From contig WRLY01000002.1 of the NCBI GenBank assembly GCA_009776305.1, forward strand, positions 62,001-126,000: a DNA stretch of 64,000 nt, read 5' to 3'. Position 1 is the stretch's first letter; each line of letters opens with the position of its first letter. The stretch comes from Oscillospiraceae bacterium. Its GTDB lineage: Bacteria > Bacillota > Clostridia > Oscillospirales > Ruminococcaceae. The notes under the pieces are model-generated. The model did not search any database, was not told the DNA's origin, and saw nothing but the letters and a program-made list of their open reading frames with translations. Positions 1 to 64,000 of this stretch are shown here, in pieces. The translations under genes were made by a program, and so were the position numbers.

Positions 1-139
1 GGTCGAACAGGTTTGCCATTCCCGGTGCTAAAAGCATTGAAAAAGCTACTAATACAATAATCCAAATTGCCGATACGACCCGTTCCCGCCTCAAAATGAA
101 ACGTACCAATTTTCCGGTATTGTCAAAGTTTCCGCGCAT
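1..139 (-). CDS. ABC-2 type transporter permease, N-terminal part only (continues past window start)
   Basis: Reverse-strand translation from CAT at 137-139: MRGNFDNTGKLVRFILRRERVVSAIWIIVLVAFSMLLAPGMANLFD; hydrophobic segment; directly downstream of an ABC ATPase. Confidence 0.7.
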   Translation of the reverse strand, partial: MRGNFDNTGKLVRFILRRERVVSAIWIIVLVAFSMLLAPGMANLFD

Positions 140-141
140 AA

Positions 142-1032
142 CTATTCACCCCCGTTCGACGCATAATGGCGCATAAATAAATCTTCTAACTTAGGCGGTG
201 CGCTTTCAAGTTTTTTAACGCCGTATTTTGATATATAAGATATTATATTGCCCATTTCATTAGAATCCACTTGGAAAGACACAGAGCCTTTATCGGTGAA
301 AACCTCGTGTACGCCTTTGATTTTTTCAAGGTTCTCTATTGTTTTTTCGGTTTCTACGCTCATAATGATTCTGGTCAAATGCCGCAGTTCTCCGAGCGTT
401 CCGGTTTCAACCACTTTTCCCTCGCGGATTATTGCGACCTTGTCGCAAAGCCGCTCAACTTCCTGTAAAATATGACTTGAAAGGAAAATGCTTTTCCCCT
501 GCGTCTTTATTTCGGCGACGCACTCCTGGAAAATCTGCTCCATTAAGGGGTCAAGCCCCGACGTCGGCTCGTCTAAAATATATAAATCGGCGTCAGAGGC
601 AAAAGCAGCTATTAACGCTACTTTTTGGCGGTTGCCCTTTGAATAGGTTCTGCACTTTTTGGAGGGGTCAAGCTCAAATTTTTCAATTAATCTTTCCCGC
701 TTTTCCTTGTTACTTTTTTGCCGCAGACTGACGAATAAATCAATTACCTCCCCGCCCGTGAGGTTTTGCCAAAGATTTACGTCGCCGGGTACATAAGCAA
801 TACGTTTATGTATTTCAACCGCTTTTTTCCATGCGTCCATACCAAACACCGAAGCCGTACCTTCTGTCGCCTGTAAAATCCCCAGCAACACCCTTATGGT
901 TGTGGTTTTTCCCGCGCCGTTAGGTCCTATAAAGCCAAACACTTCTCCCTCTTTTACCTGCAAATTCACCCTGTCAAGGGCGGTGAATTTACCGAATTTC
1001 TTGGTTAGATTACTTGTTTCGAGCATAAACAT
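142..1032 (-). CDS. ABC transporter ATP-binding protein (ABC-2 / drug-export type)
   Basis: Walker A GPNGAGKTTT, signature YSKGNRQKV, Walker B LYILDEPTSGLDP. Confidence 0.93.
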   Translation of the reverse strand: MFMLETSNLTKKFGKFTALDRVNLQVKEGEVFGFIGPNGAGKTTTIRVLLGILQATEGTASVFGMDAWKKAVEIHKRIAYVPGDVNLWQNLTGGEVIDLFVSLRQKSNKEKRERLIEKFELDPSKKCRTYSKGNRQKVALIAAFASDADLYILDEPTSGLDPLMEQIFQECVAEIKTQGKSIFLSSHILQEVERLCDKVAIIREGKVVETGTLGELRHLTRIIMSVETEKTIENLEKIKGVHEVFTDKGSVSFQVDSNEMGNIISYISKYGVKKLESAPPKLEDLFMRHYASNGGE

Positions 1033-1047
1033 GTCAAAACCTCCTTA

Positions 1048-1653
1048 TTATACATATAAATTATTTCTGAAAAGTGCTAAACATTCATCAAATTCCCGCA
1101 TAATCAGCTCCATGTCAACCCTTTGACCTTTCGGCATTTCGTTCATGCGTCCTGTAGTGAAATAAAGCAAGAGCTTGGTGACAAGCATAGGGTCAACCCC
1201 CTCTTTGAACCTTGAAAAATCAATCCCCTCAAAATACGGCTGTACATTGAAATTCAACTCGCTTACTGACATAAACTTTTTAATTTCCGACTCTACCTCC
1301 GGGTCGGTTTCAAAAAACATGCACTCCATGAACGACATCATACCGGGGTACTCACTTATTACCTTGAGTTTTATTTCGGAGATAATTCTGATTCGCTTGA
1401 AAAATTCCGTTTCGCCTTTGTCAAGTCTGCTCATAACGCCGCCCGAAATTGCTTCGGCGCAGAATTCAACTAAATAAAGGTAGAGCTTTTTTTTACTGCC
1501 AAAATAATAAAATACCATAGCTTTTGAAATGCCTGCCGTTGCCGCTATATCTGCCGCCGAGGTTTTTTTATAGCCGTTGCGTCCGAAAGAAGAGAGCGCG
1601 GCGTTGATAATGTTTTGCTGTTTTTCGGACGGCAGGTTAAAAAAATGTTTCAA
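1048..1653 (-). CDS. TetR/AcrR family transcriptional regulator
   Basis: N-terminal HTH (IINAALSSFGRNGYKKTSAADIAATAGISKAMVFYYFGSKKKLYLYL). ORF track starts at 1671, but a GGAGGAGGTGA RBS overlaps those codons, so TTG at 1653 is the more likely start. Confidence 0.9.
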   Translation of the reverse strand: MKHFFNLPSEKQQNIINAALSSFGRNGYKKTSAADIAATAGISKAMVFYYFGSKKKLYLYLVEFCAEAISGGVMSRLDKGETEFFKRIRIISEIKLKVISEYPGMMSFMECMFFETDPEVESEIKKFMSVSELNFNVQPYFEGIDFSRFKEGVDPMLVTKLLLYFTTGRMNEMPKGQRVDMELIMREFDECLALFRNNLYV

Positions 1654-1678
1654 AAAATCACCTCCTCCCAATTAAATC

Positions 1679-1731
1679 AACCGATTCGGTTTATTTGTTA
1701 TCATTATAACATAATAAACCGAATCGGTCAA
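1679..1731 (-). promoter_or_regulatory. tetR promoter flanked by two ACCGAWTCGGT operators
   Basis: Minus strand: TTGACC (1731-1726), 17-nt spacer, TATAAT (1708-1703); ACCGATTCGGT at 1680-1690 and ACCGAATCGGT at 1718-1728. Confidence 0.8.
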
Positions 1732-1763
1732 TGGGGTTTCGGAAAATTTTTCAAAAATATAAA

Positions 1764-2333
1764 TTATATCTTCCACTCAGGCAAAACCCCGAATTCCCTC
1801 AAAACTATCGCCGTCCTCGCGAGCGGCAAGCCCATAACGTTGAAATAATCGCCGCGTATCCCCTTAACCAAAAGTGCGCCTTTTTCCTGTATGCCGTAAG
1901 CGCCCGCCTTGTCAAAAGGTTCGCCGGTTTTTATATAAGAAGTTATTTCATAATCCGAGAGAACATGAAATTCTACCGAGGTGCGCCCGAAAAACGAGCG
2001 GCTTGAAACCCCTTTAAGTATAAAAACGCCGGTGATTACAGTATGCCGTGCACCCGATAAGGCTTTCAGCATACGAAAAGCGTCATCGCAGTTTACAGGC
2101 TTGCCCAATATTTCGCCGCCTGAAACCACTATTGTATCTGCCGCTAAAATTATGCAGTCCGGATTTTTTTCCGCGATTTCAAGCGCCTTAACTTTGGCGA
2201 TTTCGACCGCCGCACGCTCGGGATTTAAAGGCGGCAACATTTCCTCGCCTTCGGCGGGAATTACCTTAAATTTATACCCCGCGCTTTTGAGCAGCTTCTG
2301 TCTGCGGGGAGAATTACTGGCTAAAATCAGCAT
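1764..2333 (-). CDS. maf: Maf family nucleotide pyrophosphatase
   Basis: LILASNSPRRQKLL N-terminus, ADTIVV motif. Confidence 0.95.
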   Translation of the reverse strand: MLILASNSPRRQKLLKSAGYKFKVIPAEGEEMLPPLNPERAAVEIAKVKALEIAEKNPDCIILAADTIVVSGGEILGKPVNCDDAFRMLKALSGARHTVITGVFILKGVSSRSFFGRTSVEFHVLSDYEITSYIKTGEPFDKAGAYGIQEKGALLVKGIRGDYFNVMGLPLARTAIVLREFGVLPEWKI

Positions 2334-2871
2334 TTTTAACCTTATTTCCGAACGCTAGTTTATAGTTGTTTATGCTTTGCTGTATGATTTTGCGGGCTTT
2401 TTTAGCGTCCATGACCTCGTCAACGGCGGTGTTTTTACCTTCAAGCTGTTTATAAACCGAGAAAAAGTGCCGCATTTCCTCAAAAATATGGGACGGCAGG
2501 TCGGTTATATCCTTGTATGAATTGTATGTAGGGTCGTTAAAGGCGATGGCGATTATTTTCTCGTCCATGCTGTCGTTGTCAATCATGTTAATCACGCCAA
2601 TCGGATAACAGTGCACCAATACCATAGGCTGAATCGGCTCGTTGCAGAGAATCAGAACATCTAAAGGGTCGCCGTCGTCGGCGAAAGTTTTGGGGAGAAA
2701 CCCGTAATTCGCGGGGTAGTGGGTGGAGGTATAAAGCACCCGGTCAAGGATTAAAAAACCGCTCTTTTTATCAAGCTCGTACTTTGTTCGCTCTCCCTTT
2801 GAAATTTCGACATAGGCTAAAAAGTCGTCGGGGGTGATTCTGCTTTCATCAATATCGTGCCATACGTTCAT
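2314..2871 (-). CDS. ppa: Inorganic pyrophosphatase, family I
   Basis: YELDKKSGFLILDRVLYTSTHYPANYGFLPKTFADDGDPLDVLIL; likely start MNVWHD at 2871 (track start 2898 adds a leader). Confidence 0.94.
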   Translation of the reverse strand: MNVWHDIDESRITPDDFLAYVEISKGERTKYELDKKSGFLILDRVLYTSTHYPANYGFLPKTFADDGDPLDVLILCNEPIQPMVLVHCYPIGVINMIDNDSMDEKIIAIAFNDPTYNSYKDITDLPSHIFEEMRHFFSVYKQLEGKNTAVDEVMDAKKARKIIQQSINNYKLAFGNKVKNADFSQ

Positions 2872-2992
2872 AATGATGACCATGCCCTTTCTGTGCACAA
2901 AACAACCATGTAGGTTCGCATGGTTTCGTTTTTTCTGTGCTTCTTATTATTTTCTTTCAAACTTTAGTCCTTCGTGTATATGATAATGCTTA

Positions 2993-3478
2993 TTATGCAC
3001 ATCTTGACTTGTACTCACTCTCAATAAGCTTAGTCAAAAAAGGAAGTGTTTCGCTATTTACCTCAAAATAAAAACAACTGTTGCGACACTTTTGATAATG
3101 ATTTTCTCCTATGTAAAAATCATATCCTCCAAGACAGTTTGGGTTACAAGACTGCGTGTTCAAAAGCCGCTTACATGGTGTTGCCTTATCCATTTGCCTA
3201 ATCATAATTTCAGGAATTTCGCTAAAAAGAGCAGTGTAGTCGTTGTGATTATCGGCGTACACGCGGACAATAAGCCCGACCTTGCGAAACAAAAAATTCA
3301 GCACACTCCGCTTTGTTGCCGGGTGAGAATATGAAACGAAAAAACCGCTCGCTTTGGACTCTATTTTTACCTTGTAATTTTCTGTCAAAAACATTGCGTG
3401 AATATTGTTGACAAAATCCTTATAGTTGCCGTCAACTTCTGCAAGAAAGTCACTAAACTGAAATTCTGACTTAGTCAT
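2993..3478 (-). CDS. Hypothetical protein with Cys-rich C-terminal part
   Basis: Intact ORF with RBS (cggagg); CKRLLNTQSCNPNCLGGYDFYIGENHYQKCRNSCFYF; family not recognised. Confidence 0.7.
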   Translation of the reverse strand: MTKSEFQFSDFLAEVDGNYKDFVNNIHAMFLTENYKVKIESKASGFFVSYSHPATKRSVLNFLFRKVGLIVRVYADNHNDYTALFSEIPEIMIRQMDKATPCKRLLNTQSCNPNCLGGYDFYIGENHYQKCRNSCFYFEVNSETLPFLTKLIESEYKSRCA

Positions 3479-3550
3479 TTCAACCTCCGATAATATAAAT
3501 TACCCATATTATACCACATAAAAAAAAATATTTCTATCGCCATTATAGAC

Positions 3551-3586
3551 AAAAAGCGTCCCCGCTTTTTGACGGGGACGCTTTTT
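3551..3586. terminator. Intrinsic terminator, probably bidirectional
   Basis: AAAAAGCGTCCCCG ... CGGGGACGCTTTTT, 14-bp perfect arms with A and T tails. Confidence 0.85.
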
Positions 3587-3598
3587 ATGTTCTTTTGC

Positions 3599-4684
3599 CT
3601 ATTCGGAAAGCTCTTCCAAAACTTTATTATACGCCCTGTGCATTCTTTTAAAGTCCATTCCCTCGGCATAAATCGCCTCGACTTTCAAATGTATATCCTT
3701 TGACGCCGCCATAGTCCTTATGGCTTTTTGTAAAAGCTCGTCAAAAAGCCCGCCGTTATAACTCAATTCCCCGCTGTATTTTTCAAGAATCGCGGGGTCT
3801 GAAAATTCCTCAAGATTTATTTCCTCGCTCAAAGCTTGCTTGGAAATTTCGCCGCTTAACTCATGATACCGGTTAGAGGTTATAAAAGCCGCGTTCAGCG
3901 CGGGAATCAAAAGGTGCTCGGTTTTTTGCGGTTCAAGCGGACTTTTAAAGCTCACGGTGTCCATTCCGAGGAAATTTGCGTATCTTTGCACTAAATCGAA
4001 TAAAGTTTCGGCGGTTCCCGTAACCCCCATACCGTTAATCAGATAGATTTTTTCCGCGGCAAGCGCCGAATGAATAACGCTTTTTATTCCCTCCGGTGTG
4101 ATTGCCGTGGCGAACAGTTTTCTGTCACGGGCATTATGACTGCCAGGCTTAATCCCGTCGAAAAGGCTCAATAATTCAAAAACGCGCTTATTTAAAGCCG
4201 CCTCATTCAGCGTTTGAGCGAAAATATTTTCACTCAATTTATAAATGCCGTATGCCGCGCCTAAGTAACCGTAGGCTCTTTGGTATAAGCCTTTTTTCTC
4301 CGCCAGCATTTGACTTAAATGAGTTTTATTCTGCCTTATATAAGACTTGTCAAGAAAATCCGCCGCGTTAAAAATCTCGTCTGTGGCGGCGGGAATCTGC
4401 GGGTCTGAGGGATGGGGTGCGGTCGCGTCAACCACGGCGATTCCGAGTTTGGGCATACTTACCCCGTCGAGGCTTTCAGCGTCGTTAGAGCAGAAAAAAT
4501 ATTCGGTATAATGTCCCTTTTGCTCAAAAAGCTCGCCTGTTTTTTTGATTAGCGTGCTTTTCCCTGTACCTGAACCGCCCTTTATATAGACTTTTTTGTT
4601 TGTTTTTTCAAGCGTAATTATATGGTCGAAATAGCTGAAAAATCCGTCGGGCGTATTAGCCCCCGCGAAATAATTTCGTGACAT
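3599..4684 (-). CDS. P-loop ATPase (PRK06851-like)
   Basis: Walker A KGGSGTGKSTLIKK near N-terminus; overall resemblance to PRK06851-type ATPases, from memory. Confidence 0.7.
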   Translation of the reverse strand: MSRNYFAGANTPDGFFSYFDHIITLEKTNKKVYIKGGSGTGKSTLIKKTGELFEQKGHYTEYFFCSNDAESLDGVSMPKLGIAVVDATAPHPSDPQIPAATDEIFNAADFLDKSYIRQNKTHLSQMLAEKKGLYQRAYGYLGAAYGIYKLSENIFAQTLNEAALNKRVFELLSLFDGIKPGSHNARDRKLFATAITPEGIKSVIHSALAAEKIYLINGMGVTGTAETLFDLVQRYANFLGMDTVSFKSPLEPQKTEHLLIPALNAAFITSNRYHELSGEISKQALSEEINLEEFSDPAILEKYSGELSYNGGLFDELLQKAIRTMAASKDIHLKVEAIYAEGMDFKRMHRAYNKVLEELSE

Positions 4685-4691
4685 GATGTGT

Positions 4692-4737
4692 TTCCCCCTT
4701 GATTCAATATAATTAATTATATTGAATCAAGGGGGAA
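4692..4737. repeat. 46-bp perfect palindrome
   Basis: TTCCCCCTTGATTCAATATAATTAATTATATTGAATCAAGGGGGAA checked base by base. Confidence 0.95.
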
Positions 4738-4755
4738 TTTATGTAGGGTGGGGTT

Positions 4756-5625
4756 TTAATCGGCTGTAACGGGCATCCAAATTTCCCAAACGGAAACGCC
4801 GTCGTCGGCGCCGACCGGGAGTACTTCAAGGTGTGGAGCAGTTTCGTCGCGCTTATAGTTGCTTGACGGAAACCATTCGGTTAAAATTCTTGCGTATGCG
4901 GAATCGTATGTTTCGCATATACGTCCTTCAATCGTAAACACCACCCATGTCGAGGCGGGTACGTCTTTAAAAACCAATTTTAACCCGTCCGGCCTTTGAC
5001 CTTTATACTCCGTACCGATAACCACGGGAGCTTTGCCGTCAACCGACTCGAAATCATACACGCTTACCTGTCTGAATGGCTCGGTGTAATATTGGCTCAT
5101 TTTAGGGTAATAATTGTCGAAATACTCTTTCACGACAGACGGCATACCGTCTACGAGTTCGCCCTGGATATAGCCCGATAGCCCCATAACCCTAAAGTCT
5201 TCTTTCTTCTCAATTCTGAAATTCATTTCTTCAACTCCTTTTATAGTGAGTGCGAAGCTGATTGCGGGATAGGTTTTTAAAGATACACTTGTTTTACGGG
5301 CGGATAAAGGCGTTGTCCCGTGTAATTCTTTAAACGCCCTGGTGAACGCCGCCGGTGATTCATAACAGTATTTCAAAGCTACGTCGATTATTTTTTCACT
5401 GCCGTTTTGAATGTCGAAAACGGCTTGCGATAATCTTCTTCGGCGAATATACTCTGAAACAGACATTCCCGCCATGAATGAGAATATACGCGAAAATTCA
5501 TAGACCGAGCAACCCACGATACGCGACAGCGATTCAAATTGTATTTGCTGCGTTAAATTTTCCTCGATATATTGAACGACATTGTTCATGCCTTTAAGCC
5601 AATCCATGCAATCCCCTCCTCTCAT
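4756..5625 (-). CDS. AraC family regulator with GyrI-like effector-binding domain
   Basis: Two HTH segments at the N-terminus (YIRRRRLSQAVFDIQNG, ESPAAFTRAFKELHGTTPLSARK); C-terminal GyrI-like domain. Confidence 0.88.
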   Translation of the reverse strand: MRGGDCMDWLKGMNNVVQYIEENLTQQIQFESLSRIVGCSVYEFSRIFSFMAGMSVSEYIRRRRLSQAVFDIQNGSEKIIDVALKYCYESPAAFTRAFKELHGTTPLSARKTSVSLKTYPAISFALTIKGVEEMNFRIEKKEDFRVMGLSGYIQGELVDGMPSVVKEYFDNYYPKMSQYYTEPFRQVSVYDFESVDGKAPVVIGTEYKGQRPDGLKLVFKDVPASTWVVFTIEGRICETYDSAYARILTEWFPSSNYKRDETAPHLEVLPVGADDGVSVWEIWMPVTAD

Positions 5626-5768
5626 TTATAATGATAAAGCAATTAAGAATATATTTCTTTGCATTTGTTGCTGTATTCGGTCAAGTACAGACGGCAATCT
5701 GCCGGGCGGGGCGGCTTATGCCGTTATGCCGTAGGAAACCCGTTTGGAATCTTCCCTGCATTTATTCT

Positions 5769-6143
5769 CTATACTTTTTTTAATATCAGTCCCGCTAAAA
5801 ACATTCCCAGCACGACGGCGGACAGACTTAACGCCAAATTCAATAAAACATTTAACCCGCATAACAAATATCTGCCGTCGCTGAATAAATTCACGGTTTC
5901 AAGGCTGAAAGCGGAAAAAGTGCTCAATCCGCCGAGTAAGCCGGTTACAAAAAACAGTTTGGTACGCGGTGAAAAAACACCGAGACCAATGATAAAACCG
6001 ATTGCGCTTCCCGCAATAACGTTTGAAAGTAATGTACCGATAGGGAATTCAATTCCCAAATAGACAGTTACTTTAGTAAGTGCGAACCGTAAGCATGAAC
6101 CGATAAAGCCGCCCATTCCCACAAATAAAAAATCTATAATCAT
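5769..6143 (-). CDS. crcB: Fluoride ion channel CrcB/Fluc
   Basis: GGFIGSCLRF ... FPIGTLLSNVIAGSAIGF ... TKLFFVTGLLGGLSTFSAFSLE. Confidence 0.93.
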   Translation of the reverse strand: MIIDFLFVGMGGFIGSCLRFALTKVTVYLGIEFPIGTLLSNVIAGSAIGFIIGLGVFSPRTKLFFVTGLLGGLSTFSAFSLETVNLFSDGRYLLCGLNVLLNLALSLSAVVLGMFLAGLILKKV

Positions 6144-6174
6144 ATTTTCACCGCCCTTTCAGGAATATTAATTG

Positions 6175-6209
6175 TTTCCCCGCGTTTGATTTCATCAAAC
6201 GCGGGGAAA
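6175..6209. terminator. Intergenic strong hairpin, likely terminator after GH43
   Basis: TTTCCCCGCGTTTGAT ttc ATCAAACGCGGGGAAA, 16-bp perfect arms. Confidence 0.7.
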
Positions 6210-6219
6210 ATTTTTAATT

Positions 6220-7209
6220 TTAATCATCATAAGGTTTCATAGTCTGAATCGTGCCGTCATCATTATATTTAATTTCTCTGAACATAATACAACGCAGAGG
6301 AGTAGCACCGCCGGACAGGGAACTGTCGTGATAAAATAAATACCACTTACCCTTGAACTCAACAATTGACTGATGGGTCGTCCAACCGATAACCGGCTCT
6401 AAAATCCTGCCGCCGTAGGTGAAAGGTCCTTTCGGGCTGTCGCTTATGGCATAGCAAAGGAAATGGGTGTCACCTGTGGAATAGGACAGATAATACTTGC
6501 CGTTGTATTTATGCACCCAAGGCGCTTCAAAAAACCTTCTGTCAGTATCGCCCGCTTTTATGAAACTGCCGTCTTTATCAAGCATTTTGCTTTCTTTAAG
6601 CGGCTCTTTTAAAGTCAGCATATCATCGTTCATCTCGGCAATAAGTACCCCAAGCGCAGGCTGGTCCCCCGAAGGGCTGTCAGTTCCCGCTTCGGGATTA
6701 AATGTACCGGTCTGCCATTTTTCAAGCTGTCCGCCCCAAAGTCCGCCGACATACATATAAGCTCTGCCGTCGTCGTCAATAAAAACTGCGGGGTCGATGC
6801 TAAAAGTACCGGGAATGTAATTCGGCTCAGGTTTGAAAGGTCCTGAGGGTTTGTCGCTTGTGGCGGCACCTATGCGGAAAATGCCTTCCTTATCCTTAGC
6901 AGGGAAGTAGAAGTAGTATTTGCCATTTTTATAAGCGGCGTCGGGAGCCCACATCTGCTCGCTCGCCCACGGAACGTCTTTTATGTGGATAGCCTCCCCG
7001 TGGTCGATACAAGGCGCGTCTATATCGTCCATAGATAAGACGTGATAATCCTCCATTTTGAAATGGTCGCCGGAACCGTCGTCAGGTTTATCGTTCCCAA
7101 GGTCATGGGAGGGATAGATGTAAAGCTTGCCTTCAAAGACGTGCGCCGAGGGGTCGGCGGTATAAATATGCGTAACTAAAGGGGTTTTGGGCTTAGAGTT
7201 CTTTTCCAT
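6220..7209 (-). CDS. Glycoside hydrolase family 43 protein
   Basis: ADPSAHVFEGKLYIYPSHD, WAPDAAYKNGKYYFYFP, SIDPAVFIDDDGRAYMYVGG. Confidence 0.9.
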   Translation of the reverse strand: MEKNSKPKTPLVTHIYTADPSAHVFEGKLYIYPSHDLGNDKPDDGSGDHFKMEDYHVLSMDDIDAPCIDHGEAIHIKDVPWASEQMWAPDAAYKNGKYYFYFPAKDKEGIFRIGAATSDKPSGPFKPEPNYIPGTFSIDPAVFIDDDGRAYMYVGGLWGGQLEKWQTGTFNPEAGTDSPSGDQPALGVLIAEMNDDMLTLKEPLKESKMLDKDGSFIKAGDTDRRFFEAPWVHKYNGKYYLSYSTGDTHFLCYAISDSPKGPFTYGGRILEPVIGWTTHQSIVEFKGKWYLFYHDSSLSGGATPLRCIMFREIKYNDDGTIQTMKPYDD

Positions 7210-7266
7210 AGCACTTCCTCCGTTATGATTTTATAAATTTTATTGTACCATAATAAAGCCGTAAAG

Positions 7267-7872
7267 TCAAACATGTTTTAGGAAAACTTTTCTTTTAACA
7301 AAAAGGTTTATTTTTTCAATTTCTCTGCAATTTTCACCGTCAAAGCTCATTTTAACCGCCCACGGCATTAAATCGACAATTGCCATGAAATCTTTATATC
7401 CGTATGTATTGTCATAATAATTAATAATTGTTGATAAAGCTGTGGCGTGAGTGCCTATTGCTATATTTTTGCCGTTATATTTTGCTAAAGCTTGTCTTAG
7501 AGCGGCAATATTTCGGATTTGAACCTCCGATAAGCTTTCGCCGCCGTATAATTTATAGTCAAAATCAGCCCACTGCCGTTCAATTAAAGTAAAAAAATCG
7601 GGCTGGCTTAACCATTCGTCTCCCCATTTGTGTTCTTTAAAATTTTCGATTATTTCTGTTTTAAGCTTGTTTCTCTGTGCGAAATCCGACACAGTATCCA
7701 CTGCCCGCCTGAAGGGGCTTGAAAGCACGGCATTAATACTCTTATCGCTTAAAAATTCTGTTACAAAACGGCAATCGGCAAGTCCTTTTTGGGTTAGGGG
7801 GCGGGCGACTTCGTCGCGGACGGAATAGTCGGACTCGGCGTGACGGATAAAATATACTGTTGTTAATTGCAT
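7267..7872 (-). CDS. Histidine phosphatase (phosphoglycerate mutase-like) family protein
   Basis: FIRHAESDY (RHG-like) and GGESLSEV; THATAL. Confidence 0.9.
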   Translation of the reverse strand: MQLTTVYFIRHAESDYSVRDEVARPLTQKGLADCRFVTEFLSDKSINAVLSSPFRRAVDTVSDFAQRNKLKTEIIENFKEHKWGDEWLSQPDFFTLIERQWADFDYKLYGGESLSEVQIRNIAALRQALAKYNGKNIAIGTHATALSTIINYYDNTYGYKDFMAIVDLMPWAVKMSFDGENCREIEKINLFVKRKVFLKHV

Positions 7873-7897
7873 TTTCCCCTCCGTTAAAAAGAATCTC

Positions 7898-8578
7898 TTA
7901 TTTGTTATCTGTTAATAAATCCGGTCTTTTCTCCTCTGTAACTTTAAGGCTTTGCTCTTTTTTCCATTTTTCAATATTAGCGTGATGCCCTGAAATAAGC
8001 ACTTCAGGGACTTTTTCCCCGCGCCAGACTTCGGGGCGGGTGTACTGCGGGTATTCTAAAAGTCCGTTATAATGACTTTCTTCGGTGAAAGCGTCCTCGT
8101 TCGGCAAAACGCCGTCCTGAAACCTTGCCACAGCATCAGTCAGAATCAGCGCGGGCAATTCCCCGCCTGTGACGACGTAATCCCCTATTGAAATTTCCTC
8201 AAAGCTTAATTGGTCCAAAACCCGCCTGTCTACCCCCTCGTAATGCCCGCAAAGAATAATCAGTCTTTCTTCTTTTGCAAGCTCTTTTACAAGGCTTTGA
8301 TTGAGGACTTTCCCTTGCGGCGACATGAAAATCAGGCGGGGGTTTTCATTCCCCGCTACGCTTACTGTACAATCATAAACAGGTTGCGACTGCATAACCA
8401 TACCCGTACCGCCACCGTAAGCCTTATCGTCCACACGGCGGTGCTTATCAGTAGTATAATCGCGGATATTATGGCAGTTTATGTCAAGGAAACCGGCTTT
8501 CCGCGCCCGTCCGATTATACTTGCACTTAAATAATTTTCGCACATTTCAGGGAAAAGGGTTAATATGTCGATTTTCAT
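7898..8578 (-). CDS. trmD: tRNA (guanine-N1)-methyltransferase TrmD
   Basis: [33 protein letters not shown]-type [26 protein letters not shown]; real start likely 8578 rather than 8623. Confidence 0.96.
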
Positions 8579-8667
8579 GTTTATCACCATGCCTTTCCGA
8601 ACAAACGTGCTATGAAAGTACATTTTCCCAATTACCGAGGATTTACTTTCAAACTTTTAACATTATC

Positions 8668-8702
8668 AGAGCTGTCCGCCGACTTTGTTCACGGACAGCT
8701 CT
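8668..8702 (-). terminator. rimM-trmD intergenic hairpin (terminator or processing site)
   Basis: AGAGCTGTCCG ... CGGACAGCTCT, 11-bp perfect arms starting at the rimM stop; no clear U tract. Confidence 0.55.
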
Positions 8703-9204
8703 ATTCAAATAAACCGTCAAGCGGTTTTATTAAAATTTTCCTTTCGCCTAAGTCAACATCTATCAAAACCTCGGGGATTGACGGGAAAAGCAGTTGTTTT
8801 CCCTCATCCGTTCGTATTGAATAAACATCGGTGGGGGCGTTTTGCAGTATTTCTTCCACAGCACCGTATTTGATGCCGCTGTCGGCGTCGAAAACCTCTA
8901 AGCCGATTAAATCTTTTATGAACCACACATTTTGGTCTAATTCAACGTCGCCGCGGTCAATATAAATCAGCTTCCCCGTAAGTTTCTGTGCAAGTTCAAC
9001 AGTATCTACGCCGGGTAGTCCTATGATGAGCATATTTTTGCTTAACCTGCAGGACGTAAGCTTTACCGGCATTTTTTCCTCGCCGAGGTATAAAACGTCA
9101 AACTGTTCAGGCTCATAAGGGTCGTCGCAGTAATATTTCGCTCGCATTTCCCCTTTGAGACCGTGCGGCTTTGTGATTTCGAGAATTTCAAGATATTTTT
9201 CCAT
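8701..9204 (-). CDS. rimM: Ribosome maturation factor RimM
   Basis: ITKPHGLKGEMRAKYYCDDPYE, next to trmD. Confidence 0.94.
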   Translation of the reverse strand: MEKYLEILEITKPHGLKGEMRAKYYCDDPYEPEQFDVLYLGEEKMPVKLTSCRLSKNMLIIGLPGVDTVELAQKLTGKLIYIDRGDVELDQNVWFIKDLIGLEVFDADSGIKYGAVEEILQNAPTDVYSIRTDEGKQLLFPSIPEVLIDVDLGERKILIKPLDGLFE

Positions 9205-9322
9205 TTTTTATTACCTCAAGTATCATTTTAACATTTTATAACCTGCAAAGTCAAGTCATTGACATTTAGCGAATATAATTGTATAATTAAAAGAAATAAA
9301 TCGCGAAAAGGAGAAGTTCGGC

Positions 9323-9634
9323 ATGATATTAGTAAATACTGATTTTATCACCGGCAGAAATTTACATACCTTAGGTTTGGTAAAAGGCAGCGTTGTTCAG
9401 TCGAAACATGTGGGAAAGGACATAATGGCGGGATTTAAAACCCTTGTCGGCGGCGAAATCAAAGGCTATACCGAAATGATGAACGAGGCAAGAAATATTG
9501 CCACGGGCAGAATGGTAGGGGAGGCGCAGCAAATGGGCGCCGACGGCATTATAAATCTGCGCTATGTTTCAGCGGAAATTATGCAGGGATGCGCCGAGGT
9601 AATCGCTTACGGTACTGCTGTAAAATTTATTTAA
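9323..9634 (+). CDS. YbjQ family protein (UPF0145)
   Basis: LGLVKGSVVQSKHVGKDIMAGFKTLVGGEIKGYTEMMNEAR. Confidence 0.88.
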   Translation: MILVNTDFITGRNLHTLGLVKGSVVQSKHVGKDIMAGFKTLVGGEIKGYTEMMNEARNIATGRMVGEAQQMGADGIINLRYVSAEIMQGCAEVIAYGTAVKFI

Positions 9635-9763
9635 TAAATACCGCCGCCGACTTGAAACAGCGGCGGTATTTTCTGCTTGCAATTATAGCGTTTATATGCT
9701 ATAATGTTTTAGTTAATATTTTAAATCCAAAATCAGCTATAGCAAAATTCCGCATGGGGAGGC

Positions 9764-12700
9764 TTGAAAATGAAAAAAAACGGCAAATTAATCCGCAGAT
9801 TATTATACGCGGTAATTGCGGTAATATTGTTAAGTCTTTTTTCGGGTTGCGCGAATTATAATATAGCCGGTAATGCGGGGGAAACGCAATCCGAAAACTT
9901 TGCGGTCTTTACCTCATATCGTGATATTCCGGGCGTAACGGAGGAAGAAATAAACGCAATCGAGGCGCTTTTGGAGGAATACGATTATTTTGTCTACGCG
10001 ATGATGCCAAACATTGAGGCTTTTCTTGATAAAAACGGCGAAATCAGAGGTTATTCGGCGCTTTTATGCGAGTGGCTGACAGAAATTTTCGGGATTGAAT
10101 TTGTTCCCACCCACTTTGCCTGGAATGAATTAATGGAGGGTCTTGAAAACTACGAAATTGATTTTGCCGGCAACCTGACCGCCACCGATGAACGCCGTGA
10201 AGTTTTTTATATGACCGACCCGATTGCCCAGCGCACGGTTAAATATCTGCGCCTTACAGACAGTTCATCCCTCTCCGAAATCTCCCGAACACGCCTGCCT
10301 CGGTACGGATTGCTCGAGGGCTCGAGTACCATTGACAAGGTTTTTCTTTATGCCGCGCAGGAATTTGAGCCGGTTTATTTAGCCGAATACGCCGACGCCT
10401 ACGAGCTTTTAAAGTCGGGGGAAATTGACGCTCTTATATATGAAAGCTCTGCGGAGGCTATTTTCGGCGCTTACGACAATATTGTGACGTCGGATTTTTT
10501 GCCGCTGATTTTCACCCCTGTTTCTCTTGCGACCAAAAATCCTGAGCTTTCCCCTATTATTTCCGTTATGCAAAAAGCGCTGGATAACGGTATTATTTTT
10601 CATTTAAACGAGTTATACAATCAGGGTTATGCCGAATACATGCGCTACAGGCTTTCAATGCGGTTGACAGAGGAGGAGTCGGAGTACATAAAAAACAACC
10701 CCGTTATCTCCTTTGCGATAGAATATGATGATTATCCTGTAAGCTTTTACAGTATGCACTACAATGAATGGCAGGGAATCAGCATAGACGTAATAAAGGA
10801 AATCGAGATGCTTACGGGACTCGAATTTGTAACCTTACACGATGTGGATACCGGATGGACTGAACTGCTCAGAATGCTTGAAGACGGGGAGGTGCTTATA
10901 CTTTCCGAGCTTGTTCGGACAAAAGAGCGGGAGGAGAGCTTTTTATGGGCGGAATCCTCATTTTTCACCGACCAGTCGGCACTTTTATCTAAAACCGAGC
11001 ATCGCGATATAAATATAAACGACGTATATTCGGTCAAAGTTGGGCTGATTAAGGACAATGCTAACGCCGAAATGTTTCGGAGTTGGTTTCCCGACCACCA
11101 TAATGTAGTAGAATACGAAAGCAATCAAGCGGCTTTTGACGCGCTGAAACGCGACGAGGTTGACATGGTTATGAGCAGTAAAAGCAGCCTTTTGTATCTT
11201 ACGAATTATCAGGAGGTCACAGGTTATAAAGCCAATATCGTATTCAATAACAGCTTTGAATCCACCTTTGGATTTAATAAGGACGCGGAGATTTTACGTT
11301 CCATCGTTGACAAATCCCTTGATTTAATCGACGTCGAGGCTATTTCGGAACAGTGGCTGAGAAAAAATTACGATTACCGACTGAAAATGACAGAGGCGCA
11401 AAGACCGTGGGTAATCGGTGTGTGTTTTCTGCTTTTCTCCACTTCGGTTTTAATGTTTGCCTTATTTCAAAGAACCCGCAGGGAGGGAAAGCGTCTTGAC
11501 GATTTAGTTAAGGAGCGAAGCGAAACTATAGTTTCATTGTTTGAGGTAAATCCTCAAATCAATTTTCTTTTTAACAGCAAGTTCAAAGTAGTGGATTGTA
11601 ATTCGGTGGTTTGTAAGGTGATGGGGTTTGACACTAAGAAAGCCGCACTGAAAGGATTTGTTGAGCGCATTAATGAAAGTCAGCCGGATTTTCAGCTGGA
11701 CGGCAGTCCCGTTATATCGTTGTCCGAAAGGCTTGAGAGGGCTGTGGAAAACGGCTCGGAAAAATTTGAAGCCGAGCTCACGATAAATGATAATCTGCTG
11801 ACGTTTGACGTGTATCTTATAAAGATTCCTTATGAAGACAGCCATGCCGTGGTTGGCTATGCTTTTGATATAACCGATATACACAAAAGGGAAAAGGCGC
11901 TTTTACACGCACAGGAATTGAGCGAGTTGCAATTGCTCAAATTAGGCTTAATGATTAAAGCCACCAAAATCGGTTTGTGGGACATGGAGGTTGTAAATCA
12001 CGAGCTTTTAAATTTGTCCAACCCATTTATTTGGTCGCAGGAATTTCGTCAAATGCTCGGATTTAAGGACGAGTCGGATTTTCCGAATGTATTAAGTAGC
12101 TGGAGTGAACGTCTTCACCCCGATGATAAGGATAGGACGCTTGAATGTTTTAAAAAGCACTTGCTTGACAAAACAGGAAAAACACTTTATGATGTGGAGT
12201 ATAAGCTAAAAAAGAAAAACGGCAAATACGCCTATTTCCGCGCTTCCGGCGAAACCATTCGCGACGACAACGGTAACGCTGTCCGCGTCGCGGGTGCGCT
12301 CATGGATATAACCGAAACCAAGAATATGCTGCTCGAGACCGAAAAACAGCGTATTCAAGCCGAAGCCGCGAGTAAGGCAAAGGGCGACTTCCTCTCCATA
12401 ATGAGCCACGAAATGCGTACTCCGATGAACGCCATTATCGGCATGACGGTGATTGGCAAGAAAGCCGGAGAAATCGAACAGAAAAATTACGCCTTAAAAA
12501 AAATCGGGGACGCTTCGTCACATCTGTTGGGGGTTATAAACGACGTATTGGATATGGCAAAAATTGAGGCGGATAAATTAGAGCTTGCGCCTGTTGAATA
12601 CAGCTTTGAGAGAATGTTGCAAAAGACAATTTCTATTATTAACTTTCGGATAGATGAAAAACAGCAGATTTTTTCGGCAAAGGTTGACAATGACATACCG

Positions 12701-13921
12701 CATTTTATTATAGGTGACAGTCAGCGTTTGGCGCAGGTAATCGCAAACTTGTTATCAAATGCCGTAAAATTCACTCCCGAAGGGGGCAAAATCCGCCTTG
12801 AGGCGGATTTAGTCAGTGAAATTGACGGGGATTGTGAATTGCGTATACAAGTAATTGACAGCGGAATAGGCATAGACCCGTCGCAACAGCAGAGGCTCTT
12901 CCTTGCGTTTGAACAGGCAGACAGGGAGACCAGCCACAGATTCGGCGGCACGGGCTTGGGTTTGGTCATTTCAAAACGCATAATAGAACTTATGGGTGGA
13001 AATATTTTTGTGGAATCGGAAGTGGGCAAGGGGGCGCGGTTCTGCTTTACCGTAAAAGCGCGCCGTGGTGAAAAAAATGTCCGTTCACTGCTAACGCCTG
13101 ATGTTAATTGGGAAGACGTGAGGATTTTAGTAGCAGATAATACCGCGGAAGCCCGCAGTCAGTTTGAGGGAATTTTCAGCCGTCTCGGCTTAAAATGTGA
13201 CGTCACGTCCGATGGCGCTGAGGTTATTCGCATGATTGAAAAACATGGTAATTACGACATGTGCTTTATAGACAATAGTCTGCCCGACATTGACGGCGCC
13301 GAACTGGCAAAACAAATCAAATCGCTCTGTGCCGATGATAATGAGCCGACCGTGGCGGTTATCACCGCAGGGATGCAGTGGGAGCAAACCAAGACTCGGG
13401 CGGAAAGCGCGGAAGTTAATAAGTATCTGCCGAAACCTGTTTTTTCATTTATGATTATTGACGCTTTAAACGGATGCCTCACCCAATACTGTAGTCAGGA
13501 TAAGGACTATATCAATAACGACGGCGTGTTTGTAGGAAGACGAATGTTGCTTGCCGAGGACATAGAGATTAACCGGGAAATACTCACGCTACTTTTGGAG
13601 AATACCGGGATTATAATTGACTACGCCGAAAACGGCAGAGAAGCATTAGGCATGGTTACGGCGACTCCCGACAAGTATGACGTGGTGTTTATGGATGTGC
13701 AAATGCCTGTTATGGACGGTCTCGAAGCCACCCGCGAAATCCGCGCTTTACCGGAAATAACCGAAAGAGAGGGCGGCAGACTGCCAATCATAGCGCTTAC
13801 GGCGAATGTGTTTAAAGACGACATTGAAGCCTGCCTGGCGGCGGGCATGGACGACCACTTAGGCAAGCCGTTTGATGTTGATAAGGTGTTTGAGAAGTTG
13901 AGGAAGTTTTTGAAAACGTAA
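9764..13921 (+). CDS. Hybrid sensor histidine kinase with two extracellular SBP_bac_3 (Venus-flytrap) domains, PAS domains, HisKA-HATPase and two receiver domains
   Basis: Lipoprotein-like N-terminus; two flytrap segments; TM (WVIGVCFLLFSTSVLMFALF); FLSIMSHEMRTPMNAIIGM; GTGLGLVISKRII; receivers at VADNTAEARSQF and LLAEDIEINREIL. Confidence 0.92.
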   Translation: MKMKKNGKLIRRLLYAVIAVILLSLFSGCANYNIAGNAGETQSENFAVFTSYRDIPGVTEEEINAIEALLEEYDYFVYAMMPNIEAFLDKNGEIRGYSALLCEWLTEIFGIEFVPTHFAWNELMEGLENYEIDFAGNLTATDERREVFYMTDPIAQRTVKYLRLTDSSSLSEISRTRLPRYGLLEGSSTIDKVFLYAAQEFEPVYLAEYADAYELLKSGEIDALIYESSAEAIFGAYDNIVTSDFLPLIFTPVSLATKNPELSPIISVMQKALDNGIIFHLNELYNQGYAEYMRYRLSMRLTEEESEYIKNNPVISFAIEYDDYPVSFYSMHYNEWQGISIDVIKEIEMLTGLEFVTLHDVDTGWTELLRMLEDGEVLILSELVRTKEREESFLWAESSFFTDQSALLSKTEHRDININDVYSVKVGLIKDNANAEMFRSWFPDHHNVVEYESNQAAFDALKRDEVDMVMSSKSSLLYLTNYQEVTGYKANIVFNNSFESTFGFNKDAEILRSIVDKSLDLIDVEAISEQWLRKNYDYRLKMTEAQRPWVIGVCFLLFSTSVLMFALFQRTRREGKRLDDLVKERSETIVSLFEVNPQINFLFNSKFKVVDCNSVVCKVMGFDTKKAALKGFVERINESQPDFQLDGSPVISLSERLERAVENGSEKFEAELTINDNLLTFDVYLIKIPYEDSHAVVGYAFDITDIHKREKALLHAQELSELQLLKLGLMIKATKIGLWDMEVVNHELLNLSNPFIWSQEFRQMLGFKDESDFPNVLSSWSERLHPDDKDRTLECFKKHLLDKTGKTLYDVEYKLKKKNGKYAYFRASGETIRDDNGNAVRVAGALMDITETKNMLLETEKQRIQAEAASKAKGDFLSIMSHEMRTPMNAIIGMTVIGKKAGEIEQKNYALKKIGDASSHLLGVINDVLDMAKIEADKLELAPVEYSFERMLQKTISIINFRIDEKQQIFSAKVDNDIPHFIIGDSQRLAQVIANLLSNAVKFTPEGGKIRLEADLVSEIDGDCELRIQVIDSGIGIDPSQQQRLFLAFEQADRETSHRFGGTGLGLVISKRIIELMGGNIFVESEVGKGARFCFTVKARRGEKNVRSLLTPDVNWEDVRILVADNTAEARSQFEGIFSRLGLKCDVTSDGAEVIRMIEKHGNYDMCFIDNSLPDIDGAELAKQIKSLCADDNEPTVAVITAGMQWEQTKTRAESAEVNKYLPKPVFSFMIIDALNGCLTQYCSQDKDYINNDGVFVGRRMLLAEDIEINREILTLLLENTGIIIDYAENGREALGMVTATPDKYDVVFMDVQMPVMDGLEATREIRALPEITEREGGRLPIIALTANVFKDDIEACLAAGMDDHLGKPFDVDKVFEKLRKFLKT

Positions 13922-13929
13922 AAAATATT

Positions 13930-14886
13930 TCACTCAAGTGCAATTCTAAGCGTTTCCGCGTTTTCCCTCATGAAATCAATATACCCCTTGCCGCTGTCGA
14001 TTTCCTCTTGCGTAACCGTATGGCAGGAATGTAAAAGCATAGGCAGAGCATCGGTTTCGCGGCTTATTGTATTAGCGGTCTTTTTATCAGAAAGCTCGCC
14101 GTAAAAGACGACGGGGATTTGCTCCCGCCTGATTTTTTCAATCAGGAACGCTATGGTCATGGCGCTCGGCTCGGATTCTTCCGAGCAACCTGGGAACGCC
14201 GCGTAATACTCAAGTCCGTAGCAGTCGGCAAGATAGCGGAAAGCAAAACGGTCGGCAAAAACAATGACGTTTCTTGAAGCGTTTGAAATTATCCCGGTAA
14301 AAGCGTTATCAAGTTCTTCAAGCTTTTTTATGTACTCTTCGGCGTTGTTTTTATAAAATTCCGCGTTTTCGGAATCCTTATCGCTTAAAGCGTCGGCAAT
14401 CGCCCGGGTCATTAAAACGGCGTTTGGGGGAGAAGTCCATATATGCTGGTCGAAATTATCGGAATTGTCGGCGCTTTCATGCTCGTGGTCATGCTCTTGC
14501 GTTTCCATGCCTTCAACAATTTCCTCTTCCAAAAGCGTTACGCTGTTCATCAGTCTTACACTTTTGACGTTTTCCTGCTCTGCCAAAATCTTCTCAACCC
14601 AACTGTCGTCCGCACCGCCTATGTAAAGGAAAACGTCACATTCCCTGATTCTGATTATGTCATGCGGGGTAGGCTCATAGGAGTGACTGTCGGCTGAAGA
14701 CGGTAGCAACAATGAAACATCAGCCCTGTCGCCGGCTATATTTTTGGCGAAGTCATATAGAGGGAAGACGGTGGCAATTACTTTTAATTTTCCGCTATTT
14801 TCCGAATACGCGCTGTCCGCACTGCAACCGGGGAGAATACATAACAGCAAAGCTATGATTGTAAAAACAGTTATTGAAGTTTTCAT
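13930..14886 (-). CDS. Zinc/manganese-type metal ABC transporter substrate-binding protein (ZnuA-like)
   Basis: Lipobox LPGC; VFPLYDFAKNIAGDRADVSLLLPSSADSHSYEPTPHDI; acidic His-containing loop EHDHEHESADN. Confidence 0.88.
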   Translation of the reverse strand: MKTSITVFTIIALLLCILPGCSADSAYSENSGKLKVIATVFPLYDFAKNIAGDRADVSLLLPSSADSHSYEPTPHDIIRIRECDVFLYIGGADDSWVEKILAEQENVKSVRLMNSVTLLEEEIVEGMETQEHDHEHESADNSDNFDQHIWTSPPNAVLMTRAIADALSDKDSENAEFYKNNAEEYIKKLEELDNAFTGIISNASRNVIVFADRFAFRYLADCYGLEYYAAFPGCSEESEPSAMTIAFLIEKIRREQIPVVFYGELSDKKTANTISRETDALPMLLHSCHTVTQEEIDSGKGYIDFMRENAETLRIALE

Positions 14887-15107
14887 TTATACCATCCCTG
14901 CCCGACGCCAACGCGCCGTAAAATGTTTTTCCTCTTACACTTGTTATTTTTTCAAGCTAATTTAAGCCCTTGAAACTCAGATGTAAAAATATCCTGCTTT
15001 TTAATGCAAACTTTTGGATAAAATAAACTATAACATAACTTAAAACAAAAGTCAACCTGAAATTTGGCGGATTTTATTAAAGTGTTCGATATAAAATATT
15101 GCAAAAT

Positions 15108-15146
15108 TTTACATAAAATTTACACAATCAACCCCAAAACTTTACA
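15108..15146 (+). promoter_or_regulatory. Candidate Pho box upstream of pstS
   Basis: TTTACA at 15108, 15119 and 15141 (spacing 11 and 22 bp). Confidence 0.65.
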
Positions 15147-15251
15147 AACAGGCATTATCATAGTAAGTGCGAATATTGTCATACAATTTCGCCATGTTAA
15201 ATTATAGAAAACCAAAAATTCAACAAATCAAAACAAACGGAGGATAATTTT

Positions 15252-16208
15252 ATGAAAACCGGACGCATACTTACAATTATAACTATGCTTTTAGCGCTTT
15301 GTCTTACAATGGGGATGGTAACCGCATGCGACAGCACAGACCAAGTTTCTGTAGCGCCGCCCGCAACTGAGGGCAACCAACCCGAAGAAACCCAAGCAGA
15401 GGTTCCTGCCTCTAACTTTAATTCCAATGAAGAAATCGTTTTTGTAACCCGTGAAGCCGGCTCAGGTACACGCGGCGCGTTTATTGAGCTTTTCGAGATT
15501 GAAGTAAGACTTGAAGACGGCTCGAGAACCGACACGACCTCACCCGAGGCTCAGGAAGCCAACTCAACCGGCGTTATGCTTACTACGGTTCAGTCCGACG
15601 CTTATACAATAGGCTACGCTTCTCTCGGCTCTGTAAACGATTCGGTTAAGGTTATTGAAATTGACGGCGTTTTGGCGTCACAGGAAAACATTGTGAACGG
15701 AAGCTACGCGATTCAGCGCCCTTTCAACATAGCTACTAATGGTGAAGCTACAGGTCTTGCAAAAGATTTCATCGACTTCATCTTCTCGGCTGAAGGACAG
15801 GACATTATCGCTGACAGAGGCTATATAAAAATTAATGAAGACGCCACCGCTTTTGAGGGTGAATTACCCGAAGGCAGAATAGTTATAGCCGGTTCTTCCT
15901 CGGTTTCTCCCGTAATGCTAAGACTTAAAGAAGCTTATGAAGCGCTGAACCCAAATGCTCAGATTGAGCTTCAGGAAACCGATTCAACTGCAGGTATGAA
16001 CGCTCTTATTGACGGTATATGCGATATAGGTATGGCAAGCCGTGATTTAAAAGACAACGAGCGGGAAGTTTTAACCGATATGGCAATCGCAATTGACGGC
16101 ATAGCCGTAATAGTGAACAACCAAAACCCCGTTACCGGACTTACAAGCGAACAAGTAAAAAACATTTACACCGGCGAAACTTCGGTGTGGAATGAAATAA
16201 TAGGATAA
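15252..16208 (+). CDS. pstS: Phosphate ABC transporter substrate-binding protein PstS
   Basis: Lipoprotein; IVIAGSSSVSPVMLRLKEAYEALNP; followed by pstCAB. Confidence 0.95.
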   Translation: MKTGRILTIITMLLALCLTMGMVTACDSTDQVSVAPPATEGNQPEETQAEVPASNFNSNEEIVFVTREAGSGTRGAFIELFEIEVRLEDGSRTDTTSPEAQEANSTGVMLTTVQSDAYTIGYASLGSVNDSVKVIEIDGVLASQENIVNGSYAIQRPFNIATNGEATGLAKDFIDFIFSAEGQDIIADRGYIKINEDATAFEGELPEGRIVIAGSSSVSPVMLRLKEAYEALNPNAQIELQETDSTAGMNALIDGICDIGMASRDLKDNEREVLTDMAIAIDGIAVIVNNQNPVTGLTSEQVKNIYTGETSVWNEIIG

Positions 16209-16235
16209 TAAACAATTGATAAGATGTGCCTTGAG

Positions 16236-16263
16236 ACCGGAAATGTTTCTAAAATTTTCCGGT
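16236..16263 (+). promoter_or_regulatory. pstS-pstC intergenic hairpin
   Basis: ACCGGAAA ... TTTCCGGT. Confidence 0.55.
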
Positions 16264-16301
16264 TTCGGGTACAAACTTTTTTCTTCAAAAGCAGGCTTTT
16301 T

Positions 16302-17195
16302 ATGAAAACAAATACAATTAAAAACAAACATTATTTTAACAAAAACCGGGTTTCGGAAAACATTATGCGGTTGTTGTTTTTTATAGCGGCGCTGACTTCT
16401 GTCGGAGCGGTATTGTTAATCTGCATTTTCCTTTTCGGAAACGGAATTCCCGCTATGGCTGAAATAGGCATATTTAAATTTTTAACGGGAGTTCAGTGGT
16501 CTCCTACTAATGTTCCGCCTTCATTCGGGATTCTTCCGATGATTTTAGGAAGCATTTACACCACTGCGGGAGCAATTGTGGTTGGGGTTCCGGTCGGAAT
16601 ACTTACGGCGGTTTATATGGCGCGTTTCTGCGATAAAAGAATTTACAAGTGCCTGAAACCCGCGGTAGAGCTTTTGGCGGGAATACCGTCAATTGTTTAC
16701 GGTTTCTTCGGAATGACAGTTATGGTTCCGTTGGTACGCAGTTTCTTCGGCGTAAACGGCAGTACTATGCTGACGGCTTCGGTGCTTCTCGGAATTATGA
16801 TACTTCCTACGATTATAAACATATCCGAAAGTGCAATCAGAGCCGTTCCCGAAAGCTATTATGAAGGTGCGCTCGCACTCGGCGCAAGTAAGGAAAGAAG
16901 CGTGTTTTTCGTCATTCTTCCGGCGGCGAAATCAGGCGTATTCGCTTCGGTTATACTCGGCACCGGGCGCGCAATCGGCGAAACAATGGCAGTTATAATG
17001 GTAGCGGGAAATCAGCCCAGAATGCCGCAGGGATTACTTCGCGGTGTGCGTACCATGACCGCCAACATAGTTCAGGAGATGGGATACGCGGCAGGCTTGC
17101 ACCGAGAGGCGCTTATAGCCACAGGGGTGGTTCTGTTTGTGTTTATACTTATTATAAATCTGTCTTTCTCTCTTTTAAAAAGGAGGGATAAATAA
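16302..17195 (+). CDS. pstC: Phosphate ABC transporter permease PstC
   Basis: LLAGIPSIVYGFFGM, EGALALGASKERSVFFVILPAAKSG; ATG at 16302 preferred over track start 16224. Confidence 0.95.
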   Translation: MKTNTIKNKHYFNKNRVSENIMRLLFFIAALTSVGAVLLICIFLFGNGIPAMAEIGIFKFLTGVQWSPTNVPPSFGILPMILGSIYTTAGAIVVGVPVGILTAVYMARFCDKRIYKCLKPAVELLAGIPSIVYGFFGMTVMVPLVRSFFGVNGSTMLTASVLLGIMILPTIINISESAIRAVPESYYEGALALGASKERSVFFVILPAAKSGVFASVILGTGRAIGETMAVIMVAGNQPRMPQGLLRGVRTMTANIVQEMGYAAGLHREALIATGVVLFVFILIINLSFSLLKRRDK

Positions 17196-18064
17196 TGTCA
17201 AAATTTTTAAAACTGTTGCGGAAAAAGTGGTTTGACTGGTTACTTAAAATTGCTTTAAGATTAGCGGCGGTTTTGACTATAGGCGTTCTTTTTATCATTG
17301 TAGGCTATATACTTATAAGAGGCATACCCACCCTTGAAGCGTCAATGTTCGCATTTAAATTCAACAGCGATAATCAGTCCATGTTCCCCGCGCTGATTTC
17401 CACGGTAATCATTACCTTAATATCACTCGTTTTAGCGGTGCCGCTCGGCGTCTTTTCAGCAATTTACCTTGTGGAATACGCTAAGAGAGGCAACAAGGCG
17501 GTGGGTGTCATAAGAGTCACGGCTGAAACCCTTTCGGGAATACCGTCTATTGTTTACGGGCTTTTCGGTTTTCTGTTTTTTGTAATTTTTATGAAATGGG
17601 GAAATTCCGTATTAGCGGGTTCTTTTACTCTTGCTATTATGATACTTCCGTTAATTATGCGTACCACCGAGGAGGCGCTTAAATCTGTTCCAGACAGTTT
17701 CAGGGAGGGTTCTTTCGGTCTCGGAGCGGGCAGGCTCAGAACCGTGTTCAGAATCGTTCTGCCCTCGGCTATGCCGGGGATTTTGGCGGGCGTAATACTC
17801 GGTATAGGCAGAATAGTCGGCGAAACCGCCGCCCTGCTCTACACTGCGGGAACGGTAGCGCAAATCCCGTCGGGGTTAAATGTTTTCACGGGGGATGTTT
17901 TTTGGCAGGATTCGGCAAGGACGCTGTCGGTTCACATGTATTCGCTTTACAGGGAAGGGCTCTACATCGACAAGATGTACGGCACGGCTGTAATACTTTT
18001 ACTTTTGGTTATCGTGCTTAATACTGTTTCAACATTTATCGCTAAAAAATTAACAAAAAAATAG
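17195..18064 (+). CDS. pstA: Phosphate ABC transporter permease PstA
   Basis: TLSGIPSIVYGLFGFLFFV, REGSFGLGAGRLRTVFRIVLPSAMPG. Confidence 0.95.
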   Translation: MSKFLKLLRKKWFDWLLKIALRLAAVLTIGVLFIIVGYILIRGIPTLEASMFAFKFNSDNQSMFPALISTVIITLISLVLAVPLGVFSAIYLVEYAKRGNKAVGVIRVTAETLSGIPSIVYGLFGFLFFVIFMKWGNSVLAGSFTLAIMILPLIMRTTEEALKSVPDSFREGSFGLGAGRLRTVFRIVLPSAMPGILAGVILGIGRIVGETAALLYTAGTVAQIPSGLNVFTGDVFWQDSARTLSVHMYSLYREGLYIDKMYGTAVILLLLVIVLNTVSTFIAKKLTKK

Positions 18065-18109
18065 ACTGTATCGGTCTTATAGACCGAATCGGTCCGATAG
18101 GTAAAACAA

Positions 18110-18862
18110 ATGGAAAAGAAATTTGAAATTACAGACTTAAACCTTTGGTACGACGCTTTTCAGGCGCTCAAGAACATAAACATTGAAATTCCGAAAAACA
18201 ATGTTACGGCGTTTATCGGACCGTCAGGTTGCGGTAAATCTACTTTCCTTAAAACGCTGAACCGAATGAATGATTTGGTTGAGGGGTGCAAAATAAACGG
18301 AAAGATTTTGCTTGACGGAGAGGATGTTTACGGAGACATTGACGTAAATGCGCTCAGAAAACGGGTTGGAATGGTTTTTCAAAAACCAAACCCGTTTCCT
18401 ATGAGTATTTACGACAACGTAGCTTTCGGACCGCGCACTCACGGAAAGCGCTCTAAGCACGCCCTTGACGAAATAGTGGAAACCGCGCTGAAAAATGCCG
18501 CCATTTGGGACGAGGTTAAAGACAGGCTTAAAAAATCCGCGCTTTCGCTTTCGGGTGGACAGCAACAAAGGATTTGTATAGCCCGTGCGCTCGCTGTTTC
18601 GCCCGATGTAATTTTGATGGACGAACCTACCAGTGCGCTTGACCCCATATCTACGTCAAAAATCGAGGACTTAATATTTGACTTAAAAGAGAAATACAGC
18701 ATAATAATAGTAACGCACAATATGCAACAGGCGGCGAGAATTTCCGACCTTACGGCGTTCTTCCTTTTGGGAGAACTTATTGAGACCGGTGACACGGATA
18801 AAATTTTCTCTATGCCTAAAAACAAAAAGACCGAGGATTATATTACTGGGAGGTTCGGGTAG
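18110..18862 (+). CDS. pstB: Phosphate ABC transporter ATP-binding protein PstB
   Basis: [52 protein letters not shown]. Confidence 0.97.
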
Positions 18863-18881
18863 ATTGAAAAAAGGACAAATA

Positions 18882-18935
18882 CAAGAGGAAATATATTTTA
18901 TGGCTCGCTTATGTCTGGAAAGGAAGATATAAAAT
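18882..18935 (+). repeat. Leader cassette copy A, upstream of phoU
   Basis: caagaggaaatatattttatggctcgcttatgtctggaaaggaagatataaaat then ATG; about 42/54 identical by eye to copy B. Confidence 0.75.
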
Positions 18936-19610
18936 ATGAGAAACAAATTTGAAGAACAGCTTAAAGAGCTTAACAACAAGCTTATAGAAATGGGCGCGGT
19001 TGTCGAACACTCGATTTCGACCACGGTGGAGGCGTTGCTTAAACAAGATTCCGGGCTTGCCGACACGGTTATAGAAGACGAGAGATTAAGCGACGCAAAG
19101 GAAAAGGAAATCGAAACGCTTTGCCTGAAACTGCTTTTGCATCAACAGCCTGTAGCAAGCGATTTGCGGATTATTTCTTCCGCACTCAAAATGGTTACCG
19201 ATATGGAAAGAATCGGAGACCAGGCAAGGGATATAGCCGAAATCACAAAATTCCTTGAGGGCAGCAATTTTATAAAGAAACCCGAAGACATAGAAAAAAT
19301 GGCTGTTGAAACCAGAAAGATGCTTAAAGAAAGCATCGACTCTTTCGTAAACAGGGATTTGGACTTGGCAACCAATGTTTTAAAGCATGACGACGTTGTA
19401 GATGAGCTTTTCATGAAAATCAGAAAAGACCTGATTGGGCTTATTCGTGAAAATCCCGCTAACGGCGAGCAGGCGCTTGACTTGCTCATGATAGCAAAAT
19501 ACTTTGAGAGAATAGGCGACCACGCTGTAAATATAGCCGAATGGGTCATATTTATGATAACCGGAAAGCACAGAAGCGGCGAAATATTATACCAATACAG
19601 AAAGTATTAG
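18936..19610 (+). CDS. phoU: Phosphate transport system regulator PhoU
   Basis: PhoU helical repeats; VASDLRIISSALKMVTDMERIGDQARDIAEI and YFERIGDHAVNIAEWV. Confidence 0.95.
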   Translation: MRNKFEEQLKELNNKLIEMGAVVEHSISTTVEALLKQDSGLADTVIEDERLSDAKEKEIETLCLKLLLHQQPVASDLRIISSALKMVTDMERIGDQARDIAEITKFLEGSNFIKKPEDIEKMAVETRKMLKESIDSFVNRDLDLATNVLKHDDVVDELFMKIRKDLIGLIRENPANGEQALDLLMIAKYFERIGDHAVNIAEWVIFMITGKHRSGEILYQYRKY

Positions 19611-19631
19611 GAGCTTTTGAAAAAGCAAGCG

Positions 19632-19685
19632 CAAGAGAAAATATATTTTATGGTTCGTTGACGCCGGGAAGGGATGGTATATAAA
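19632..19685 (+). repeat. Leader cassette copy B, upstream of phoB
   Basis: caagagaaaatatattttatggttcgttgacgccgggaagggatggtatataaa then ATG; about 42/54 identical by eye to both A and C. Confidence 0.75.
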
Positions 19686-20396
19686 ATGAGCCTAATATAT
19701 ATTGTCGAGGACGATAAGCATATAAGAGAGCTTGTAATTTACGCGCTCAAATCCAATGGCTTTGATGTCGTTGGGTTTGAATCAGGCGCGGAATTTTATG
19801 CTAAAATGCAAAAAAACGGAAGCCCTGATGTTGATGAAAATTCCGACGGCAACGTATATCCTGACCTTATTTTGCTTGATATTATGCTACCCGGTGAGAA
19901 CGGACTCAGTATATTAAAAAATATTCGCGTTAAACCGCTTACTGCGGGTATTCCCGTAATTATACTGACAGCCCAAACCGGCGAATACGACAAAGTGACC
20001 GGTCTTGACCTCGGCGCAGATGATTATATTACCAAGCCTTTTTCTGTGTTAGAGCTTATTTCACGGGTTAAGGCGGTGCTGAGACGTATGCGGTCGCCCA
20101 ATTGTGAGGTATTATCCTGTAAAGGCGTTGAACTTGACGTATTGAAACACACTGTAAAAAACAATGGAGAATATGTAAAACTGACCCGCAAGGAATTCGA
20201 GCTTTTGCAGTATCTCATGCAAAACAGGGGTATGGTTTTGTCCCGTGACAGAGTTATCGAAACGATTTGGGATTTTGACTTTGAGGGGGAAAGCCGAACG
20301 GTTGATATGCACATAAAATCGCTGAGAAAAAAGCTTGGCGAAAACGGCGGTTTAATTGAGACAGTGCGCGGAATTGGCTATAAATTTGAAAATTAA
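19674..20396 (+). CDS. phoB: Response regulator PhoB/PhoP (OmpR family)
   Basis: YIVEDDKHIREL, LILLDIMLPGENG, winged-helix LTRKEFELLQYL; possible alternative in-frame start at 19686. Confidence 0.93.
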   Translation: MVYKMSLIYIVEDDKHIRELVIYALKSNGFDVVGFESGAEFYAKMQKNGSPDVDENSDGNVYPDLILLDIMLPGENGLSILKNIRVKPLTAGIPVIILTAQTGEYDKVTGLDLGADDYITKPFSVLELISRVKAVLRRMRSPNCEVLSCKGVELDVLKHTVKNNGEYVKLTRKEFELLQYLMQNRGMVLSRDRVIETIWDFDFEGESRTVDMHIKSLRKKLGENGGLIETVRGIGYKFEN

Positions 20397-20417
20397 TAAC
20401 TACAACGAAAGTATGAT

Positions 20418-21755
20418 ATGGGAAAAAAAATTATATTAGGTATGCTCCTTTTGAATGCCGTCAGCGTTATTTTGTCTGCGGTGTTTTTCACTTTTGCCTT
20501 AGCGGGAGCGCCGGGCGGTGAAATATTATCTGAAATCGCCTATATACTGCCTTTGACTCTTTTAATCATAATTATAAATTCAGCCGTTTGCCTTTTGCTG
20601 TCAAAACGTCTGACCCAAAAAATCTTCAAAACCATAAATAAAATTGATTTTGATTTTAACGGCGATGCGGAGATTTACGAAGAATTATCCCCGTTTATGA
20701 AAACCATAAACGAGCAGAAAAAGCAAATCCGTGAACAATTATCGGCGCTGAGAGACAAAAACGACACCATAGACGCTATTATCAAAAACATGCGGGCGGG
20801 AATCCTGTTGCTTGATAAAAATCAGGTTGTTTTAACGGCAAACAAAGGCGTTGTAAAGTTTCTCGATAATGTAGAAAACAGCCGCAGTCTTGTCGGAAAG
20901 AATATTCTTTCGGTAGTGAGGGAAGTTAATTTTCACAGTTGCATAAGAAAAGCCTTAGCGGGTGAGCAGTGTAATCTTACTTCCCATTACGGTAAAACTG
21001 AGGTTGAAACCTTTTTCAGCCCCGTTAAAAGCGGGGAAATAATAGAAGGCTTGGTTATATTTTTCCTTGACGTGACCGAAAAAAACAGCGCTGAAAAAAT
21101 GCGCCGCGAATTTTCTGCCAACGTTTCTCACGAGCTGAAAACCCCGCTCACCGCAATTCTCGGAATGTCCGAAATGCTTGACGAGGGTATGGTAAAACAG
21201 GAGGATATAGTTAATTTTATAGGGGTTATAAGGTCGGAGGCTTCAAGACTGCTCAGGCTGATTGAGGATATTATCAAGCTTTCCGAGCTTGATGAGGGTA
21301 TTACGGGCAGCAGTTTTGAGGAATTTGACGTGGGTGTGGTTGCTAAAGAAACCGCCCAAAGGTTAGCCTCGCTTGCCGATGAAAAGAACGTTACAATAAT
21401 AACCGAAGGCGGAGGCATTATAAAAGGCAATAAAATTCTAATTGAGGAAATGCTTTATAACCTGACCGACAACGGAATTAAATACAACAAAACCGGCGGC
21501 GAGGTAAAAGTAACTGTTAATGTAACTCAAAAAAGCACTGAATTTATGGTTTCCGATACCGGAATAGGTATAGAAAAAGAGCATTTGAGCCGAATTTTCG
21601 AGCGTTTTTACCGCGCCGACAAGTCCCGCTCTAAGAAAACGGGCGGTACGGGGTTGGGACTTTCAATCGTAAAACACATCGCCGAATACCACGGCGGCAG
21701 TGTTGATATTAAAAGTGAACTCGGCGTTGGGACTGATGTGGCGGTGAGGATATAA
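20418..21755 (+). CDS. phoR: PhoR-type sensor histidine kinase
   Basis: N-terminal TM segments, PAS, FSANVSHELKTPLTAILGMSEML, GTGLGLSIVKHI. Confidence 0.92.
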   Translation: MGKKIILGMLLLNAVSVILSAVFFTFALAGAPGGEILSEIAYILPLTLLIIIINSAVCLLLSKRLTQKIFKTINKIDFDFNGDAEIYEELSPFMKTINEQKKQIREQLSALRDKNDTIDAIIKNMRAGILLLDKNQVVLTANKGVVKFLDNVENSRSLVGKNILSVVREVNFHSCIRKALAGEQCNLTSHYGKTEVETFFSPVKSGEIIEGLVIFFLDVTEKNSAEKMRREFSANVSHELKTPLTAILGMSEMLDEGMVKQEDIVNFIGVIRSEASRLLRLIEDIIKLSELDEGITGSSFEEFDVGVVAKETAQRLASLADEKNVTIITEGGGIIKGNKILIEEMLYNLTDNGIKYNKTGGEVKVTVNVTQKSTEFMVSDTGIGIEKEHLSRIFERFYRADKSRSKKTGGTGLGLSIVKHIAEYHGGSVDIKSELGVGTDVAVRI

Positions 21756-21759
21756 GAAT

Positions 21760-22596
21760 CTATTCCTGCAACAATCGCCCGATGTGCCTTTTCTCAAAAA
21801 ACATATCCTTGTTAGTAGCTACGACAATGCCCGCCGCTATGAACAGCACAAGCGTTTCTACGCATTTTGTAGTATTGGTCATGGCTATTTTTTCTTGCAG
21901 GAAATTCACGAAGAAGTGGAAGATGATGCTCGCGAACAGACTGCGGTTATTCTTGACATAAACCCATGTGACGATGAAGCCGAGCGGAACAACCGAGATA
22001 AAGAAGTTAATCATATACAGCGGGCTTTCATGAAAGATATTGTAATGATATGTATCGGGAATGAAGAACAGCGGCAAATGCCAAACCGCCCATACGCCCC
22101 CGAATATTATGGATTCTTTCCACCAACTGCAATAAAACGCAATGGAGTCCTCGGCATACCCACGCCAACCCAATTCTTCTAAAGCCGCCGCCAATACAAT
22201 TGCAATAAGTGCCAACGCCCCGCCGCCCGCAAACGAAAAGCCGTCTGTAAACGAAAACTGGTCAAGCGATTGCCCAAACAGCGTTGAGATAAGTATAGAC
22301 GACGCGATAACTGCGGCAAAGGTAAGCACGGAGATTACTATGTTCAGAGGTTTTACACGAAACAGGCCGACGAATTTAAGTCGCAGGTCTTTTTTTAATG
22401 CGGTGCTTTTAGATGTGAACACCATGTACAGTGCGGTTACGGACGGCATAAGCAGACCGGCAAGCATTAGCGAGAGGCTGACGCCGCTGTCGGCGAAGCT
22501 CCGTCCCGTGAAAATCGCCGCAATCCAAAACGCCCACGTCAGCACGAACGCGATGACATAAAAGCGTATAGGGAGGTATTTATAAGTTGTATTCAT
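21760..22596 (-). CDS. CPBP family intramembrane metalloprotease
   Basis: EELGWRGYA motif, HLPLFF, FHFFVNF. Confidence 0.9.
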   Translation of the reverse strand: MNTTYKYLPIRFYVIAFVLTWAFWIAAIFTGRSFADSGVSLSLMLAGLLMPSVTALYMVFTSKSTALKKDLRLKFVGLFRVKPLNIVISVLTFAAVIASSILISTLFGQSLDQFSFTDGFSFAGGGALALIAIVLAAALEELGWRGYAEDSIAFYCSWWKESIIFGGVWAVWHLPLFFIPDTYHYNIFHESPLYMINFFISVVPLGFIVTWVYVKNNRSLFASIIFHFFVNFLQEKIAMTNTTKCVETLVLFIAAGIVVATNKDMFFEKRHIGRLLQE

Positions 22597-22711
22597 TGTT
22601 TTAGTTCCTTCTTTCTTTCTTTTTTGTTTATGATTTCATTATATCAAATGCCCCGCGCACTTAACAGTGACGCGGGACATATTTTTTATATTACTTTTGT
22701 CATGGCTTTTT

Positions 22712-24865
22712 TCAAACCTGCGCCTTTTTCATACTCAGCGCAATCCTTTTCTTCCCTACATCAACCGAAAGCACCTCGACATTAACAATATCTCCGACCT
22801 TTACCACCTCCGACGGGTGCTTTACAAATCTGTTGCAAAGTTCCGAAATATGCACAAGACCGTCCTGATGCACGCCAATGTCAACAAATGCGCCGAAGTC
22901 AATCACGTTCCTAACGGTACCCTGCATAAACATGCCCGGAGCAAGGTCTTTCATGTCCATAACATCGGTACGGAGCATGGCGGGCGGTAGCTCGTCGCGG
23001 GGGTCGCGTCCCGGCTTTAATAATTCTGCTGCTATATCGTCAACCGTAGGAACGCCAACTCCGCTGAATTCGGCGACTTTTAAAGCTCCGGTTTCCTTGA
23101 TTTTTTCTTTTAAATGATTAACTTTACCCGAAACCACGTCCTGCAAGGAAAAACCGCAGATTTCAAGGATTTTCTCGGCGGCTTTGTAGCTTTCGGGATG
23201 CACTCCGGTGTTGTCGAGAATATTCTTGCTTTCGGGAATCCGTAAAAACCCCGCGCACTGCTCAAAGGCTTTCGCGCCGATTTTGGGAATTTTCTTAATT
23301 TCCTTGCGGGAAGAATAGACGCCGTTTTCCTCTCGGTAGATGACTATGTTGTTGGCGGTTGTAGAATTTAGCCCCGAAACATAAGACAGCAGGGCGGGGG
23401 AGGCGGTGTTCATGTCAACGCCCACCGCATTCACACAGTCCTCAACGACATTGCCCAAGGTTTCGTCGAGCCGTGCTGTAGGCATATCATGCTGGTATTG
23501 CCCTACGCCGATTGACTTAGGGTCGATTTTTACAAGCTCGGCAAGCGGGTCTTGCAATCTTCTGGCTATGGAAACGGCGCTTCTCAATGAAACATCTAAA
23601 TTTGGAAATTCTCCCGCCGCAAGTTTCGACGCCGAATAAACCGAAGCCCCAGCCTCGTTTACCACCATATAGGAAACGCCCGGTAATTCTTTCAGCATAT
23701 CCGCCACAAAAATCTCCGATTCCTTTGAAGCTGTGCCGTTTCCGATTGCAATTGCCCGAACCCCGTGTTTATTAATCATACGGGTTAAAATTGTTTTAGC
23801 CTCCGCAGTTTTATTATGAGGGGCGGTTGGATAGACTACTCCGGTTTCAAGCAATTTTCCCGTACCGTCAACCACGGCGATTTTACAACCGGTTCTGTAA
23901 GCGGGGTCAAAGCCCATTGTCACCATGTTTTTGACGGGGGGCTGCATTAAGGTGGGCTTTAAATTCACAGCGAACATCTTTATTGCCTGCTCGGACGCCA
24001 TGTCGGTCAGCATATTGCGTGCCTCACGTTCAAGGGAGGGGAATATAAGCCGCTCGTAAGAATCAACAGCGGCACTTGCTACAAAATCTGTGGAAATGCT
24101 TCCGTGCTTCAATACCTTGCGCTTGATTATTTTAAGTGATTCCACTGCGTCAATATCTATGGAAACTTTCAGAAATTTTTCCTTCTCCCCCCGGTTAATC
24201 GCCAAGACCCTGTGGCTTTGCAGGTGTGGGATTAATTCGCTGAAGTCATAGTATAAACGATAAACCGAATCCTCATCGGTAGTTGCCGCAGAAACTAAAA
24301 AGCCGTGTTCGGATATATAAGCCCGCAGGCTGTCACGTATTTCCGCGTTGTCGGAAATGTCCTCTGCTATTATGTCATTAGCGCCCTGTAGCGCATCTGC
24401 GGCGGTTTCAACTCCTTTTTCGGGGTCGATATAATCCGTCGCGAGTTCTTCTAACGTTCCTGTTTTTAATTCTTGTGAAAAAATCGCTTCCGCTAACGGT
24501 TCCAAGCCTTTTTCGCGGGCTATTGTGGCTCTTGTGCGTCGTTTTTGCTTATAGGGGCGATAGATGTCTTCAAGCTTTGCCAAAGTTTCGGCGTTTTCAA
24601 TTTTTTTCGCAAGCTCGTCGGTTAATTTGCCCTGACTGTCTATACTTGAGATTATTTCGGCGCGGCGGGCGGCAAGGTTGCGGAGATAGCCTAATCTGTC
24701 CGCAAGGTCGCGCAGGAGTCCGTCGTCCATAGAGCCGTGCAGTTCCTTTCGGTAGCGGGCGATGAAAGGGATTGTGTTACCTTCGTCAATAAGTACAATT
24801 ACATTTTTGACCTGCTCGGGCGGACGGCTGAATTCGGCTGATAATTGCGATATAAACTTTTCCAA
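22712..24865 (-). CDS. tex: Tex-type RNA-binding transcription accessory protein (S1 domain)
   Basis: NTIPFIARYRKELHGSMDD; C-terminal S1 domain GTVRNVIDFGAFVDIGVHQDGLVHISEL. Confidence 0.95.
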   Translation of the reverse strand: MEKFISQLSAEFSRPPEQVKNVIVLIDEGNTIPFIARYRKELHGSMDDGLLRDLADRLGYLRNLAARRAEIISSIDSQGKLTDELAKKIENAETLAKLEDIYRPYKQKRRTRATIAREKGLEPLAEAIFSQELKTGTLEELATDYIDPEKGVETAADALQGANDIIAEDISDNAEIRDSLRAYISEHGFLVSAATTDEDSVYRLYYDFSELIPHLQSHRVLAINRGEKEKFLKVSIDIDAVESLKIIKRKVLKHGSISTDFVASAAVDSYERLIFPSLEREARNMLTDMASEQAIKMFAVNLKPTLMQPPVKNMVTMGFDPAYRTGCKIAVVDGTGKLLETGVVYPTAPHNKTAEAKTILTRMINKHGVRAIAIGNGTASKESEIFVADMLKELPGVSYMVVNEAGASVYSASKLAAGEFPNLDVSLRSAVSIARRLQDPLAELVKIDPKSIGVGQYQHDMPTARLDETLGNVVEDCVNAVGVDMNTASPALLSYVSGLNSTTANNIVIYREENGVYSSRKEIKKIPKIGAKAFEQCAGFLRIPESKNILDNTGVHPESYKAAEKILEICGFSLQDVVSGKVNHLKEKIKETGALKVAEFSGVGVPTVDDIAAELLKPGRDPRDELPPAMLRTDVMDMKDLAPGMFMQGTVRNVIDFGAFVDIGVHQDGLVHISELCNRFVKHPSEVVKVGDIVNVEVLSVDVGKKRIALSMKKAQV

Positions 24866-25083
24866 TGGAATACTCCTTTATTGAATACAAATTCTTTGCT
24901 TTTTTAGCTTGTAATATTTTACCATAAATTAAAAAAGATTTCAAGTGGTAATTTTTGCAATACTCACCTACGGATTAAAACCGCGAAAATCGACATAAAA
25001 ATTAATTAGGAACATATTGATTTATTATTATTTTTATGGTAGAATATTAAAAGGAAGAAATTACATTTAAGACGGAGGAGTTT

Positions 25084-26676
25084 ATGTCAACAAATTTAAA
25101 AGAGCTTTTGAGTGAAATCAAAGGCAAATACGGTGAAAAAACCGCATTCAGGTATAAAACGGGTAAAGACAGCATTAAAAGCGTTTCTTACAACGAATTC
25201 GTTGACCAGGTCGAGTCACTCGGAACAACCCTGATTTCTAAAGGGCTAAAGGACAAGCATATAGCCGTTTTAAGCGAGAACAGATATGAATGGATTGTTG
25301 CTTATTTAGCTGTAGCCGCAGGTACGGGCGTAGTGGTTCCTATTGACAGGGATTTGCCGGAAGAAGCTATTCATTATCTTTTAGAACAGGGCGACACCTG
25401 TGCGGTTTTATATTCCGAAACCTATGAGGAAATAATAAAAAGCTCCAAGGTTTCAAAAATAGAGTACTGCGTAAATTTTGATAAGAAAACAGACGAGGAC
25501 GGAAAGTACTTGTCTTATGAAAAAGCCTTAGACGGCGGAAGACAGCTTTTGGATTCGGGCGATACCGCTTTTGCCGACGCCTCTGTTGACACAGATAATA
25601 TGGCGTGTATCCTCTTTACTTCGGGAACTACCGGCTTTTCAAAGGGGGTAATGCTGACCCATAAAAACATCACAAGTAATATTTATGCGGCTACGGCTTT
25701 TGAGCAGTTCCGTGAGGACGAGGTTATGCTTTCGGTTCTGCCTTATCACCACGCTTTTGAATGTACTGTAGGGTTGCTTGCGTCTCTCGCTTTCGGCGCT
25801 ACGGTTTGTATTAACGACAGCCTTAAATATTTTTCCAAAAACCTTGCTTTGTTTAAGCCAACCGGAATGTTCTCAGTACCGGCGCTTGTCAACGCCATGT
25901 ACAAAAAAATGACTGACGCCGAGAAAAAAGTCGGAAAGCTTATTGCCAAGGTTGGGGTTAAAAAAGCTTTCGGCGGTCAGCTTAACCGTATTTTCAGCGG
26001 AAGTGCGCCGTTAAAGCCGGAACTTATTGAGGCGTTTAAGCGTTACGGTATAATGCTTTGTCAAGGGTACGGACTTACCGAAACCTCTCCCGTTGTAACG
26101 GCGACTCAGTACGATAAGTTAAATGACAAAAATATTAACAGCGTAGGTCAGGTTATTCCGGGTTGTGAAGTTAAGATAGTAGATGATGAAATCTGGGTCA
26201 AAGGTAATAACGTTATGAAAGGTTATTATAAAAACCCTGAAGCCACAGCCGAAGTGTTTGACGGAGAATGGTTTAAGACCGGAGACCTCGGGTATCTTGA
26301 TGAATACGGTTTCCTTTACATCAACGGCAGAAAAAAGAACGTCATAATAGCCAGCGGCGGCGAAAATGTTTACCCCGAGGAAATCGAGCAGTTCCTTTAC
26401 GGCATACCTCAAATTTTAGATGCAATGGTTTACGGCGGCGAAGGCGACGGCGATGTGCAGTCGGTGGTTACGGCAGTAATCTATCCCAACTATGAAATGC
26501 TGGAAAGAAAAAGCGACGAGGAAATCAAAAAAATCATTGACGCGGCAATTCAGGGCGTAAACCAAAAGCTTCCGCTTTATAAGCATATTCTTGTCACAAA
26601 AATCAGGAAGACAGAGTTTGAAAAAACCACCGCAAGAAAAATCAAGAGAAACCATGAAAATACGTTGGAAAAATAA
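25084..26676 (+). CDS. AMP-dependent synthetase/acyl-CoA (or acyl-ACP) ligase
   Basis: LFTSGTTGFSKGVMLTHKN, GYGLTETSPVV, KTGDLGYLDEYGFLYINGR. Confidence 0.93.
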   Translation: MSTNLKELLSEIKGKYGEKTAFRYKTGKDSIKSVSYNEFVDQVESLGTTLISKGLKDKHIAVLSENRYEWIVAYLAVAAGTGVVVPIDRDLPEEAIHYLLEQGDTCAVLYSETYEEIIKSSKVSKIEYCVNFDKKTDEDGKYLSYEKALDGGRQLLDSGDTAFADASVDTDNMACILFTSGTTGFSKGVMLTHKNITSNIYAATAFEQFREDEVMLSVLPYHHAFECTVGLLASLAFGATVCINDSLKYFSKNLALFKPTGMFSVPALVNAMYKKMTDAEKKVGKLIAKVGVKKAFGGQLNRIFSGSAPLKPELIEAFKRYGIMLCQGYGLTETSPVVTATQYDKLNDKNINSVGQVIPGCEVKIVDDEIWVKGNNVMKGYYKNPEATAEVFDGEWFKTGDLGYLDEYGFLYINGRKKNVIIASGGENVYPEEIEQFLYGIPQILDAMVYGGEGDGDVQSVVTAVIYPNYEMLERKSDEEIKKIIDAAIQGVNQKLPLYKHILVTKIRKTEFEKTTARKIKRNHENTLEK

Positions 26677-26684
26677 TACTTTGT

Positions 26685-26710
26685 GGGCGGGCGGCTTGCG
26701 CCGTCTGCCC
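26685..26710. repeat. GC-rich REP-like hairpin
   Basis: GGGCGGGCGGC ttgc GCCGTCTGCCC. Confidence 0.55.
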
Positions 26711-26737
26711 CAAAGGTAATAATTTGGAGGGTGTAAA

Positions 26738-26962
26738 ATGCTTGAAAAAGTAATCGACATAATCTGCCGCAATGTTGATATTCCGAGGGAAAAAATAACA
26801 GGAGATACCAACCTGTTGACCGACCTCGGATTGCAGTCTATAGATTTTATAGACATGGTATGCGATTTTGAGGAAACCTTTGATGTAGAGGTACCTGAGC
26901 GCGATTTAAGGAAATTAGTTACGGTTAAGAGCATAGTAAGCTATATTGAAGACAATTCTTAA
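26738..26962 (+). CDS. Acyl carrier protein
   Basis: DLGLQSIDFIDMVCDFEETFDVEVPE with phosphopantetheine-attachment Ser. Confidence 0.92.
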   Translation: MLEKVIDIICRNVDIPREKITGDTNLLTDLGLQSIDFIDMVCDFEETFDVEVPERDLRKLVTVKSIVSYIEDNS

Positions 26963-27091
26963 ATAATTTTTTAAGGGTTTACTTTAGAACCTGCAAGTTA
27001 CATAAGCGGGAAACTTTGAGTGCGCCGTTTTATAAGCAGGGGATTTAGACGCCGGCAGCTCGCCGATTAAACATTTGGGTGTGGTGACAGT

Positions 27092-29446
27092 ATGCGTATT
27101 TTAAAGGAATACTCCGCATTGGCGAACCCGTTCGTATTAACGGACGAGAACAGTGCAGTGCTTACTCTTACACGGGAGAATAATGAAAAAGCCGCCGGGT
27201 ACGTTGAAGAACGTACCCGCGATACCGATATTTGCGGCAAAACATTAATTTCGCTTAAAGTAACGGTCAACGACATATTTGACATTCTTGCCGAAAACGC
27301 GGCGGAAGGTGAGGAAGCAAGACTTGCCTGTACCTATCATAAGTATTATTACATGCTGGTGTTTGAATTTTCGGAATCGGCGTTGCCTTTGCATACGCTG
27401 AACAAAGCCATTAAAATTCTGAACACAGGACGTTCTTTGGGAACTGATGTACCTGATGAATCCGACCAATCTGTTGAGGTAGGTTTTATGGATTTGGTGC
27501 ATCTTGTCAACAGAATTGAATTATCTGTTGATAAGGTTTCGGGAAAAATGAGAATAACCATAATAAAGGAAAAACGTTACCCTGCCCCGGACATAAAGGG
27601 TGAACCGCCTTTATTGGGGAAAAGTTTCAAAATTTGTGAAGATTACAGTGCCGGTGATAATCGGATATTGCGGGATTTTTCAAAACGGCTCGCAAAAAAA
27701 TACGGCAAGAATATTGATAAGTTTCTGACTTGCCCGGAACTGCTTTCTGATAACCTTGCGGCGGACGAGCTTGAAATCATGCTTTTACAGGATGAAAACG
27801 GTAATTGCGGAGGCGGCGCGGCTTGGCAGAAAACATACGGCGTAACGGTTTTAATGGTGATTGCAATTTTTGTCGATGAGGAAAATCCGGAATACCAAAA
27901 TGCCAAGAACCTGCTTTTCGATAGGCTAAAACAGTTAGTTGAAATATCGAAAGTGAATTTTTTGATTTCGCAAATACGTCATTCTGAAATTATTTCCGAT
28001 TATTTTGATTCATGCGACGAAAAATATAATTATAAATTTTTATCAATAGAAAAAAAGGTTACGTCTTATATCAAGCCCGATTTAATTCCGCTGATTAAAA
28101 AGGCGTATAAAAGCTTTGAAATCAACCGCGAAGTGCGCCAGATTAATTCTAACTATACCTTTATAGAGCCTCATTCGGTTTTGACGGCTAAAGTGGACGC
28201 CGAAACCTCCGAAGCGGTTTTGTCGGTGATGTGGTTCGGCGACGACTTGAAGTCCAACATTATACGGCATGTAATCGCGTTGAAACGAATCGGTATTGAA
28301 AGCATTTATTTCAGACTCGATTTGGGCGTTTATGAAGAAATGGCAGTTTCGGATTTAGTGCAGGACTGCGGGTTTGAGGCAAAGTACCTTTGGCCTTACA
28401 GCAGTGATAGTGGCGATATAGTAATATTCTCTTATTATGAAAACGCTGTTTATGAAATGAAACCCTGCGTCATATCGCCTATAAATAAAGCTAATATAGA
28501 AAAAACGCCCGAATTGGTCAGAAAAGTTTACGGTGATAACTATCCGTCGCAATACCTTTACCGTCCCGAACAGCTTTGGGAGAAAATCCGCAAAAGACAG
28601 GTATATCCTTATATTGCCGTTGACGATGAGCAAAAGGCGGTAGGCTTGATTTCCTTTTTGAAGCTCGGGAGCAACCCTTATTTATTTGAAATAGGGCAGC
28701 TTATGGTTGACCCCGCTCACAGGGGAACAAACGTTGTAAACCAACTTATCGAGTACCTTTACAACACGGCGATTCAAAATCTTGACTTTGACGCGGTGCT
28801 TTCCGAAGCCGTGACAAATCATAAATTATCTCAGCGTTCTTGCGTGAACAGCGGTTTTTGTGATACCGCGCTTAAAGTTAATTTAATGTCGGAGGAAGCC
28901 TTTACGTTAGAAGAAGAAAAACGGCGCATAGGAAGAATGAGTTGTGTTGTTTCCTGTATTGAGCAGGCAGACGAAGGCTTTACGGTTTATTTGCCGGAAG
29001 AATACGCGGAGCAAATTAAATTCTGTTTTGAGGGCTTAAAGCCGCGCCGCTATGAAAGTGTTACCGCTTCCTCGGAATTAAGCGGTATAACCGAATATCG
29101 GCTTGACGACAGCGAGGCGGAAACCTCGCGCATGATAAATGTTACCATTTTCAATATCGGCACCGACCTTGATTCGGTACTGGAAAAGGTAGAAGAATAC
29201 GCGGTAAGCAAAGGAATAAAAACCATGATGATTAATATTCCTTTAAACACGGGTAATAATTCCGCCGCTGTTAAGCTTTTGAAATCACGGGGATTCTTTT
29301 TCGGCGGAATCATGCCGTTTTGGTTTCCTGAATCTGACGCGCTTTTAATGCAGAAACTTTATAACAGCGCGGTTAATTGGGACGGCATAAAGCTTTTCAG
29401 CCGTAAAATTAAAAAAATCGCTGAATTCATTAAACAGGACATGTAA
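27092..29446 (+). CDS. Large protein with N-terminal degenerate HATPase (RsbW/SpoIIAB-like) region and GNAT acetyltransferase domain
   Basis: N-term LKVTVNDIFDILAENAAEGEEARL...MLVFEFSESALPL...GFMDLVHLVNRIELS...MRITIIKEKR; GNAT core YLFEIGQLMVDPAHRGTNVVNQLIEYLYNTA. Confidence 0.7.
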   Translation: MRILKEYSALANPFVLTDENSAVLTLTRENNEKAAGYVEERTRDTDICGKTLISLKVTVNDIFDILAENAAEGEEARLACTYHKYYYMLVFEFSESALPLHTLNKAIKILNTGRSLGTDVPDESDQSVEVGFMDLVHLVNRIELSVDKVSGKMRITIIKEKRYPAPDIKGEPPLLGKSFKICEDYSAGDNRILRDFSKRLAKKYGKNIDKFLTCPELLSDNLAADELEIMLLQDENGNCGGGAAWQKTYGVTVLMVIAIFVDEENPEYQNAKNLLFDRLKQLVEISKVNFLISQIRHSEIISDYFDSCDEKYNYKFLSIEKKVTSYIKPDLIPLIKKAYKSFEINREVRQINSNYTFIEPHSVLTAKVDAETSEAVLSVMWFGDDLKSNIIRHVIALKRIGIESIYFRLDLGVYEEMAVSDLVQDCGFEAKYLWPYSSDSGDIVIFSYYENAVYEMKPCVISPINKANIEKTPELVRKVYGDNYPSQYLYRPEQLWEKIRKRQVYPYIAVDDEQKAVGLISFLKLGSNPYLFEIGQLMVDPAHRGTNVVNQLIEYLYNTAIQNLDFDAVLSEAVTNHKLSQRSCVNSGFCDTALKVNLMSEEAFTLEEEKRRIGRMSCVVSCIEQADEGFTVYLPEEYAEQIKFCFEGLKPRRYESVTASSELSGITEYRLDDSEAETSRMINVTIFNIGTDLDSVLEKVEEYAVSKGIKTMMINIPLNTGNNSAAVKLLKSRGFFFGGIMPFWFPESDALLMQKLYNSAVNWDGIKLFSRKIKKIAEFIKQDM

Positions 29447-29474
29447 TCTTAAAAAGGCGGAAGTATAACTCATT

Positions 29475-30800
29475 ATGTACGATAAAGAAAAAGCGGCGAA
29501 AAACTTCAGCAAAATGTTGCAGTACAGGACAGTCGCAGGAAACAAGGCGGATTTTGTCGGATTCCGCGACGCTTTAAAAGAAATGTATCCGAATATAAAC
29601 AAAACTTGTAAGCTTGAATTAATAGGCGAAAAGGGTATAATGTATACCTGGAAGGGTCAAAATGAGCAAAATTCCGAAAAAACGGGAAATAAAAGCATAG
29701 TTTTAATGTCGCACTACGATGTAGTTCCTGCCGATAACGAAAAATGGAAGTATCCGCCTTTTTCAGGTGCACAGGCGGAAGGAAAAATATGGGGGCGCGG
29801 CGCTCTTGACACCAAAGGCACGCTCTGCGCCATAATGGAAAGCGTAGAGGCTCTAATTTCGCAGGGCTTCACTCCTAAAGCCGACATATATTTATGTTTC
29901 GGCGGGGACGAGGAGACGGCGGGAAACGGCGCAATTCAAATCGCGCGGCAACTCAAAATTAGAAACGTCAGACCTTATTTAGTCTTAGACGAGGGCGGAG
30001 CGGTCATTGACGGAAAGGTAATAGGGGTAAATCATCCCTGCGCCTTTGTCGGGATTGCCGAAAAGGGATATATGGACGTAGAATTTTTAACCTCGGGAAC
30101 AGGCGGTCATTCCTCCCTTACGGGGGCGCATAACCCGATTGTTACCATGTCGGAGGTTATAAAACGCTTAAACTCAAAGGTTTTTAAACCAAGGTTAAGC
30201 CGTCCCGCGAAAATCATGGTAGATGCCGCCTCTAAGCACAGCGGCTTTAAACTTGGGCTTTTACTCAGAAGTTATTTTATATGGGGAAAACTGTTCAGAA
30301 AATTTTTTATAAAAATTTTGCCGGAAATTGACGCTTTTACGAGAACCGTTGGAGCAATAACCCAAATTTCGGGCGGAAGTGCCGAAAATATTATTCCCGA
30401 GCAGGTCAGAGCCGTCGGAAATTTCAGAATCATAAACGGGAGCAGCGTAGCCGAAACCTTATCCGTTATAAAAAAAGCTTTGTCGGGAATCGACGTAAAG
30501 GTCAATTTAATTAGTGGGCTTGAACCCTCCGTAATATCAGACACAAGCGGTTACGGGTGGCAAACTTTAACAAACGCAGTTTCAGAAATTTGGCAGGGTA
30601 GCGTTATTATTCCTTATTTAATGATGGCTCGGAGCGATTCGCGCTCCTACGGAAACATATCTGAAAATATTTTCAGATTTACCCCCGTCACACTGACAAG
30701 GGACAAGCGGGTTTCCATTCACGGGGTAAACGAGAATATTTCAAAAGAAGGATTTTTCAGGATTATTGATTTTTATATTTGTTTAATCAGGGAAAATTAG
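29475..30800 (+). CDS. M20/M28-type zinc peptidase/deacylase (M20 family)
   Basis: VLMSHYDVVPADNEKWKYPPFSG, IWGRGALDTKGTLCAIMES, GGDEETAGNGA. Confidence 0.93.
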   Translation: MYDKEKAAKNFSKMLQYRTVAGNKADFVGFRDALKEMYPNINKTCKLELIGEKGIMYTWKGQNEQNSEKTGNKSIVLMSHYDVVPADNEKWKYPPFSGAQAEGKIWGRGALDTKGTLCAIMESVEALISQGFTPKADIYLCFGGDEETAGNGAIQIARQLKIRNVRPYLVLDEGGAVIDGKVIGVNHPCAFVGIAEKGYMDVEFLTSGTGGHSSLTGAHNPIVTMSEVIKRLNSKVFKPRLSRPAKIMVDAASKHSGFKLGLLLRSYFIWGKLFRKFFIKILPEIDAFTRTVGAITQISGGSAENIIPEQVRAVGNFRIINGSSVAETLSVIKKALSGIDVKVNLISGLEPSVISDTSGYGWQTLTNAVSEIWQGSVIIPYLMMARSDSRSYGNISENIFRFTPVTLTRDKRVSIHGVNENISKEGFFRIIDFYICLIREN

Positions 30801-30815
30801 ACGGTATTTTATATT

Positions 30816-30842
30816 CGGGCGGCGGGTGAAGCCGCCCTTACG
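30816..30842. repeat. GC-rich REP-like hairpin
   Basis: GGGCGGC gggtgaa GCCGCCC followed by ttacg. Confidence 0.55.
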
Positions 30843-30914
30843 AATTTTTTGAGGTACTGAAAATAAGGAAATTTAATTGACAATTTTGGTAAAAAATGTT
30901 ATAATTATTAAAAT

Positions 30915-31589
30915 ATGATAAAATATACTTTAATCCGTTCAAAACGTAAAACGGTAGCGATTTACATTCGCGGCGGCGGGGTTGAAGTCCGCGCACCTTT
31001 AAACCTCCCTAAAAGCTATATAGACGACTTTGTGCTGTCAAAAGAAAAGTGGCTCGCAAAACAGCTCCAAGCCGAAAGGGAGCGGATTAACAGGCGGGTT
31101 GAATTTACTTTGGATTATGGCGCACTTCTAACCTGCCGAGGGAAAGCATATATAATCGACAAAAGTCAAAGCAAACACATCGGAGTAAGCGACAACTCAT
31201 TTTACATACCGCCGAATTTAACTTCCGAAGAAATCAAAGCTGCCTGTGTTAAAATTTATAAGATTATCGCCAAAAGCGATTTGGCTGAAAAAACGTTTAA
31301 GTTTGCTAATCAAATGTCGCTCAAGCTTAATGCCGTTAAAATTAACAGCGCCAAAACCCGCTGGGGAAGTTGCTCGTCTAAGAAAAATATTAATTTTTCG
31401 TGGTTTTTGATTATGGCGGAGGACGATGTAATTGATTATGTCGTAGTGCATGAATTGGCGCATTTAATTCACATGAATCATTCAAAGCGGTTTTGGGCGG
31501 TGGTGGAAAGCGTTCTGCCCGATTACCGCCAACGCAGGAAGAAGTTAAAAGAGTTTCAGCAAAAATTAAATACAGAGAACTGGGATTAA
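30915..31589 (+). CDS. YgjP/DUF45-type metallopeptidase (SprT-like)
   Basis: TRWGSCSSKKNINFSW, VVHELAHLIHMNHSKRFWAVV. Confidence 0.92.
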   Translation: MIKYTLIRSKRKTVAIYIRGGGVEVRAPLNLPKSYIDDFVLSKEKWLAKQLQAERERINRRVEFTLDYGALLTCRGKAYIIDKSQSKHIGVSDNSFYIPPNLTSEEIKAACVKIYKIIAKSDLAEKTFKFANQMSLKLNAVKINSAKTRWGSCSSKKNINFSWFLIMAEDDVIDYVVVHELAHLIHMNHSKRFWAVVESVLPDYRQRRKKLKEFQQKLNTENWD

Positions 31590-31602
31590 AAAGTAAAAAT
31601 TT

Positions 31603-31989
31603 ATGAACCAAACAGCAATAGGAAAAACCGCAAGTGCAGACGCAACCGTAAACCAAGCCAATACCGCCGAGGCAGTTGGGAGCGGAAGTCTTGAGGTTTT
31701 CGCCACACCGATGATGTTGGCGTTAATGGAGAAAGCCGCCTGTGAGTGCCTCAAAGACGGGCTTGAAATAGGGGAAACTTCGGTAGGAACGTTTGTTAAT
31801 ATTTCACACACTGCCGCAAGTCCAATAGGCGCAAAAATAACCGCCACGGCTGTCGTAAAAAACATTTCCGGGCGGAAAATTGAATTTGAAATAACCGCGT
31901 TTGACCATTCAAGTCAAAAGGAAATCGGCAGAGGAGAGCATACGCGAATGGTTATTGATGAGAAAAGGTTTATGGAGAAACTGAAATAA
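31603..31989 (+). CDS. Thioesterase (FlK/hot-dog) family protein
   Basis: VFATPMMLALMEKAACECLKDGLEIGETSVGTFVNISHTAASPIGAKITATAVV. Confidence 0.88.
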   Translation: MNQTAIGKTASADATVNQANTAEAVGSGSLEVFATPMMLALMEKAACECLKDGLEIGETSVGTFVNISHTAASPIGAKITATAVVKNISGRKIEFEITAFDHSSQKEIGRGEHTRMVIDEKRFMEKLK

Positions 31990-32000
31990 ATAGAGGCTAA

Positions 32001-34385
32001 TCATTTTAGCTCTACCACAGTAACTCCTGTTTCACCTTCGCCGTAAGCCCCGAGCCTGAAACTTTTAACCTGCCTGTGACCTTTCAGGAAACGATGCACT
32101 GCGTCGCGCAGAATCCCTGTGCCTTTTCCGTGAATAATGGTGACAAGTTGCAATCCGCCCATAATACTCGAATCAATGAATCTGTCAACCTCCAAAACGC
32201 CCTCGTCCGACGCCATTCCGCGAATGTCAAGTTCCATGCTTACTTTCCTTGTGAGATTGCTTTGAATTCCTTTAGTCGAAATGTGCTTATTGTTTACTTT
32301 TATTCTGTCTTCCGGATTTTCTTCAATCAAACGCAGGTTAGCCTGCGTTGTTTTTGTTTTAATCAAGCCGATTTGAACTAAGCAGTTCCCCGATTTATCA
32401 GGCAGATTCAACAAAGTCCCTTTCTTATCAATATCGGCAAGCAAAACGGTGTCGTAAGCTTTAAGCGGACGGGGCAAAACGTAGTTTTCCTTTTTCTTTT
32501 CGGAGACGGGATTTGCGGTATCATACATTTTGTCAAGGGTTTTATTAAGCCTGGAGCGGGCGTTTTTGACCCTTTCAGAAAAGTCTTCTTTATCCTTTTC
32601 TTTACGCAATTGTTCCAATTCGTCTATAATTTCGTCTGCAATAAACCTGACTTCATTTATAATCCCCGCCGCCTTATTTCGGGTGTTTTGAAGCTCCTTT
32701 TCTTTAGCGTATTCAACCTGCTCGCGTAGTTTTTCGGCGGATTGGCTGTTTTTGAGGGCTTCGCGCCGCTCAACTTCAATTTCGGCTTTGGCGGCTTCAA
32801 GTTCAACCCGTGCGGTTTCAAGGGTTTCAACAGTTCTCTCAAAGCGTTTGCTCTCGCCCGTAATCAGCTTTTCAGCGCTATTTATTATTTCCACGTTTAA
32901 CCCCAATCGCTTGGCAATGGCAAAGGCGTTGGATTTCCCGGGCATACCTATAATCAGCTTATATGTTGGTCTTAGGGTGTTTATATCGAATTCGCAGCTT
33001 GCGTTCTCCACCCCTTCTTCTTCAATCGCGAACATCTTGACTTCCTGATAATGCGTGGTCGCAAGTACAAGGCATGAATTACTTTTAAGAAATTCCAAAA
33101 TCGAAACGGCGAGTGCCGCCCCCTCAACGGGGTCGGTTCCCGAGCCCAGTTCGTCTAAAAGAACTAACGAATTTTTATCCGATGTATTCAGGATTCTCGT
33201 GATGTTGTTCATGTGGGATGAAAATGTTGAAAGGCTTTGCTCAATGCTCTGCTCATCGCCTATATCGGCAAAGATTCCTCCGAAAACCCCGACCTTACTC
33301 CCGTCTGCAACAGGGAGCATAAGCCCGCACATCGCCATCAGCGTCAAAAGTCCCGCTGTTTTGATTGCCACGGTTTTACCGCCTGTATTAGGACCGGTGA
33401 CAATCAGACAGGTGTAATTAAACCCTAATTCTATTGTAACGGGAACTACAGTCTCGGCGCTTATGAGCGGGTGACGCGCTTTGTTTAAAAAAAGACAAGG
33501 CGTTTGGCAAATTTCAGGGGTTACGGCTTTCATTTTAGCTCCGAGATTTGCTTTGGCAAAGTACATTTCAAGTTTTATTAAGGTTTCATAGCCTATAATT
33601 AATAATTCTGAAAAATCCCCGACATCGGCACTTAGTTCGGCGATAATCCGTTCAATTTCAACTTGTTCATGCCCTCTCAAAAGTCGTATTTCATTATTTG
33701 CCTCTACCACCGCCATAGGCTCTATAAAAAGGGTCTGTCCGCTTGCCGACGTGTCATGAACCAAGCCGCTGATTTCGCTTTTATGCTCATGCTTAACCGG
33801 CACAACATAACGTCCGTCCCGCATGGTAACTATGTTTTCCTGTAAAAACTTCTGCTTTTCGGCGTTTTTGACAAGCTTTTCTAACTGCTCTCTTATAAAT
33901 AATCCCTGGCGTGTAATGGCTTTACGGATTCTTGAAAGCTCGGGACTCGCGCTGTCGGAAATTTCATCATCGGACACAATCGCGGCGTCTATTTTTTCGG
34001 CGAGCGGTTTATTGGGTGTAAGCATGTGAAAATATCCCGCAAGGGAATTGTCTATGCCGGAACACTGCGAATACCATTTGACCAATCCGCCTATATTCTT
34101 TATAACCGCGCAAATATCCAAAAGCTCTCTCAAAGACAGAGCAGCGCCGCTTCCCGCACGTTTTGCCGCGTCGCAGATATTTTTTATCCTTGAAAACCTC
34201 GGCGTGCCGAATTTTGCCGACAAGGTAAAAGCGTCATCGGTTTTTTGCAATTCTCCGCGTATTTTATCCAAATCGTGCAAAGGCTCTATTTCAGCGATTT
34301 TTTCCTTACATCCGTTGCTCCATGCCTGTTCTGATAACAATGATAATATTTTATCAAGCTCTAATTTTTTGTGGTCGTTCTTCAT
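32001..34385 (-). CDS. mutS2: Endonuclease MutS2
   Basis: VTGPNTGGKTVAIKTAGLL, LLDELGSGTDPVEGAALA, C-terminal Smr domain LDIRGMASDEGVLEVDRFID...IHGKGTGILRDAV. Confidence 0.96.
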   Translation of the reverse strand: MKNDHKKLELDKILSLLSEQAWSNGCKEKIAEIEPLHDLDKIRGELQKTDDAFTLSAKFGTPRFSRIKNICDAAKRAGSGAALSLRELLDICAVIKNIGGLVKWYSQCSGIDNSLAGYFHMLTPNKPLAEKIDAAIVSDDEISDSASPELSRIRKAITRQGLFIREQLEKLVKNAEKQKFLQENIVTMRDGRYVVPVKHEHKSEISGLVHDTSASGQTLFIEPMAVVEANNEIRLLRGHEQVEIERIIAELSADVGDFSELLIIGYETLIKLEMYFAKANLGAKMKAVTPEICQTPCLFLNKARHPLISAETVVPVTIELGFNYTCLIVTGPNTGGKTVAIKTAGLLTLMAMCGLMLPVADGSKVGVFGGIFADIGDEQSIEQSLSTFSSHMNNITRILNTSDKNSLVLLDELGSGTDPVEGAALAVSILEFLKSNSCLVLATTHYQEVKMFAIEEEGVENASCEFDINTLRPTYKLIIGMPGKSNAFAIAKRLGLNVEIINSAEKLITGESKRFERTVETLETARVELEAAKAEIEVERREALKNSQSAEKLREQVEYAKEKELQNTRNKAAGIINEVRFIADEIIDELEQLRKEKDKEDFSERVKNARSRLNKTLDKMYDTANPVSEKKKENYVLPRPLKAYDTVLLADIDKKGTLLNLPDKSGNCLVQIGLIKTKTTQANLRLIEENPEDRIKVNNKHISTKGIQSNLTRKVSMELDIRGMASDEGVLEVDRFIDSSIMGGLQLVTIIHGKGTGILRDAVHRFLKGHRQVKSFRLGAYGEGETGVTVVELK

Positions 34386-34404
34386 TAATCTGTATTCCTT
34401 TTTA

Positions 34405-34472
34405 AGGGGCGGGAACCTCCCCGCCTGTTATTTTTATATTGCTTCAGTCGGGCGGGAAAACCCCGCCTCTAC
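34405..34472. repeat. Paired GC-rich REP-like hairpins
   Basis: aggggcgggaacctccccgcctg ... gtcgggcgggaaaaccccgcctctac in the mutS2-recO gap. Confidence 0.6.
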
Positions 34473-35236
34473 ATAAATATTTTTTTATAGTATTCCAGCG
34501 TCCTGAACTTTTTTCCCAAATGATACAGCAAATACTCCTCTGTTATGAACCCTAATTCCCGCAGATTTTTTTCGCCGAGCTCAAATTTATAGATTTTCTC
34601 AACCCTTGAAAAAACAATAAACCTCATTGCCTGTAAAAGGGAAGGGGTGAGAATAAAGGTATTTTGGTTTATAAAATTTGTGTCATAAAAGCAGTCGCCG
34701 CAAAAAAGCTTGCCTTCCCCAGCGGCAAAAAATATTTCCGCATGCTCATAGCAAAAACATTCGGCGCAGGCGATTAAGTCCGGCGATAAGCCTAAAATCA
34801 TCGACAGCCGTAATTCAAAAGCAGATTTTATAAGGGAAAAAGACGCGTCCTTTTTTTCAAGTTCATATAAGCTTATGGCAAAGAAACGCAGTAATCCGTC
34901 TGATTTTTGCTCGGTAGCCGAGGTATATTTAATAAGTTCGGCGAAGTAAGCGGCTAAGGAAAATGCCGTAAAATCTGCCGAAAGCTTATGAAAGCTGTAA
35001 ATCGGCTCGGCGCTGTTAATAGAATAGCGGTTCTTGTTGTTTTTATTCAAGCAGAATTTTGCATAGGTGAAAAGGGAAGTACTGCCCGCATTTTTAGAGT
35101 TTATTTTTTTTATGGCGTGTGCGGTCGCCTCAATAACGCCGAATTCTTCGGTCAGAATATCAAGATAACGGCTACTTTCACCGACATTTCTTTGTCCTAT
35201 TATAATACCGTTAAGGGTAATCAACACGCCTTTCAT
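34469..35236 (-). CDS. recO: DNA repair protein RecO
   Basis: GIIIGQRNVGESSRYLDILTEEFGVIEATAHAIKK; zinc-binding CAECFCYE...LFCGDC; overlaps era. Confidence 0.94.
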   Translation of the reverse strand: MKGVLITLNGIIIGQRNVGESSRYLDILTEEFGVIEATAHAIKKINSKNAGSTSLFTYAKFCLNKNNKNRYSINSAEPIYSFHKLSADFTAFSLAAYFAELIKYTSATEQKSDGLLRFFAISLYELEKKDASFSLIKSAFELRLSMILGLSPDLIACAECFCYEHAEIFFAAGEGKLFCGDCFYDTNFINQNTFILTPSLLQAMRFIVFSRVEKIYKFELGEKNLRELGFITEEYLLYHLGKKFRTLEYYKKIFM

Positions 35237-36138
35237 TCCGCGTTCAACCCCAAATCGGTAATAAACCCTTCCTTATTGCGCCAATCTTCCTTTACCTTAA
35301 CCCAAAGCTCCATATTGACCTTACATTTGAAATATTCCTCCATTTCAAGGCGTGCCTCCGAGCCGATTTTTTTAAGATTCTGCCCCTGCTTGCCTATGAG
35401 CATACCTTTATGTGAAGCCTTTTCGCAGTATATAACCACAGAAAGGTCGATAATATCCTTGCCTTTGTTGGTTTCGGATTCTTTCATACTTTCTATTTCT
35501 ACGGCTGTGCCGAAAGGTATTTCTTCCCGCATTGTACGCAAGATTTTCTCCCTGACTATTTCCGAAAGCCAAATCTTTTCTGCCTGGTCGGTGGATATAT
35601 CGCTCGGGAAATAATGTTCTTCAGTTTCTTCCGCGTACTTCTCAAGGGCGGGTAGGATTTTTTCAGTATTTTCACCTGTTTTTGCGCTTATGGGGATAAT
35701 TTCGGCGAACTCATACAGCTTGGAATAACGCTCGATTATACCGAGAAGTTTGGTTTTATCTTTTACTAAGTCAACCTTGTTTAAAAGCAATAGTACATCA
35801 ACTTCAAGCTCTTTGAAACTTTCGACAAGCGACAGGTCGGCAGGGGAGAATTTCTTTGTGCAATCTGCAACCATCAAAATAACATCAGCCCCCGCAACGC
35901 CGGAACGCGCCTGCTTTACCATGTGTTCCGAAAGCCTGTTCTCAGCCCTGTGAAAGCCGGGAGTATCTATAAATATGAATTGCGTATTGTTTTCGGTAAT
36001 AATACCGTGGATTTTTGTACGGGTAGTCTGGGGCTTGTTGCTGACAATAGCCACCTTATCTCCTACAAGCAGATTCATAAGGGTTGACTTTCCGGTATTT
36101 GCTCTGCCTGCGATTGCCGTAAAAACATTTTTATTCAT
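35233..36138 (-). CDS. era: GTPase Era
   Basis: AGRANTGKSTLMNLLVGDKVAIVSNKPQTTR, FIDTPGFH, KH domain. Confidence 0.97.
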   Translation of the reverse strand: MNKNVFTAIAGRANTGKSTLMNLLVGDKVAIVSNKPQTTRTKIHGIITENNTQFIFIDTPGFHRAENRLSEHMVKQARSGVAGADVILMVADCTKKFSPADLSLVESFKELEVDVLLLLNKVDLVKDKTKLLGIIERYSKLYEFAEIIPISAKTGENTEKILPALEKYAEETEEHYFPSDISTDQAEKIWLSEIVREKILRTMREEIPFGTAVEIESMKESETNKGKDIIDLSVVIYCEKASHKGMLIGKQGQNLKKIGSEARLEMEEYFKCKVNMELWVKVKEDWRNKEGFITDLGLNAE

Positions 36139-36652
36139 CGTTTTTCCCCTTATTCTTTATTCTGCGCTTTTTGCGCTCTTTAACCGAATTAATAAAAATA
36201 AATGAGATTATTATTGAAATCACTAAAACTATAATATTCAGAGCCCGCATAAGGAAAAAATCCTTGATTTCCAAAAACACACCAACGTCCCAAAAAAGTA
36301 GGATTCCTATAACAACAGCCGCCGCTGAAGCGATAAAAACCGCTCCCGCCGCCGCGTCTTTGGCGATTTTAGCAAGCGTGTGATAGTGCGGCGAAACTTT
36401 GTCCACAATTACCTCGATTGACGTATTTATTATTTCAAGCGACATAACCAAAACACAGGTTAGGATAAGCAGGATTAATTCCTCTCTGGTTTTATCATAA
36501 AAACTTGAAAAATACAGTAAATAAAGCGTTGCAATAATATGTATCCGCATATTTCGTTCATATCTTGCGCAAAAAATAATACCGTTCATAGCGTAACGAA
36601 AGCTGTTTAATAAATTTCTCAATTTTTTTCCTCCGTGCGTATTTCTACGCAT
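36131..36652 (-). CDS. dgkA: Diacylglycerol kinase (undecaprenol kinase-like)
   Basis: SFRYAMNGIIFCARYERNMRIHI, EIINTSIEVIVDKVSP...AKIAKDAAAGAV; start uncertain (overlaps ybeY). Confidence 0.92.
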   Translation of the reverse strand: MRRNTHGGKKLRNLLNSFRYAMNGIIFCARYERNMRIHIIATLYLLYFSSFYDKTREELILLILTCVLVMSLEIINTSIEVIVDKVSPHYHTLAKIAKDAAAGAVFIASAAAVVIGILLFWDVGVFLEIKDFFLMRALNIIVLVISIIISFIFINSVKERKKRRIKNKGKNDE

Positions 36653-37098
36653 ATACCAAGCTCATTCAAAATCCGCGTCTGCTTTTCACGCATAATTTCT
36701 TCGTCCGATTTGCAGTTCTCGTGGTCGTAGCCCAACAGATGAAGCATTGAGTGTACTGCCAAAAACGCTATTTCGCGTTTAGAACTGTGACCGTATTCAA
36801 AAGCCTGCTTCCTTGCAAGTTCAACATTTATTACAATATCCCCGAGCATTGTAAAATTGTTTTCGGGATTGATTTCATTGATTGGAAAAGAAAGTGTATC
36901 GGTAGATTTGTCCTTGCCGCGATAATCACGGTTAAGAATTTTAATCTCACCGCTCCCGGTCAACAGTACCGAAACTTCCGCGTTACCGAATTCCTCCGAT
37001 TTCTCCTGTTTCAATACCGCAAAACAGCATATTTTTATTAAGTCTGTAATTGACCTGTCAACCCCTGCTTTATTGTTAAAGCTTACTTTTAATTTCAT
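36619..37098 (-). CDS. ybeY: Endoribonuclease YbeY
   Basis: LNRDYRGKDKSTDTLSFP, FLAVHSMLHLLGYDHE. Confidence 0.96.
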   Translation of the reverse strand: MKLKVSFNNKAGVDRSITDLIKICCFAVLKQEKSEEFGNAEVSVLLTGSGEIKILNRDYRGKDKSTDTLSFPINEINPENNFTMLGDIVINVELARKQAFEYGHSSKREIAFLAVHSMLHLLGYDHENCKSDEEIMREKQTRILNELGICVEIRTEEKN

Positions 37099-37118
37099 TT
37101 TTGGTTTTTCCTGACGGG

Positions 37119-38165
37119 TTATTTTTTAGAAACCGACTGTCGGTTAGGAGGGGAATGACGGCTTTGGCGTTTGACGAGAATTTTCTTTTTTGGCTTGGAA
37201 TTAGGATTGGATTCAGTCGCAGGTTTAGACTTTTCATAAGCTTTGACTATATCCTGAACCAATTTGTGCCGTACCACGTCTTTCTCGCTGAAATAGCATA
37301 TAGCTATGTCGTCTATGTTTTTCAGCACCTTTACCGCTTCAACAAGCCCCGAACGCCGCGGGTCGGGAAGGTCAATTTGGGTTATGTCACCTGTAATCAC
37401 CATTTTACTGCCGTAACCAAGACGGGTTAAAAACATCTTCATCTGCTCATGGGTGGTATTTTGCGCCTCGTCAAGGATTATAAAGCTGTCGTCAAGGGTG
37501 CGCCCTCTCATGTAGGCAAGCGGAGCTACTTCGATATTGCCTCTTTCCATATTCCTCTGAAACGCTTCTGCGCCAAGCATGTCAAACAAGGCGTCGTAAA
37601 GAGGGCGCAAATAAGGGTCAACTTTATTCTGCAAATCGCCGGGCAAAAAACCAAGCTTTTCCCCTGCCTCAACAGCAGGGCGCGTGAGAATAATCCTTTG
37701 AACCTCCTTGGCTTTAAAAGCCCGCACAGCAAGCGCAACGGCAAGATAGGTCTTTCCCGTGCCGGCAGGTCCGACGGTGAAAGTGACGGTGTTTTTTCTG
37801 ATACCCTCCACATATTTTTTCTGTCCGACAGTTTTGGGTTTAACAGGTTTTCCTGTAAAACTGACGCAAACGCAGTCCTTTGACATATCCGCAAGACGGT
37901 CGTCGCTACCTTCGCCTGTCATAGAAATAATGTATCTCACAATCTGCTCGGTAACAGATTCTCCCCGCTCTAAGATTTCCGCAAGATTTTCCACCGCCGA
38001 AAGGGCTTTTTGTACATTTGCCTCCTCGCCCATAATTTTTACATTTCCGTCGCGGTTGAGGATTTTAACGTTAAAAGCCCGCGAAATCATATTAATATTT
38101 TCATCGAACGCACCGAAAAGCTGCGGCGTCAACTCACTTTTATTAAAATTATATGTTTTTTCCAA
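37119..38165 (-). CDS. phoH: PhoH family ATPase
   Basis: TFTVGPAGTGKTYLAVALAV, RTLDDSFIILDEAQNTT. Confidence 0.95.
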   Translation of the reverse strand: MEKTYNFNKSELTPQLFGAFDENINMISRAFNVKILNRDGNVKIMGEEANVQKALSAVENLAEILERGESVTEQIVRYIISMTGEGSDDRLADMSKDCVCVSFTGKPVKPKTVGQKKYVEGIRKNTVTFTVGPAGTGKTYLAVALAVRAFKAKEVQRIILTRPAVEAGEKLGFLPGDLQNKVDPYLRPLYDALFDMLGAEAFQRNMERGNIEVAPLAYMRGRTLDDSFIILDEAQNTTHEQMKMFLTRLGYGSKMVITGDITQIDLPDPRRSGLVEAVKVLKNIDDIAICYFSEKDVVRHKLVQDIVKAYEKSKPATESNPNSKPKKKILVKRQSRHSPPNRQSVSKK

Positions 38166-38308
38166 AATTTTACCTTCTCATAAATTTTTTGTTTTATACT
38201 CTTTGACGGTTAAATTTTGCAGCTTATTTGCCGTGAATAGCGTGTGAAATTTAACCGTTAAGGAGTATATATAGTATATCATATTAGTTCAAAAAAAGAA
38301 AGTCAAAT

Positions 38309-40321
38309 CTATTCTGTTTCTAAATTTAACCATTCGTCCGTGATTTCATTCAATCTTTCCCTGGCGCGTTCCAATTCTCCGCATTTTTCCTCTGCAAGAA
38401 TATAATCCGCGCAGATTTCGGGCAGGGTTAATTCAGCTTCAAGGCGTGAAATTTCCGATTCAAGCTGCTCAATCTCAGTTTCAAGTGTTTTTGTACGCAG
38501 ACGTTTCTTAGCGTCGGCAGCCCGCTTTTCCTTTGAGCGGTAATTAGAATTTGCGGCAGATTTTTCGGAAAGGTTTTCCGGTGTTTCTACCTCTAAATTA
38601 GCGGGCGCTGTTAATGATTCTTTGCGTTTTACTTCCATGTATTCATCAAACCCGCCGTCGTAAACCTGCGGGTTGTTTTCAGTAATTTCAAGAATTCTTG
38701 TAGATAGCTTATTAAGTAAATACCTGTCGTGTGAAACGAAAATCACCGTGCCGTCATAATCAAAAAGCGCTCTTTCAATAACCTCCCGCGTTGAAATATC
38801 AAGGTGATTTGTGGGTTCGTCCAATATAAGTACATTCCCGCGCTCTAATCTCATTAAGGCAAAACAAAGCTTTGCCCTCTCGCCGCCCGAAATTACCCCG
38901 ACTTTCTTGAAAACATCTTCGCCGCTTAAAAGTACACTCCCGAGCAACGTGCGGACTTCCACCTCTTTCATTGAGCGGAATTTTTTATGAACTGCGTCAA
39001 TTACCGTGTCGTTCAGGTTCAGCCGTGCGCTCCCTTGGTCAAAGTAGGAAATTTTGACGTTATCCGCCCATTCAACACTGCCTTTACGATTAGGGAGCAG
39101 ACGTTGAATGAGTTTCAAAACTGTTGATTTACCAATGCCGTTAGCTCCGACAATTCCGATTTTATCGCCGCGCCTGACATTAAAAGAAAGCGATTCAATA
39201 AGGGTTTTAGCCGGCGCGCCGCCAGAGGCAAAATCTTCCCCTCCCACGCTGACTTCAAGAGCCTTTACGCTGAGAATATCAAGCGGCGGCGTAATATCAT
39301 ACTCGAATTTAATTTTTGCGGCTTTTTCATATAAAACAGGTTTTTCAACAATTTCCATTGCGTCAAGTTTTTTGAGTCTGCTTTTAGCCATATTTGAGGT
39401 TGAGGCACGGACTAAATTCCTTGCTACATAATCTTCAAGCTTTGCGATTTCCTGCCTTTGGGCTTGGTATTCTTTCATCTGTCTTTCGACAAGCGCCTGC
39501 TTTTCTTTAGTGAAAGCTGAGTAATTCCCTTTAAAACGGCGCAGTTTCCCGCGCTCAATTTCACAGATTGAAGTACAAAGCTTATCGAGAAAATATCTGT
39601 CGTGGGAAACTATTAAAAGCGCACCCTTATATTCTTTTAAATAATCCTCAAGCCAAATTACGGTATTAAAATCGAGATGATTGGTAGGTTCGTCAAGAAT
39701 TAACAAGCCCGGGTTTTCAAGCAATAACTTAGCTATGGCAAGCCGTGTTTTTTCACCGCCGCTTAAAGTAGAAATAATTCTGCCGTAAGTATCGGGCGGG
39801 AAACCCATGCCGTTCAAAACCTTACTTATTTTAACGTCGGTTAAGTATCCGTCGTTAGTTTCAAAAAAAGCCGTCAGGCGGGAATATTCTTCGGCTGATT
39901 CTCGGTATTTATTGCTTTGATGGTCTTCGATACTACTCATTTCCGATTCAATTACCCGTAGTCTTTCTGCCGCGTCGTCAAGTGGCTTAAATACGCTTTT
40001 CATTTCATCGTAAACAGTATGATTTTCACCATTTTGGTTATTGACATCGGATTTACGTTGAATATTACCTCCGTCAGCTTGCCGATTTTGTGCTAAATAG
40101 CCGATGGTCACGCTTTTGTTTTTAAAAATTTTCGGCTCATTTGGAGCAGAGCGGTTTTCGGGATTTTCAAACCCTGTGATAATTCGCAAAAGCGTTGATT
40201 TCCCGCAACCGTTTACCCCTATTAAGCCTATACGGTCGTTGTCCTCAATTGTTAATCCGACGTCATCAAGGACGGTTTCGCCATTATAATATTTTGTGAT
40301 TTTTTCAAGGGAAATTATCAT
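38309..40321 (-). CDS. ABC-F family ATPase
   Basis: Two ABC domains (GVNGCGKSTLLR, GANGIGKSTVLK; LSGGEKTRLAIAKLL, LDEPTNHLD twice); no TM. Confidence 0.93.
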   Translation of the reverse strand: MIISLEKITKYYNGETVLDDVGLTIEDNDRIGLIGVNGCGKSTLLRIITGFENPENRSAPNEPKIFKNKSVTIGYLAQNRQADGGNIQRKSDVNNQNGENHTVYDEMKSVFKPLDDAAERLRVIESEMSSIEDHQSNKYRESAEEYSRLTAFFETNDGYLTDVKISKVLNGMGFPPDTYGRIISTLSGGEKTRLAIAKLLLENPGLLILDEPTNHLDFNTVIWLEDYLKEYKGALLIVSHDRYFLDKLCTSICEIERGKLRRFKGNYSAFTKEKQALVERQMKEYQAQRQEIAKLEDYVARNLVRASTSNMAKSRLKKLDAMEIVEKPVLYEKAAKIKFEYDITPPLDILSVKALEVSVGGEDFASGGAPAKTLIESLSFNVRRGDKIGIVGANGIGKSTVLKLIQRLLPNRKGSVEWADNVKISYFDQGSARLNLNDTVIDAVHKKFRSMKEVEVRTLLGSVLLSGEDVFKKVGVISGGERAKLCFALMRLERGNVLILDEPTNHLDISTREVIERALFDYDGTVIFVSHDRYLLNKLSTRILEITENNPQVYDGGFDEYMEVKRKESLTAPANLEVETPENLSEKSAANSNYRSKEKRAADAKKRLRTKTLETEIEQLESEISRLEAELTLPEICADYILAEEKCGELERARERLNEITDEWLNLETE

Positions 40322-40377
40322 TTTTGATTGCTCCGATTAGTTCATGGTGGTCAAAAATATGAAAAATAAAGAATGCT

Positions 40378-41748
40378 CTACTTTAAAAACGAATACTTTC
40401 TGTATTTTCCATTACGGCGACGACGACGTTTTTTAAATATTATGTAATTACGAATACGCAGAATAATTAAAATAACAAGCAACGCTCCTATGAACCCGAA
40501 AATCCAAAGAAAAACAACCGATATACCGCCTTTGCTTTGGTCTTGAACCGATTGAATATTATCTGCGCTTGCGGATAGGGTGTCTTCGATATTTATAATG
40601 TCTACCAACATATCTAATTCTCCCAATTTTCTATGCTCGGGATAATCAGGAAGAGAATCAGGTTGTAGCAATGTAAATACCGCATTGACCTGCGGCGGTT
40701 GGTACTCGTCGCCGTAACTTACGGTTCTGTAACTTATCTCAATATCATTTTTTGTACTTCCCTTTGGAATCAGGCAGTTAAACGGCTGTTCGGCGTACAG
40801 GTTCATCTCGGCTCGCACGCCTTCTTCGCTTGTAATTATATAATTGTCTTTCGACAGTTCATCCGCGTTAAAGCTTACATCGCTAAAGCTTTCAAAACCA
40901 TAATCCAATAACGCCGCTGTGTCTGTATATTTATCGTCGGCGGCGGCAGATTTCATAACAACGGCAATTAGCGTTCTGCCGTTTTTGCGGGCTGCCGTCA
41001 CAAGGGTATGTTGCGATTCGGGCGTCCAGCCTGTTTTACCCGCAATCACGCCGTCATATTTATACCAACCCGCTATTATAGAGTTATGACTCCAAAAAGT
41101 TCTTGCCTCGCGCTGTTTGTTGGTAGGCGGCATTTCGTATTTTTCCGCCCCGAATATTTCGGTAAATCCCGGTGTTTTTAACGCCGCCATAGTAATTACA
41201 GCCATATCATAAGCCGTCGTGTAATGTTCGGGTTCGGGCAGACCATGGGCATTTTTGAAACTTGTGTTTAATGCGCCGGCTTCTTTCGACCTTTCGGTCA
41301 TAAGCAGAGCGAAATTCTCCATAGAGCTACCGACATGTTCGGCGATGCCGTTGGCGGCGTCATTCCCCGATTCGATTGCCAGCGCGTATAAAGCCTGCTC
41401 AAGTGTTATTATTTCATCTACGTCAAGGGCAATGTGTGAGGTATCCCGCCCTATTGAAAAAACGGCGTCGTGAGACATAATTATTGTATCGCTGAGTTCA
41501 GCATTCTCTAACGCCAAAAGCCCGGTCATAATTTTAGTTATGCTTGCCGGTTCCATTTTTTTGTTCATGTTTTTTTCAAAAAGGACTTGTCCCGTATCGC
41601 CGTCAATTAACACGGCAGTTTCGGACTTTAACTGTTGTCTTAATTCTCGATTTGAGAACGGAATCGAAACGGCTCCTGCGGGAATTAAAAAACAGGCGAT
41701 TAAAACAATTATAATTAACAAAAAACTTGCAAATTTTTTTAACGGCAC
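40378..41748 (-). CDS. dacF: D-alanyl-D-alanine carboxypeptidase (DacF/PBP5 family)
   Basis: SxxK in EPASITKIMTGLLALE, SGNDAA, GKTGWTPES; C-terminal TM. Confidence 0.93.
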   Translation of the reverse strand: MPLKKFASFLLIIIVLIACFLIPAGAVSIPFSNRELRQQLKSETAVLIDGDTGQVLFEKNMNKKMEPASITKIMTGLLALENAELSDTIIMSHDAVFSIGRDTSHIALDVDEIITLEQALYALAIESGNDAANGIAEHVGSSMENFALLMTERSKEAGALNTSFKNAHGLPEPEHYTTAYDMAVITMAALKTPGFTEIFGAEKYEMPPTNKQREARTFWSHNSIIAGWYKYDGVIAGKTGWTPESQHTLVTAARKNGRTLIAVVMKSAAADDKYTDTAALLDYGFESFSDVSFNADELSKDNYIITSEEGVRAEMNLYAEQPFNCLIPKGSTKNDIEISYRTVSYGDEYQPPQVNAVFTLLQPDSLPDYPEHRKLGELDMLVDIINIEDTLSASADNIQSVQDQSKGGISVVFLWIFGFIGALLVILIILRIRNYIIFKKRRRRRNGKYRKYSFLK

Positions 41749-41799
41749 TTAATAAAAACCTCGATTTTTAAATTTTTTTGGAATCTGTGCTCAGTACCC

Positions 41800-42207
41800 T
41801 TATTCATGTATATGGGCGAAACCCTGTTCAAAAATATCATTAACATGCTTGTCTGCAAGGGAGTAGTAAACGATTTTCCCCTGTTTGCGAAACTTTACTA
41901 AATTACCGAGACGAAGGGACTTCAGTTGATGAGATATTGCCGATTTGGTCATATTTAAAAGCACCGCAAGGTCGCATACGCACATTTCGCTACAATGCAA
42001 AGCCCATAAAATTTTCACCCGCGTGGGGTCTGAAAACATTTTGTAAAGATTCGCGAGTTTTAAAAAATCTTCACCCTGCGGCATCATACTGCGGACTTTG
42101 CTGACCGATTCCTCGTGAATCACTTCGCAGTCACACTTATCGGAAATTGCCTGAATCGAGGTCGTTTGAGTCTTGGTCAAGCTTAATACCCCCTTTAAAT
42201 TGAGCAA
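41800..42207 (-). CDS. ArsR/SmtB family metal-responsive regulator (CadC-like)
   Basis: CDCE N-terminal motif; MFSDPTRVKILWALHCSEMCVCDLAVLLNMTKSAISHQLKSLR. Confidence 0.9.
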   Translation of the reverse strand: MLNLKGVLSLTKTQTTSIQAISDKCDCEVIHEESVSKVRSMMPQGEDFLKLANLYKMFSDPTRVKILWALHCSEMCVCDLAVLLNMTKSAISHQLKSLRLGNLVKFRKQGKIVYYSLADKHVNDIFEQGFAHIHE

Positions 42208-42215
42208 TTACTCAA
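42200..42215. promoter_or_regulatory. Candidate operator for the ArsR-family regulator
   Basis: TTGAGCAATTACTCAA near-perfect dyad at the start of the gene. Confidence 0.5.
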
Positions 42216-42333
42216 TCATAAAATGATTATACATTATATTTTTAAATTTGTCAATATACGTAATGATTGACTTTTAAGCCGATACATGATAAAATAAACA
42301 AAGAAAAAAGTCAAAAAATGAGGTATATGACAG

Positions 42334-44778
42334 ATGAAGAAAATTTTACTCCCCACAATACTTGCAATATTAGTTTTTGTTACTTTTACATGCTCTGTTT
42401 ATATTTCTGTAGGAAATAAAAACCTGTATAAGATAAGAGATGATTTTGATATGGACAGGGTTTTTGATACCCTTACCGAAATATCGAGAGAACCTCGTCC
42501 GCGCGGCAGTGCTACTCATCAAAGGGTATTGGATTTTGTTTATACCGAGCTTGCGTCTTATGGAACGGAGCCTGTAATAATAGAATATATGACGACTTAT
42601 GAAGATGCAGTCAGGTTGGGAGGGTATGGCGAGGAATACACGCTGATTCCCGACACTAAGGTAACTAATATTTTAGTGGAATTTACCGGAGAAAAGTCAG
42701 ACGATATACTTTTGTTTGCCGCCCATACCGATAGTGTGCCTATGGGAGCGGGGGCGGGTGACGCCGGCGTTCCGGTTGCCGCTATGCTTGAGGTAATAAG
42801 ACAGATTAAAACGCGGGAACTCACTTTTGACAACACCGTTGTATTCCTTTTCACCGATGGGGAGGAAGAAGGCTTGCTCGGCGCTTATCTCTTTGCCGAG
42901 AGACGGCAGCCTGTCAACAATGTTGATTCAAGATTTGTGAATTTAATGGACGACGTAAAATTTGTCGCCAACTGGGAGTGCAGGGGAACAGGCGGAATGC
43001 TGAATATGTTTGAAACGACAAACGGGGAATATAACGGTATTCCAAGCGGCAATTACAATACTGTTAAACATTTCGCGAAAATTAACGATAATATTTTCGC
43101 CAATTCAATTACCGATTTCGTCTACAGCCAAATGCCAAACGGCACGGATTTTTCGGCTTTTTCGGAGCAGGGCGTACAGGGCTTGAACTTTGCCAACCTC
43201 GGAGAGGGCTATAACTACCATACCGCTAATGACAACGTCGGGAAACTTTCGGATTTAATCGTTGCCCAAAACGGCAACATGATGCTCGAGGTTCTTTACT
43301 ATTTCGGCAATCTGGATTTAAACACGCTTTACGGTGTTGAAAACAGTGCGGTTTTTTACACATGGCTAAATTTGTTTACCTTTTATTATCCGCCGTGGGT
43401 TGCTGTAGCGTTCGGGGTTTTAAGTCTGTTGTTAATCGCGACGGCTTTATTCCTTAATGCCAGGTTAAGAAAATATTCTCTAAAAGGCTTATTATTAGCC
43501 CTGCTTTCTAATATTGCAGCGGTTGTCATTTCTTTGCTGATGGCATTTTTGGTTAGAAGCGGCTTGGCTCTAATTCCGGTTTACGGCAGACTTTTAGGTT
43601 CGTATTCGTTCAGTCATTGGATTACGGTACTTGGCTTTTTGTTCTTAACCCTTGGGGTTTATGTTGCGGTTCTCGCTGTAATGAATAAGTGGCTATCGCT
43701 AAAATATAAGTCAACGCCGCAATACTTATTTTTGGCTAATTGTATTTTTATGGGTGCAATAGGTTCTTTGGGTGCTGTTTTCGCTCCCGAACTCAGCATT
43801 TTATTCTCGCCTGCGGGATTTGTCGGGGCGGTTATATTGGCGTTAAATATGGGTGTTAAGCGTGATATATCTAAATTTTACTTAGGCGTAATTCCCTGCA
43901 TTTGTATGCTTCCTTTGGCTGTGCCTTTGGCAATTTTGGCTTCCGATGCTTTGGGGCTGACTTTGGGCTGGGCGCTCGGAATAGTCCCCGTACTGGCGCT
44001 TGGTTTTATCATTCCTTATTTGTTTGAAATAGAGAGCCCAATAAAGGTTATAAGTAAAATCAACCGTTTGGTGGCGGGTGGGTTTATCCTTGCGGGACTT
44101 GTATTGATTTTGTCACTTGCCGCCTTTCCGCTTAATCTTTCCACAAATATTTACGAAAAAGCAAGCGGAATACACAAGCTTTTTAATGATGACACGATTA
44201 TTTATAGATATGACCTTGAAACCGATTCGGGAATATTTATTATGTACGACCAATCGGCTTACGAATATTTGGAAAGAGAGTACGGACTCACAGGCAGGTT
44301 TGACGCCGAGCTTAACGGTTATGTCCTTGCGCTTGACGGAGTCGCGGATTCAGATAAATTAGCCGAGCCTGAAATAATTACTTCTTATAATGGGGAATTT
44401 TTTGAGATTGACGTGCGAAAGGTTTCGGATTCAGAAGGGGCTTTTTCGTTGTTTTTCCCCTTAAACGCGAGTGATTCCGGCGCTTATACAAATATCACAA
44501 GAATAGAAGTTGAAGACGAAAACGGTAAATATTTATTTGAAGCAGAAAACTTTATGGAATATATGACCGAGCGAGGGGAAATTAAGTTCAGAAGCTTTTC
44601 GGATTCAATAATTCGTGTTTACACAAACAACGATAACGCGCTTTTATTCGGATACACGGAAAATTATTATTTAGATTTTGACGGCGCTGTATTCAAAGCA
44701 CCAAAATCAATAGAAGAAAATGAAATAAATTTAAAAACCGGAGTTGAAGTCTATAAATGGTTTTTTATAGCCCGTTAA
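42334..44778 (+). CDS. M28 family zinc peptidase with multi-TM C-terminal region
   Basis: LLFAAHTDSVPMGAGAGDAG, FTDGEEEGLLGA, multiple hydrophobic segments after residue ~340. Confidence 0.88.
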   Translation: MKKILLPTILAILVFVTFTCSVYISVGNKNLYKIRDDFDMDRVFDTLTEISREPRPRGSATHQRVLDFVYTELASYGTEPVIIEYMTTYEDAVRLGGYGEEYTLIPDTKVTNILVEFTGEKSDDILLFAAHTDSVPMGAGAGDAGVPVAAMLEVIRQIKTRELTFDNTVVFLFTDGEEEGLLGAYLFAERRQPVNNVDSRFVNLMDDVKFVANWECRGTGGMLNMFETTNGEYNGIPSGNYNTVKHFAKINDNIFANSITDFVYSQMPNGTDFSAFSEQGVQGLNFANLGEGYNYHTANDNVGKLSDLIVAQNGNMMLEVLYYFGNLDLNTLYGVENSAVFYTWLNLFTFYYPPWVAVAFGVLSLLLIATALFLNARLRKYSLKGLLLALLSNIAAVVISLLMAFLVRSGLALIPVYGRLLGSYSFSHWITVLGFLFLTLGVYVAVLAVMNKWLSLKYKSTPQYLFLANCIFMGAIGSLGAVFAPELSILFSPAGFVGAVILALNMGVKRDISKFYLGVIPCICMLPLAVPLAILASDALGLTLGWALGIVPVLALGFIIPYLFEIESPIKVISKINRLVAGGFILAGLVLILSLAAFPLNLSTNIYEKASGIHKLFNDDTIIYRYDLETDSGIFIMYDQSAYEYLEREYGLTGRFDAELNGYVLALDGVADSDKLAEPEIITSYNGEFFEIDVRKVSDSEGAFSLFFPLNASDSGAYTNITRIEVEDENGKYLFEAENFMEYMTERGEIKFRSFSDSIIRVYTNNDNALLFGYTENYYLDFDGAVFKAPKSIEENEINLKTGVEVYKWFFIAR

Positions 44779-44843
44779 TACAATAATATATGTTTACACT
44801 AACAAAGATAAGCCGATTATAACAAATACGGAGGTATAAATAT

Positions 44844-45758
44844 ATGACAATCCATGAATTACAAAATGCAATCCGAAACCTAAAGCAGGAGCGGAATATT
44901 TGCTTATTGGCGCATAGTTATCAGGCGCGGGAAATTATAGAGGTAGCGGATTACAGCGGAGACTCCTACGCTTTGAGCGTAGCCGCCACCAAAGCCACTC
45001 AAAGCACAGTTATAATGTGCGGCGTTCGCTTTATGGCAGAGACGGTGAAAATACTGTCGCCTGAAAAAACAGTCTACCTCGCGAACGGTGAAGCCGGATG
45101 TCCTATGGCAGAGCAGATGGAACCCGAGCTGATTTCTGCCGTCAAGCAAAAATATCCCGATTATACCGTGGTGGCTTATATAAATACTACGGCAGAGCTT
45201 AAAGCAATCAGCGACGTCTGCGTAACCTCTTCTTCGGCTGTAAGTATTGTAAGAAAATTAGAGAATCCCAATATATTATTTATCCCCGACTGTAATCTCG
45301 GCGATTATGTAGCGAAGCAGATTCCCGAAAAAAACGTTAAGCTGTTGCAGGGCGGCTGTCCTATTCACGCCTGTGTTGATATGCGGGACGTTGAAAAGGC
45401 TAAGAAAAAAAATCCGAATGCGCTTTTGCTTATTCATCCCGAATGTCTTCCGAGCGTTGTGGCGGCGGCTGATTTTGTGGGCTCTACGTCGGCTATTATG
45501 GAATACGCAAAAAATTCCCCCGAGAGGGAATTTATAATCGGTACTGAAATGAGTATTGCCGAGCATTTGCAGTATGCCTGTCCCGACAAAAGATTCTATG
45601 TTTTAAGTCAAAAGCTACTTTGCCCTAATATGAAAATCACGACTTTGGTTGACCTGTATCATTCGCTTTCGGGGAAGGGCGGGGAGGAAATCGTTCTACC
45701 GCAGGACTTAATCAGGGACGCGAGGAAATGTATTGATGAGATGATAAGGCTGGGATGA
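44844..45758 (+). CDS. nadA: Quinolinate synthase NadA
   Basis: NICLLAHSYQAREI, FIPDCNLGDYVA, LLIHPECLPSVV, GTEMSIAEHL. Confidence 0.95.
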   Translation: MTIHELQNAIRNLKQERNICLLAHSYQAREIIEVADYSGDSYALSVAATKATQSTVIMCGVRFMAETVKILSPEKTVYLANGEAGCPMAEQMEPELISAVKQKYPDYTVVAYINTTAELKAISDVCVTSSSAVSIVRKLENPNILFIPDCNLGDYVAKQIPEKNVKLLQGGCPIHACVDMRDVEKAKKKNPNALLLIHPECLPSVVAAADFVGSTSAIMEYAKNSPEREFIIGTEMSIAEHLQYACPDKRFYVLSQKLLCPNMKITTLVDLYHSLSGKGGEEIVLPQDLIRDARKCIDEMIRLG

Positions 45759-45834
45759 ATTTTCATAAGTTTTTCGGCTCACCTTATAATTTGAGCGTTT
45801 TGTAAAATTTCAAAAAAAATTAATATTTTTTCTA

Positions 45835-45863
45835 TTGACATTTAATATTTTTTGATATATAAT
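45835..45863 (+). promoter_or_regulatory. Consensus sigma-A promoter of rubrerythrin
   Basis: TTGACA (45835-45840), 17 nt, TATAAT (45858-45863). Confidence 0.8.
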
Positions 45864-45876
45864 AATAAATATCAAT

Positions 45877-45891
45877 TGATAATAATTATTA
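45877..45891. promoter_or_regulatory. Candidate Fur/PerR family operator
   Basis: TGATAATAATTATTA versus 7-1-7 TGATAATnATTATCA, one mismatch. Confidence 0.6.
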
Positions 45892-45906
45892 ATAAGGAGG
45901 TTTTTT

Positions 45907-46452
45907 ATGAAAAAATTTATCTGCACCATTTGCGGCTATGTACATGAGGGTTCTGAACCGCCTGAAAAATGCCCGCAATGCAAAGCCCCCGCCTCTAAGT
46001 TCACTGAGCAGCCGGGAGAAGGGTTAGCTTTCGCCGATGAGCATCGCATAGGCGTGGCTAAAGACGTTGACCCTGAAATTGTTGAAGGGCTTCGTCAAAA
46101 CTTTATGGGTGAATGTACCGAAGTGGGAATGTATCTTGCCATGAGCCGTCAGGCAGACAGGGAGGGTTTCCCCGAAGTCGCAGAAGCCTACAAAAGGATT
46201 GCTTTTGAAGAAGCCGAACACGCCGCTAAATTCGCCGAACTTCTTGGAGAAGTCGTTGACGTTTCAACTAAGAAAAATCTTGAAATGCGGGTTTTGGCGG
46301 AACACGGAGCGACGCAGGGCAAAAAAGACCTTGCGACAAGGGCAAAACAGCTTGACCTTGATGCTATTCACGACACCGTACATGAAATGTGTAAAGACGA
46401 AGCCCGTCACGGTATGGCGTTTCAGGGCTTGCTGAAACGGTATTTTCAGTGA
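45907..46452 (+). CDS. Rubrerythrin with N-terminal rubredoxin domain (reverse rubrerythrin type)
   Basis: [29 protein letters not shown] at N-terminus, followed by ferritin-like EXXH motifs (EEAEHA, DEARHG). Confidence 0.94.
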
Positions 46453-46465
46453 TTAAGTTTATCGG

Positions 46466-46510
46466 TTTAAAGAAAAAACCAATCCTTTAAGGATTGGTTT
46501 TTTCTTTAAA
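46466..46510. terminator. Bidirectional terminator overlapping the 3' end of the aminotransferase gene
   Basis: TTTAAAGAAAAAACCAATCCTT T AAGGATTGGTTTTTTCTTTAAA, 22-bp arms. Confidence 0.9.
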
Positions 46511-47671
46511 CGCATGCTCTAATTTTTCAAGGGCGGTATTTATTAACCCGCGTGGGCAGGCGACATTAATCCTTTGAAAGCCCTTTCCGTCTTCGCCGAA
46601 CATTGTACCCGAGTCAAGCCAAAGCCCAGCCTCATGAATTATTCTTCGGTCAAGCTCCTCCTGCGTTAGTTTATAAGCTGAAAAATCAAGCCATACAAGA
46701 TATGTACCCTGAGGCTCGATAAGTTTTACACGCGGAAGCCGCTCCTTTAAAAATTCTTTGACGGCGCTTATATTTCCTTGTAAATATATTTTAAGCTCCG
46801 TCAGCCATTCACTGCCTTTTGAATAGGCGCTTTTACAGGCGGCAAGCCCGAGAGTATTAAGTTGGCTGTAGCCGCTTTTAGCTATTTCAGATTTAAACAA
46901 ACGGCGAAGCTTTGTGTTTTTAATAAAAATATTGGCAATCTGTAATCCCGCTAAATTGAAAGTTTTACTCGGCGCGGTCATAATCACCGCGTTTTTTTCA
47001 ATATTGCCGAAACAGACATGTTCGTATCCACTCCAAACAAAGTCGCAGTGGATTTCATCGGAGATAACCAAAACGTTATTATCGGCGCAGATTTTGTTCA
47101 GGCGTTCAAGCTCGACCCTTGTCCAGACCCGCCCCACAGGGTTGTGCGGGTTGCAAAGTATAAATAATTTTACATTTTCGGTTTTAATTTTACTTTCAAA
47201 GTCGTCAAAGTCAATGCTGTAATTCCCTTCGTTATAATTAAGAGGATTCATAACTAAATTTCTGCCGTTATCGCGGATAACCTCAAAAAAAGGATAGTAA
47301 ACCGGCGTTTGAATAATTATGCCGTCGCTCGGTTGGGTGAAAGCTCGGATTGCCATGGCGATGGCGTATACCACGCCGGGGGTTTTGACAGTTTCATGTC
47401 TGCTTACGGAATAACCGTAACGTGAAAAAAACCAATCGGTAACGGCGTTGTAATAATCATTTTTTGCCTCTGTGTAGCCGAATATGCCGTGGCGGACAGC
47501 TTTTTCCACATCGACTAAAACTTCGGGCGGGGCGGGGAAGTCCATATCGGCTATCCATAAAGGAATCAAGTTCCCGGACATTTTTCGCTCGGCGGCAAAG
47601 TCGTATTTTAAAGAATCGGTGTTTTTTCTGTTTACTACAGTGTCAAAATTATATTTCATATTCTTGCTCAT
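46487..47671 (-). CDS. MalY/PatB family PLP-dependent aminotransferase / cystathionine beta-lyase
   Basis: IPLWIADMDFPAPPEV, LCNPHNPVGRVW, TAPSKTFNLAGLQIAN. Confidence 0.93.
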   Translation of the reverse strand: MSKNMKYNFDTVVNRKNTDSLKYDFAAERKMSGNLIPLWIADMDFPAPPEVLVDVEKAVRHGIFGYTEAKNDYYNAVTDWFFSRYGYSVSRHETVKTPGVVYAIAMAIRAFTQPSDGIIIQTPVYYPFFEVIRDNGRNLVMNPLNYNEGNYSIDFDDFESKIKTENVKLFILCNPHNPVGRVWTRVELERLNKICADNNVLVISDEIHCDFVWSGYEHVCFGNIEKNAVIMTAPSKTFNLAGLQIANIFIKNTKLRRLFKSEIAKSGYSQLNTLGLAACKSAYSKGSEWLTELKIYLQGNISAVKEFLKERLPRVKLIEPQGTYLVWLDFSAYKLTQEELDRRIIHEAGLWLDSGTMFGEDGKGFQRINVACPRGLINTALEKLEHAFKEKTNP

Positions 47672-47712
47672 TTCGGTAAAATTTTACAGAACGAGATTGA
47701 TTTTGCGGGCGG

Positions 47713-48864
47713 TTATAAACCACCCTGCATGGCTTTTGCCAAATCGGCTATAATATCTTCCACCGCCTCAATTCCAACCGAGAGGCGCAACAATTTTTCA
47801 TTGATTCCCTGCGCAATTCGCCGTTCTTCAGGAACATCGGCGTGGGTTTGCATTACGGGATAGGTAATCAGTGTTTCCACACCTCCCAATGATTCTGCGT
47901 ACAGAATAAGCTTAACCCTATTCAAAATATTTCGCGCCGTTTCCGCGCTGTCTGTTGTAAACGAAATCATTGAGCCGAAACCGGACGCCTGTCGTTTTGA
48001 CAATGCATAAGCAGGGTGCTCAGGTGAACCGACATAATGAACAGAGGTAATTTTGGGCTGAATTTTCAGCCATTCAGCGATTTCAAGGGCATTTTTCTGA
48101 GCTTTTTCCATACGCACAGCTAAAGTTTTGAGTCCGCGGGTTACTAAAAATGAATCAAACGGGGAAAGCACCGCCCCTGTGGTTTTTTGAAGGAAACGGA
48201 GTTTCTCATAGATTTTAGAATCGGCGGCTACTAAAAACCCGCTTAACGTATCGTTGTGACCGCTTAAATATTTTGTACCGCTGTGAACGACTATATCGGC
48301 GCCGAGTTTTATAGGATTACAGAAATAAGGGCTCATAAAGGTATTGTCAACGATTAAAAGAATATTTCGCCCGGCTATAATTTCTTTCACCGCCACTATG
48401 TCGGTGACTTTCATCATGGGGTTGGTTGGGCTTTCAATAAAAATAGCTTTGGTTTTGTCCGAAATTGTAGATTTTAAAACCGATAAGCCCGACGTATCAG
48501 TGTAATGAACAATCAAACCGTTTTTGGCTGAAACATGGTCGAACAGTCGTACCGTTCCGCCGTAGAGGTCGTCGGTAGAGATGATTTCATCACCCGGAGA
48601 AAACAGCTCGGTAAGGGTTGAAACAGCCGCCATACCGCTTGAAAATGCCAACCCGCCTGCGCCGCCCTCTAAGGCGGCGATTAAGCTCTCGACATGTTCG
48701 CGGGTGGGGTTTCCAGAGCGTGAATAGTCATACCCCGTGCTTTCCCCGACCGAAGGGTGCGCGAAAGTAGCGGACTGGAATATAGGCGCGGCAACCGCTC
48801 CGGTACTGTGCATTTGATTTATTTTATTTCTTGCCGCGTGAATACACGCTGTTTCCTGTTTCAT
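47713..48864 (-). CDS. Cystathionine gamma-synthase/lyase family PLP enzyme
   Basis: YDYSRSGNPTREHVESLIAALEGG, VHSGTKYLSGHNDTLSG. Confidence 0.93.
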   Translation of the reverse strand: MKQETACIHAARNKINQMHSTGAVAAPIFQSATFAHPSVGESTGYDYSRSGNPTREHVESLIAALEGGAGGLAFSSGMAAVSTLTELFSPGDEIISTDDLYGGTVRLFDHVSAKNGLIVHYTDTSGLSVLKSTISDKTKAIFIESPTNPMMKVTDIVAVKEIIAGRNILLIVDNTFMSPYFCNPIKLGADIVVHSGTKYLSGHNDTLSGFLVAADSKIYEKLRFLQKTTGAVLSPFDSFLVTRGLKTLAVRMEKAQKNALEIAEWLKIQPKITSVHYVGSPEHPAYALSKRQASGFGSMISFTTDSAETARNILNRVKLILYAESLGGVETLITYPVMQTHADVPEERRIAQGINEKLLRLSVGIEAVEDIIADLAKAMQGGL

Positions 48865-48988
48865 AAGTATAGTCCCTTATATTGAAGTAAGCTTTGTAAG
48901 AAACAGACGATTTAAGCCGCCGTTTAACATAAACCGACCGTTTTCACCCCTTTTGGAAACGGCTGAATCGCGTATGACGTAGCATCGG

Positions 48989-49921
48989 TCATACTTCGGC
49001 GAACATTGCAGTAGAAAGATAACGCTCACCTGTGTCCGGCAGAATCACAACGATTACTTTATTTGCGTTTTCGGGTTTCTTAGCGACCTGAACAGCCGCC
49101 CAAAGCGCTGCGCCTGAAGAAATTCCGAGCAGAACACCGTCGCTTTTGGCGATTGTGCGCCCCGTTTCAAATGCGTCCTCATTTGAAACCGTAACAATTT
49201 CATCGTAAATTGCTGTATTAAGTACTTCCGGAACAAATCCCGCGCCAATTCCCTGAATCTTGTGCGGGCCGGGTGTTCCCGCCGACAAAACGGGGGAGGC
49301 GGCAGGTTCAACGGCGATTATTTTTATATTGGGGTTTTTCTCTTTTAAGTATCCGCCCGTTCCGGTAATAGTACCGCCCGTTCCGATTCCGGAAACAAGT
49401 ATATCAACTTTACCGTCGGTATCCTCCCAAATCTCGGGACCTGTAGTTTTTCTGTGTACGGCAGGATTGGCGGGATTAACGAATTGCCCCGGAATAAAGC
49501 TGTCAGGGATTTCAGCGGCAAGCTCTTCGGCTTTGGCAATCGCACCTTTCATTCCTTTCGCTCCCTCGGTCAAAACAAGCTCCGCGCCGTAGGCTTTCAG
49601 CAGGTTACGGCGTTCTACGCTCATAGTTTCGGGCATGGTCAGAATAATTTTGTAGTTTTTGGCAGCCGCAATTGAAGCTAATCCTATTCCGGTATTGCCG
49701 CTGGTCGGCTCTATTATTACCGAATCCGGTTTTAAAACGCCTCTTTCCTCCGCATCTTCAATCATTGCTTTTGCTATGCGGTCTTTTACACTTCCGGCAG
49801 GATTATAATATTCTAACTTGCCGAGCAGGGTAGCTGATAAACCTTGTTCCTTTTTAAAATTTGTTAATTCCAACAGAGGGGTTTTTCCGATTAAGTCGGT
49901 TATTTTTTGATAAGTTTTCAT
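48989..49921 (-). CDS. cysK: Cysteine synthase A
   Basis: [45 protein letters not shown]. Confidence 0.95.
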
Positions 49922-50050
49922 TTAGTGGGTTCTCCTTATTATAAAGTTAATAATTACAATACATATCTGCATGGTAAGAATTATAACATATAACGCTCTC
50001 TCTGTCAAGTGGTTTTTTGAGTTTTTTGACTTTTTTATAACCTGCGGTAT

Positions 50051-51196
50051 TTAAAAAGCATGAACTTCACTTATTGTTCCGCCGCCTATGACGGTATCTC
50101 CGTCGTATAAGACCGCCGCCTGTCCTTTAGTTACAGCTCTTTGCGGGCTGTCAAACTCTAACCTGAGAGTATCCGAATCAATTTGGCGGACGACAGCGGG
50201 CTGTTCGCTTTGGTTGTAACGTATTTTGGCGCGAACTTTCAGCGGCGATTCAATTTTTTTAAATGGTATTATATTTATATCTCTTGCAATCAGGACTTTG
50301 GCGTACAGTTCTGCCTCTGTTCCGACGACCACGGTATTATTATCTGGGCATAACGAGCAAACATATAAAGGCTTTTCGGATGTTAAGCCCAATCCTTTCC
50401 GTTGACCTACGGTATAATGAATAATCCCTTTATGTTCGCCGAGGTCGTTGCCGCTTTTATCGGTAAAGCGCCCTTTTGCAAAATCTTCTCCTGTATATTG
50501 ACGAATGAAATCTGCGTAGCCTCCGCTTTGCACAAAGCAAATATCTTGACTATCGCGTTTTTTTGCGTTTATGAATCCATGTTCAAGCGCAATTTCACGC
50601 ACTTCGGATTTATTGAGCCCGCCAAGAGGGAAAAGCGTGTATTTTAATTGCTCTTGCGTCATGGCGTAAAGCACATAGCTTTGGTCTTTGGACAAATCCA
50701 TACCCTTTTTTAAAAGATACCGCTGACTTGCCTGATTATATTCAATTCGTGCGTAATGTCCCGTAACTATATATTCTTTATCAAGCTCTCTTGCACGGTT
50801 GAGCAACCGCTCAAATTTCAAATATCGGTTGCAGTTGATACAAGGGTTGGGGGTTTGGCAGTTTTTATAGGTTTCGATAAACCGTTCAATCACTTGTTTT
50901 TTGAAATCGGCGGCAAAGTTGAAAACATAAAAAGGAATCCCAAGCTTATGAGCTACGGCGCGGGCGTCCTCGGCGTCCTCCAGCGAGCAGCATTTGCGTT
51001 CGCGGCTTTCATCGGTTTCACCAATATCCTCGTTGGAAAAAAGCTTCATCATGCTTCCGATACATTCAAAGCCCCTCTTTACTGTCAAAAAAGCCGCAAC
51101 CGAGCTGTCAACTCCGCCGCTCATGGCTATAAGCGCACCGTTCATAGCGGGAGCGTTGTCAAGCGGCGCAGTTCCGGAGCAGTCTGATATGTTCAA
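50051..51196 (-). CDS. mnmA: tRNA-specific 2-thiouridylase MnmA
   Basis: AMSGGVDSSVAAFL, TPNPCINCNRYLKF, KDQSYVLYAMTQEQL. Confidence 0.96.
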   Translation of the reverse strand: MNISDCSGTAPLDNAPAMNGALIAMSGGVDSSVAAFLTVKRGFECIGSMMKLFSNEDIGETDESRERKCCSLEDAEDARAVAHKLGIPFYVFNFAADFKKQVIERFIETYKNCQTPNPCINCNRYLKFERLLNRARELDKEYIVTGHYARIEYNQASQRYLLKKGMDLSKDQSYVLYAMTQEQLKYTLFPLGGLNKSEVREIALEHGFINAKKRDSQDICFVQSGGYADFIRQYTGEDFAKGRFTDKSGNDLGEHKGIIHYTVGQRKGLGLTSEKPLYVCSLCPDNNTVVVGTEAELYAKVLIARDINIIPFKKIESPLKVRAKIRYNQSEQPAVVRQIDSDTLRLEFDSPQRAVTKGQAAVLYDGDTVIGGGTISEVHAF

Positions 51197-51477
51197 GGTA
51201 AAGTACTTCCTTACTTATATTTTACAGTTCGGCGTTACCTGAACCGTAATTACATTTTAGCACAGGCTAATAATTTTGACAACAGTTTTTAATAAAAAAC
51301 AAAATACTTTTATTTTTTATTGAATTTTAACTTTATATATGATATAGTGTACTAAGGCAACCAATCCGGTAAAATTAAACTAAGACGTTCAATTTAAAAG
51401 AATTTTTTAAACATGACATACTGCCGTCATATTTTATATGATAAAATCAGGTTATAAATATTTTGGGGGTTTTTATC

Positions 51478-51894
51478 ATGAGTACTGAGTCAGGAAAATT
51501 AATTAAAAAAGCAGAGGAAATTATTATCAGTCAACGCAACTGCGTACTTACGCTTATTGACAAGGACGGCTATCCCTCCTCGTCAGTAATAACCGTATCA
51601 AAGGCGGACGGAATTAAATTTCTGACTTTTTGCACAGGCATCGACAGTAATAAAGCGGTAAGAATAAGCGGTTGTAATCGTGCAAGCGTCTGCTTTGGCT
51701 CTGAAGAATACGGCGTTTCACTTTCGGGCGATGTTGAAATAGTCACCGAGCCTGAAGTTAAAAAAGAAATGTGGTATGAAGGGCTTGAACATTATTTTAA
51801 GGATTATAACGACCCCAATTACTGTGTTATAAAATTTACGGCAAAGCGGTACAGCCTTTTTATTGATTGGACTGAGAAAGCAGGGGAAATATAA
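51478..51894 (+). CDS. Pyridoxamine 5'-phosphate oxidase-like (general stress) protein
   Basis: NCVLTLIDKDGYPSSSVITVSKADGIKFLTFCTG; ATG at 51478 likely. Confidence 0.85.
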   Translation: MSTESGKLIKKAEEIIISQRNCVLTLIDKDGYPSSSVITVSKADGIKFLTFCTGIDSNKAVRISGCNRASVCFGSEEYGVSLSGDVEIVTEPEVKKEMWYEGLEHYFKDYNDPNYCVIKFTAKRYSLFIDWTEKAGEI

Positions 51895-51896
51895 TT

Positions 51897-52385
51897 ATGA
51901 GTAATGAAACAAGAACGCCGCCCGCTATGGAGTGGCATAATTTATTTCCGCAAACCCATCAACCTTCCTATACTGAAATTGAGAATTATATAGGCGGCAC
52001 GGGTAAAGCCTTATGGCAATCGCTTTTTGATTTTATGGACAAGGTCTGTAAAGCCAAGCCGAAAATGACCTACAGCGGTTGTTCGTATGCGCCTGGTTGG
52101 AATGTTAAATTCCAGAAAAGTGGACAGGCTCTCGGTACTTTTTATCCGGAAATAGATGGTTTTTCAGTATTTATGGTCATCAGCTATAAATTATCGCCCG
52201 AAGCCGAGGCGGTTTTGCCGGAATTATCGCCCGAAATCAGGGAAGCTTATCAAAATGGCGGCGATTTTATGAAAAACGGCAGGTATTTTATGTTCAGGAT
52301 TGAAAAAGAACCGGATTTAGAGGGTTATAAAAAGTTGTGCGGGGTAAAAATCAAGCCTAAAGGAGAAAATAATGGGCGAACTTAG
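51897..52385 (+). CDS. DUF3788-like protein
   Basis: MTYSGCSYAPGWNVKFQKSGQALGTFYPEIDGFSVFMVIS. Confidence 0.75.
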   Translation: MSNETRTPPAMEWHNLFPQTHQPSYTEIENYIGGTGKALWQSLFDFMDKVCKAKPKMTYSGCSYAPGWNVKFQKSGQALGTFYPEIDGFSVFMVISYKLSPEAEAVLPELSPEIREAYQNGGDFMKNGRYFMFRIEKEPDLEGYKKLCGVKIKPKGENNGRT

Positions 52386-52635
52386 AAAGTTGCCAAACAT
52401 AGCGGAAAAGCTGGAAACACAGCTTGAACATGTAGGCATAAAAACAGTAGAACAATTAAGGGAAATTGGTAGCTACGAAGCATGGTTGCGTATTCTTGCG
52501 AATGACCCGTCCGCCTGTATAATGCGGCTATCATCATTAGAGGGTGCTATTCAAGGGATGCGTTGGCATAATCTTGACGTTGGTACAAAAAAGTCCTTAA
52601 AAGAGTTTTATGATTTACACAAAGCTAAGAAATAG
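52372..52635 (+). CDS. TfoX C-terminal domain protein
   Basis: [35 protein letters not shown]...[14 protein letters not shown]. Confidence 0.85.
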
Positions 52636-52644
52636 GAGAAACAA

Positions 52645-55479
52645 ATGCCAAGCAATAAAATCATTATCCGAGGCGCACGTGAGCATAATTTAAAAAATAT
52701 CGACCTCGAACTGCCGAGGGACAAGCTTATAGTCATGACGGGGCTTTCCGGGTCGGGAAAGTCCTCATTGGCGTTCGACACGATTTACGCTGACGGGCAA
52801 AGAAGATATATAGAAAGCCTATCGTCTTATGCACGGCAATTCTTAGGGCAGATGGAAAAGCCGAACGTAGACAGCATAGAGGGGCTTTCGCCTGCTATTT
52901 CCATAGACCAGAAAACAACTTCGCGAAACCCGCGCTCTACGGTAGGGACTGTAACCGAGATTTATGATTATCTGCGATTGTTATACGCCCGAATCGGAAT
53001 CCCTCATTGTCCCGTCTGTAACAGGGAAATCCAACAGCAGACCATAGACCAAATCGTAGACCAGATTTTGATTTTGCCCGAGGGGACAAAAATCCAGATT
53101 TTATCGCCCATTGTGCGGGGGAGAAAAGGCGAGTATCAAAAAGAGCTTGACGCCATTCGCCGTCAGGGCTATGTCAGAGTCAGAATCGACGGCAGTATTT
53201 ACGACCTTTCGGAGAAAATCAAGCTTGATAAAAATATTAAGCACGATATAGAAGTTGTGGTAGACAGATTGGTCATAAAACCTGAAATAAAATCGCGCCT
53301 TTCGGAAAGTTTAGAAACGGCAGGAGGGTTGACCGACGGATTGATTTTTGTTGATAAGGGCGATGATGAAGAATTGCATTTCTCCCAAAACTACGCCTGT
53401 CCCGAGCATGGGGTCAGCATTGAGGCGCTTGAACCGCGCATGTTCTCTTTCAATAACCCTTACGGTGCATGTCAGAAATGCACGGGGTTGGGTACTTTTA
53501 TGCGAGTAGACCCTGACCTTATTATGCCGAACAGGGAGCTTTCAATTAAAGAGGGAGGAATCAAGGCTTCCGGCTGGACTTATGCCGAGGGTTCAATCGC
53601 GCAGATGTACTTTGACGCCCTTGCCAAGCATTATAAATTCTCCTTGATAGCGCCCTTGAAAAGCCTTTCAAAAACCGCACTAAATGTATTGCTCTACGGC
53701 ACAAACGGCGAAAAAATAGAGGTAGTGCGTTCTTACGAGAACGGTCACGGTAAGTATACAACTGATTTTGAGGGACTTGTAAACAACCTTGAACGGCGTT
53801 TTCGCGAAACAGGCAGTAATTATTCGCGGGAAGAAATACAGACGCTTATGAGCGATGTGCTTTGCCCCTCTTGCAAGGGCGAAAGGCTTAATAAAGAAGC
53901 CCTTTCTGTCACCGTTTCGGGAATCAATATAAGCGATTTTTGTAAAATGAGTATTGACGACGCATTGGAATTCAGCCAAAATGTTGAAGTTTCTGAGCGC
54001 GACATGCTTATAGCCGAGCAAATCATAAAGGAAGTAAAGGAAAGGCTCGGTTTTTTAAAAAGTGTGGGGCTTGGCTATCTGAACCTGAAACGGGCGGCTG
54101 GAACGTTGTCGGGCGGCGAAAGCCAAAGAATCAGATTAGCCACGCAAATAGGTAGCTCGCTCATGGGGGTGCTTTATATTTTAGATGAGCCCAGTATAGG
54201 CTTGCATCAGCGTGATAACGATAAGCTTATAGCTACTTTAAAACGTCTGCGCGATTTGGGTAACACCCTGATTGTAGTCGAACACGACGAAGAAACTATG
54301 TTTGCCGCCGATTATGTGGTTGATATAGGTCCGGGCGCGGGAGTCCACGGCGGGGAAATAGTCTCGGCGGGAACTATTGACGAAATTATCGCCTGCCCGG
54401 ATTCCGCTACGGGGCAGTATCTTTCGGGAAAGAAAAAAATTCCCATTCCTAAAAACCGACGCAAACCCGACGGGCGTTTTCTCACGGTTTTGGGCGCGTC
54501 TGAGAATAACCTAAAAGATATTAACGTAAAAATTCCGTTAGGTGTATTAACCTGCGTAACAGGGGTTTCGGGGAGTGGGAAAAGTTCGCTCGTAAACGAA
54601 ATTATTTATAAATACCTTGCGGGAAAGCTTAACCGCGCTCGCGTCAAAACCGGCTTTTTTAGTAAAATAACAGGCGCGGAGCAATTAGACAAGGTAATTG
54701 ATATTAACCAATCCCCAATAGGCAGAACCCCCCGCTCCAACCCCGCTACCTACACGGGAGTTTTTACCGATATACGAGACCTTTTCGCCTCAACCAACGC
54801 GGCGAAGATGAAAGGTTACGCCACCGGGCGCTTTTCGTTCAACGTAAGGGGCGGGCGGTGTGAAGCCTGTGAGGGCGACGGTATATTAAAAATAGAAATG
54901 CACTTTCTGCCTGATGTTTACGTTCCGTGCGATGTTTGCAAGGGTCAGAGATACAACCGCGAGACCCTTGAAGTGACTTACAAGGGCAAGAATATATACG
55001 ACGTTTTGGAAACTACTGTCGAAGAAGGCTTGAGTTTTTTTGAGAATATACCGCGTATTGCGAGAAAGCTTCAAACTCTTTATGACGTTGGGCTTGGTTA
55101 TATTAAAATCGGGCAGTCGGCTACCACCCTTTCAGGGGGGGAAGCCCAGCGGGTTAAGCTTGCCTCCGAATTATCCAAAAGACCCACGGGGCGTACTATT
55201 TATATTTTAGACGAGCCAACCACAGGGCTTCACACTGCCGATGTGCATAAGCTTATAGATGTACTGCAGAAATTAGTCGAGGGCGGGAACACCGTTGTTG
55301 TAATCGAGCATAATTTAGACATAATAAAAACCGCCGATTATGTAATAGACCTTGGTCCCGAGGGCGGCGACGGCGGCGGCTATATCATAGCTGAGGGTAC
55401 GCCGGAGGAATTGGCAAAGAATAAGGAATCATTTACGGGGCAGTATTTAAAGAAAGTGTTGGGTAGGAAGAAAAAGTAG
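52645..55479 (+). CDS. uvrA: Excinuclease ABC subunit A
   Basis: [58 protein letters not shown]. Confidence 0.98.
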
Positions 55480-55625
55480 GTTTGGGGCTTGCATATTCGC
55501 AAGCCTTTTTCTATGTCCTCTTGTTCGCCTTCCCAAGCATAAAAGTCTTCTGTAAACATTTTCATGTTTACTATATCAGTTATTTTGAGGGAAAACTAAA
55601 TTTTCGTGGCTTGGGCGGTTTTTTA

Positions 55626-55654
55626 TTGACATATTTAAAAATATGTTGTATAAT
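55626..55654 (+). promoter_or_regulatory. Consensus sigma-A promoter of tRNA-Ser
   Basis: TTGACA (55626-55631), 17 nt, TATAAT (55649-55654). Confidence 0.88.
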
Positions 55655-55678
55655 ACTTAAGTTAGGTTTAAAATACTC

Positions 55679-55766
55679 GGAGGAGTATCGAAGTGGTCAT
55701 AACGAGCTCGACTCGAAATCGAGTTGCCCTTAACCGGGCACGTGGGTTCGAATCCCACCTCCTCCG
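55679..55766 (+). tRNA. tRNA-Ser (anticodon CGA)
   Basis: Acceptor GGAGGAG/CTCCTCC, anticodon arm CTCGA-CTCGAAA-TCGAG (CGA at 55714-55716), long variable arm, GTGGGTTCGAATCCCAC T arm; CCA not encoded. Confidence 0.97.
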
Positions 55767-55785
55767 GCGGTGAGCCACCGCAGGC

Positions 55786-55820
55786 AAAATCCCTGCCACT
55801 CTAAAAGCTGCAGGGATTTT
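55786..55820 (+). terminator. Terminator downstream of tRNA-Ser
   Basis: AAAATCCCTGC ... GCAGGGATTTT. Confidence 0.8.
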
Positions 55821-55884
55821 CATGTTTCGGTTTAAACTCTGCCATACTTTAAAATATTAAAACAAAAATTATAAGGAAAAAACA

Positions 55885-57255
55885 ATGAATGACAATCGCG
55901 GAAACTGGAAATCATCTATGGGCTTTGTTTTAGCTACGGCAGGCTCTGCCATAGGCGTGGGAAATTTGTGGAGATTCCCGTACCTTATGGGCGAAAACGG
56001 CGGGTTTTGGTTTCTTTTATGTTATCTTGCAATCATCATACTGCTCGGCGTCCCCGTCATGCTCGGCGAAATCACTATCGGTCGCTATACCCAAAAAAGC
56101 CCCGTTGAGGCATATTCAAAAATACAAAAAGGCTCAGGTTTCATAGGCGTTATAGCGGTTTTTGCCCCGTTTTTGTTAATGACTTATTACGGTATTGTCG
56201 GCGGCTGGGCGCTGAGATATATGTTCGCGTTTATTTTTCACGGTGCAGGTGTTGATTTTGTTTCGTTGGTAGGCGGCTCTCTCGCCGCAGGTGCATGGCA
56301 ACCCGTACTGTGGACGTTTTTATTTGTAGGGCTTACATGGTTTATCTGCATCTTCGGTACATCGGGTATTGAAAAAGCAAGTAAAGTCATGATGCCTTTA
56401 TTCTTTGTAGTTTTGATGTTAGTTGTAATCCGTTCGGTCACACTTCCGGGTGCGGGCGAAGGGCTGAAGTTCATGTTCGCCAATTCCGAAGGATTTACGA
56501 TTCGGACAATTCCAATGGCGCTTGGACAGGCATTCTTCTCAATGAGTCTTGCCTCCGGCGTTTTGATTACTTTCGGAAGTTACCTGAAAAAAGACGCCAA
56601 AATGCCTAAAACCGCTATGACAATAGCCGGTCTCGATACATTAGCGGCAGTACTTGCGGGAATGGCGATTTTCCCCGCTGTGTTTGCTATGGGCGGTAGT
56701 CCGGGAGAGGGTACGGGCTTGGCGTTTACGACACTCCCCGCCACTTTTGAGCACATGCCTATGGGCAGGGTTATCGGCGCGGCATTCTTTTTGCTGTTGT
56801 CAATGGCAGCTCTCACATCGTCAATTTCATTGACCGAAGCCTGCTGTTCTTTTACAATTGATACACTTAAATGGAAACGCAAAACCTCCGTTACGGGTTT
56901 ATGTGTCGCTTTTTGCCTGCTTTCAATACCTAATTCCATGTCTTTGGCTGAAGGAACTGTTTTCAGCGGTAATAATTTCCTCGGAACGGGAAAGAGTATT
57001 TTCCAATTGATGGATTACATCACAGGCAACATTCTATTGCCTGTAAGCGGTCTTTTGATGTGTATATTTATCGGTTGGTTCTGGAAACCTAAGAGCGCGA
57101 TTGATGAAATAGAAAGTACTCCGGGTTACGTCTTTAAGCAAAAAGCCGCCTGGTCATGGATTATAAAGTTTTTAGCGCCGATTCTTATCCTGATTGTGTT
57201 AATCTTTCCATTTATTGAATTTATACCAATATTCAATAAATATCTTTTAAAATGA
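55885..57255 (+). CDS. Sodium-dependent transporter, NSS/SNF family
   Basis: GFVLATAGSAIGVGNLWRFPYLMGENGGFWFLLCYL. Confidence 0.95.
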   Translation: MNDNRGNWKSSMGFVLATAGSAIGVGNLWRFPYLMGENGGFWFLLCYLAIIILLGVPVMLGEITIGRYTQKSPVEAYSKIQKGSGFIGVIAVFAPFLLMTYYGIVGGWALRYMFAFIFHGAGVDFVSLVGGSLAAGAWQPVLWTFLFVGLTWFICIFGTSGIEKASKVMMPLFFVVLMLVVIRSVTLPGAGEGLKFMFANSEGFTIRTIPMALGQAFFSMSLASGVLITFGSYLKKDAKMPKTAMTIAGLDTLAAVLAGMAIFPAVFAMGGSPGEGTGLAFTTLPATFEHMPMGRVIGAAFFLLLSMAALTSSISLTEACCSFTIDTLKWKRKTSVTGLCVAFCLLSIPNSMSLAEGTVFSGNNFLGTGKSIFQLMDYITGNILLPVSGLLMCIFIGWFWKPKSAIDEIESTPGYVFKQKAAWSWIIKFLAPILILIVLIFPFIEFIPIFNKYLLK

Positions 57256-57281
57256 TTATAAATTAAAAAAAATAACAACCG

Positions 57282-57335
57282 CAAGAGGAAAAATATTTTA
57301 CGGCGTGTTAATGCCGGGAAAGAATGGTGCATAAA
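57282..57335 (+). repeat. Leader cassette copy C, upstream of GH1
   Basis: caagaggaaaaatattttacggcgtgttaatgccgggaaagaatggtgcataaa then ATG; same 54-nt length as copies A and B. Confidence 0.75.
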
Positions 57336-58688
57336 ATGTTCAAAAAAGATTTTGTATGGGGCGCGGCTACTTCAAGCTATCAGATTGAGGGGGCGGCATA
57401 CGAGGACGGCAAGGGCTTGAATATTTGGGACATGTTTTGCCAAAAAGACGGCGCAATCTACGAAGGACATAACGGCGACGTTGCCTGTGACCATTACCGC
57501 AGATACAAGGACGATGTTGCCCTTATGAAAGAGTTGGGGCTTAAAGCCTATCGTTTCTCGATTTCATGGGCGAGAATCATGCCCGACGGCACGGGCGAAG
57601 TTAATCAAAAAGGCTTAGAATTTTACAATAATCTTATAAATGAGCTGATTGCAAACGGCATAACCCCTTTCATAACCCTTTTTCACTGGGAGTTGCCCCT
57701 TGAATTACATAAAAGAGGCGGTTGGCTAAACCCCGATTCCCCCGACTGGTTTGCAGAGTACGCCAAAGTCGTAGTCGAAAACTTCTCGGACAGGGTTAAG
57801 CATTTTATAACCTTTAACGAACCGCAGGTCTTCATAGGTTTCGGCTGTATTACCGGAACACACGCTCCGGGTCTTAAAATGTCGCTTTCGGAAATAATTC
57901 CGATGGCGCACAATGTTCTTATTGCCCATGGCAAAGCGGTTAAAGCCATGCGCGCAATCGCAGGCGATTTGCAAATAGGTTTTGCCCCTTGCGGAACTTT
58001 CCCTTATCCCGAAACCGAGAGTCTTGAAAATATAGCCATTGCGAGAAAAGAGGCTTTTACCGTGACCGACGACGAAAGATGGTTTTGGAGCGTTTCATGG
58101 TGGAGCGACCCCGTAGTTTTGGGCAAATATCCCAAAGACGGGCTTCAAATTTTCGGTAAATATCTCCCGGAGGGCTACGAAAAAGATTTAGAAACAATAA
58201 AACAGCCGATTGACTTTTACGGACAGAACATTTATCATGGCTTTGCCGTAAAAGCAGACAAAAACTGCGAGCTTGAAGTAATAAAAAGATACGAGGGCTA
58301 TCCCCGTAATTCTTTCGGCTGGGCTATTACCCCTGAGGCGCTGAAATGGGGCGCAAAATTTTTATACGAAAGATATATGTTGCCTATTTACATCACCGAA
58401 AACGGGCTCTCCTGTCACGATGTAATTTCCCTGGACGGAAAAGTTCACGACCCTAACAGAATTGATTTTCTCAACCGCTATCTGCTCTGCTTGAGAGAAG
58501 CCGCGGACGAGGGTGCGGACGTGGCGGGGTATTTCCAGTGGTCGCTTATGGATAATTTTGAGTGGGCGGCAGGTTACAGCGAGCGTTTTGGTTTGGTTTA
58601 CGTCAATTTTGTTACGCAGGAGCGAATCATTAAGGATAGCGGGTATTGGTACAGAGAAGTGATTGAAAGTAACGGGGAGAATCTGTAG
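57324..58688 (+). CDS. GH1 family beta-glucosidase
   Basis: FVWGAATSSYQIEGAAYEDGKGLNIWDMFC, TFNEPQVF, YITENGLS. Confidence 0.96.
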   Translation: MVHKMFKKDFVWGAATSSYQIEGAAYEDGKGLNIWDMFCQKDGAIYEGHNGDVACDHYRRYKDDVALMKELGLKAYRFSISWARIMPDGTGEVNQKGLEFYNNLINELIANGITPFITLFHWELPLELHKRGGWLNPDSPDWFAEYAKVVVENFSDRVKHFITFNEPQVFIGFGCITGTHAPGLKMSLSEIIPMAHNVLIAHGKAVKAMRAIAGDLQIGFAPCGTFPYPETESLENIAIARKEAFTVTDDERWFWSVSWWSDPVVLGKYPKDGLQIFGKYLPEGYEKDLETIKQPIDFYGQNIYHGFAVKADKNCELEVIKRYEGYPRNSFGWAITPEALKWGAKFLYERYMLPIYITENGLSCHDVISLDGKVHDPNRIDFLNRYLLCLREAADEGADVAGYFQWSLMDNFEWAAGYSERFGLVYVNFVTQERIIKDSGYWYREVIESNGENL

Positions 58689-58720
58689 AAAATTTATATT
58701 TTGCATGAAAAGGGTTAATT

Positions 58721-58828
58721 ATGAGCAATGTCATAAAAAGCATAAATGAACAACTTTCCGTCATTGAATTTGATTTTTCTCATAAACCTATTGTAATTGG
58801 CGGTAAATATGAGGAAAACACCCACTAA
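58721..58828 (+). pseudogene. 35-codon remnant resembling the N-terminus of a nucleotidyltransferase-like protein
   Basis: MSNVIKSINEQLSVIEFDFSHKPIVIGGKYEENTH*; KPIVIGG is typical of these families, but the rest is missing. Confidence 0.5.
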
Positions 58829-58857
58829 TAAGCATTATACACACTGAAAGAAATCAT

Positions 58858-58885
58858 AAAGCGGGCGTTATATAACGCCCGCTTT
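58858..58885. terminator. Bidirectional terminator
   Basis: AAAGCGGGCGTTATATAACGCCCGCTTT perfect palindrome next to the secA stop. Confidence 0.85.
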
Positions 58886-58894
58886 TAATTTTTA

Positions 58895-61618
58895 TTACGC
58901 TCCGCAGCATTTTTTAAACTTTTTCCCGCTCCCGCAGGGACAAGGGTCGTTCCTGCCGACCTTATCGCTTGAAATCTTTTTTATTGTATTCTGCGCTCCG
59001 GCGTTTGCCGCATCGGGTTTCATAACCTGTTCCCTTTGAGGCGGAGCTTCCTTTCTTATTTGCACGGTCAGTACCATTCTTACGGTGTCTTCGCGGATTG
59101 AAGCTATCATCTCGTCATACATTGCAAAACCCTCGTGACGATATTCAACCACAGGGTCTCTGTGAGAGCCCATAGCCCGCAGATAAATACCCTGCTTTAA
59201 GTCCGACATTGCGTCAATGTGGTCCATCCACTTTGAATCCACGTTTTTAAGCAGGATTACCCGCTCGACTTCGCGCATTATTTCGGGAGTGTATTCCTGC
59301 TCGCGCTTTTCATAAAGCTCTATTGCGCGTTTTTGCAGCTCTTCTTTAAGCTCTTCCTTGGTTATTTCGCCAAGCTCCTCTTTGTTGTAGCGGAAATCTG
59401 CCGAGGTGGTCAAAACTCCCGACCAGCTTTCCCGCAGTCCCGTAAGATTCCAGTCATCGGTTATGTCTCCCTGACAAAAAGTATCAACCGTTTCCTCTAA
59501 AGTATCGGTAATCATAGAGCGGATTTTTTCACTCACATCGCCGCCCTCAAGCACAGTGGCGCGCTGATTGTAAATAGTCATTCTCTGCTGTGACATAACG
59601 TCGTCAAAATCAAGTACGTTTTTACGGATTGAAAAGTTGCGACCCTCTATTTTCTTCTGCGCCGACTCAATGGTTCGGGTTAGCAACTTTTGCTGTATGG
59701 GCTGGTCTTCCTCAATGCGGAGGGTTTCCATAATACCCTGTACCCTTTCGCCGCCGAAAAGCCGCATTAAATCATCTTCAAGAGAAATAAAGAATCTGCT
59801 CTCGCCCGGGTCTCCCTGCCGCCCGGAACGTCCGCGTAGCTGATTGTCAATACGTCTTGACTCATGCCGCTCTGTACCGAGAATGAACAAGCCGCCCGCG
59901 TCCTTGACCGCTTGAGCTTCTGCCGCTATTTCCCCCTTAAAACGTTCGTTATATTTTTTATAACTGTCACGGGTTTTGAGGATTTCCTCATTGTCGGTCT
60001 CGGCGAAACCGGTGGCTTCTATAATTAAATCCTCCTCAACGCCCTCTTTACGCATCTGCGCCTTGGCAAGGTATTCGGGGTTTCCTCCGAGCATAATGTC
60101 AGTACCGCGTCCCGCCATGTTTGTGGCGATTGTAACGGCATTTTTCTTTCCTGCCTGCGCCACGATTTCAGCCTCGCGCTCATGGTTTTTGGCATTTAAA
60201 ACCTCATGCTTTATGCCCTCCCGTTTCAAAAGCTTGGACAAAAGCTCTGAGCGCTCAATAGAAATCGTACCAACGAGAACTGGCTGCCCCCTTTGGTAAC
60301 ATTCCTTAATCTGTCGTATAGCGGCGGCGAATTTCCCGCTTTCGTTTTTGAAAACCTGGTCTTCCTGGTCTAATCTTACAATCGGCTTATTAGTGGGGAT
60401 TTCCACAACATCAAGATTATAAATCCCTCTGAACTCCTGTTCTTCGGTCATAGCCGTTCCCGTCATTCCCGCAAGCTTACCGTAAAGTCTGAAATAATTC
60501 TGGAAAGTAATGGTAGCTAAGGTTTTGCTTTCATGCTTTACCTTAACCCCCTCTTTTGCCTCAATTGCCTGATGAAGCCCCTCGTTGAACCGCCGCCCCA
60601 GCATTTTACGTCCGGTAAATTCGTCGATGATAATGATTTCGCCGTCGTCAACGATGTAATCCACATCGTCTTTCATGATTCCGTGTGCGCGAATCGCCTG
60701 ATTAACATGGTGTAAAACCGTAAGGTTTTCGGAATCCATGAGGTTTGTAATATTAAAAAATTCTTCGGCTTTTTTCACGCCGTTCGGCAAAAGCGTGGCG
60801 GTGCGGGCTTTTTCGTCTACTATGAAGTCGCCCTGATAGTCGTCGTGTTCTTCCTTACTGTCAAGCTCAACCACTTTAACCATTTTTAATTTTCGGGCAA
60901 GTTTATCGGCTTGGCTATACATTTCGGTTGATTTATCCCCCCGCCCTGAAATAATCAGCGGGGTCCTCGCCTCGTCAATTAAAATCGAGTCAACCTCGTC
61001 TATAATGGCGTAATTATGCTCGCGCTGAACTTTTTGTTCTTTTCTTACGCACATATTGTCGCGCAGGTAGTCGAATCCGAGTTCGTTATTAGTTGCGTAG
61101 GTAATGTCGGCGGAATAGGCTTCACGGCGCTTATCATTATCCAAATCGTGTGCGATAAGACCCACGGTTAAGCCTAAAAAGCGGTGTACGCGTCCTATTT
61201 GGTCGCTGTCACGCTTTGCAAGATAATCGTTTACCGTGACGATATGCACGCCGTCGCCTGTCAGTGCGTTAAGGTATGACGGCAACGCTGCCACGAAGGT
61301 TTTACCTTCGCCCGTTTTCATTTCGGCGATTCTGCCCTGATGAAGTACGATTCCGCCCTCAACCTGAACTGGGTAGGGCTTTATTGCAATCACCCGCCAC
61401 ATTGCCTCGCGGCATACCGCGAAAGCGTCGGGTAATATGTCGTCAAGGGTTTCTCCGTCCTCAAGCCGTTTACGCAGGATTTCTGTCTGACCCTGAAGCT
61501 CCTTGTCGCTCATTTTTTCGTAAACCGCCTCAAGCTCTAAGGTTCTTAATTTCTGCGGCTCCATTCTTTTTAATTCTTTTTTTGAATAATCTCCGAATAA
61601 CAAATTTGAAATTCCCAT
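58895..61618 (-). CDS. secA: Preprotein translocase subunit SecA
   Basis: MKTGEGKTFVAALPSYLNAL, MAGRGTDIMLGGN, C-terminal zinc motif CPCGSGKKFKKCC. Confidence 0.98.
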   Translation of the reverse strand: MGISNLLFGDYSKKELKRMEPQKLRTLELEAVYEKMSDKELQGQTEILRKRLEDGETLDDILPDAFAVCREAMWRVIAIKPYPVQVEGGIVLHQGRIAEMKTGEGKTFVAALPSYLNALTGDGVHIVTVNDYLAKRDSDQIGRVHRFLGLTVGLIAHDLDNDKRREAYSADITYATNNELGFDYLRDNMCVRKEQKVQREHNYAIIDEVDSILIDEARTPLIISGRGDKSTEMYSQADKLARKLKMVKVVELDSKEEHDDYQGDFIVDEKARTATLLPNGVKKAEEFFNITNLMDSENLTVLHHVNQAIRAHGIMKDDVDYIVDDGEIIIIDEFTGRKMLGRRFNEGLHQAIEAKEGVKVKHESKTLATITFQNYFRLYGKLAGMTGTAMTEEQEFRGIYNLDVVEIPTNKPIVRLDQEDQVFKNESGKFAAAIRQIKECYQRGQPVLVGTISIERSELLSKLLKREGIKHEVLNAKNHEREAEIVAQAGKKNAVTIATNMAGRGTDIMLGGNPEYLAKAQMRKEGVEEDLIIEATGFAETDNEEILKTRDSYKKYNERFKGEIAAEAQAVKDAGGLFILGTERHESRRIDNQLRGRSGRQGDPGESRFFISLEDDLMRLFGGERVQGIMETLRIEEDQPIQQKLLTRTIESAQKKIEGRNFSIRKNVLDFDDVMSQQRMTIYNQRATVLEGGDVSEKIRSMITDTLEETVDTFCQGDITDDWNLTGLRESWSGVLTTSADFRYNKEELGEITKEELKEELQKRAIELYEKREQEYTPEIMREVERVILLKNVDSKWMDHIDAMSDLKQGIYLRAMGSHRDPVVEYRHEGFAMYDEMIASIREDTVRMVLTVQIRKEAPPQREQVMKPDAANAGAQNTIKKISSDKVGRNDPCPCGSGKKFKKCCGA

Positions 61619-61771
61619 GCCTTTGTCCCTCTCTATTTAAATCAATCCTTAATAGTATAGCATAAATTTGCCGCCCAGTCAATAATTTTTAAAGATTCCT
61701 TATATGTCGGTGTGCGGTTGTTATAACATTTTATCGCAAGAATAAAAATTGTAAATATTTCCAAAGTTTTG

Positions 61772-61801
61772 TTGACAAAACAGTCTTTTTTATGGTATAT
61801 T
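61772..61801 (+). promoter_or_regulatory. Sigma-A-like promoter of the RCC1-repeat gene
   Basis: TTGACA (61772-61777), 18 nt, TATATT (61796-61801). Confidence 0.65.
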
Positions 61802-61839
61802 TAATAATAGTGTGAATATTTTTTAGGGAGAATCCGAAC

Positions 61840-63282
61840 ATGCCATTATATCGCGAAACGGACGACAACACTGAAAACCTGCTTCAGGCTTTAAGCTCAT
61901 TCCAAGCGGAAAGTCCGCTCCAAGTGGAAAGTCAGCCACAAACTGAAAACTTGCCCAAAACCAAAAGTCCTCGTCAGGCAGAACGTCCGCACCAAGTGGA
62001 AAGCCCGCGTCAAGAAACTTTGGATTTTGAAGCGACTAAGTTTGAGCCTTATGCGGAAACCGCAACCCAAACGATGCAGCCGGAAATTTCGTCTGCTGTA
62101 AAGACTACGCCGAAAGCCGTAAAAGACGCCTTATCTTCTGCGCGTGAAAGTCTATCACGATTTCACGGTTGCATTTCCGCCGGTGACAAGCATACCGTAG
62201 GGCTTAAAACCGACGGTACCGTTGTGGCTGTCGGCAGTAACGAGAATGGTCGTTGCGAAGTGGGGAATTGGCGTAACATAAAGGCAGTCTGTGCCGATGA
62301 TTCTGACCATACCGTCGGTTTAAAGTCGGACGGAACTGTCATAGCTATCGGGTGGAATAAATACGGGCAGTGCGATACCTCCGACTGGCGGGACATTATT
62401 GCAGTTTCATCGGGTGGGCATCACACTGTCGGCTTAAAGTCGGATGGTACGGTGATTGCCGCCGGCAGTAACCGCTACGGCAGGTGCGATACCTCAAACT
62501 GGCAGGATATTGTCGCCGTTTCGGCTGGGGTTTCCCATACTGTAGGGCTTAAAAGTAACGGCACGGTGGTCGCCGTCGGCAACAATGATAAGGGTCAGTG
62601 CGATGTGGGAAACTGGCTTGATATTATCGCTGTTTCAGCGGGCGATATTCATACGGCGGGGTTAAAATCCGACGGAACGGTCGTTGCGGTCGGGTTTAAC
62701 GGTAGTGATGAATGTAATACCTATCTTTGGCGTGATATTGTGGCGGTTGCCGCTGGTTTTCAACATACGGTCGGATTAAAAAAGAACGGTACGGTGGTCG
62801 CCGTCGGGAGAAACGATAAATTTCAGTGTGAAATCAGAGACTGGGAGAACATAGTTTCGATTTCTGCCAAGGGACTGCACACCGTCGGCTTAAAATCGGA
62901 TGGCACAGTGCTTTCTATCGGAGAATATTCATCAGGTTTATGCGATACCTCTGAATGGAACGGCATAGGACTTCCTTTAACCGAGTTGATTATAGAACGT
63001 GAAAGGGCAGAGCGGGATGCCCAAAAAAAACTGGAAGATGAAAACAATCAACGTGAGCAGAAACAGCGGCTTTTAGAAGAAGAACAGCGTAAATCGGAAG
63101 AGGAAAAACTAAGGTCGGAGAGAATCCGCCATTTTGAAGAGCAGCAAAAGCAAGAGGAAGAATACCGAATCCGCGAGGAAGAAGAGCGTAAAAAACGCGC
63201 GCAACAGGGCTTGTGCGAATTTTGCGGGGGTAAATTTAATTTACTTGGGAAATGCAGGAATTGCGGCAGGATTGAAAAGTAA
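61840..63282 (+). CDS. RCC1-repeat protein with low-complexity N-terminus, charged coiled coil and C-terminal zinc ribbon
   Basis: Seven ~38-aa repeats (HTVGLKSDGTVVAVGxNxxGxCDxxxWxDIxAVSAG); C-terminal CEFCGGKFNLLGKCRNCG. Confidence 0.88.
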   Translation: MPLYRETDDNTENLLQALSSFQAESPLQVESQPQTENLPKTKSPRQAERPHQVESPRQETLDFEATKFEPYAETATQTMQPEISSAVKTTPKAVKDALSSARESLSRFHGCISAGDKHTVGLKTDGTVVAVGSNENGRCEVGNWRNIKAVCADDSDHTVGLKSDGTVIAIGWNKYGQCDTSDWRDIIAVSSGGHHTVGLKSDGTVIAAGSNRYGRCDTSNWQDIVAVSAGVSHTVGLKSNGTVVAVGNNDKGQCDVGNWLDIIAVSAGDIHTAGLKSDGTVVAVGFNGSDECNTYLWRDIVAVAAGFQHTVGLKKNGTVVAVGRNDKFQCEIRDWENIVSISAKGLHTVGLKSDGTVLSIGEYSSGLCDTSEWNGIGLPLTELIIERERAERDAQKKLEDENNQREQKQRLLEEEQRKSEEEKLRSERIRHFEEQQKQEEEYRIREEEERKKRAQQGLCEFCGGKFNLLGKCRNCGRIEK

Positions 63283-63295
63283 AATAACTAAATTT

Positions 63296-63327
63296 CCCCG
63301 CCGCCTTTTTAAAAAAGGGCGGCGGGG
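63296..63327. terminator. Terminator between the RCC1-repeat gene and guaA
   Basis: CCCCGCCGCC ... GGCGGCGGGG with internal A/T runs. Confidence 0.7.
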
Positions 63328-63368
63328 ACGTGTTTTATGTGTGTGCTATTTCAATGTCTTTGGGGTAT

Positions 63369-64000
63369 TTACTCCCACTCTATAGTACCAGGCGGCTTTT
63401 TAGTTATATCATACACCACCCTGCTGATACCGTCAACTTCACTTGTAATTCGACCCGAAACCTTCTCTAAAACTTCGTAAGGTATTTTGGCAAAATCCGC
63501 CGTTACTAAGTCGGCTGATTTAATTGCTCTGAGCGCCAAAATATAATCATAAACCCTTTTGCCGTCTTTGACACCTACCGAGCGCATATCAGTTAGTACG
63601 GCGAAATATTGATTTATGTCGTTGTTAAGTCCCGCTGTCGTTATTTCCTCACGGTAGATGTAATCTGCGTTCCTCAAAATATCAAGACGCTTTTTAGTAA
63701 CCTCTCCGATTACTCGAATCGCAAGCCCTGGTCCGGGGAAAGGTTGCCTTTTGGTTATGTAGTCGGGCAGACCAAGCAATCCGCTTATTTCGCGCACCTC
63801 ATCCTTGTATAATTCGCGTACCGGCTCTATTATGCCACGAAAATTCATGCTGTCGGGCAGACCGCCGACGTTATGATGGGATTTTACGGCGACGTTATTT
63901 TTGTCTCCGCTTTCAATCACATCGGTGTAAATCGTCCCTTGGGCTAAAAATTCTGTTTCGCCTAATTTGGCGGATTCTTCCTCAAAAACACGAATAAATT
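63369..64000 (-). CDS. guaA: GMP synthase, C-terminal part (continues past window end)
   Basis: [54 protein letters not shown]...PPGTIEWE; frame stays open to the window end upstream of 63920. Confidence 0.95.

Follow-up and report, generated by a model that had tools for sequence, protein, structure and literature searches.

The palindromic elements of Rickettsia lie in frame inside genes, where their insertion is tolerated through compatibility with translation. A different arrangement is seen in the TAACTGA direct repeats of Beggiatoaceae, Cyanobacteria and Bacteroidetes, which occur in many intergenic sets ending a few nucleotides from start codons in sense orientation (MacGregor 2015, PMC4679880). 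These sets follow no gene theme, ribosomal proteins being among the genes behind them, have a patchy distribution and no known mechanism, and consist of heptamer arrays that contain stop codons in forward reading and mostly lack a ribosome-binding site (RBS) (PMC4679880). In class 1 integrons, the short open reading frames of attI1 (ORF-11, ORF-17 and ORF-18) come with their own Shine-Dalgarno (SD) sequence and are coupled to the gene behind, and for ORF-11 the SD and the start matter while amino-acid changes matter little (PMC8876359).

Here we analysed a window of 64,000 nucleotides from an Oscillospiraceae bacterium (genome G000, 1.54 Mb, 71% complete) that contains repeats of about 72-76 nt directly before genes. 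We regard these as probably being non-autonomous interspersed repeats that were inserted in sense directly before the start codon, behind the SD and its spacer, and that are tolerated by means of a mini-ORF coupling translation to the gene. A preliminary description had drawn attention to a pair of similar 54-nt leaders before phoU and phoB; both copies are present at those places, but the unit is longer, starting with TTGAAAAA, which provides a TTG start, and ending at the base preceding the ATG of the gene (Table 1). The 28-nt consensus given in that description matches the window at two places only, 18882 and 19632, and has no match in 100 dinucleotide shuffles. An interior 17-mer found more copies in G000, including two tandem pairs spaced 72-73 nt, and the genome-wide search that had been proposed brought the number to dozens, namely 44 with a sequence-only model built on ten copies (R1, E<1e-3) and 48 with a broader model (R2, E<=0.01), five of the latter being located in the window. 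RBS regions generally share purine-rich SD sequences and AT-rich spacers, and on such general grounds a compositional or chance likeness might be suspected, but this explanation is refuted by the shuffles, by dozens of copies with E<1e-5 and by a 74-nt insert facing an exact empty site at rplO, and we give it next to no probability.

Table 1. Repeat copies and their associated translation signals in the window.
Feature	Position	Strand	Details
Original SD (GGGAGG), pstB 3' end	18848..18853	+	with copy A present, 10 nt ahead of the TTG of the mini-ORF
Repeat copy A, flanked by the pstB-end SD and the phoU ATG (18936)	18864..18935	+	R1 63.2 bits, E=3.1e-17; R2 E=3.7e-14
Mini-ORF of copy A, TTG..TAA, 22 codons	18864..18932	+	3 nt separate the stop from the phoU ATG
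Element-borne SD-like GGAAAGGAAG preceding phoU	18917..18926	+	read from sequence
Repeat copy B, between the phoU stop and the phoB ATG (19686)	19617..19685	+	R1 71 bits, E=1.1e-19; R2 E=5.1e-17
Element-borne SD-like GGGAAGGG preceding phoB	19666..19673	+	read from sequence
Repeat copy before GH1 beta-glucosidase gene (ATG 57336)	about 57263..57335	+	R2 57263-57338, E=3.9e-17; gene by TIGR03356
Repeat copy before zinc/metal ABC transporter substrate-binding gene (13930-14886, minus)	about 14887..14956	-	R2 14886-14956, E=4.6e-19
Repeat copy before trmD (ATG at 8578, minus)	about 8579..8654	-	R2 8577-8654, E=1.8e-12; gene by NF000648

The position of the repeat relative to the gene is nearly invariant. 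For the copies of G000, a gene on the same strand starts at -3 to +6 nt relative to the point where the model match stops, or else another tandem copy comes next, with a single exception that is also the weakest copy. As R1 and R2 contain the start codon, a third model was built on a 46-nt core from which both the TTG and the ATG were left out (R3); its 42 matches in G000 (E<=0.1) all fall on the known copies adjoining start codons, and no copy away from start codons was found by this core-only search. Among 78 copies sampled from seven other genomes, 69 adjoin an ORF of at least 60 aa, and most of the remainder are directly followed by another unit of a tandem array or by an ORF that is cut or below this length. 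The enrichment at start codons on which the preliminary description had staked its reading is therefore present, with R3 as well.

The genes behind the G000 copies are phoU, a phoB-like gene, trmD, dnaN, efp, glyS, accC, miaA, rsmH, scpB, pyrF, spoIIIAA, comF, rdgB-like, fliJ-like and Nif3-like genes, genes for a metal-binding protein, a beta-glucosidase, a KH protein and a cysteine desulfurase, and rpsC and secY, which were identified by sequence. No functional theme was found among 20 downstream genes. Orthologues support the start proposed for phoB at 19686, the second in-frame ATG. The element ahead of phoB creates an in-frame upstream ATG (GGGATGGTATATAAAATG, 19674-19685), so that automatic annotation would start phoB four codons early (MVYKMSLIY), and similar misannotation of starts is likely at other copies. 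In addition, the ORF that follows a tandem pair of elements at G000:C1:91817 is only 36 aa long and may represent a frameshifted or very short gene.

Comparison of orthologous leaders in sister genomes, which had also been suggested, revealed empty sites at rpsC, rplO, efp, phoU and phoB. The rpsC site is empty in genomes G315 and G316, where GGAGTAATAGA is joined to ATGGGACAA with the junction at the ATG, and filled in G000, G317 and G318, which carry inserts of about 75 nt at this very junction. For rplO, G316 is empty (GGAGGTAACAGAAGC joined to ATGAAATTACAT) and in G315 identical flanks enclose the 74-nt insert, while for efp, AAAAGGAAGGGAAGCA is common to G000 and G315 and is followed by CA and the ATG in G315 and by the element in G000. 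Both phoU and phoB are empty in G315, G316 and G320 and filled in G000 and, by another subtype, in G317; in the three insert-free genomes the GGGAGG SD of the pstB end stands directly before the phoU ATG. The element thus enters downstream of the original SD and spacer and upstream of the start codon, and no target-site duplication is visible at the rplO, rpsC and efp empty/filled pairs.

The element is also found in both G000 and G317 at secY, dnaN and accC, while glyS, efp and rsmH carry it in G000 but not in G317, and for miaA the gene start itself differs between genomes. Overall, six of nine compared sites that are filled in G000 are filled in G317 too, by different subtypes, and G315 and G316 are mostly empty there. 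Random placement would lead to roughly 5% sharing, as estimated from 96 copies in roughly 2,000 genes, and the excess suggests either insertion hot spots or selection acting on certain genes. It thus keeps alive a regulatory reading, in which the repeat is a cis-regulatory translational operator, that is, a site for an RNA-binding protein or sRNA that covers the RBS of the many genes of a regulon and has been maintained and spread because their co-regulation was selected. At rpsC, the identical empty spacer of G315 and G316 suggests that the G317 copy was gained independently of that in G000, although an ancestral copy that was precisely lost twice is a possible alternative.

The nearest named genomes to G000 are Oscillospiraceae MAGs, and the isolate codes Emb289, Lab288, Th196 and Nt197 suggest, going by the names, that they derive from termite guts. 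With R2 (E<=0.01), at least 160 copies were found in G324 (Th196P3bin48, the same record as G006), 96 in G317 (Lab288P3bin172), 36 in G318, 27 in G323, 20 in G020, 17 in G012, 13 in G315 and one in G316, and there were none in several relatives. In a tree of 17 ribosomal-operon proteins, G316 and G317 are sisters with full support, followed by G315 and then G000, so that sister genomes differ by 96 copies to one. When R2 was applied to 120 genomes of the family, only G000 matched, with no match in 118 other genera represented by one genome each. A 24-nt pattern of the 3' end matched at chance level in 295 genomes of the order, an insensitive negative since the pattern misses most copies of G000 too, owing to their spacing.

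Copies within G324, G323 and G318 have a mean identity of 0.78-0.81, compared with 0.45-0.58 between G000 and the others, and each genome has its own sequence subtype. Arrays of several units with a period of about 76 nt occur in G324, and in G324 and G317 tandem arrays of three to four units (period about 75-79 nt) are located directly before genes. The units of one array in these two genomes are nearly identical to each other, which suggests recent local amplification. A separate, AT-rich and MITE-like repeat of about 110 nt (TTAATAATTAATAATT...AATTATTAATTATTAATTAA) precedes several ribosomal-protein genes in G320, and a shorter one precedes one ribosomal-protein gene in G000; unlike the start-codon element of about 75 nt, these are positioned upstream of the SD.

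Besides its own SD, the element contains a TTG start and a usually open frame of about 23 codons that stops beside the gene start. The stop is no more than 12 nt away from the gene start in 47 of 78 copies with a start, against about 27% in dinucleotide shuffles, and premature stops are depleted (17 of 78, against about 64% in shuffles of the same copies); because the copies share descent, these counts describe a trend and not independent events. An SD-like sequence stands ahead of the mini-ORF start in 62 of the 78. The commonest geometries of mini-ORF stop and gene start are a 4-nt overlap and a 1-nt gap, and most near-start stops fall inside the range of -4 to +3 that has been reviewed as the most efficient for translational coupling (PMC12548453). 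The mini-ORF is not essential, given that start or frame has been lost in roughly half of the G000 copies, and in copy B the TTG frame is broken by a TGA at 19659.

Intact in-frame ORFs such as LKKSSSVRGKIFHHSLVLEEEGI followed by a stop, present in about 19 of 43 copies of G000, could alternatively represent a conserved leader peptide gene, whose functional product of about 23 aa would act by stalling or attenuation and which would have been duplicated before many genes. We consider this very improbable, as many copies are out of frame and a conserved peptide was rejected by the coding test, in which differences in the G000 core are spread over the codon positions (0.333/0.355/0.332) with no excess at the third. 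Moreover, the GAAAGG..ATGG block that is common to the subtypes is read in different frames in G000, G324, G318 and G317, giving unrelated peptides. With frames differing by species and the peptide not conserved, selection appears to act on openness and coupling rather than on the peptide.

The compensating stem proposed in the preliminary description is weak. Immediately ahead of the SD, a short stem is on average slightly more stable than shuffles, as seen in five genomes, but it is no consensus feature: RNAalifold gave eight weak pairs for ten copies and no consensus pairs for either 46 or 111 copies, and a column-pair scan of the copies found no helix. Folding of single sequences predicted a pair of hairpins for certain subtypes (G323, z=-3.6; G315, z=-2.7) and nothing unusual for the copies of the window, in which Rfam matched only a tRNA and gave no riboswitch or other known structured RNA for the repeat. 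An operator would be in line with the overlap of the repeat with the RBS, with the conserved GAAAGG..ATGG core, with the sites shared by G000 and G317, and with the pre-SD stem and the hairpins of G323. However, the downstream genes lack a functional theme, the larger alignments lack a consensus structure, the sequence subtypes differ strongly between species, and the whole set is missing from G316 while its sister G317 has 96 copies; hence, we regard the operator as unlikely.

Our best reading remains a translation-transparent, non-autonomous repeat, either mobile or duplicative, and the mobile translation-initiation module, or RBS-carrying element, that had been considered at the outset fits the dispersed copies, the empty orthologous sites and the internal SD at the start codon. 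The REP-like element considered alongside it is not supported, since neither a Y1/RAYT transposase nor a GTAG-type palindrome was found. Y1_Tnp (PF01797) is absent from the incomplete drafts of G000, G317, G324, G318, G323, G315 and G012, with a weak match in G020, and reverse transcriptase (RVT_1, PF00078), expected if the repeat derived from a group II intron or another retroelement, is absent from those of G000, G317, G324, G318 and G323. The consensus contains neither the short GTAG-headed palindrome typical of REP nor a hairpin, and the ends seen in the alignments (TTGAAAA.. and ..TAAA(ATG)) are not complementary as the terminal inverted repeats of a MITE would be. All copies have one orientation relative to the gene, while REP sequences often form head-to-head pairs. 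A classical element of the MITE, REP or RAYT type, lying upstream of genes by happenstance, would share the small size, dispersal, non-autonomy and species-by-species amplification of the repeat, but the clean empty/filled pairs lacking terminal inverted repeats and target-site duplication, the missing Y1 transposase in element-rich genomes and the fixed orientation and position at start codons make it quite improbable.

For the translation-transparent repeat, we propose that insertion would occur by transposition or by template-switching duplication, always in the sense direction, and template switching between SD-start segments may offer an enzyme-free route. The old SD of the host gene would then drive initiation at the 5' TTG of the element, the ribosome would translate the short frame up to its stop at, or overlapping with, the ATG of the gene, and the purine-rich SD (GRAAGG-like) near the 3' end of the element would promote initiation or reinitiation on the gene. 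With such transparency to translation, insertion would have little effect on expression, even in operons of ribosomal proteins, which would allow the element to spread, to form tandem arrays and to split into subtypes peculiar to each species. More tentatively, these repeats might constitute a new class of mobile elements that targets the translation initiation site and has repeatedly and independently entered the same genes in related species, with the host protected by the start, the open frame and the SD.

No such repeat family was found in Rfam or in the open-licence literature, although an earlier description elsewhere is possible, and no paper on repeats of termite-gut Oscillospiraceae was found in that literature. 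If our reading is true, a dispersed element would have the space separating SD and start codon as its target, or as the only place where it is tolerated, with host genes kept working through translation coupled by a disposable mini-ORF. The dozens of insertions would then amount to a natural experiment on translational coupling and would explain start-codon misannotation in these genomes, and they would raise the question of which machinery recognises a translation start in DNA or RNA.

Among known systems, the TAACTGA repeats are the closest description that we found, being alike in placement and in the missing gene theme and different in sequence, size and architecture: the present unit has about 75 nt, its own SD, a mostly open TTG frame and exact empty sites, and none of the copies that were read contains TAACTGA heptamer arrays. 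REP/REPIN sequences with their RAYT and prokaryotic MITEs are similarly small, non-autonomous and dispersed, with lineage-specific amplification, but the present repeat lacks inverted-repeat ends, a Y1 transposase and target duplication and is confined strictly to the space between SD and start codon. With the palindromic elements of Rickettsia it has in common an insertion that is tolerated because it is compatible with translation, though it precedes the start codon and is not palindromic. The attI1 ORF-11 resembles it in principle, in being a short ORF with an SD whose stop lies beside the start of the next gene, a likeness borne by the 47 and the 62 of 78 copies given above for stop and SD, respectively. 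However, no integron parts were noticed here, and ORF-11 is fixed and genes move to it, whereas in the present case it is the mini-ORF unit that has been distributed among genes.
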